Below are positions 1 through 33,198 of a stretch of 33,198 nt of DNA, one piece after another. This stretch comes from a bacterium HR19 (GTDB taxonomy: Bacteria; Calescibacteriota; Calescibacteriia; Calescibacteriales; Calescibacteriaceae): the NCBI GenBank assembly GCA_002898315.1, contig BEHV01000016.1:1-33198 (forward strand), given 5' to 3'. Both the position numbers and the translations under genes were made by a program. Under the pieces are notes generated by a model. That model was not told the DNA's origin. It did no database searches and was given only the letters and a program-made list of their open reading frames with translations. How positions within the stretch are numbered: the first letter of the stretch is position 1; the number at the start of each line of letters is the position of its first letter.

Positions 1-372
1 CTTTCAAGAGATGAAGAAGAGAGGAAAGAGGTTATGAAAAACTTGATTTTGCTTTCAGACATGCTTAAAATAAAGTTATCAAGAGAGATGATACCGAAGA
101 TAGAAATACCAGTTGAGAAGACAACACTTTATAAGATTGGATTTGAAGAGGGTAAGGGAGAAGGATTGAAAGAAGCGATTTTACTTGGTTTTGAATTGAA
201 ATTTGGAAATGGAGAGTTAAGAAAAAACAAGTTAAATGAGCTGAAAAATTTGCTTTCTAAAATAGATGACATCAGGAAATTAAAAAAGATAAAAAAGCAT
301 ATCTTTCTTGCAAAAACACCTGACGAGTTCATAAAAAAAGTAAAAGCCATCAAAAAAAGTAAAATTTCCTAA
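1..372 (+). CDS. C-terminal part of an Rpn/PD-(D/E)XK transposase-like protein (partial)
   Basis: The reading frame is open from the first base, so the gene begins upstream of the window; the first in-frame ATG (34) is probably internal. The visible ~123 residues are Lys/Glu-rich. They include a Gly-rich stretch (GFEEGKGEGLKEA), a short ELKFG motif and a run of predicted helices ending in basic residues. This pattern of GxxEGxxEG, then ELKFG, then helices is typical of the C-terminus of Rpn-type recombination-promoting nucleases and PD-(D/E)XK family transposase-like proteins. The catalytic nuclease domain would lie upstream and cannot be checked, so activity is unknown. It could be a decayed copy. 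The family call rests only on the tail. Confidence 0.55.
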   Translation, partial: LSRDEEERKEVMKNLILLSDMLKIKLSREMIPKIEIPVEKTTLYKIGFEEGKGEGLKEAILLGFELKFGNGELRKNKLNELKNLLSKIDDIRKLKKIKKHIFLAKTPDEFIKKVKAIKKSKIS

Positions 373-453
373 CCGAAAAGCTTTTGATGCATCGGTCGTT
401 TTTCGTCCACAACAGAAATCAAAAAATTAGTATTTTGATTTGGGAGCTCCAAT

Positions 454-2409
454 TTGAGTATTATAAATAAAATGGAAGAAGGCAAGCTTGAGTCCATAAT
501 TTCAGATATAATACTGAAGTTCGCACACAAAGAAGAAAACCCTCTTCAAAGAAAACCAAAAATAAAACTAAACATAAATAGTGAAGAAGATGCGGTATTC
601 AACGAGAAAACTCAAAAACTTATAAAAGATATTTTCAACACAGAATTTAGGTTGATAGAGTTTCAGGAAAATATACTTGTTCCTGAGATAAATCCGAAGA
701 GATTAAAGAGGAGCAAAAGCCATCTTTTCTATGTAGAAAGCAAGAGTCAAATTCACAAATTTCTCTTTTCAACATGGATAAAAATGATCACAGGAATAAT
801 TCCAGATGAAGTAGAAACAGAGAGTAAAATGATAGAAGAGTTCATGGAGGAAGCTGGGGCAAATTACAGGTTTCCTGTATCTTCAATCATAAATCTCTCA
901 ACACTCAACATGGTCAAAACGGTCTCAAAATGCATAAGGTTTATTGCCGAAGGGAAAATTTTTTTAGCGGAAAATCTTGAATCAAGCGCAATAGCTCTTT
1001 TGCTATCGTACAACACACCTCATGCAAAAAAATATATCAAAATCCCAGAAACAAAAGAAAAATATCTTTGGAGAATATTTGAAGGTGAAGGCACAAAAAA
1101 ACAAAAAAAAGGCATAATAAAAATTCTTTGTGATTTTGATGGGACGATAACTAAAAAAGATGTTTCAATAGCTTTACTTGATAAATTCACAGACGGAAGC
1201 TGGAAGCAACTCCCAAAAAATGTCGTCAAAGGCAATATCGGCTCAAAATCCGCATATATCCTTATAAAAGAAAAAATAAAGGGAGAAATCTCAGAAATGC
1301 AAAACTATGTGAGGGAATTTGAGATAGAAGATGGATTTCTTGAATTTTTCAACTTCGTATCTGGGAGATATGACTTTGAAATTGTGTCAGACGGATTTTC
1401 ATTCTACATAAAAGAAATACTCAAAAAATGGGGAATATCCGCAAGATTCTGGGCTAGCGAACTCATCAAAGAAAATTCAGGATTTAATTTCATTTTCCCG
1501 AACGAGAGTGATTTTTGCAATCTCTGTGCAACCTGCAAACTCAAAATAATCAGAAACAACTCCGAAAAATTTACTGTCTTCATCGGGAACGGTATTTCAG
1601 ATAGGTGTATAGTTGAATCCGCAGATATAGTATTCGCTAAATCACGACTCAAACAAATCTGCCAGATGAAAGGAATCAGCTTCTTTCAGTTTGAAAACTT
1701 TTATGAAATCCTTGAGGTATTCAAAAAAGATGTTGAAGGTTTCGTAATTGACTTTGACGGAACGATAGGTTGGTCATTTGAAGGTATTTATGATGCTTTC
1801 TCATACACTCTCAAAAAATTTAACACCCCGCTACCAAAAAACATAAGAGATTATATCGGGATACCGCTTATACAATGCTTTGAGATAATTTTAGGAAAAG
1901 AAAATGCAAATAAAGCTGTTGAGATATTCAGAAAGAGGTATAAAAAAGTGTTTTTGAAAAAAACGTTGCTCGCTTTGGGAACAGAAAAAACACTCAGAAA
2001 ACTGAAAGAGTTTGGATACAAAATAGCAATACTATCAAACAAAAAAGGAGATATTCTGAGAGAACTTATAAAACATCTCGGAATAGGCGACCTTTTAGAT
2101 ATAGTGGTAGGAGAAGGAGACATAAATTATGATGGGATGGAGATATTCAAACCAGACCCCAGAACCATATATTACATTTCAGAAAAAATAAATGTCCCCC
2201 CACAAAAGCTCATCGTTGTAGGCGACTCAGAAATAGACCTCCAAACCGCAAAAAATTCTGGCACATTTTTCATGCTTCTTTACAACTCAGATACAAACCT
2301 TGATAAATTCAAAGAAGCAAATGGCTTTATATCATCTATCACACAACTCCAAAAAATAGGAGAATTTTTCAGAATAAAAAATCAAATCAAAGAAATTCAT
2401 CAAACTTGA
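454..2409 (+). CDS. Fusion protein: unknown N-terminal domain + MtnX-like HAD phosphatase + PGP-like HAD phosphatase
   Basis: A 651-residue protein starting at TTG 454, with GGGAG at 442-446 as the ribosome site; an ATG at 472 is the alternative. Residues 1 to about 220 match no family I recognise. From about 223 comes a HAD type IB unit: ILCDFDGT (D227, D229), a VSDGFS motif, a CxxCxxC segment near 355-361 and IGNGISD. It resembles the MtnX / phosphoserine-phosphatase-like group. The motif IV Asp seen in many relatives (GDG) is Asn here (GNG). From about 428 comes a second HAD unit of the phosphoglycolate phosphatase/beta-phosphoglucomutase type: VIDFDGT (D433, D435), ILSNK, KPDP and VVGDSEIDL. 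Both units keep their nucleophile and acid/base aspartates, so both could hydrolyse phosphoesters in the cytoplasm. Substrates are unknown. It has no obvious partner, as the efflux promoter begins at its stop codon. Confidence 0.8.
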   Translation: MSIINKMEEGKLESIISDIILKFAHKEENPLQRKPKIKLNINSEEDAVFNEKTQKLIKDIFNTEFRLIEFQENILVPEINPKRLKRSKSHLFYVESKSQIHKFLFSTWIKMITGIIPDEVETESKMIEEFMEEAGANYRFPVSSIINLSTLNMVKTVSKCIRFIAEGKIFLAENLESSAIALLLSYNTPHAKKYIKIPETKEKYLWRIFEGEGTKKQKKGIIKILCDFDGTITKKDVSIALLDKFTDGSWKQLPKNVVKGNIGSKSAYILIKEKIKGEISEMQNYVREFEIEDGFLEFFNFVSGRYDFEIVSDGFSFYIKEILKKWGISARFWASELIKENSGFNFIFPNESDFCNLCATCKLKIIRNNSEKFTVFIGNGISDRCIVESADIVFAKSRLKQICQMKGISFFQFENFYEILEVFKKDVEGFVIDFDGTIGWSFEGIYDAFSYTLKKFNTPLPKNIRDYIGIPLIQCFEIILGKENANKAVEIFRKRYKKVFLKKTLLALGTEKTLRKLKEFGYKIAILSNKKGDILRELIKHLGIGDLLDIVVGEGDINYDGMEIFKPDPRTIYYISEKINVPPQKLIVVGDSEIDLQTAKNSGTFFMLLYNSDTNLDKFKEANGFISSITQLQKIGEFFRIKNQIKEIHQT

Positions 2410-2434
2410 CAAAAGTAAAATTTTGCCTTAAATT
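2406..2434 (+). promoter_or_regulatory. sigma70-like promoter of the metal-efflux operon
   Basis: A perfect -35 TTGACA (2406-2411), whose TGA is also the stop codon of the upstream HAD gene, is followed by a 17-bp spacer and a TAAATT -10 (2429-2434, four of six matches). Transcription would begin near 2441, only a few bases before the GTG at 2444, giving a leaderless or nearly leaderless message. No clear operator was seen. The -10 is weaker than the -35, which would fit an activated promoter; that last point is inference. Confidence 0.55.
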
Positions 2435-2443
2435 TATCTTACA

Positions 2444-2779
2444 GTGAGAGCTTTTAAAAAAGAGCTCTTTTTCGTCTTTCTTTCTCTTTTTTTCCTATCA
2501 CAAGCTATAAAAACTCCCTGCCTTATGACACTTCAAAAAAATACTGAACACAAATGTTGCAAAGAAGAGAAATGGGGAAAAATTGAAAAGATTATAAGTA
2601 AAAGTCATGTAAATTGCTGTATATTCGGGAACTGCGGATGTACACATCAGGTCTTCACAGAAAACCAAAATCCAGAAATAAAAAAAATAGAATTTGCAAG
2701 AGAGGAAACACTCATAAAAGATTTGTATAAAGAAATTTTCCAGAGAAAAAAATCAGACCCACCCCGTCCTCTGATATAG
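2444..2779 (+). CDS. Small exported Cys-rich protein, first gene of efflux operon
   Basis: 111 residues from a GTG start. The start is chosen because the N-terminus is then a clean signal peptide (basic KK, then a Phe/Leu core ending near SQA), and the next ATG lies beyond it. No Shine-Dalgarno sequence precedes the GTG. The mature part has seven cysteines, including CC pairs (HKCCK, NCCIFGNCGC) and His residues, and ends in a basic DPPRPL tail. Small Cys/His-rich exported proteins of this general shape often sit at the head of copper/silver efflux operons. No assigned family was recognised. A role as a periplasmic metal-binding or sensing protein is inferred from composition and position only. 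The next gene starts 75 bp downstream with its own strong ribosome site. Confidence 0.65.
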   Translation: MRAFKKELFFVFLSLFFLSQAIKTPCLMTLQKNTEHKCCKEEKWGKIEKIISKSHVNCCIFGNCGCTHQVFTENQNPEIKKIEFAREETLIKDLYKEIFQRKKSDPPRPLI

Positions 2780-2854
2780 ATTCTCTGAAATAAATCCAAA
2801 AATAAAACAGTTATAAAAAACAAAAGCCCAAAAGAGAAAGGAGGTGTATAAAAA

Positions 2855-4036
2855 ATGGCGGTCTTGTTTCTGACACTATTTATAACATCTTTGAGTTTGG
2901 ATGAGCTTATAGAAATAGCGGTCGGGAGTAACCCCACCCTGCTTTCGGCAAAAGAAAAATATTCCGCCTCTTTGTTCTCACAAAAATATTCAAACTCAAT
3001 CCCGAATCCCAGATTAGGTATCGGATACTCAATATCAAGAGAAAAACCCGAATTCCTATTTGAGCAAGAAATCCCATTCCCCAAAAAACTTGAAAAACTC
3101 AAAAAAATCTCTCTTTCAAAATCTGAAATTGAAAAGGAATATATTGAAGTTTTAAAACACGAGATTATTGCTGAACTGAAAAAGTCATTCTTTGAAATCT
3201 GGTTTCTTAAAAATCAGAAAGAAATTATAGAAAAAACAAAAGAACTTTTTTCTCAAATAGTTGAGTCAGCAGAAGCAAAATACAGAGTGGGAACCGAAAA
3301 TCTTCCATCTCTACTTGAATCATATCTTGAACTCTCAAAATTAGATGAAAAACTCATTATGCTATCTAACGAAATTGTATCCGCGTCAGCAAAAATGAAA
3401 CAAATAGTGGGAGACATAGATATAGAAAGTATAGATTTTGAAAAAGATGCGTTCCCCCTGAAAATAGATGCCAACATAAAAGAGCTTGAAAGTTTGGCTC
3501 TATCAAACTCTCCATATATCAGATATGAGCTTGCAAATGTAAATTATCTCACAGCGGTTTTGGAGTCAGAAAAAGCAAGCTACTTTCCAGATTCATCTGT
3601 TATGTTTGATACAATGGGCGGAATGCCAAGAGTTATGCTCACTTTCACAATCCCCGCATATTTTTGGTGGAAAGAAAGCAACAAAGTTAGCGAATCGCAA
3701 AAAATTCTCACATCTCAAAAACAAAAACTTGAAGATACAAAAAGAGAAATAATATATCTGCTGAGAACCTTTAAATCATCTTCCGATAGCTCCTTTGAAC
3801 TCTGGAATCTCTACTCAAATAGAATTTTACCCCAAGCAGAAGCGTCTTTTGAGTCCTCCAGGTCAAACTGGATTGCAGGTAAAACCGACTTCATACATGT
3901 TATAACAAACCTCATCACACTCCTCAATTACAAAATAGAAGAAAAAAAGCAGATATACCTTAATAGAAAATACAACGCAGAAATAGAAAGATTGTTAGGC
4001 ATGACTGAAAAGGAGGTGATAAATCGTGCAAGATAA
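2855..4036 (+). CDS. TolC-family outer-membrane channel of a heavy-metal efflux system (CusC/CzcC-like)
   Basis: 393 residues, close to the usual 400-450 of the outer membrane efflux protein (OEP) family. The ATG at 2855 follows AAAGGAGGTG at 2837-2846. A short hydrophobic leader precedes the typical SLDELIEIAVGSNP start of OEP proteins. Long helical segments follow in the two-repeat pattern of TolC, with AKYRVGTENLPSLLE and its counterpart SRSNWIAGKTDFIHVI marking the equivalent repeat positions. It would form the trimeric outer-membrane/periplasmic exit duct for the adaptor and RND pump encoded next. It overlaps the adaptor gene by 11 nt, indicating translational coupling. Specificity cannot be read from this subunit. 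Confidence 0.88.
   Translation: MAVLFLTLFITSLSLDELIEIAVGSNPTLLSAKEKYSASLFSQKYSNSIPNPRLGIGYSISREKPEFLFEQEIPFPKKLEKLKKISLSKSEIEKEYIEVLKHEIIAELKKSFFEIWFLKNQKEIIEKTKELFSQIVESAEAKYRVGTENLPSLLESYLELSKLDEKLIMLSNEIVSASAKMKQIVGDIDIESIDFEKDAFPLKIDANIKELESLALSNSPYIRYELANVNYLTAVLESEKASYFPDSSVMFDTMGGMPRVMLTFTIPAYFWWKESNKVSESQKILTSQKQKLEDTKREIIYLLRTFKSSSDSSFELWNLYSNRILPQAEASFESSRSNWIAGKTDFIHVITNLITLLNYKIEEKKQIYLNRKYNAEIERLLGMTEKEVINRAR
4009..4020 (+). promoter_or_regulatory. Ribosome binding site deciding the GTG start of the adaptor gene
   Basis: AAAGGAGGTGAT is a full-length match to the 16S anti-Shine-Dalgarno sequence. It lies 5 nt before GTG 4026 and inside the 3' end of the channel gene. It supports the non-ATG start and ensures strong initiation despite the overlap. 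Confidence 0.8.
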
Positions 4037-5537
4037 AACAAAAAATCAATTCAGAAAAATCAAGATCACAAAAAATAGAATCAAAAAAACTTTGAAAACC
4101 ATATTACTATTGCTCATTATAAAAGTTCTCGCTTTCACCTCCTACTGCTCGGAGAAAAGAAAAAGCATTCGGGAGAAAAATCAAAATTCCACAATTCATG
4201 AACACTATCATGAACACGAAAAAGAACACAACCATGAACACAATAGCAAAACTCATGAAAAAATAGAAGAGCAAAAACAGGAAGAAGAAAAAGAGAAGAA
4301 AAAAATCTACTACTGCCCCATGCATCCGCACTACACATCTGACAAACCGGGAAAATGCCCAATATGCGGTATGGACCTTATAGAAAAGAAAGAACCCGAA
4401 AAAAAAAATGAAGAGAAAAAAAACTCACCAGAAAAATCAATCTTCATCTCACCGCAAAAATTACAGCTCATAGGTGTGAGCTTCACCAAAGTTCTGAAAG
4501 AAGAAATAGAAAAAGAAATAAGAACTTACGGATACATAAGCTACGATGAAAGAAAAATAGTATCAATATCACCAAGGTTCTCTGGATGGATAGAAAAACT
4601 TTATGCGAACTTTGAAGGAAAAGAAGTCAGCAAAGGAGAACCCCTCGCTGAAATCTACTCACCAGAAATCCTCTCCGCATTTCAAGATTATCTTATACTA
4701 AAAAAACAACACGAAAAAGCAGGAAACGAAAAAGTAAAAGAAACTTTATCTGAACTCTTAGAATCAGCGAAGAAAAAAATTCTGCTTTATGACCTCCCCC
4801 AAGCTGAAATAGAAAAATTACTCAAAGAACCATCACCATACATAATCATTCGCTCACCGTCAAACGGAGTAGTGATAGAAAAAAAAGTATTTGAAGGGAG
4901 CTATTTTCAAGCCGGTTCAGAAATGTTCAAAATAGCAGACATATCTCACCTCTGGTTCATAGGCGAAATATATGAAAAAGACCTATCTAACATCAGAGAA
5001 AAGGAAAAAATAAATATCTTCATAGAATCAGTAGGGAAAACTTATTCAGGAAAAATAGAATTCATATATCCTTATGTAGAAAAAGAGATAAGAACAATCA
5101 AAATAAGAGTTTCTCTTCGGAACGATGACGGAAAATTAAAGCCATACCTATACTCATATGCTTATATCAAAATCCCACTTGGGAAACGACTTACTATACC
5201 TGAAAGCTCTGTGATAATTTCGGGAGAAAAAACATATGTGTTCCTGAAAGGGGAAAAAGAAGGAGAACTCATACCAAAAGAGATAAAGTTAAGAGAAAAA
5301 TTAAAAGGAAAGTATATAGTTGAGAGCGGTCTAAATGAAGGAGACGAAGTTGTATCTTCGGCAGTATTCCTCGTTGATTCCGAAAGCAAACTAAAATATG
5401 CTCTTGAATCGTTTGGAGGAATGCATGAGCATGGCAAAACACACGAAAACTCAGAAAACCAAAAAGACGCAAAAAATAAAACTCAAAACAAAAACCTGAA
5501 CGAACAGGAAGAAGGAGGACACACTCATGGTAGATAA
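4026..5537 (+). CDS. Periplasmic adaptor of heavy-metal RND efflux, with His-rich segments and heavy-metal-binding domain (CusB-like)
   Basis: 503 residues from GTG 4026. Order of parts: basic N-terminus; membrane segment about 23-38; His-rich stretch about 58-77; charged linker; heavy-metal-binding domain at about 95-119 (YYCPMHP...PGKCPICGMDL, with C97, H100, C111, C114); then the membrane-fusion-protein body with barrel-sandwich, helical hairpin (about 215-275) and beta-barrel (IIRSPSNGVVIEK, FKIADISHLWFIGEIYEKD). The C-terminal ~40 residues are again His-rich. It would bridge the pump and the outer-membrane channel and pass metal to the pump, as CusB does for Cu(I)/Ag(I). The end overlaps the pump gene by 11 nt. 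Metal identity is inferred; the CPMHP domain is common in Cu/Ag adaptors. Confidence 0.9.
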   Translation: MQDKTKNQFRKIKITKNRIKKTLKTILLLLIIKVLAFTSYCSEKRKSIREKNQNSTIHEHYHEHEKEHNHEHNSKTHEKIEEQKQEEEKEKKKIYYCPMHPHYTSDKPGKCPICGMDLIEKKEPEKKNEEKKNSPEKSIFISPQKLQLIGVSFTKVLKEEIEKEIRTYGYISYDERKIVSISPRFSGWIEKLYANFEGKEVSKGEPLAEIYSPEILSAFQDYLILKKQHEKAGNEKVKETLSELLESAKKKILLYDLPQAEIEKLLKEPSPYIIIRSPSNGVVIEKKVFEGSYFQAGSEMFKIADISHLWFIGEIYEKDLSNIREKEKINIFIESVGKTYSGKIEFIYPYVEKEIRTIKIRVSLRNDDGKLKPYLYSYAYIKIPLGKRLTIPESSVIISGEKTYVFLKGEKEGELIPKEIKLREKLKGKYIVESGLNEGDEVVSSAVFLVDSESKLKYALESFGGMHEHGKTHENSENQKDAKNKTQNKNLNEQEEGGHTHGR

Positions 5538-8500
5538 AATCATTGATTGGTGCCAGAAAAACAAATTCTTCGTCATATATATATACATATTTTTGGTTCT
5601 CTGGTCGGTATGGACTTTAAAGAGATTACCAATAGATGCTATTCCTGACTTATCAGATGTTCAGGTCATAATATATGTCTCATACGAAGGAAAATCACCA
5701 ACCACAGTAGAACTACAAGCAACATACCCTATTGTATCATCTCTTCTTTCAGCTCCAAAAGTAAAAACAGTAAGAGGATACTCGTTTTTCGGATTTGCTC
5801 TCATATTTGTCATATTTGAGGATGGAGTAGATATATACTGGGCAAGGTCAAGAATATTGGAATACCTTCAAGGAATAGAACTACCAGAAGGAGTCCAGAT
5901 TATGCTCGGTCCAGACGCAACAGGAGTAGGATGGGGATTCCAGTACGCTCTCTCTGATAAAAAAGGTAAGTGCGATCTCGCGTGTCTCCGTTCTCTGAAC
6001 GACTGGTACATAAGATATGTTCTGAGGTCTGTTCCCGGAGTTGCTGAAGTTGAATCGGTAGGAGGGTTTGTAAAACAGTATCAGGTTCTTCTTGACCCGT
6101 TGAAACTCAAAGCTTACGACATCCCCGTAGAAGAAATAATATCTGCAATACGAAAATCTAACCTTGAAGTCGGAGGGAGATTGATTGAAATATCGGGAGC
6201 AGAGTTTTTCGTACGCGGTTCAGGTTTCATAAAATCAAAAGAAGATATAGAGAAAATACAAATAAGAACGAAAGATGGAACTCCAATATTCCTCAAAGAC
6301 ATTGCAGACATAACTCTTGGCGGAGATATAAGAAGGGGAGCTGCTGAACTCAACGGAGAAGGGGAAACAGTGGGCGGAGTGGTCGTGGTAAGATACGGAG
6401 AGAACCTTTTCAAAGTTGTCAGAGATGTGAAAAAGAAATTGAGAGAAATAAAAAGTTTTCTCCCCGATGGAGTTGAGATCGTGACAACATATGATAGGTC
6501 AGATCTCATTCAAAGGTCAATAGACAATCTCAAAAGAAAAATAACTGAAGAGTGTGTGGTTGTTCTCGCTGTATCACTTATTTTTCTTTTTAACTTTTCT
6601 GCTGGAATGGTAGTAGTTGTAGCTTTGCCTGTATCTGTCCTTCTCGCCCTTATGTCAATGTATTACCTTAAAATAACGTCAAACATAATGTCTCTTGCTG
6701 GAATAGCATTGGCAATAGGAACTATGGTAGATGCGATGATAATAATGATAGAAAACTCGCTCAAAAAACTTGAAAACGAAGATGAAAAGAAGATAAGAGA
6801 AAAAAGAGAAAGAGAAAAAATTATATCAGAAGGCATGAAAGAGGTCGCGAGGTCGCTTCTCTTTTCTATGCTTGTTATCACAGTATCGTTCTTGCCCATT
6901 TTTTTCCTTTCGGCTCAGGAGGGAAGATTGTTCAAACCTCTTGCTTGGACAAAAACACTTTCTATGTTCTTTGCAATCCTTGTTTCAATGACTTTGACAC
7001 CGTCGTTAGCAACACTCCTCATAAGAAAAAAGCCAATCCACGAAGAAAAAAATCCCATATTCAAAATCACAACGGGAATCTATCATCATCTTTTAGGTCT
7101 TGTGATAAGGTGGCGAAATATTGTGCTACCGCTGGTCGCAGTATCAATCATATTTTCGTTTTTACTTTTCAGAAAACTCGGAAGGGAATTTATGCCTCAG
7201 CTTAACGAAGGAACAATATTATATATGCCAACAACACTTCCCGGAATATCTATTACAGAAGCGACAAAACTACTGCAAATTCAAGACAGAATCTTGAAAT
7301 CTTTCCCCGAGGTTCTGACCGTCTTTGGTAAAGTGGGAAGAGCAGAAACCTCAACAGACCCTGCCCCTCTTTCAATGATAGAAACAACAATAATACTTAA
7401 ACCAGAAAAAGATTGGCCCTGCCGGGTAGAGAAAAAATATAGTTTCGCTCCCGAGTTGATAAGACCAATACTGAAAAAAATCTTCGGAGAATGCAGAAGA
7501 TGGAGCTGGGAAGAACTCGTAGACGCAATGGATAAGGAGATGCAGTTTCCCGGAGTCGCCAACGCCTGGACGATGCCCATAAAAAACAGAATAGATATGA
7601 TAACAACAGGAATAAAAACTCCTCTTGGAATAAAAATTTTCGGTCCCGAACTCAAAGTTATAGAGAAAATAGGCGTAGATATAGAAAGAGAGCTTATGAA
7701 ACTTCCTGAAACCCGCTCTGTCTATGCCGAAAGAGTCATAGATGGCTACTATGCAGATATAACAGTGAAAAAAGAAATAGCAGAAAGATATGGATTTAAA
7801 ATTGGTGATGTCTATGAAATCGTTGAAACAGCAATAGGTGGGAAAAACATCAGTTTCTCAGTTGAAGGCAGAGAGAGATATCCTATTCAGGTCAGATTCG
7901 CAAGAGATTTCAGAGAAGATATAGAATCTCTCAAAAATTTGCTCATTCCAACTCCTTCTGGATACTTTATACCTCTTGGAGAAATAGCTGAAATTACTCT
8001 CTCCCGCGGTCCATCAACAATAAAGACAGAGAAAGGTTATCCCACAGGTTGGGTCTATATTGACATATCAGGAATTGACATAGGAAGGTATGTTGATAAG
8101 GCGAAAAAAGTTATTGCAGAGAGTGTGCAAATTCCCCCGGGTTATTGGATAGAATGGTCCGGTCAGTATGAATACATGGAAAGAGTAAAGGAAACTTTGA
8201 AGTTCGTAATCCCATTGACTCTGGCTATAATTTTTTCGCTTATTTATCTTAACACGAAGTCGCTCGTAAAGACGCTGATAGTCATTCTCTCTGTACCCTT
8301 CTCCATCGTTGGAGCCATATTGATTTTATACATCCTTGGTTATAACATAAGCACGGCAGTATGGGTTGGTCTGATAGCGCTCGCAGGACTTGATGCAGAA
8401 ACAGGAGTTGTGATGCTTTTATTCCTTGATTTAGCATACGAAGATGCAAAGAGAAAAGGAATTCTGAAAACCGACGATGACCTCAAAGAAGTGATATTTT

Positions 8501-8724
8501 ATGGAGCGGTCAAAAGGTTGCGACCAAAACTCATGACTGTTCTGACAGCAATAATAGGACTTCTCCCAATAATGATAGGAGAAGAACCCGGCTCAGATGT
8601 CGGAAAAAGAATAGTTGCTCCAATGATAGGGGGACTTATAACAAGCTTTATACTTGAGCTCCTCATATACCCAACGATATTTTATACATGGAAAAAAAGA
8701 GAGATAAAGAAACCGCAGGAATGA
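5527..8724 (+). CDS. CusA/CzcA-type heavy-metal RND efflux pump
   Basis: 1065 residues, normal for heavy-metal RND pumps. It starts at ATG 5527 after GAAGGAGG. The N-terminal helix is followed by the family signature IDAIPDLSDVQV and PEGVQIMLGPDATGVGW. TM4 reads AIGTMVDAMIIMIEN, the form seen in Cu/Ag pumps rather than the DFG..DGA form of Zn/Co/Cd pumps; its Asp is the proton-relay residue. The C-terminal half has RIDMITTGIKTP, and ALAGLDAETGVVML in the TM10-12 region. RIDM carries the equivalent of E. coli CusA M672, but the two other copper methionines (M573, M623) are not present (see findings). It pumps metal outward using the proton gradient, together with the two preceding gene products. 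The stop codon overlaps the start of a 25-codon ORF (ATGA). Confidence 0.95.
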   Translation: MVDKIIDWCQKNKFFVIYIYIFLVLWSVWTLKRLPIDAIPDLSDVQVIIYVSYEGKSPTTVELQATYPIVSSLLSAPKVKTVRGYSFFGFALIFVIFEDGVDIYWARSRILEYLQGIELPEGVQIMLGPDATGVGWGFQYALSDKKGKCDLACLRSLNDWYIRYVLRSVPGVAEVESVGGFVKQYQVLLDPLKLKAYDIPVEEIISAIRKSNLEVGGRLIEISGAEFFVRGSGFIKSKEDIEKIQIRTKDGTPIFLKDIADITLGGDIRRGAAELNGEGETVGGVVVVRYGENLFKVVRDVKKKLREIKSFLPDGVEIVTTYDRSDLIQRSIDNLKRKITEECVVVLAVSLIFLFNFSAGMVVVVALPVSVLLALMSMYYLKITSNIMSLAGIALAIGTMVDAMIIMIENSLKKLENEDEKKIREKREREKIISEGMKEVARSLLFSMLVITVSFLPIFFLSAQEGRLFKPLAWTKTLSMFFAILVSMTLTPSLATLLIRKKPIHEEKNPIFKITTGIYHHLLGLVIRWRNIVLPLVAVSIIFSFLLFRKLGREFMPQLNEGTILYMPTTLPGISITEATKLLQIQDRILKSFPEVLTVFGKVGRAETSTDPAPLSMIETTIILKPEKDWPCRVEKKYSFAPELIRPILKKIFGECRRWSWEELVDAMDKEMQFPGVANAWTMPIKNRIDMITTGIKTPLGIKIFGPELKVIEKIGVDIERELMKLPETRSVYAERVIDGYYADITVKKEIAERYGFKIGDVYEIVETAIGGKNISFSVEGRERYPIQVRFARDFREDIESLKNLLIPTPSGYFIPLGEIAEITLSRGPSTIKTEKGYPTGWVYIDISGIDIGRYVDKAKKVIAESVQIPPGYWIEWSGQYEYMERVKETLKFVIPLTLAIIFSLIYLNTKSLVKTLIVILSVPFSIVGAILILYILGYNISTAVWVGLIALAGLDAETGVVMLLFLDLAYEDAKRKGILKTDDDLKEVIFYGAVKRLRPKLMTVLTAIIGLLPIMIGEEPGSDVGKRIVAPMIGGLITSFILELLIYPTIFYTWKKREIKKPQE

Positions 8725-8798
8725 GCAAAAAACGCTTTGATGAAATTTCTGAAAAATCAATAGCAAGAGCTAAAATTTTATTTGTAGGGATAAGATGA
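8721..8798 (+). CDS. Candidate 25-residue micro-ORF bridging pump and cyclase genes
   Basis: ATG 8721-8723 overlaps the pump stop TGA (8722-8724) as ATGA. The ORF ends in TGA 8796-8798, which overlaps the ATG of the cyclase (8795-8797), again as ATGA. The peptide is basic, beginning MSKKRFDEIS and ending with a short hydrophobic stretch KILFVGIR. Ribosomes leaving the pump gene could re-initiate here and then at the cyclase. AGGA abuts its start, so independent initiation looks weak; coupling is more likely. No homologue is recognised. It may act only as a translational relay. That it is translated is inference from the arrangement. Confidence 0.5.
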   Translation: MSKKRFDEISEKSIARAKILFVGIR

Positions 8799-11700
8799 AA
8801 TGCCCAAACTGTGGATTTGAAAACCCTGCGAATTTCAAGTTCTGTGGAGAATGCGGAACAAAACTCAAAAATATATGCCCTAACTGCAACTTTGAAAACC
8901 CCCCAAATTTCAAATTCTGCGGAGAATGCGGAACCCCTCTAATACCCACAGCAAAGCAAAAAGAAGTCAAAAAACAAGAAGAACCCAAAGAAAAAGAAAA
9001 AAAAGAAACTCCATCAGAATTGAAGAAAGAAGATTTAGCCGAAAGAAAAGAAGTTGAGAAAATCACAGAAACACAAAAAGAAGGAGTTAAAAAAGAAGGG
9101 GAAAGAAGACCTATCTCTGTGATATTTGCAGATATTTCTGGATTCACCTCGCTTTCTGAAAAACTTGACCCCGAAGAACTCCAATTTTTCATCGGAGATG
9201 TCTTGCGAAAACTCGCAGATATAGTAAAAAGAAACGGAGGATATGTTGATAAATTCATAGGAGATGAAGTCATGGCTCTATTTGGCGCACCTTTCGCATA
9301 CGGAAACGATACCGAAAGAGCGGTAAGAACAGCAATAGAAATGATGGATTTCATAAGAATAAACTACCAGAACATCTCTCTACACTGCGGAATAGGAACA
9401 GGTGAAGCCGTAGTTGGCTCAATTTCAGAAAGAGAAAAAGATTACACCGCAATGGGAGATACAGTAAACATAGCAAAAAGATTAGAAGAAGAATCTTCCC
9501 CATGGGAGATACTCGTTGACGAAAATACATATCTCCTCACAAAACATATCTTTGATTATAAACCCGTAGATGTGAAGCTCAAAGGAAAAGAAAAAGATAC
9601 AAAAGTATATCTGCTACTTGGACCGAAAAAACATCAGGTTGTCTTCATAGGAAGAGAAAAAGAAATAGAAGAAATAAATGAAATCCTAGATAAAAAAAGG
9701 GCACGCATAGCGATATTAGGTGAAGCAGGAACAGGTGTATCACGACTTATCAAAACAATCGCAGAGCAAAGAAGTGATGTCTTTCTCGCAAAGCTATCAT
9801 CAAAAAATGAACCCTATGGTATGGTGAAAAACATAATAACCTCAGCAATAGGAAACGAAATTGACCAACGAAAAATATTAGAAATGGCAGAAAAATTTGA
9901 TTTATCGTTCCATTTTTTAGGATACATCTTCGGAATAAACTTCCCCGATTCAATATTGAACTACATATCTCCTGAAAAAATTGAAGAAGAAACTTTAAAG
10001 GTCTCAAACAAAATAATTTCCCTGCTCTTCAAAGATAAAGTGATAGCTATTGATAACTTTGATAAAATAGACCCACAAAGTCAAAACATATTCATTTCAG
10101 ATGGAGAGAAGGAGTTTTCTGTATTGCTTGGAATTGAAAAAGGCGGATTTGAAGAAAAAAAACTAAAAGATTTTCACATAATTCATCTCCAGAACTTCAA
10201 CTTTGAAGAAACAAAAAAATTCATCTCGCAAATTCTTGAAAGTGATGTATGTGATCAAACCGCAAAAATAATCTGGGAAAGAACAAGCGGAAACCCGCTT
10301 TTTATATATGAGCTTGTTGAACTTCTCAGAGAAAATAACCAATTTGAAAGAACAAATGGGAAAATAAAGATAAAGGAAAATGTGAAGATACCAAAGGCAA
10401 TAGGGATGACACAGGTCATGCTTTCAAGAATAGATAAACTACCGCAGAGCGCAAGAGAAGTTCTCTCTGTTATGTCTTGCCTTGATTCAATCCACAAAGA
10501 TGTTATAGAAAGGTTTTTCAGCTCAAAACCCGAATACTTGAAATCAATAAAACTCCTCAAAGAAAAAGATATAATAAGAGAAGAATATCCCTTCTTCTTC
10601 TTCAACCAGAACATATTAAAGGAGATAGCTTATGAAACATTGCTCAAAGCTAAAAGGATAGAAATTCATTCGGCTTTATTTGAAGTGGCATATGAAATAT
10701 GCAAAGACGATATAACTCTTATCTTGATAGCAGGAGAGCAAGCAGAGAAATCAGAAAGGTTCAAAGACGCATTCTTGATGTACAAAAAAGCAGGAGAAAT
10801 ATCAAAAATAAAACATAACATAAAGAGCGCAAAAGAGTATTTTGAAAAGGCATTGAACCTACTCCAAAAAGCTCATCTCAAAATTGATGAAATCTCCGAA
10901 GTGTACGACTTCCTCATAGAATACGGAGAAATCCTCTACAGAATAGGAGAAATTGATAAAGCGATAGAAATCTTTGAAAAATCGCAGAACTTCTCACAAG
11001 ATGAAATAAAACTCGCAATAGCTAAAAGATGGATAGCCGACTGCCTTCAGATAAAAGGAAAATTTGAATCCGCAGAAAAAATATACCTTGAAATACTTCA
11101 ACTTTTCAAAAACAGAAAAAAATCAGAGTATATAAAGACGCTTGCACTACTATGCCATCTTTTCGTTGATAAGTCCCAGCCAGAAGAAGCCATAAAATAC
11201 GCAGATGAGATTTTAAATTCAATAGATAATGAGATAAAAACCGAAAATCAAGATATATACGCAGAAGCTCTCAACGCATTAGGAAGAACATACTTCCTAA
11301 TTCAAGATTATGAAAAAGCTAAAAAATTTTTTGGAGAACTATACGATGTGACGCTCAAAATCAGCGACATAAGAAAAAGAGGAATAGCAACAATAAACTA
11401 CGGAGCAGTCCATTACATGCTTGGCAACCACGATACCGCTCTCCTCCTCTTCAAAGAATACCTTGAAATAGCAAAATCAATAATGGATGTAAGAGGAGAA
11501 GCCCTCGCCCTCGCAAATATCTCCCAAATACTCTTTGAAAGAGGAAACATTGAAAAATCAATGGAAAACCTCAAAAAAAGCATAGAAATGTTTGAAAAAA
11601 TAGGTGATGAATACGGGACAAGGGAAACAAAATATATGCTCGCAAAAATGAAAATATTCATCGGAGAAACAGAAGAAGGAAGAAAAATAATTGAAGAGCT

Positions 11701-12106
11701 GTACAGGAAGACCGACTCAAACTATAAAAAAGCGGAATACGAAACGCTTATCGCTCTATCTCTTGTTCTTGAAGGAAAAATATCACCCGCAAAAGAACTC
11801 CTCAAACAAGCAAAGGAAAAATACGAAGATATTCAAAATCAAACAGAGTTCAAGATAGCACTTTCAAGAATAAAACTAAACGAAAATGATTTTGAATCCG
11901 CAGAAAAAATCGCAGAAGAGTCGTTTGAAAAAGCAAAAACAGAAATAGAAAAAATTATCTCATGCCTCAACGGAATTAAAATCATAAAAGAAATGAACCT
12001 TGACCTCGTGATACACAAAGATAAACTTGAAAAGTACCAAAAAACACTTGAAAACCTATCACAGAAAGCGGGATTATCCCAAGAAATACTCAAAGCATTT
12101 AATTGA
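8795..12106 (+). CDS. Double zinc-ribbon class III adenylate/guanylate cyclase - ATPase - TPR protein
   Basis: 1103 residues. Two zinc ribbons (C3, C6, C17, C20; C28, C31, C42, C45) are followed by a charged linker (about 50-105). A class III cyclase domain spans about 106-275: metal aspartates D113 (FADISGF) and D157 (FIGDEVMALFG), base-selecting K153 and D222 (MGDTVN), and transition-state N225 and R229. All catalytic residues are present, and K/D favours adenylate cyclase. From about 284 (FIGREKE) comes an STAND-type ATPase module in which Walker A is GEAGTGVSR (Val315 instead of Lys) and Walker B is IAIDN. TPR-like helical repeats fill about 640-1050. This architecture occurs widely in bacteria as a signalling/scaffold protein. 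AGGG sits 6 nt upstream. Its coupling to the efflux operon suggests cAMP production in response to metal or a protein partner. Confidence 0.85.
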   Translation: MKCPNCGFENPANFKFCGECGTKLKNICPNCNFENPPNFKFCGECGTPLIPTAKQKEVKKQEEPKEKEKKETPSELKKEDLAERKEVEKITETQKEGVKKEGERRPISVIFADISGFTSLSEKLDPEELQFFIGDVLRKLADIVKRNGGYVDKFIGDEVMALFGAPFAYGNDTERAVRTAIEMMDFIRINYQNISLHCGIGTGEAVVGSISEREKDYTAMGDTVNIAKRLEEESSPWEILVDENTYLLTKHIFDYKPVDVKLKGKEKDTKVYLLLGPKKHQVVFIGREKEIEEINEILDKKRARIAILGEAGTGVSRLIKTIAEQRSDVFLAKLSSKNEPYGMVKNIITSAIGNEIDQRKILEMAEKFDLSFHFLGYIFGINFPDSILNYISPEKIEEETLKVSNKIISLLFKDKVIAIDNFDKIDPQSQNIFISDGEKEFSVLLGIEKGGFEEKKLKDFHIIHLQNFNFEETKKFISQILESDVCDQTAKIIWERTSGNPLFIYELVELLRENNQFERTNGKIKIKENVKIPKAIGMTQVMLSRIDKLPQSAREVLSVMSCLDSIHKDVIERFFSSKPEYLKSIKLLKEKDIIREEYPFFFFNQNILKEIAYETLLKAKRIEIHSALFEVAYEICKDDITLILIAGEQAEKSERFKDAFLMYKKAGEISKIKHNIKSAKEYFEKALNLLQKAHLKIDEISEVYDFLIEYGEILYRIGEIDKAIEIFEKSQNFSQDEIKLAIAKRWIADCLQIKGKFESAEKIYLEILQLFKNRKKSEYIKTLALLCHLFVDKSQPEEAIKYADEILNSIDNEIKTENQDIYAEALNALGRTYFLIQDYEKAKKFFGELYDVTLKISDIRKRGIATINYGAVHYMLGNHDTALLLFKEYLEIAKSIMDVRGEALALANISQILFERGNIEKSMENLKKSIEMFEKIGDEYGTRETKYMLAKMKIFIGETEEGRKIIEELYRKTDSNYKKAEYETLIALSLVLEGKISPAKELLKQAKEKYEDIQNQTEFKIALSRIKLNENDFESAEKIAEESFEKAKTEIEKIISCLNGIKIIKEMNLDLVIHKDKLEKYQKTLENLSQKAGLSQEILKAFN
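8801..8935 (+). repeat. Tandem duplication encoding two zinc ribbons
   Basis: Two units of about 60 bp (8801-8860 and 8876-8935, period 75 bp) encode nearly identical CPNCxFENPxNFKFCGECGT modules. They differ mainly at third codon positions. The strong DNA-level similarity suggests either a recent duplication or strong constraint on both ribbons. Confidence 0.8.
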
Positions 12107-12137
12107 TTTCACTATTTCTCTTATATGTTCAAATCAG

Positions 12138-13208
12138 TTAAATGAACAAAACTTTACTGCCAGCAAAATCATCTATATATCCGACTTCAAAAACCCCCAA
12201 ATCAGAAGAATAACTCCTTATCTTATCAGAAATTTCAGAACTGAAAACCATAGCAAAACCTATTCCCAAATTAAAAACTCTTCTCATCTCATCTTCCTCA
12301 ACAAATTTTGAAATCAAATCAAATATTCCATCTGCAAAGTTTTCCTGAATCTCTTGAAGTTTTTTCACACTTATGAAAGCAGAAAATCCATCGGGAATCA
12401 CTCTTCCGAGATTTTCAGGAATTCCACCGCCTGTTATATGTGCTGAAACCTTTGGATATCCCACCTTTTCTACGAGAGAAAAAAAATCTCTCACATAAAT
12501 CCTTGTCGGTCTCAAAATAATCTCATATAGTTTTTTGCCTCTGAAATTTGAGTTCATCTTCAGAAGTCCTTTTTCAACGAGCTTTCTCATAAGCGAAAAA
12601 CCATTTGAATGGATGCCAGACGAAGGAAAGGCGAAAACAACATCTCCTTTCTTGACATCCTCTATTCTGGGGAGATTTTCAGGATTCGCAAATCCTATGC
12701 AGAAACCAACAAGTTCAACCGCTCCCTTTGAATAAAAACCCTTCATCTGAGCGGTCTCTCCTCCGACAAGAGAACAACCTGAAACTTTGCACGCCTCTGC
12801 AACACCTTCTATAAATTCTAAAATATCAAATTCATCAAGAGAGTTCAGTCCTATATAATCAAGGAAGAACTCAGGTTCCCCATGCATCGCCAGAATGTCA
12901 TTCACATTCATCGCAACAAGGTCGTACCCAAGCTCTTTTACTTTACCATATTTCAGAGAAAGAAGTGTTTTTGTTCCAACACCATCACAGGTAGCCAGCA
13001 TAACCCGACCAGATTCTACTTCCAAGACCGCAGAAAAAGGTCCAACCCCCTGTAAAACTCTATGAGAAAGAGTCCCACTTGCTATCTCTTTTATCTTCTG
13101 TTTTATCTCACCCGCTCTGTCTAAATTTACCCCGGCATCCAAATAAGTGAGAGCACTTTTTACTTTTCTCCCAATTTTTGAGATTTTCCCTTTCCTTCTG
13201 ATCTTCAT
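12138..13208 (-). CDS. purM: Phosphoribosylformylglycinamidine cyclo-ligase
   Basis: 356 residues from ATG 13208. The frame stays open upstream to 13340, but that part overlaps the oxidase subunit IV gene and reads as non-family sequence. PurM normally begins just before the LTYLDAGV motif, found here at about residue 19. Further signatures are ATCDGVGTK, NDILAMHGEPEFFLDYI, GGETAQM, SSGIHSNGFSL and ITGGGIPENL. The enzyme closes the imidazole ring to form aminoimidazole ribonucleotide, with ATP, in purine synthesis. It is last in the oxidase operon, 38 nt after subunit IV, with no good Shine-Dalgarno. There is no functional link to respiration; it probably shares the transcript only. Confidence 0.93.
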   Translation of the reverse strand: MKIRRKGKISKIGRKVKSALTYLDAGVNLDRAGEIKQKIKEIASGTLSHRVLQGVGPFSAVLEVESGRVMLATCDGVGTKTLLSLKYGKVKELGYDLVAMNVNDILAMHGEPEFFLDYIGLNSLDEFDILEFIEGVAEACKVSGCSLVGGETAQMKGFYSKGAVELVGFCIGFANPENLPRIEDVKKGDVVFAFPSSGIHSNGFSLMRKLVEKGLLKMNSNFRGKKLYEIILRPTRIYVRDFFSLVEKVGYPKVSAHITGGGIPENLGRVIPDGFSAFISVKKLQEIQENFADGIFDLISKFVEEDEMRRVFNLGIGFAMVFSSEISDKIRSYSSDLGVFEVGYIDDFAGSKVLFI

Positions 13209-13246
13209 CCAGAATAATTTTGACGCAAAAAAGGTTGGGAAAAAAA

Positions 13247-13561
13247 TTACATTTTCTGATATGGCACCACATCTGGCATAAGAGCAAAGAGAACAAGCGC
13301 AAATATTATAAGCGGTATGATAGCGAAAGCGAGAACCCATCTGCCCTCGTATTTGAGATGCATATAAAATAAAGCTATGAGCAACGCTTTCACAGTACTT
13401 ATTGAAAAAACATAAGCAGGCGCCTTCTGACGATGAACTATCTGAGATATCAAAATAGACGCAAGAGTCAAAAAAACAAGAATAAAGTAAATACCAACAT
13501 ACGGGGGATGATGATGTTCATGATTCCTTGCCTCTATCCCATACCTCTCTCCAACTTTCAT
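13247..13561 (-). CDS. ctaF: Cytochrome c oxidase subunit IV (caa3/CyoD type)
   Basis: 104 residues with three predicted membrane helices, after a His-rich N-terminus (HEHHHPPY). The pattern, with YFILVFLTLASI, then KALLIALFYMHLKYE, then a third helix, is the prokaryotic subunit IV family (COX4_pro). GGAGGG lies 9 nt upstream of ATG 13561. It is an accessory subunit that stabilises the oxidase core and follows subunit III in the usual order. The gene symbol is by family analogy. Confidence 0.85.
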   Translation of the reverse strand: MKVGERYGIEARNHEHHHPPYVGIYFILVFLTLASILISQIVHRQKAPAYVFSISTVKALLIALFYMHLKYEGRWVLAFAIIPLIIFALVLFALMPDVVPYQKM

Positions 13562-13582
13562 CTTCTCATACCCTCCTTCAAA

Positions 13583-14173
13583 TTATGTAAGGTAAAAAAG
13601 CGGAAATATATAAAGCCAAACTATATCAACAAAGTGCCAGTAGAGACCTGCATTTTCAACCGCTTCAACCAGCTTCTTCTTCCTCAAAAACAACATAACA
13701 CCTAAAATTATGAGAGAACCAGCAAGAACATGGAGTCCGTGCAGGCCCGTTATTCCATAATAAAACATCCAAAAAATTCCAGCACTTGGCACAAATCCGT
13801 GATGAATCTCACGAGAATACTCAATAAATTTTATACCGATAAATGTAAATCCGCACAGAGCTGTAAGACCCAAAAATAACTGAACCTTACCCCATTCTCT
13901 AATTGTAGCAAATTTGTGAGCCAGAACAGCGGTCAAGCTACCTGTAAGAAGAACCATCGTGTTTATTGAAGCAATAACAACATTTGTGTGTTCTGAACTC
14001 TTGAACCATCCGGGATAGCTCAGACGAAACAAAATAGCAGAAGCAACTATACCACCCAAAATTATTATCTCTCCCCCAAGAAAAACCCAAAAACCAAGTT
14101 TCTGAAAAGGAACAGGAACCGACTCGTACTCCTCTTTTTCCAGCTCATCTAAAACCCTTACTTGCTCATCCAT
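13583..14173 (-). CDS. ctaE: Cytochrome c oxidase subunit III
   Basis: 196 residues with five predicted membrane helices, the short form typical of caa3/bo3 oxidases. Recognisable segments are PFQKLGFWVFLGGEIIILGG, RLSYPGWF, and GLHGLHVLAGSLI followed by YWHFVDIVWLYIFPLFYL, which holds the conserved subunit III helix-end motif. The start is ATG 14173: the longer frame from TTG 14200 would place its start inside the ribosome site. It is an integral subunit supporting proton uptake and the stability of subunit I. It lies 23 nt after the subunit I stop and 21 nt before subunit IV. Confidence 0.93.
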   Translation of the reverse strand: MDEQVRVLDELEKEEYESVPVPFQKLGFWVFLGGEIIILGGIVASAILFRLSYPGWFKSSEHTNVVIASINTMVLLTGSLTAVLAHKFATIREWGKVQLFLGLTALCGFTFIGIKFIEYSREIHHGFVPSAGIFWMFYYGITGLHGLHVLAGSLIILGVMLFLRKKKLVEAVENAGLYWHFVDIVWLYIFPLFYLT

Positions 14174-14182
14174 AAATAAAAA

Positions 14183-14191
14183 ACCTCCTTT
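14183..14191 (-). promoter_or_regulatory. Ribosome binding site fixing the subunit III start
   Basis: AAAGGAGGT on the minus strand, 9 nt upstream of ATG 14173. It lies within the first codons of the longer TTG-started frame, so that longer start can be discarded. Confidence 0.75.
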
Positions 14192-14196
14192 CAGGT

Positions 14197-15912
14197 TCAA
14201 TGCTCATGACCACTACTAGCGGGCTGTTTCAATTTAACAAGCTTCCCCTGAGGCAAGTAATCTATATCTTTTCCGTTTCTGGCGTATTCATACGGACCTC
14301 TCTCAACCACTGGTGCAAACGAACCCCAGTTGAGATGTGGTGGAGGAGATGGGGCAAGCCACTCCAAAGTTGTTGATTTCCAAGGATTCGGCGACTTCTC
14401 CTCCGCCCCAGCAAAAATACTGTAAAAGAAAACAAAAAGAAATACAACCTGTGTTGTAAGAAGAAGAACAGCAGATACAGTCATAAGCTCATGAACCCAC
14501 TGATATTTTTGTAGATATCCGAATTCAAGCGCAGAGTAGTATCTCCTTGGATGACCTGCTAAACCCAAGAAAAATCCAGGGAAAGCAAAACCGTTGTAGA
14601 AGATAAAGGTAAGCCACGCGTGAATTTTTCCAAATGTCTCATTTATCTTTCTTCCGAACATCTTCGGAAACCAGTGACATATACCCGCTATTGTGCTGAG
14701 GACCGCAATTGTAAAGACAGTGTAGTGAAAGTGGGTAACAACAAAGTAAGTATCGTGAAAATATATATCACTACCAACTGCACCAAGCGGAAGTCCTGAT
14801 AGTCCTCCTATTATGAACATCAAAAAAGCAAATATAGCAAAGAGCATAGCGGGAGTGAAACGAATTGAACCACCTGCAAATGTAAGCCCCATAACAACAA
14901 GAGTCATTGAAAACGGAATGGAAATAAGTATTGTGGTCACAGAAAAAGCGGTGGCAGATAGTGGATTTATTCCGGCAACAAACTGGTGATGAGCCCAAAC
15001 AAGAAAGCTCAAAATTCCTGCAACTATCGCCGCATATACAACCAACTTATAACTGAAAACAGGTCTTCTACTATAAGTCGTTATCACCTCAAACAAAATC
15101 CCAAGAGCCGGGAACAAAATAACATAAACTTCGGGATGACCAAAAAACCAAAAAAGATGTTGCCACAAAACAGGGTCCCCTACTTTTCCGGCTTCAACCC
15201 TGAAAAAGTGAGTTCCAAGAATAATATCAAGAAGAAGCATTACAGCACCTGCAATAAGGGGGGTTACCGAGAACAAAAATAGCAAAGAAGCAACAACCTC
15301 CATCCACACAAAAATAGGAAGTCGCATAAGCGTAAGTCCCTTCGCTCTCATCGTCAAAGCGGTTGTGATAAAATTCACTCCACCCATAAGCATAGATGCA
15401 AACTCAAGAGCAAGAGCTAAAAGAAAAAGAACCGTTCCCAAATTTGCTCCAAGATACCTTTCAGGGTCAGCGCTCAGCGGAGGATAAACCGTCCACCCAC
15501 CAGAAAAAGCCCCACCGGGAACGAAAAAAGAAATAATTAAAATCACAGAAGAGACGAAAAACACCCAGTAAGAGAACATATTGAGGGTTGGAAAAGCCAC
15601 ATCTCTTGCACCTATCATAAGCGGAATGAGAATATTACCAAATCCTCCGAGCAAAATGGGCATAGCAACCCAGAAAAACATTATAGCTCCATGATATGTC
15701 ACGAAAGCATAGTACTGCTCATTCGTCAAAAATCCAGGGTGAGCGAGATTTATTCTGAACAAAATCGCCAGCGTTCCCCCCAAAATAGCCATAGCAATTC
15801 CCGTAATAAGATACTGCTTACCTATTGTCTTGTGATCTTTTGAAAACAGGTATTTTCTCAAAAAAGATTCCTCGTGATGGATTGCGCCAGCAGATGCTAC
15901 TGCCTCGCTCAT
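14197..15912 (-). CDS. ctaD: Cytochrome c oxidase subunit I (A-type haem-copper oxidase), K-channel residues absent
   Basis: 571 residues and 12 or more membrane helices. Haem a ligand H74 (YHGAIMFF), the CuB/active-site segment FGHPEVY (H259-Y263 cross-link pair, E261), CuB histidines H308/H309 (WAHHQF), and haem ligands in FHDTYFVVTHFHY are all present. D-channel residues N93, D104 and N111 and gating E261 are kept, so by these motifs it is an A1-type oxidase. At the K-channel positions it has T337 for the Lys, F334 for the Thr, and F274 for the Ser (aligned to Paracoccus K354/T351/S291). The protein reduces O2 to water and pumps protons in the inner membrane. Its start overlaps the subunit II stop by ATGA. 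Confidence 0.96.
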   Translation of the reverse strand: MSEAVASAGAIHHEESFLRKYLFSKDHKTIGKQYLITGIAMAILGGTLAILFRINLAHPGFLTNEQYYAFVTYHGAIMFFWVAMPILLGGFGNILIPLMIGARDVAFPTLNMFSYWVFFVSSVILIISFFVPGGAFSGGWTVYPPLSADPERYLGANLGTVLFLLALALEFASMLMGGVNFITTALTMRAKGLTLMRLPIFVWMEVVASLLFLFSVTPLIAGAVMLLLDIILGTHFFRVEAGKVGDPVLWQHLFWFFGHPEVYVILFPALGILFEVITTYSRRPVFSYKLVVYAAIVAGILSFLVWAHHQFVAGINPLSATAFSVTTILISIPFSMTLVVMGLTFAGGSIRFTPAMLFAIFAFLMFIIGGLSGLPLGAVGSDIYFHDTYFVVTHFHYTVFTIAVLSTIAGICHWFPKMFGRKINETFGKIHAWLTFIFYNGFAFPGFFLGLAGHPRRYYSALEFGYLQKYQWVHELMTVSAVLLLTTQVVFLFVFFYSIFAGAEEKSPNPWKSTTLEWLAPSPPPHLNWGSFAPVVERGPYEYARNGKDIDYLPQGKLVKLKQPASSGHEH

Positions 15913-16655
15913 CTCATTTCACCCCCTCTCACAAAATTAATTTTATCACCCTCAAGATAGACAAAGGAAATTTCAGAAAAAGGAGCAGAATCTAACCACT
16001 TCAAGTAATCTTGCTCTTTCAGGACAACAAGGTAACCTTTCATTCTGTAATGCATAGCACCACAAAGCTCGGCACACGCTATCTCATATTTTCCAACTTT
16101 CACCGGCTTGAACCAAAGATGCGTCTCCCTTCCCGGAATAACATCGTACTTTATCCTCACATTTGGAATAAAAAAGGAGTGCAACACATCTCCGCTTGTC
16201 AGTTTCACAAAAACATTATAGCCCTCCGGAACAACCAAAAGATTTCCGAGTTTGAAATCATCATACGTTCCGAAAACTCCGTCTTTCCCCGGATACTCAA
16301 CTGCCCAGAAAAACTGCCTGCCTATCACTCTTACCTCAACAAACTTCTCCCCCTTTTCCTGAACCTCTTTTTTTATCTTCTCAACAGGTCTGACGAAAAA
16401 GAAGAACCAAGCCCACGTGCTAACAAAAAGAAGTATCAGGTCAAAAATTATCATAACATAATCTATAACTACGACCTTTTTCAGTCCTGACGGAACATCT
16501 GAAAGAGGAAAGGGATTTTTCGTCCTCCTAAATTTATAAAGAATATAAAAGACAATAAAGAAAGAAATTATCCCCACTATTACTATTCCCCAGATAGAAA
16601 GCTTTATAACTCTGTCAACAAGGTATCCATACTGTGATATATCTTCCGGAAGCAT
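15909..16655 (-). CDS. ctaC: Cytochrome c oxidase subunit II (CuA)
   Basis: 248 residues with two membrane helices (about 17-41 and 64-89), then the periplasmic cupredoxin domain. The CuA site is complete: LHSFFIPN supplies the first His, and CAELCGAMHYRM gives C-x-E-x-C-x3-H-x2-M. VIGRQFFWAVEYPG is the aromatic stretch that receives electrons from cytochrome c. There is no fused cytochrome c domain, unlike classic caa3 subunit II; a separate diheme cytochrome is encoded just upstream. A strong AAAGGAGGAG precedes ATG 16655. It overlaps subunit I by 4 nt. Confidence 0.95.
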   Translation of the reverse strand: MLPEDISQYGYLVDRVIKLSIWGIVIVGIISFFIVFYILYKFRRTKNPFPLSDVPSGLKKVVVIDYVMIIFDLILLFVSTWAWFFFFVRPVEKIKKEVQEKGEKFVEVRVIGRQFFWAVEYPGKDGVFGTYDDFKLGNLLVVPEGYNVFVKLTSGDVLHSFFIPNVRIKYDVIPGRETHLWFKPVKVGKYEIACAELCGAMHYRMKGYLVVLKEQDYLKWLDSAPFSEISFVYLEGDKINFVRGGEMR

Positions 16656-16678
16656 TCTTTTTCTCCTCCTTTCTTTTC

Positions 16679-17755
16679 CTACTTGTGAAAACCTTTTTTC
16701 TCAATGTAAAGGATATAAGACACAATGTCCCAAATCGTCTCGTCTCCAAGATGTCTCCAAGGAGTCATAGTTGTTCCGGCTATTCCGTCTCGTATAGTAG
16801 CGAATGTGTATTCGGGTTTTCCTCTTCTCAAAGGTTCCCTTCCGAACCATCTTGCCTTCATCATTTGAAAAGAAGGGGAGCCATCTTGAGTTATTATGTT
16901 CCCTTTTTTGTCAAACTTATACCAGGCGAGTGGTTGCTCTAACGGTTCTTCTCCCGCTTCTATATTCCTATGGCAGGCGATGCATACAGTCATAAACTGC
17001 TTTCTTCCTCTCTCTATTCTCTCATCTGAAAGCAGGTCTGATGGTGGAACAGGATAGCTTTTAGGTTGCGGAGAAGCGAATTTCCATCTTGGATTAAGCG
17101 ACTTGATATATTCTAAAAGAGAGTTCATCTCTTCATCTGAAAGGTAAGAGAAGCCAGGCATAGGAGTTCCGGGAAGTCCTTCCTTTATTATTCTTTTGAG
17201 GTCCTCATCTCCCGCAAATTCTCCGAAGTAATCAGAAGCAAACTTGAAAACGACTTTTCCTTCTCTGTGATACTTTCCTGTAAAATCTCTTGCATAAATA
17301 GGGTATCCTATGTCTGTTTTCAGCCCCTCAGGAGTTACACTTAAAGAATCTCCTTCTCTTCCGTGGCAGGTCATGCAAAGGTTTTGAAAAAGCTCTTCTC
17401 CTCTTTTAACTTTTTTCTCTTCTGGTTCCCACCTTATAATGAGCTTTGAAGATACTGATTTTATCTCATCGTCTTGAAGAAGTGAGTTCAATCTCTCGAC
17501 AAGCTGATTATTCTCTTCCTTTCCAAGATTACTTTTCAGTTTTTCCAAAATGTCTTTAACCTCTGTGCTGACATTTTTACCTTGAAGTTTTTCATTTATC
17601 TGAGATACAACTTCATCTCTGTACTTTTTCTCTATCTCCTCCGAAGAATATGATAATGAAGACAAAATGTATTTTGGTTTTGAAAATTTAGAGTAGGCGA
17701 TAGGAACTCCTATTGCAATACCCGATATAATCAACGCAAATAAAAACCACCTCAT
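16679..17755 (-). CDS. Membrane-anchored diheme cytochrome c, probable electron donor to the oxidase
   Basis: 358 residues. An N-terminal hydrophobic segment (about 2-20) acts as a signal anchor. A charged, helical stretch (about 35-105) follows, then two cytochrome c domains: CMTCH with distal Met in PMPGF, and CIACH with a candidate distal Met in TTMTPW. It is the first gene of the oxidase operon, 23 nt before subunit II, so it most likely delivers electrons to CuA and replaces the fused cytochrome domain found in caa3 oxidases. It could alternatively take electrons from a complex III equivalent encoded elsewhere. GGGTGAAG precedes ATG 17755. The helical spacer between anchor and haems would give reach across the periplasm (inference). 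Confidence 0.88.
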   Translation of the reverse strand: MRWFLFALIISGIAIGVPIAYSKFSKPKYILSSLSYSSEEIEKKYRDEVVSQINEKLQGKNVSTEVKDILEKLKSNLGKEENNQLVERLNSLLQDDEIKSVSSKLIIRWEPEEKKVKRGEELFQNLCMTCHGREGDSLSVTPEGLKTDIGYPIYARDFTGKYHREGKVVFKFASDYFGEFAGDEDLKRIIKEGLPGTPMPGFSYLSDEEMNSLLEYIKSLNPRWKFASPQPKSYPVPPSDLLSDERIERGRKQFMTVCIACHRNIEAGEEPLEQPLAWYKFDKKGNIITQDGSPSFQMMKARWFGREPLRRGKPEYTFATIRDGIAGTTMTPWRHLGDETIWDIVSYILYIEKKGFHK

Positions 17756-17947
17756 TTTTTCTTCACCCCAAAATCAAATCAAATTATTTCTATTACCTTA
17801 CCCGCAGTAAAGTTTTTTATCAAAAATACAAAATCTTTTCCTAAAAATTTTCATAGTATTCTTTATTTTAAACAAAAATATTTCTTAAAATCTACTTTTT
17901 CATTTTTTTCTGAAAAATTTTCCAGAATTTGAAAGTATCGTCAAAAG
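17756..17947. other. AT-rich divergent intergenic region
   Basis: 192 bp between the divergent cytochrome operon and flavoprotein gene. It must hold both promoters, but no convincing -35/-10 pair at correct spacing was found by eye for either direction. No hairpin or repeat stands out. Confidence 0.4.
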
Positions 17948-19240
17948 ATGGAAAAAACCATAAATTTTTCTCTTATGGGAGTGAAAATAGGAGTCGTAGG
18001 GCTTGGCACAGCGGGAATAACATTTATATCAGAACTCAAAAGATATAAAAAGAAAAACTCCATTGAAATAGTCGCTTTTGAAGAAAGGGGACCGAAAATA
18101 TTCCATCCCTGCTCAATACCCGAAGCAGTAGAAGGAAGAGTAGAGCCAGAAAAACTATTAGAACCACTGCCGTTCAAAGATATAAGAGTTGAAGGTAAAG
18201 CAGTTGAAATTGAACCAATTTCAAAAACGATACAATACATAAAAAATGACGGGAAAACAGAAAAAGAAAAATTTGATTTCATCTTTGTCGCAACAGGGGG
18301 AGAAACACCATTACCAAAATCTGAAAAATCTTTAAAATCTACAAAATACGAAGATGTCTTGGAAATAAAAAGAAGGTTAGAGAAAAGCAGAAAGGTCGCA
18401 GTTGTTGGCTCCGGAATACTCGGACTTGAAATGGCAAGTGCTATATCAAAGCATACCCAAGTTGAAATTTTTGAGATGGGGCAAAAAATTCTGCCAAATT
18501 TCCTCTCAGATACACTTTCTGACTTCCTATACCAAAAAATAACGGAAACGAACAAAAAAGTGAGTTTCAATTTCGGAACGAAGGTTGATAATCCGGACGA
18601 ACTTGATTCAGATTTTGTTCTTTTCTGTGTCGGATTCAAGCCAAACACAATTTCTCTGCACAAAATATATGTAGATGATTTTATGAGATTAAAGCATGAA
18701 GATGGGAAAGGAGTTTATCAAGATGTTTTCTCTGCGGGCGACTGCGTTGAAGATAAAAACATTCCATATGTCGCACCGCGAGCAGCAGAACAAGCAAGAA
18801 TAGCTGCAAAAAATATCCTTGCAATCATAAACGGAAATGAACCCCAAGAAAAATATCAAAAAATCATCTCCCCATGCATACTCAAAGCTTTCGGATTTGA
18901 AATAGGAAAAGTCGGAAAAATACAAGAAAAAGAAAGCGGTAAAGAGCAAAATACCTTATCATTCACACTTGATATAAAAATCATGCCTTTTTCAGAAGAT
19001 AGAATGAAAGTTTTCCTGAAAGTAGATAACGATGGGAACATAATTGAAGCACAAGCCATATCTAATTTCAGGTCGGAAGTCAGACACTTTCTTGACATAT
19101 TTTACATCTGCATAAAAAAAGGAATAAAGATAGATGAGTTGAGAAGGTTTGAGCTTTCGTATCAACCTGAAATATGCAAATTCCCCGATCCCATAACATC
19201 AATAGCGGAAGTAATTTCACGGAGATTGGAAAGATTGTAG
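17948..19240 (+). CDS. FAD/NAD(P)-dependent pyridine nucleotide-disulfide oxidoreductase (CoA-disulfide reductase/NADH oxidase-like)
   Basis: Up to 430 residues. The start is uncertain: ATG 17948 or ATG 17975 (MGVKIGVVG, closer to family N-termini); neither has a clear ribosome site. An FAD dinucleotide fold (GVVGLGTAGI), ATGGET, an NAD(P) fold (VVGSGILGLEMA) and an FAD-closing motif (VFSAGDCVE) place it in the class of CoA-disulfide reductases, NADH oxidases and related enzymes. C55 in FHPCSIPEA sits where the redox-active Cys of that group is found. The C-terminal ~110 residues fit the dimerisation domain. It could reduce CoA disulfides, polysulfide or O2; the substrate cannot be deduced. 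It ends 2 nt from the convergent DUF420 gene. Confidence 0.8.
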   Translation: MEKTINFSLMGVKIGVVGLGTAGITFISELKRYKKKNSIEIVAFEERGPKIFHPCSIPEAVEGRVEPEKLLEPLPFKDIRVEGKAVEIEPISKTIQYIKNDGKTEKEKFDFIFVATGGETPLPKSEKSLKSTKYEDVLEIKRRLEKSRKVAVVGSGILGLEMASAISKHTQVEIFEMGQKILPNFLSDTLSDFLYQKITETNKKVSFNFGTKVDNPDELDSDFVLFCVGFKPNTISLHKIYVDDFMRLKHEDGKGVYQDVFSAGDCVEDKNIPYVAPRAAEQARIAAKNILAIINGNEPQEKYQKIISPCILKAFGFEIGKVGKIQEKESGKEQNTLSFTLDIKIMPFSEDRMKVFLKVDNDGNIIEAQAISNFRSEVRHFLDIFYICIKKGIKIDELRRFELSYQPEICKFPDPITSIAEVISRRLERL

Positions 19241-19242
19241 TT

Positions 19243-19647
19243 TCAAAGATAGAGAAAGAAAAACACTATCCAGCCGGTTATTGCGGTGATGATCCATAAA
19301 GGTGCGGTGATTTTAGCCACTTTTTTATGACGGGCAAAATTTCTGCGAAAAGCCAAAAAAATCGTATATATAGAAAGCGGTAAATTCAGCGTTGCGCAAA
19401 AAGTGTGAAAAGAAAGAATCACAACATATAAATTTCTGAAATCCCCCTCATATCTTTTTACACCAAACATAAAGTGCCTCAATATGTAAGAAGATATGAA
19501 GATGAAAGACAAGATGAAAGCCGATGTCATAAAAAACCTGTGAAGTTTTATATCTTTTTTTATCTTTATCGCCCATACGCCAAGCAGAACAAAAACCCCG
19601 CTCAAACCAACCGATACCGAAGGCAAAACCAAAATAACTCCTTCCAT
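19243..19647 (-). CDS. DUF420 / CtaM-like membrane protein, probable oxidase assembly factor
   Basis: 134 residues and four predicted membrane helices. The spacing of KLHRFFMTSAF, SYILRHFMFG, ILSFHTFCATLNLPL and FARHKKVAKITAPLW matches the DUF420 family (conserved His/Arg near helix ends). Members near oxidase genes, such as CtaM of Staphylococcus, are needed for haem A-type oxidase activity. It is encoded close to but separately from the oxidase operon, with the flavoprotein gene between them, and on the same strand as the oxidase genes. Confidence 0.8.
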   Translation of the reverse strand: MEGVILVLPSVSVGLSGVFVLLGVWAIKIKKDIKLHRFFMTSAFILSFIFISSYILRHFMFGVKRYEGDFRNLYVVILSFHTFCATLNLPLSIYTIFLAFRRNFARHKKVAKITAPLWIITAITGWIVFFFLYL

Positions 19648-19740
19648 AAATAATCAGACAAAATTTAATCCCCTCGCTCACAAAAAACTTAATTCCTATC
19701 TCCACAATCTAAACGAAAAGTTCTTAAATTTTGTCATTCT

Positions 19741-20424
19741 ATGTTTGACTTAAAAAAACTTATAGAGAAAGAAAAATTCGTCCTTTATGTCGTCACAGAT
19801 GATAAATTCTTACCTCAATCAGCAGGCAGAAAAGATATATCAAAAATAAAAGAAATAGTCAGAAGATGTAAAGACGGAGGAGTTAAAATATTGCAGTACA
19901 GAGCAAAAAAATTAGATATGTTCATACAACTCAAACAAGCAGAAGAGATGAAATACGAATGTGAAAAAGAAGGAATATTTTTTTTCGTGAACGATAGAGC
20001 AGACCTCGCATACATAATTGGAGAAAACAAAATTCACATCGGACAAGAAGACATTCCTCCTGAAAAACTAAAAGAAAAATTCAATGATTTTATAATCGGA
20101 CTTTCAACTCACAATATAAGGCAGGTAAAAGATGCTATGAAGAAAAAACATCTTCTGAACTATATAAGTTTCGGTCCCATCTTCAAAACAAAAACAAAAG
20201 AGAATCCATACCCTACAACAGGAATTGAAAACTTAAAAAGAGCGATAAAACTCTCTGATCTTCCCGTTGTCGCAATAGGGGGAATAAACTACGATAACAT
20301 AGATAAAGTAGTAAAGGCATCTGCAAGAGCGGTAGCAGTAATCTCATACATACTTGAAAATCCAAAAGAAATAGAAAAAAGAAGTCAAAAACTTATCAAG
20401 AAAGCTCTTGAAAATATGAGCTGA
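19741..20424 (+). CDS. thiE: Thiamine-phosphate synthase
   Basis: 227 residues, usual for ThiE. Core motifs in order: LYVVTDD, GGVKILQYRAK (pyrimidine diphosphate/Mg binding), FFVNDRADLA, IHIGQEDIP, IGLSTHN, YISFGPIF.T.TK, PTTGIE and LPVVAIGGI. It joins the hydroxymethylpyrimidine-PP and thiazole-phosphate moieties into thiamine phosphate in the cytoplasm. It stands alone here, with no other thi gene and no TPP riboswitch-like sequence in the 93-bp divergent spacer with the DUF420 gene. The ATG at 19741 has only a poor ribosome site. Confidence 0.93.
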   Translation: MFDLKKLIEKEKFVLYVVTDDKFLPQSAGRKDISKIKEIVRRCKDGGVKILQYRAKKLDMFIQLKQAEEMKYECEKEGIFFFVNDRADLAYIIGENKIHIGQEDIPPEKLKEKFNDFIIGLSTHNIRQVKDAMKKKHLLNYISFGPIFKTKTKENPYPTTGIENLKRAIKLSDLPVVAIGGINYDNIDKVVKASARAVAVISYILENPKEIEKRSQKLIKKALENMS

Positions 20425-20429
20425 AAAAT

Positions 20430-20909
20430 TCAGATGAGAATCTTTCGTCTCTCCTTAAATAGGAGCGGAAAAATAATAACAGCAAAGATAGTCGTTGAAA
20501 GCAATTTCAAAAGAGAAAGAAAAATACTGTAAAAAAATTCAGAAAAATCAAAAGATACAACAAGTGAGGTGAGAAAAGTTATAACAGGTGTCCACAAAAT
20601 CACAGAAAATATGTTGCCAGCAAAATATTGAGGGAAAAAAGTTGAAGCTAATCCAAACAAAACATAAATTGCTCCAGCAAAAGGGCTTCCGCCAAAAAAA
20701 ACTCTCAAAACAGCTAATAACCCGGAAATAAGTATAGCACCAAAAGATTTTTGCTCATCTGAAATCACCCAGTATACCACAAGAACACAAAAAATGTCAG
20801 GAAAAAAAGCCAGATAACCAAAATATAAATAAGGAAAAAGCAAAAGAATAAGAAAAAAACTTATGAAAATCAATCTCTCTCTGCTTATATCACTTCTTAC
20901 ACCTCTCAT
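20430..20909 (-). CDS. mreD: Rod shape-determining protein MreD-like
   Basis: 159 residues from ATG 20909; a TTG at 20921 could extend it by four residues. Five to six hydrophobic segments with few charged residues, including FFPDIFCVLVVYW, resemble the PD.l...v.w segment of MreD. The position directly after mreC supports the call, since MreD sequences are weakly conserved. It is an inner-membrane part of the elongasome, which links MreB filaments to lateral wall synthesis. The end is 5 nt from the convergent thiE stop. Confidence 0.75.
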   Translation of the reverse strand: MRGVRSDISRERLIFISFFLILLLFPYLYFGYLAFFPDIFCVLVVYWVISDEQKSFGAILISGLLAVLRVFFGGSPFAGAIYVLFGLASTFFPQYFAGNIFSVILWTPVITFLTSLVVSFDFSEFFYSIFLSLLKLLSTTIFAVIIFPLLFKERRKILI

Positions 20910-20930
20910 AATCAAAAACAAAATCTATAT

Positions 20931-21656
20931 CTAATTTTCTTCGTCATCAGAAATAGGAACAACAACAGAGACATAAACAAGATTCTCAACACTTGCAAAA
21001 ACTCTGATTTTTTCTCCATACAACCTTCCAATTTTTATACCTTCTGGCAAACTGAATTTGCTCCCGGAGGTCAAAGCAATATCTCCGTCAGCATACTCTA
21101 TCGGTCCCAAAGAAGCAAAAACATTCATAAAACCATTTTCATTTCCTCGCAAAATGGCTCTTACTCCCGAACTTACGAAAACCGAATCAACAAAAAACTG
21201 CGGAGAAAAAATAGAAATAACTCTGCTTTCCCTATCAAAAACATCTACAACCCTTCCAAAGAGAAACCCATCTTTCATAACAAGAGAGTATTTTTTGACA
21301 CCTTCATTCTTACCAGATAAAATGATGAATTCTTCGGGAAATTTATCAGGAGAAACAGGAAAAACCCTGGAGACAATAATTCTAATGCGCAAATTCTTAT
21401 CCCAAAAGCTACAATTTGAGACAGAAGAAAAAAATTCAGATTCCCGAAAATCACAAGAGAAAGAGACAGAATTTTCAATAGCTTCCCTTGCTTTCTTCAC
21501 CTCATCAGCAAAATTTAACCCACATATATCTTGCCGAGAGAGATAAAGATTGTAAAAACCATAAAAACCAGGAAATTTGATGTAGATATTAAATTTTTGC
21601 AGAACAAAAAGCAGAGAAATGAGAAAAATTGCAAAGAGGATTTTTGCTATGTTCAT
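20931..21656 (-). CDS. mreC: Rod shape-determining protein MreC
   Basis: 241 residues, shorter than typical MreC (about 270-330). One N-terminal membrane helix (about 4-20) is followed by a short helical region and then the beta domain, with ILSGKNEGVKKY, GFLFGRVVDV, SVFVSSGVRAILRG and SLPEGIKIG matching MreC signatures. The coiled-coil segment that usually precedes the beta domain looks reduced, which accounts for much of the short length. It is the periplasmic scaffold of the elongasome. It starts in a 4-nt overlap (ATGA) with mreB. Confidence 0.87.
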   Translation of the reverse strand: MNIAKILFAIFLISLLFVLQKFNIYIKFPGFYGFYNLYLSRQDICGLNFADEVKKAREAIENSVSFSCDFRESEFFSSVSNCSFWDKNLRIRIIVSRVFPVSPDKFPEEFIILSGKNEGVKKYSLVMKDGFLFGRVVDVFDRESRVISIFSPQFFVDSVFVSSGVRAILRGNENGFMNVFASLGPIEYADGDIALTSGSKFSLPEGIKIGRLYGEKIRVFASVENLVYVSVVVPISDDEEN

Positions 21657-22702
21657 TGAGCGACATTAACTCGTGCGAGCAGTTCTATATCTTCAAGAAC
21701 TTTTGCACAACCTTTAACTACTGTGAAAAGCGGTTCTTTCGCAACAAATGTCTTTATACCCGTCTCCTTCTCAACAAGTTTATCAAGTCCAGCAAGAAGA
21801 GAACCACCTCCTGTAAGACAAATCCCTCTTTCATATATATCTCCCGAAAGCTCTGGCGGTGTCTTCTCAAGAGTACTTTTTATGGCAGAAATTATTGCAG
21901 AAACCTGGTCCCTACACGCTTCAACAATATCTCTCTGTGAGATAACAATCTTTTTCGGAATACCGTTAGTCACATCTCTCCCATATAGCTCAATATCTTT
22001 ATCTGGTTCAATCTCCATAGCAGCTCCTATTGTCATCTTTATAAGTTCAGCAGTTCTTTCGCCAACGAGGATACCAAATTTTCTTCTCAAATACTGAACT
22101 ATTGCTTCGTCAAATTCATCGCCAGCTATTTTTAGCGATGTTGAGCAGACAATACCCGCCATTGATATAACAGCAACCTCAGTAGTTCCGCCTCCAATAT
22201 CTACTATCATATTGCCTCCGGGTTGGTCTATTGGAAGACCTGCTCCAATGGCAGCTGCCATAGGTTCATATACAAGGTAGACCTCTGATGCTCCTGCGAG
22301 TTCTGCTGCTTCTATCACAGCTCTTTTTTCAACAGGGGTTATTATAGATGGGACTCCTATGACAACTCTTGGTTTGAAAAATCTGCTTCCGCCTTCAAGT
22401 GCCTTTCTTATAAAGTAAGATAGCATTGCTTCAGCTACTTCAAAGTCGGCTATAACTCCATCTCGCAGAGGTCTTATTGCTTTTATATCTTCTGGGGTTC
22501 TCCCGAGCATCCTTTTTGCCTCATTTCCAACAGCTATGACTTTTCTCACTCCACCCTTTAACTCCATAACTGCAACCACAGAAGGTTCGTTTATTATAAG
22601 ACCTTTTTTTGAATGCCAGACGACAGTGTTTGCAGTCCCAAGGTCTATCGCGAGGTCTCCACCGTAACCGAAAATTTTCCTGAGAAATCTCCCTATTGGC
22701 AT
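21653..22702 (-). CDS. mreB: Rod shape-determining actin homologue MreB
   Basis: 349 residues, normal length. Actin-fold motifs are intact: DLGTANTVVW (phosphate 1), GRTPEDIKAIRPLRDGVIADF, VIGVPS, DIGGGTTEVAVIS (phosphate 2), AGDEFDEAIVQYLRRKFG, and LTGGGSLLAGL (adenosine). It polymerises on the inner membrane and organises lateral wall synthesis with MreC and MreD. The start is only 20 nt from the 3' end of tRNA-Thr on the same strand, and there is no Shine-Dalgarno, so the mRNA 5' end may be made by tRNA 3' processing (inference). Confidence 0.97.
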   Translation of the reverse strand: MPIGRFLRKIFGYGGDLAIDLGTANTVVWHSKKGLIINEPSVVAVMELKGGVRKVIAVGNEAKRMLGRTPEDIKAIRPLRDGVIADFEVAEAMLSYFIRKALEGGSRFFKPRVVIGVPSIITPVEKRAVIEAAELAGASEVYLVYEPMAAAIGAGLPIDQPGGNMIVDIGGGTTEVAVISMAGIVCSTSLKIAGDEFDEAIVQYLRRKFGILVGERTAELIKMTIGAAMEIEPDKDIELYGRDVTNGIPKKIVISQRDIVEACRDQVSAIISAIKSTLEKTPPELSGDIYERGICLTGGGSLLAGLDKLVEKETGIKTFVAKEPLFTVVKGCAKVLEDIELLARVNVAQ

Positions 22703-22722
22703 TTTATGTGAGTTTTCTTATG

Positions 22723-22795
22723 AGCCCATGAGGGGACTTGAACCCCTGACCTCCTCCTTACCAAGGAGGCGCTCTAACCCCTGAGCTACATGGGC
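22723..22795 (-). tRNA. tRNA-Thr (anticodon GGT)
   Basis: 73 nt folding as a cloverleaf. Acceptor GCCCATG pairs with CATGGGC. The D arm contains GCTC...GAGC. The anticodon stem CCTCC/GGAGG encloses loop TTGGTAA (anticodon GGT). The T arm is GGGG-TTCAAGT-CCCC, and the discriminator is T. CCA is not encoded; the bases after the discriminator are CAT. It is second of two tandem tRNAs and immediately upstream of mreB. Confidence 0.95.
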
Positions 22796-22806
22796 GAAAT
22801 ATTCAG

Positions 22807-22883
22807 TGGAGCAGGCGACGGGACTCGAACCCGCAACCCCCAGCTTGGAAGGCTGGTGCTCTGACCAGTTGAGCTACGCCTGC
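22807..22883 (-). tRNA. tRNA-Gly (anticodon TCC)
   Basis: Cloverleaf with acceptor GCAGGCG/CGCCTGC. The anticodon stem CCAGC/GCTGG encloses loop CTTCCAA (anticodon TCC). The T arm is GCGGG-TTCGAGT-CCCGT. Unlike the neighbouring tRNA-Thr, the 3' CCA is encoded (TGGA on the plus strand at 22807-22810 includes discriminator T plus CCA). It lies 11 nt upstream of tRNA-Thr and is the first gene of the tRNA-mreBCD unit. Confidence 0.95.
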
Positions 22884-22902
22884 CCCTACCTAAAAAATCA
22901 GT

Positions 22903-22930
22903 TTAATAAAAATTCATAAACCTTTCTCAA
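22903..22930 (-). promoter_or_regulatory. Probable promoter for the tRNA-mreBCD unit
   Basis: On the minus strand, TTGAGA (22925-22930) and TATTAA (22903-22908) are separated by 16 bp. Transcription would start about 12 nt before the tRNA-Gly 5' end, a typical tRNA leader. The match is moderate (each box about 4-5 of 6), and AT-rich sequence makes chance hits likely. No other promoter was seen ahead of mreB. Confidence 0.4.
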
Positions 22931-23061
22931 CTTACAAAAAAACCAGAAAAAATCTCCTCCTCACTTTTTCAGCACAAAAGAAAATTCCTGAAAAAGCAAA
23001 ACCAAAAGTAAAAAAAACATAAAAATTTAAAGCTCAAAATCCAAAAAAGGAGGGAAAGAAA

Positions 23062-24267
23062 ATGCAAAAAGTTGATATCCTTCCTCTTGGAAAGGTCAAT
23101 GTTGAACCCGGGACTCCAGTAAAAAAAATGAAGGCAATAGTTATAAGACCAGATAGATTGGGAGAGCCAATCAAAGCCATGAAAGTTGAAGAAATAGATG
23201 TTCCTGAACCCGGACCGGGGGAAGTTCTCGTTCTTGTCAAAGCAGCGGGAGTGAATTTCAACGGTGTCTGGGCATCGCTTGGGAAACCCGTAAACGTTAT
23301 GAAATACACAGGATATGACTTCCACATAGGCGGGTCCGATGCTTCGGGAATTGTCTGGAAAGTTGGTCCAGGTGTTACAAACTGCAAAATAGGAGATAAA
23401 GTGGTTTTGCACTGCAACCAGTCATGTGGGCAATGTCCCGAATGCAACGGGCTTGACCCTATGGCTTGCAGAAATCAGAGAATTTGGGCTTATGAGACAA
23501 ACTGGGGAGCGTTCGCTCAGTTCTGCCTCGTTCAAGCTCAGCAGGTTCTCCCAAAACCAAAACATCTTTCTTGGGTAGAAGCAGCAAGCTATGGATTAAC
23601 TTATTTTACAGCGTGGAGAATGCTCATAAGACAAGCAGAGATAAAACCCGGAGATGTTGTGCTAATATGGGGAGCAGCAGGAGGGCTCGGTATATTTGCG
23701 ACCCAAATATGCCTGCTCGTCGGAGCGATTCCCGTATGCGTTGTATCATCACCAGAAAAAGCCCAGATACTCCGCGAACTCGGAGCAGAACTTTTCATCA
23801 ATAGAACAGAATTTGATATAACGCCAAAAAACGGTAAAATAGATGAAAAAACCTTCAAAGAGATGAAAAGGTTCAGAGACGAGATAAGAAAATTAACAGG
23901 AGGCAAAGACCCAGACATTGTCTTTGAACATGTCGGGTATGAAACTTTTGCTATAAGCGTGTATGTTGCAGATAGATTCGGAAAAATTGTAATCTGTGGG
24001 GCTACAACAGGATATAACCTCGTTTTTGATGTAAGATACCTTTGGATGAGACAAAAAAGAATAATCGGCTCTCACTTCGCAAACGCATACGACGCATACA
24101 TAGCTAACGAACTGATAATACAGAAAAAAATAAAACCTATCGTCTCGCGTGTCTTTGAGTTTGAAGAAACTCCTCTCGCTCACCAGCTTATGTATGAGAA
24201 CAAACACTTCGGAAAAATGGTCATAAAAGTTCAGGTTGAAGACGAAAAAGAAGGAAAAGAAGAATAA
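23062..24267 (+). CDS. Crotonyl-CoA carboxylase/reductase-like MDR enzyme with ADH-type zinc lobe
   Basis: 401 residues, close to the CCR family (about 430). Strong AAAGGAGG precedes ATG 23062. CCR-like signatures: NFNGVWASLGKPV, IGGSDASGIVWKVGPGV, RIWAYETNWGAFAQF, LPKPKHLSWVEAA, LIWGAAGGLG (NADPH loop), DIVFEHVG and RIIGSHFAN. Of the four CO2-pocket residues known from Kitasatospora CCR (N81, F170, E171, H365), Asn, Glu and His are present, and Phe is Tyr as in Rhodobacter CCR. C122-x2-C125-x2-C128-x7-C136 is a complete structural-zinc motif of alcohol dehydrogenases, largely lost in CCRs I recall. It would reduce crotonyl-CoA-like enoyl-CoA with NADPH, with or without carboxylation. The hydratase gene follows 19 nt downstream. 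Confidence 0.85.
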   Translation: MQKVDILPLGKVNVEPGTPVKKMKAIVIRPDRLGEPIKAMKVEEIDVPEPGPGEVLVLVKAAGVNFNGVWASLGKPVNVMKYTGYDFHIGGSDASGIVWKVGPGVTNCKIGDKVVLHCNQSCGQCPECNGLDPMACRNQRIWAYETNWGAFAQFCLVQAQQVLPKPKHLSWVEAASYGLTYFTAWRMLIRQAEIKPGDVVLIWGAAGGLGIFATQICLLVGAIPVCVVSSPEKAQILRELGAELFINRTEFDITPKNGKIDEKTFKEMKRFRDEIRKLTGGKDPDIVFEHVGYETFAISVYVADRFGKIVICGATTGYNLVFDVRYLWMRQKRIIGSHFANAYDAYIANELIIQKKIKPIVSRVFEFEETPLAHQLMYENKHFGKMVIKVQVEDEKEGKEE

Positions 24268-24286
24268 AAAAATAATAACCTAAAAA

Positions 24287-25054
24287 ATGAACACCAAAAA
24301 AGTAAAAACAGATGAAGGAGAAGGAATCTTAATAATAACTTTGAACTCTCCTGAAACACTTAACGCACTCTCCAGCCAAATCTTACAAGAACTTGACGAA
24401 ATCATAGATAAAATATGGTATGAAAAATACTCGGGAGTAATTATAAGAGGGGAAGGAAGAGCTTTTTCAGCAGGAGCAGATATTAACGAGCTTTATTCAC
24501 TTGAAAACTTCCATCAAGCTTACGAGTATTTGAGAAATGGACAGAGGATTCTTTCAAAACTTGAAAAATTAAAGTATATCACAGTCGCAGCAATAGATGG
24601 CTATGCCCTTGGCGGAGGTTTTGAACTTGCTCTGGCATGCACATTCAGAGTAGCAACAAAAAACTCAAAGTTAGGATTGCCGGAGATAAATCTCGGAATT
24701 TTACCCGGCTATGGCGGAACCCAACGACTATCACGACTTATCTCACCCCAAAAAGCAAAAAAGCTGATAATGGAAGGAAAAATCATTTCAGCACAAGAGG
24801 CACTTGAAATAGGAGCAATAGATGATATAGCCGAAGACAATCAAGAACTCATCAAAAAAGCAAAAGAAATTATCTTCAAGTTCAAAGATAAAAACCCCAC
24901 CGCTCTGAGATATATAGTTGAGCTTTGCAATATATCAAGCAGTGGAGAGCTTGAAGAAAATTTAAGAACCGAAGCTCTTTTCTGCGCTTCGTGTATATCT
25001 TCGCCCTACGCAAAAAACAAAATGAAAGAATTTCTTGAAAAAAAGAGAAAATAA
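24287..25054 (+). CDS. Enoyl-CoA hydratase (crotonase family)
   Basis: 255 residues, the normal length. Crotonase motifs: FSAGADINEL (first oxyanion strand), AAIDGYALGGGFELALAC (second oxyanion Gly and first catalytic Glu) and LGLPEINLGILPGYGGTQRL (second catalytic Glu). Both glutamates used for water addition are present, so hydratase rather than isomerase or dehalogenase activity is likely. It probably forms an operon with the preceding enoyl-CoA carboxylase/reductase-like gene: 3-hydroxyacyl-CoA to enoyl-CoA, then reduction. No Shine-Dalgarno is evident before ATG 24287. The end is 2 nt from the convergent htpX stop. Confidence 0.9.
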   Translation: MNTKKVKTDEGEGILIITLNSPETLNALSSQILQELDEIIDKIWYEKYSGVIIRGEGRAFSAGADINELYSLENFHQAYEYLRNGQRILSKLEKLKYITVAAIDGYALGGGFELALACTFRVATKNSKLGLPEINLGILPGYGGTQRLSRLISPQKAKKLIMEGKIISAQEALEIGAIDDIAEDNQELIKKAKEIIFKFKDKNPTALRYIVELCNISSSGELEENLRTEALFCASCISSPYAKNKMKEFLEKKRK

Positions 25055-25056
25055 AT

Positions 25057-25929
25057 TCATGCCAGGTCAAGGGGAATTCCTGCCATCTTGTAAAGTCGTT
25101 CTATTCTCTTTTCTATCGGCGGGTGAGTTGAAAACAGAGAAAGTATTGAAGAACCAGAAAGCGGATTGACTATGAAAAGGTGAGAGGTAGCAGGATTAGC
25201 ATCAAGAGGGACTTTCTGGCTCAACCCCGCGATCTTTTTCAGAGCAGATGCAAGAGACAGCGGGTCCCCGCACAGCTTTGCTCCGCTTTCATCTGCAAGA
25301 TACTCACGCGAGCGAGAGATAGCCATCTGAACCAAAAATGCAGCTATGGGAGCCAAAACAGCAAGAGCAATAAGACCTATGATACCACCTATGCCAGAAT
25401 CTCTCTCATTATCTCTGCTTCCCCCGAAGAAGAAAAGACCCCATCTCAACATATCTGCAAGATACATTATCGCACCCGCAATAGTTGCAGCCACCACCTG
25501 AACAAGCGTATCTCTGTTCAAAATATGAGATAACTCGTGAGCTAAAACTCCTCTCAACTCCCTTTCGTTAAGAACCCTGAGTATTCCCTCAGTTACAGCA
25601 ACAGCCGAGTGAGAAGGAGACCTTCCGGTAGCAAAAGCGTTTGGAGAAGGAGAAGGGACAAGATAAACCTTCGGTTTCGGGATACCCGCGCTTGCAGAAA
25701 GTTCTTCAATAATTCTATGAACAGCTGGCGCCTCCTCAGGAGAAAGCTCCCTCGCTCCATACATAGCAAGAACTATCTTATCTGAAAAGAAGTATGCTAT
25801 AAAGTTCATAAGACCCGCCATAACCAGCGCAATAGTAAGCCCAACCTTACCGCCCACAAGATTACCCATAAAAAGCAAGAAAAAAGTCAAAAGTGATAAT
25901 AGAAAAAATGTCTTCAACCTCTGAACCAT
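25057..25929 (-). CDS. htpX: HtpX-like membrane zinc metalloprotease (M48)
   Basis: 290 residues from ATG 25929, where the typical MVQRLKTFFLLS start of HtpX falls. The frame is open to an upstream ATG at 26013 that overlaps the glyA stop as ATGA with GGGAG just before it, so a 28-residue longer form by translational coupling cannot be excluded. Two N-terminal helices precede the zinc motif HELSH, with the third ligand in SREYLADESGA and two more helices between them (about 150-200). It degrades damaged membrane proteins. A 16-bp tandem repeat lies in the stretch between the two possible starts. Confidence 0.9.
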   Translation of the reverse strand: MVQRLKTFFLLSLLTFFLLFMGNLVGGKVGLTIALVMAGLMNFIAYFFSDKIVLAMYGARELSPEEAPAVHRIIEELSASAGIPKPKVYLVPSPSPNAFATGRSPSHSAVAVTEGILRVLNERELRGVLAHELSHILNRDTLVQVVAATIAGAIMYLADMLRWGLFFFGGSRDNERDSGIGGIIGLIALAVLAPIAAFLVQMAISRSREYLADESGAKLCGDPLSLASALKKIAGLSQKVPLDANPATSHLFIVNPLSGSSILSLFSTHPPIEKRIERLYKMAGIPLDLA

Positions 25930-25960
25930 AGCAGAAAAAATTATAATAACTTTCCCCGAG

Positions 25961-25992
25961 AAATAAAATTTTTCGGAAATAAAATTTTTCGG
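25961..25992. repeat. Perfect 16-bp tandem duplication upstream of htpX
   Basis: The 16-base unit aaataaaatttttcgg occurs twice in a row (25961-25976, 25977-25992). Because 16 is not a multiple of three, the two copies would be read in different frames if translated, which argues that the stretch is leader rather than coding sequence. Confidence 0.85.
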
Positions 25993-26009
25993 TAAATATA
26001 AAAGCATCT

Positions 26010-27737
26010 TCATCTACTCCCAAGAAGCATAAGAAGGTCTCTGTAGAACGGAAAATTAGCGCACATTTCCCTAACCTCGTTTCTGACATCTGATACAACC
26101 TTCTCATCAAAATTTGCTGATATCACTCTATCTATCATACGAGCTATAAATCTCATCTCTTCTTCTTTCATACCACGCGTTGTGAGAGCAGATGTTCCTA
26201 ATCTTATTCCAGATGGATTCATCGGGGGTCTCTTATCAAAAGGTATGACGTTCTTGTTAAGAATTATTCCCGCTTTATATAGCTCTCTTTCAACATCTCC
26301 ACCGCTGACTCCCTTTGGAGATACATCTATAAGAACGATATGAGAGTCAGTCCCCCCTGTTATGACATTGTATCCGAGTTTCTGGAATTCGTCTGCAAGA
26401 GCTTTTGCGTTTTTCACGACCTGCTCCGCATAAAGCTTGAAATCGGGTTCCATCACCTCTTTGAAGCAGACCGCTTTCGCAGCTATAACATGCATAAACG
26501 GTCCCCCTTGTGTTCCCGGAAAAACAGCAGAGTCAATCTTTTTTGCGTAATCAGATTTCGTAAGAATAACTGCACCACGAGGACCCCTCAGGGTCTTATG
26601 TGTTGTAAATGTCACAAAATCTGCGTATGGAACAGGAGAAGGGAAAACGCCCGCAGCAACCAAACCAGCAGGATGAGCTATATCTGCAAGAAGATATGCT
26701 GAAACCTCCTTTGCTATATCAGCGAAAGCTTTGAAATCTATCGCTCTTGGGTAAGAAGACGCACCCGCAATTATTATCTTTGGTCTCTCTCTCCTCGCTA
26801 TATCTCTTATCTTATCAAGATCCAAAAGATGAGTCCTTTCATCAACAGTATAAAAAACAGGCTGATATATCTTTCCAGAAAAATTGACCTTTGCACCGTG
26901 AGATAAATGCCCGCCAGAAGATAATTCCAAACTCATGATTTTATCGCCCGGCTCGAGGAATCCCAGGAAAACCGCTTGATTCGCCTGCGTTCCAGAGTGC
27001 GGTTGAACATTTGCGTGCTCCGCTGAAAAAATCTTCTTCACCCTCTCACGAGCTATCTCCTCAACAATATCTACAAATTCACAACCTCCGTAATAGCGCT
27101 TTGATGGATAACCCTCGGCGTATTTGTTATTCATAGGATTAAAAAGCGAAAGAAGAACCCTCAAACTCGTCAGGTTCTCAGAAGCTATCAGATTCAGTGT
27201 ATTTTCTTGCTTTTCTATCTCATTACGTATAGCGTAAAAAACATCTGGGTCAAACTTTCTTATCATTCCAAAAATGTGAGAGAGAGAAAAGATAAGTTCT
27301 TCTTCTATCTCTTTTATCTTCTCTATTCTTCTCAAATGTCTCCCCCCTTCAAATGAGCTTTCCATAAAGACCTTCAGAAGTTCTATGGCATAATCTGGTG
27401 AGATAATTCTTCCGGGAAAGACGATTATATTTGCGTCATTGTGAGCTTTTGCCATGCGAGCAGAAAACTCGTTGAACACAAGCGCAGCCCTAACTCCCGG
27501 AAACTTATTAGCTGTAATGCTCATTCCTATACCCGTCCCGCATATCAAAATACCTAAATCTGCCCTATGTGAAGAAACTTCCTCCGCAACAGAACGAGCA
27601 AAATCCGGATAATCTACCTTGCCATCACCAGAATCTACTCCTCTATCTTCAAACTCTATACCCTTACTTTTTAAAAACTCTTTTATTTTCTCTTTCAGGA
27701 AAAAACCAGCGTGGTCAGAACCTATAGCAACTTTCAT
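26010..27737 (-). CDS. Fused ribose-5-phosphate isomerase B - serine hydroxymethyltransferase
   Basis: 575 residues from ATG 27737; the in-frame TTG at 27764 is rejected because MKVAIGSDHAG is the exact RpiB start. Residues 1 to about 140 are RpiB, with H9, C66 (ICGTGIGMS), H99 (AHNDAN), R133 and R137 at the positions of the E. coli enzyme. A short helical linker (about 138-158) leads into full-length GlyA (about 417 residues): IASENLTS, NKYAEGYPSKRYYGG, HSGTQAN, and PLP lysine K381 in TTHKTLRGPRG. Both halves appear catalytically complete, joining pentose-phosphate interconversion with serine/glycine one-carbon metabolism. rpiB and glyA are neighbours in many genomes. Here no stop or frameshift separates them. 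Confidence 0.95.
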   Translation of the reverse strand: MKVAIGSDHAGFFLKEKIKEFLKSKGIEFEDRGVDSGDGKVDYPDFARSVAEEVSSHRADLGILICGTGIGMSITANKFPGVRAALVFNEFSARMAKAHNDANIIVFPGRIISPDYAIELLKVFMESSFEGGRHLRRIEKIKEIEEELIFSLSHIFGMIRKFDPDVFYAIRNEIEKQENTLNLIASENLTSLRVLLSLFNPMNNKYAEGYPSKRYYGGCEFVDIVEEIARERVKKIFSAEHANVQPHSGTQANQAVFLGFLEPGDKIMSLELSSGGHLSHGAKVNFSGKIYQPVFYTVDERTHLLDLDKIRDIARRERPKIIIAGASSYPRAIDFKAFADIAKEVSAYLLADIAHPAGLVAAGVFPSPVPYADFVTFTTHKTLRGPRGAVILTKSDYAKKIDSAVFPGTQGGPFMHVIAAKAVCFKEVMEPDFKLYAEQVVKNAKALADEFQKLGYNVITGGTDSHIVLIDVSPKGVSGGDVERELYKAGIILNKNVIPFDKRPPMNPSGIRLGTSALTTRGMKEEEMRFIARMIDRVISANFDEKVVSDVRNEVREMCANFPFYRDLLMLLGSR

Positions 27738-27797
27738 ATAGTAAAAGATTGCAGAAAATATCAAAAATACAGAAAAAACAAAACAATAAAGGAAATT

Positions 27798-28400
27798 TCA
27801 TTTTCTCCTCGCAAAATGAATTGGTTCCTCACCAACATATACCCTGAAAGTATAAGGATTCAAGTTCACCCAGATTTTTTTCTCAAGCTCTATCTCAACA
27901 AGCGGAATCCTTGACGACTGTAAAAGTATCTCAACCTCTTTTCCAAATGTCTCCTCGGCATCAACAAAAAGTGAAGTTATATCAGAAGATAACTTTATTT
28001 CTTCTTGTTTCTTCCACTCACACGGAACCTGAGGAGTTATAACAGGAAGAAAAGGAAGATTTGATTTGCCAAAAAAACCTTTTAACTGCTCGCTAATTTT
28101 TTCATATCTTTGCTTCTCTTCTTGGGTCATATTAATAGGGACACAATCTAAAACCTCTATTTTCTTCTCCCTCTTCTTTATGAGCAACTTCAAACTCTTT
28201 TTATCTCTTGAGACCTTATCTATGATTTTTGAGAAGAATGCAACAAGCTTTCTCGCCTCAGATTTTACAGCTTCCTCCTTAAAAACTGGTATCCTCGGAA
28301 AAGCAAGAGCTAAAAACAAAGCTATAATGGCTAATACAACAGAAATCTCAATCAGAGTGAAAGAGCTTCTTTTCAAGTTTCTGTCTGATTGATTTTTCAT
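27798..28400 (-). CDS. Type IV-pilin-like pseudopilin (GspH-like)
   Basis: 200 residues. A 13-residue basic leader ends at Ser, and the mature N-terminus begins FTLIE (E5 present) followed by a hydrophobic helix, the N-methylation/class III signal of pseudopilins. The position after a gspG-type gene and the size fit minor pseudopilin GspH, but the C-terminal domain shows no clear signature, so another minor pseudopilin is possible. The residue before the cleavage site is Ser, not the near-universal Gly. ATG 28400 overlaps the gspG stop by 4 nt (ATGA). It is followed 60 nt later by the rpiB-glyA fusion. Confidence 0.75.
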   Translation of the reverse strand: MKNQSDRNLKRSSFTLIEISVVLAIIALFLALAFPRIPVFKEEAVKSEARKLVAFFSKIIDKVSRDKKSLKLLIKKREKKIEVLDCVPINMTQEEKQRYEKISEQLKGFFGKSNLPFLPVITPQVPCEWKKQEEIKLSSDITSLFVDAEETFGKEVEILLQSSRIPLVEIELEKKIWVNLNPYTFRVYVGEEPIHFARRK

Positions 28401-28768
28401 TCCGCTGAAATATCGTCCTGGGTTCCAACAACTTTATCTGGTCCAGGAGATTTAAGAGTAAAGGTTGAGCCATCTGAAATATAGTAATAGTCAGACCCCC
28501 AGGGGTCTTTCGGTATCTGTTTCCCTTTTATATATCCACCTCTTGCAAGTGCCGATAGCCCCTCATCAGTGGTGGGGTATCTGCCGTTTTCAATCTTATA
28601 AAGTTCAAGTGCCTGCTCTATCATTGTGAGCTGAGCCCGAGCGGTTCTTTCTCTCGCTCTATCAAAATACCTTATTACATTTATACCAACAAGACCTGCG
28701 AGCAGACCTATAATAAGCACAACGACCATTATCTCTATCAAAGTGAATGATTGAAAAAACCTACCCAT
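28397..28768 (-). CDS. gspG: Type II secretion major pseudopilin GspG
   Basis: 123 residues after a very short 7-residue leader (MGRFFQS), then FTLIEIMVVVLIIGLLAGLV. RARAQ-type helix residues, a NGRYPTTDEGL.AL loop and DPWGSDYYY are the diagnostic core of GspG. The end (SPGPDKV.GT.DDI) matches the calcium-binding loop. It forms the pseudopilus that drives secretion across the outer membrane. No other gsp gene is in the window, so the machine is encoded elsewhere or beyond the gene cluster. As in the next gene, Ser replaces Gly at -1. Confidence 0.92.
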   Translation of the reverse strand: MGRFFQSFTLIEIMVVVLIIGLLAGLVGINVIRYFDRARERTARAQLTMIEQALELYKIENGRYPTTDEGLSALARGGYIKGKQIPKDPWGSDYYYISDGSTFTLKSPGPDKVVGTQDDISAE

Positions 28769-28820
28769 AGCGAATTAAATTTAAGATTTAAACTTAAAAA
28801 AGAAAAAAAAAGCGGAGAAA

Positions 28821-28856
28821 AAAAGAAAAAAGGGCGGGGAAAGCTACCCGCCCTTT
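28821..28856 (-). terminator. Rho-independent terminator of the large surface-protein gene
   Basis: AAAGGGCGGG (28829-28838) and CCCGCCCTTT (28847-28856) form a perfect 10-bp GC-rich stem with an 8-nt loop. On the minus strand it is followed by a T-rich run (28821-28830 region, reading TTTTTCTTTTTTT). It lies 24 nt after the stop of the 1342-residue gene and before gspG, so the two are largely separate transcripts. Confidence 0.9.
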
Positions 28857-28880
28857 CCCTATCTTGTAAACACTTTCTTT

Positions 28881-31800
28881 CTACTCAACCCTCCTTCTTA
28901 TCGCAATAAAGAGGAATGAAAGAGCAAAGAGTAAAGCTCCAAATCCCGAAAATCCAGCAGAAGCAGAACAACCTAACACTCCAACCTTCTCTGTCACAAA
29001 GAACCTGTGCGAGTATGTTGATATATTCCCTACATCATCTTTCGCTTTGATTTCAAGAACATGCTCACCTTTTGAGAGAGAGTCAATGTCAACATAGCTT
29101 ACATCAGACGCTGGCACCCACTCTCCGAATTCTCCGTTATCTACCCTCCATGCAACGAGCGTTTCTGATTTCTTTGCCTGTGCATCTTTCACATCAACAA
29201 AGAACCTTGCTCTATCACCTCTTACCAGCTCTGGACCCGAGACCCTTATATCTGGACCGAGTGTATCCACTCTGAACACGAAGCGTGCAGGTGTTGGGTC
29301 AATAAGCTTGTTCTCATCTCTTGCTCTGACCTCAAAGGTGTGCCAACCTTCAAGAAGATGTGTGAGAACAACCGAGTTTTCATCCTGCCACAGGTTCCAT
29401 GTTCCGCCATCAAGTCGCCAGGAATACTTGAACCTTGAAGATTGAGGAGAGAACGCAGAAAAGTCAATTCTTGTGTAAAGCGCGTGCGGGTCAGATGTGT
29501 AGGTTATCAGAGTTTCAGGAGGTGTAACCTTGAATCCGTTCCCGTTTCCATCCGCATTTGCAAGATGCACATTAATAGCTGCTGGCGGAGCTGAAAGCCC
29601 TGCAACCCCTCCTATTATATTAACAATATCAACTCCAAACGATTTCAGAAGTTTTATCAATCTTCCTAATCCTGTTCTTCCCTGCCAGTGTATGAATATC
29701 TCAAAGTAATCTCCTATGTTGTCTTTCGGATTACCAGCAAACGGTTGGTCATAGGCAAGAGTAGAGCCAAACTCAGGACCTACCCACGGGAAGTTCAGCG
29801 CAATAGGTATCTGTATAAGAGCTGCGGGGTCAAACGCCAATCTCAACTTAGCTCCTGCAACAGCATTCAGTATAACGGGTAAGATATTGCCAAGTATTTC
29901 AGCCCAATCAGAACCGCTCAGCCCCAAAGCGTTTGTGTTATATGCGATAAAGTATCTTACATCTGGGTCAACATACAGCGTCAGGTCTATCACACGAGCA
30001 AATGTCCCACCGTTCGGGAAGTAGTTACCTCCCTTAGATGGATCTGGCACCGGGTTGCCATAGTAATCTCTGTAGTATGAAGTAAGTGGTTTTGTGAAGT
30101 CAGTAGAATCTAATCCTGGGAACTCCACGGTTCTTGCACAATCAGGAGAAACACAAGGAACTATATCTATATCAACAGAAAGCTGTAGACCTACTGTTAG
30201 ACCGAATATCCTCATCCATGTCTGAGAAGCCATCGGGTCTGTGATATTTCCTGTTGTTATAACATTGAACGATAGGTCAACATAAGGAATATCTATCATG
30301 AGGTCTGCGGTATCAAACCATGTTGTGGGTTGAACAAACATTGTAAAACTGCTACCATAAGTTGCATTTTTAACGAACTCAGCCCAGAAATCAACTCTTG
30401 TTGAACCCTGTGCGTAGACAGAAAGAACAGGTCTGAAAGTTGGACCACCCGTTTTAGCGTATGCGACAATAGAAAGCGGTTTGTTATAAGAAGCTGCTCC
30501 ACCCGTGTTCCTTGATGGGTTTCCTGGGTCTTTGTAGTTCGGTATAATTTCTATTGCCATCTCTTTTCCTGGGTATTTATCTTTGAGCATGGGCATAAAG
30601 AACCCGAACGAATCGGTTTTGAGAAATCCGCCCGCAAACCCGCCGAGCATTGGAGTGTATTTATCTACCCATATGCAGGCAAGTCCATCTCCTATCGCCT
30701 CATAAAGTATCCTTGAAATCAGGTTGTGGTGAATTCCTATTCCAACATAGTAGTTTGTAAGAGAGTATCCGTATCTACCTTCGGCAAGTGTTGGAGATGA
30801 AGGAGCTTGTGGCAAAAGTTCGGTCTTGAAGACAAAGTTCGGAGTTCCACCGTTAACTATTGGACACGAGTTAACATCGCGAACTGTTGATGGACAACCC
30901 GTCTGCGGCTGACATTCTACAATAGGAATTATCGGGCTTGTAGCAGCTGTAAAAGAAGAAGCAAACTGCACACATGTAGATACATAATCCTTAAACACAG
31001 AGTAATCTCTCTTGACAAATGTTATACTTGTCGCAGAAGAGCTCCAGAGAACATACCTTATATCTACTCCAACATTCATAGCAAGCAAGATTCCAGCACT
31101 ATCTGCCCAGAAATCATTCGTGAATCCAAAATCTATAAATATCTTATTTGGTTTCAAGTCATAGTATGTAGTAGGTCCAACATAAACAACTTCCTCCAGA
31201 GGATGATCTATTGGGTTTATGCTATTTATTATGCTCTTTAAATCAAAGACCTGGCCGGGGAACAAGAAATAGGCAATACAGGTATCGTACTGGGTTACAG
31301 TATGGTTTGGAATACAGCTTGTATTGAAGTTATCTACCGCTATCATTCTCAAAACAACGTCAAGCCACAGCAGAGTTTTTGCAAACTTCTGCGATACTCT
31401 GTATTCTGGACAGTACCGAACAGAACCGACCTGGTTCCACGAAGTAGACCAGCACGCCGGTGTAGTAGCACTGCTTGCCATAGGAACAAAGTCATACGCT
31501 ACACCCGCAACAACATCAAGGAATTTGAGGTTTATTCCAAGACCTCTTACCATGTGTTCCCAATCCTTGTAAGATGTCCAATCTCTGAAATTACCTTTTA
31601 TTTGAATACCAACTCGCATGGCTAAAAGTGGCATTCTCACAAATGCTCTTCCGTTTATGTAGTTCGCGATAACTCTTTCCGGCTTATATTGATATTGAGT
31701 TACATTTTTATCAAATTGTGGGTCGCATATATGCTCGTCGTTTACAGCAGCAGCATTCTTGAAACAATAAGAAAGGTCGTTCGGGAATGTGGTAACCCCT

Positions 31801-32909
31801 GCTTTGAACTGACATGAGCCTCCAACCCAGTTGCAATCCACATATCTTGTCTGCGAATCAACAAAAGGAGATACAAAAGTCAAAGCTATTTCAAAATTAC
31901 CTATCTCTATTCCTACGTCAAGTCGGTCATCTGAAGTGTGCTCTGTGAGGTCTCCTTCGCATGTCGCAGTAGCGGGAAAATCTGTTCCTATGTTCCCTTG
32001 AAGTGTAACTCTTATAGAGTTTCTGTTATAGTCAAGAATCAACCTGTTTCCTGTGACTCTATCTATAAAGTAGTAGTTATCCCACCCCTGTGAAGTTGGG
32101 CAAATTCCTGGCATTTCTCTTCCACATTTTCCAAAAGGTGGCCAGCTGAAACCACCTGAATAATATTGGATTGGGTTAGCAAAAGTTCCGACGACCTTAT
32201 TCCTTTCTTGTCCGAAAATCACCGCGTTGACGCATAGTGGTGCACCTTCATCGTTCAGAAGCGGAATTGGGAGACACGTAGAAAAGATTCCCTTTCCATC
32301 GTTCTTACACATATTCTTTCCTGAATCCCAAGTTCCTGTTGGGTTGTATCCTGCCATGTATTCAAAGTAAATTCCGTTGCCGAAGCAATGAGTCAAACCT
32401 TCTCCGTACTGCCAGAGTGATGATGAAGTAGTTATCGCACAAGCCATAGTAGCGTTCCTGAAATAATAGCTATATGTTGGGTCCTTAGGGTAGTTATTTG
32501 TTAGCCACTGCTGAAAATCGAAAAGAGAATCCCATAGATCCCCCACAACTTTGGTATTTGTACATTTATCAAGAAATTGTCTTGCGAGGAGGTCTATGAG
32601 ATTAGCAACAGAAGGGTCGGACTGCAAAATATCTGAAATAAAGTTTGCTATCTCTTGCATTCCGGAATTTGTTATTCTTACCACAACATTGTGTTTTTCA
32701 AGCGCCTCACGAGTTATAAAACCAGGTGAAACCTGCGGAAGCCCTCCCCATCTTATAGGGTCTTTTATTCCAACAGAATACGGGTTGCCTGTATCTTTTG
32801 TTATTGCGTGGTGCATTTCCTGAATTCTTTTTGCCTCTGACTGCCCCACTGTGATAAAAAGTAAAAAGCCGAAGACACCAACTAAACCCCACAAAAGTTT
32901 TTTGCCCAT
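28881..32909 (-). CDS. Large exported Cys-rich surface protein with Ig-like domains and MYXO-CTERM-like anchor
   Basis: 1342 residues from ATG 32909, supported by GAAGGAGGT and a promoter that lies inside the longer frame (open to 32990). A signal peptide (about 1-25, ending SEA) is followed by a ~1090-residue region I do not recognise, with many beta-strand-like alternating patterns and 24 cysteines. Two Ig-like beta-sandwich repeats follow (FKYSWRLDGGTWNLW...HTFEVRARDE and AWRVDNGEFGEW...HVLEIKAKDD), as in deltaproteobacterial surface proteins. The tail is GCSASAG, a hydrophobic helix and RRR, the layout of MYXO-CTERM/GlyGly-CTERM sorting signals. It is probably exported, processed at the C-terminus and surface-attached. 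Function is unknown. It is monocistronic, with its own promoter and terminator, next to type II secretion pseudopilin genes. Confidence 0.85.
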   Translation of the reverse strand: MGKKLLWGLVGVFGFLLFITVGQSEAKRIQEMHHAITKDTGNPYSVGIKDPIRWGGLPQVSPGFITREALEKHNVVVRITNSGMQEIANFISDILQSDPSVANLIDLLARQFLDKCTNTKVVGDLWDSLFDFQQWLTNNYPKDPTYSYYFRNATMACAITTSSSLWQYGEGLTHCFGNGIYFEYMAGYNPTGTWDSGKNMCKNDGKGIFSTCLPIPLLNDEGAPLCVNAVIFGQERNKVVGTFANPIQYYSGGFSWPPFGKCGREMPGICPTSQGWDNYYFIDRVTGNRLILDYNRNSIRVTLQGNIGTDFPATATCEGDLTEHTSDDRLDVGIEIGNFEIALTFVSPFVDSQTRYVDCNWVGGSCQFKAGVTTFPNDLSYCFKNAAAVNDEHICDPQFDKNVTQYQYKPERVIANYINGRAFVRMPLLAMRVGIQIKGNFRDWTSYKDWEHMVRGLGINLKFLDVVAGVAYDFVPMASSATTPACWSTSWNQVGSVRYCPEYRVSQKFAKTLLWLDVVLRMIAVDNFNTSCIPNHTVTQYDTCIAYFLFPGQVFDLKSIINSINPIDHPLEEVVYVGPTTYYDLKPNKIFIDFGFTNDFWADSAGILLAMNVGVDIRYVLWSSSATSITFVKRDYSVFKDYVSTCVQFASSFTAATSPIIPIVECQPQTGCPSTVRDVNSCPIVNGGTPNFVFKTELLPQAPSSPTLAEGRYGYSLTNYYVGIGIHHNLISRILYEAIGDGLACIWVDKYTPMLGGFAGGFLKTDSFGFFMPMLKDKYPGKEMAIEIIPNYKDPGNPSRNTGGAASYNKPLSIVAYAKTGGPTFRPVLSVYAQGSTRVDFWAEFVKNATYGSSFTMFVQPTTWFDTADLMIDIPYVDLSFNVITTGNITDPMASQTWMRIFGLTVGLQLSVDIDIVPCVSPDCARTVEFPGLDSTDFTKPLTSYYRDYYGNPVPDPSKGGNYFPNGGTFARVIDLTLYVDPDVRYFIAYNTNALGLSGSDWAEILGNILPVILNAVAGAKLRLAFDPAALIQIPIALNFPWVGPEFGSTLAYDQPFAGNPKDNIGDYFEIFIHWQGRTGLGRLIKLLKSFGVDIVNIIGGVAGLSAPPAAINVHLANADGNGNGFKVTPPETLITYTSDPHALYTRIDFSAFSPQSSRFKYSWRLDGGTWNLWQDENSVVLTHLLEGWHTFEVRARDENKLIDPTPARFVFRVDTLGPDIRVSGPELVRGDRARFFVDVKDAQAKKSETLVAWRVDNGEFGEWVPASDVSYVDIDSLSKGEHVLEIKAKDDVGNISTYSHRFFVTEKVGVLGCSASAGFSGFGALLFALSFLFIAIRRRVE

Positions 32910-32918
32910 AACTTCAAT

Positions 32919-32927
32919 ACCTCCTTC
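32919..32927 (-). promoter_or_regulatory. Ribosome binding site fixing the start of the large surface protein
   Basis: GAAGGAGGT on the minus strand, 9 nt upstream of ATG 32909. It is placed correctly for a protein starting MGKKLLWG with a clean signal peptide, and not for the upstream in-frame ATGs. Confidence 0.85.
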
Positions 32928-32948
32928 GGGATATTTTTTCATACCAAA

Positions 32949-32977
32949 ATAATAATCACTCTTGTTGAAAAAGTCAA
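32949..32977 (-). promoter_or_regulatory. sigma70-type promoter of the large surface-protein gene
   Basis: TTGACT (32972-32977) and TATTAT (32949-32954) with an optimal 17-bp spacer on the minus strand, five of six matches each. The start would be near 32942, giving a ~33-nt leader that contains the ribosome site. It is the best promoter in the window, suggesting high expression. Confidence 0.8.
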
Positions 32978-32990
32978 GCAAAATGAACAT

Positions 32991-33198
32991 CTATCTTTGC
33001 CTTGTCAGATAAGGGAAAGCTAACGGAAAAAAGATTTTTCACAGCAAAAATTTGAGTTTTTTCTCTTTTTTCCAAACTTCAGAGATTTCTTTACTTGTTG
33101 CACAAAAGATTTTGGGAGTAAAAACTACTTTCTTACCAAGTTCCCGAAGCTATCTTGAAGGTCATTTTTGTGGTTATAAAAAGTGTGGGGTTCAGAAA
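32991..33198. other. Non-coding end of window
   Basis: 208 bp upstream of the surface-protein promoter. Only short open stretches run to the edge in either direction, too short to assign. No tRNA-like fold or convincing repeat was seen. Confidence 0.4.

What the first reader, a model, noticed from the sequence alone, without database searches (positions are those of the whole stretch)
26010..27737. Single-chain RpiB-GlyA fusion enzyme
One uninterrupted frame encodes a complete RpiB (H9, C66, H99, R133, R137 all at E. coli positions) and a complete serine hydroxymethyltransferase (PLP lysine K381) joined by a ~20-residue helical linker. The two genes are commonly adjacent, but a fusion is unusual to my knowledge. 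It would physically couple pentose-phosphate isomerisation with one-carbon supply, both needed for purine synthesis.
Basis: partly seen in the sequence, partly recalled or inferred. Interest (0 to 1): 0.65.

Follow-up and report, generated by a model that had tools for sequence, protein, structure and literature searches.

The report
Recurrent RpiB–GlyA enzyme gene fusion
One gene in this hot-spring bacterium makes a single protein holding two ordinary metabolic enzymes, and the same joining of these neighbouring genes has happened independently in several bacterial lineages, so it is real and moderately curious but not exotic.

Summary
One uninterrupted minus-strand frame (window 26010-27737, 575 aa) encodes a complete ribose-5-phosphate isomerase B and a complete serine hydroxymethyltransferase (SHMT), joined by about 12 residues. 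It is not an assembly error: all five held genomes of the phylum (Candidatus Calescibacterium / EM19 group, judged from relatives' record titles) carry it at 70-96% identity. It is the only RpiB and only SHMT detected in them, and the unrelated isomerase RpiA is absent, so both halves are probably active. The fusion is uncommon but not unique. In a survey of 386 genomes, 14 genomes in 7 of 259 families carry it. Trees reject a single origin (SHMT p about 1e-6, RpiB p 0.0014). rpiB and glyA sit next to each other in nearly half of 55 other genomes, typically ahead of nrdR or a dCMP deaminase gene, and fusion arises by loss of the intervening stop codon. One lineage still has a ribosome-binding-like site and ATG inside the joined frame; EM19 has lost both. 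The most likely account is a bifunctional protein with two independent activities, fused by stop loss in a tight operon. Channelling is unlikely because the enzymes share no intermediate; metabolic coupling is untested. I found no description in the held literature.

The parts
26010..27737 (-). rpiB-glyA fusion gene, 575 aa plus stop
27300..27737 (-). RpiB domain, residues 1-146 (D8, H9, C66, H99, R133, R137)
   Evidence: PF02502 E 2.8e-55; nearest solved relative 1o1x, E 7.5e-47
27264..27299 (-). Linker, residues 147-158; in-frame ATG (M157, 27267-27269) without a Shine-Dalgarno-like site, not conserved in two of four relatives
26028..27263 (-). SHMT domain, residues 159-570 (PLP lysine K381)
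   Evidence: PF00464 E 1.9e-153; 1kkj, E 1.3e-143

Best explanation
This is a bifunctional enzyme. Its N-terminal half interconverts ribose 5-phosphate and ribulose 5-phosphate; its C-terminal half transfers a one-carbon unit from serine to tetrahydrofolate. The two active sites work independently on one chain, giving 1:1 production. The fusion arose by loss of the rpiB stop codon in a tight rpiB-glyA operon, probably once before the known EM19 lineages diverged, and independently in at least six other lineages. Shown: the continuous frame, conserved catalytic residues, phylum-wide presence, sole-copy status, multiple origins. Inferred: both activities, assembly of both homodimers on one chain, benefit through co-expression or none at all.
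For: Both domains complete with active-site residues. All 5 held genomes of the phylum fused at 70-96% identity, with different flanking genes in G001 and G003. One RpiB and one SHMT hit per EM19 genome and no RpiA in any of 13 fusion-bearing genomes, while the RpiA control rings in 8 of 14 reference genomes. Single origin rejected by AU test: SHMT p 1.1e-6, RpiB p 0.0014; 7 changes on both trees, at least 3 forced by well-supported branches. In family f21 the fused genus reads AAGGAG AAT GTT TTC ATG where its unfused relative G171 reads AAGGAG AAA TAA GCT ATG. In f43, G046 is fused while G323, 78% identical, keeps a TAA. Other fused genes sit beside fabF, dCMP deaminase and nrdR genes.
Against: No activity or expression data. 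EM19 genomes are 82-86% complete, so a missed second copy in one genome is possible, though not likely in all five. The AlphaFold model is a monomer from 13 sequences and is weak at parts of the SHMT active site (pLDDT under 50 at 209-217, 273-279, 407-409).
Confidence: 0.85

Rival explanations
1. The fusion is selected for metabolic coupling: tethering raises flux to purine and thymidylate synthesis by placing ribose-phosphate and one-carbon supply together or letting one domain regulate the other.
For: Repeated independent fusion of the same pair, and no fusion of glyA to the nrdR or dCMP deaminase gene downstream in 22 loci that have one.
Against: The two reactions share no intermediate, so classical channelling cannot apply (established biochemistry). 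The 22-locus control is biased, since loci were chosen by a fusion query. Linker sequence and length differ between lineages.
Confidence: 0.2
2. The chain is made but also yields free SHMT by internal initiation or is cleaved, so the fusion is only partly used.
For: In the f21 fused genus an AAGGAG site and ATG remain inside the frame. M157 is present in the window and in L004.
Against: In EM19 there is no Shine-Dalgarno-like site at the junction and no Met at that place in L005 or L007, although other window genes have AAGGAGG sites.
Confidence: 0.1
3. Assembly or sequencing error joined two genes.
For: Draft genomes.
Against: Same continuous frame in five genomes at 70-96% identity with a length-variable linker.
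Confidence: 0.01

Closest known systems
Ribose-5-phosphate isomerase B (RpiB; PF02502; Thermotoga maritima 1o1x, E. coli 1nn4)
   Same: Full domain and all checked catalytic residues
   Different: Carries a C-terminal SHMT domain
Serine hydroxymethyltransferase (GlyA; PF00464; B. stearothermophilus 1kkj)
   Same: Full domain, PLP lysine, conserved PLP-site motifs
   Different: Carries an N-terminal RpiB domain; S274 replaces the usual His two residues before GGH in several EM19 members
rpiB-glyA operon pair, often followed by dCMP deaminase or nrdR genes
   Same: Same gene order; adjacent in nearly half of 55 non-EM19 genomes (counted by hand)
   Different: No stop codon between the genes; in EM19 the rest of the cluster is not found beside them
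   Same: Same domain order, 49-53% identity
   Different: Separate origins, different linkers

Membership tests
RpiB (NF004051 / TIGR01120) | Passes curated model cut-off | tested here: met
   188.7 bits vs 135; 174 vs 138.65
RpiB (NF004051 / TIGR01120) | Catalytic Cys66, His99 and phosphate-binding residues H9, R133, R137 | tested here: met
   (invariant among 13 fusions)
RpiB (NF004051 / TIGR01120) | Isomerase activity as a dimer | not testable with these tools
   needs purified protein
SHMT (PF00464 / NF000586) | Passes curated model cut-off | tested here: met
   604.6 bits vs 335
SHMT (PF00464 / NF000586) | PLP-binding lysine and surrounding active-site residues | tested here: met
   K381, E208, Y206, H277, D352, H355, R512
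SHMT (PF00464 / NF000586) | Hydroxymethyltransferase activity | not testable with these tools
   needs assay
Two-domain fusion protein | Single continuous frame conserved in relatives, without an internal translation start | tested here: met
   single-chain product not shown experimentally

The most novel reading that the evidence does not exclude
Repeated independent fusion reflects selection for an allosteric or supramolecular link between ribose-phosphate and one-carbon supply, for instance filaments or cages built from two homodimeric enzymes on one chain.
Probability: 0.12. Interest if true: 0.65.

Novelty: new variant of a known kind. Interest (0 to 1): 0.36.

Why it matters
The pair gives a clean natural series for how operon neighbours become one protein: separate genes with a short spacer, a fused frame that still holds the inner ribosome-binding-like site and start codon (f21), and a fully committed fusion fixed in a phylum (EM19). 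The repeated origin makes it possible to ask whether fusion is passive or selected. It also supplies a thermophilic bifunctional enzyme candidate. Neither enzyme function is new.

Tried and rejected
Apparent long-frame fusions in G005 and G037 were rejected: stops lie between the genes. In-frame neighbours with stops (G040, G135, G162, G332 and others) were checked and are separate genes. The 'stops inside' column can mark a stop past the end of the protein: G102 and G368 looked interrupted but are fused. Six literature searches: five on the enzyme and gene pair showed no paper on the fusion among the titles and abstracts listed, and one sought the organism; full texts were not opened. Taxon names of the other fused families could not be had, because genomes there are unnamed and the one named-genome scan returned only EM19 fusions.

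Full report
Observation. The minus strand of window 26010-27737 holds one uninterrupted frame of 575 codons from ATG 27737. Pfam places a full RpiB domain at residues 3-141 and a full SHMT domain from residue 160; both pass NCBIfam's curated cut-offs for RpiB and SHMT. K381 aligns with the PLP lysine of the B. stearothermophilus enzyme. The linker is about 12 residues (147-158). AlphaFold makes helices at 133-149 and 152-162 with low confidence between them.

Not an error. The held genomes of the window's phylum number five, in three genera; all five have the fusion as one open frame at 70-96% identity. Named records matching four of them include Candidatus Calescibacterium nevadense (EM19) and another Candidatus Calescibacterium sp., so the window belongs to that group. 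The linker varies in length and sequence while the frame stays open. Two of the genomes have different neighbouring genes, so the join does not depend on one local arrangement.

Both halves are probably needed. Each EM19 genome gives a single match for the fusion protein; the window's own genome has one PF02502 and one PF00464 hit. The alternative isomerase RpiA (PF06026) is absent from all 13 fusion-bearing genomes searched, while the same search rings in 8 of 14 control genomes. Completeness of 82-86% is a caveat. Absence of a second copy is therefore strong but not absolute.

How common. Among 386 genomes of 259 families, follow-up of the frames shows 14 fused genomes in 7 families: f1 (EM19), f21, f43, f50, f99, f139, f210. 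Family f99 is fused in all seven genomes held, one of them cut at a contig end. In f21 three genomes of one genus show the whole fused frame, while another genus (G171) has a stop and a third (G390) has separate genes. In f43 one of two genomes is fused. This is a lower bound, since weak RpiB halves might be missed.

Origins. On a tree of 60 SHMT domains the fused label needs 7 changes, at least 3 forced by starred branches; holding fused rows as one clade is rejected, p-AU 1.1e-6. The RpiB tree also needs 7 changes and rejects one clade, p-AU 0.0014. These are quick trees with many weak inner branches, so the exact number is uncertain; changes may include losses. The EM19 rows form one supported clade on both trees.

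Mechanism of joining. By my hand count, 26 of 55 non-EM19 genomes have rpiB directly ahead of glyA, three of them fused. In many loci a dCMP deaminase or nrdR gene follows, and fabF precedes in some. In f21 the unfused G171 reads AAG GAG AAA TAA GCT ATG at the junction; the fused genus reads AAG GAG AAT GTT TTC ATG. Thus the stop is gone while a Shine-Dalgarno-like site and the glyA start remain in frame: an early stage. In EM19 no such site is left at the junction, and L005 and L007 have no Met there, though other genes in the window have AAGGAGG sites. EM19 appears committed to the single chain.

What it does. From the established functions of the two families, one half makes or consumes ribose 5-phosphate and the other makes methylene-tetrahydrofolate and glycine. 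Both feed nucleotide synthesis, but no product of one is a substrate of the other, so channelling is not expected. Co-expression at 1:1, or simple passive fixation, is the most economical account. A rough control favours some selection: none of 22 loci with a downstream nrdR or deaminase gene has it fused to glyA, but these loci were picked with a fusion query, so the comparison is biased.

Novelty. Each domain is an ordinary member of a known family. I found no account of the fusion in the held papers, judged from listed titles and abstracts; databases such as UniProt and InterPro could not be consulted, and automatic annotation may already list this architecture. I rate it a new variant of a known kind, of moderate interest.

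Noticed in passing
L009 / L096 / L097 junction (family f21): Fused frame still contains AAGGAG and the glyA ATG in frame: an apparent early stage of gene fusion that could yield both fused and free SHMT.
   Followed up: partly
L058 (G368): The fused frame runs open for about 200 codons ahead of RpiB; probably an unused open stretch in G+C-rich DNA, not examined.
   Followed up: no
window 28881-32990 (-) with 27798-28768 (-): A 1369-aa protein with a probable signal peptide and C-terminal membrane stretch, encoded beside T2SG-like and other pseudopilin genes; conserved beside the fusion in G002 and G004.
   Followed up: partly
window 5527-8724 (+) and 14197-15912 (-): An AcrB-type RND transporter and a COX1-type terminal oxidase subunit, suggesting aerobic respiration.
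   Followed up: no
window about 25950-26000 (-): Tandem copies of CCGAAAAATTTTATTT between the fusion's stop and the M48 peptidase (htpX-like) gene.
   Followed up: no
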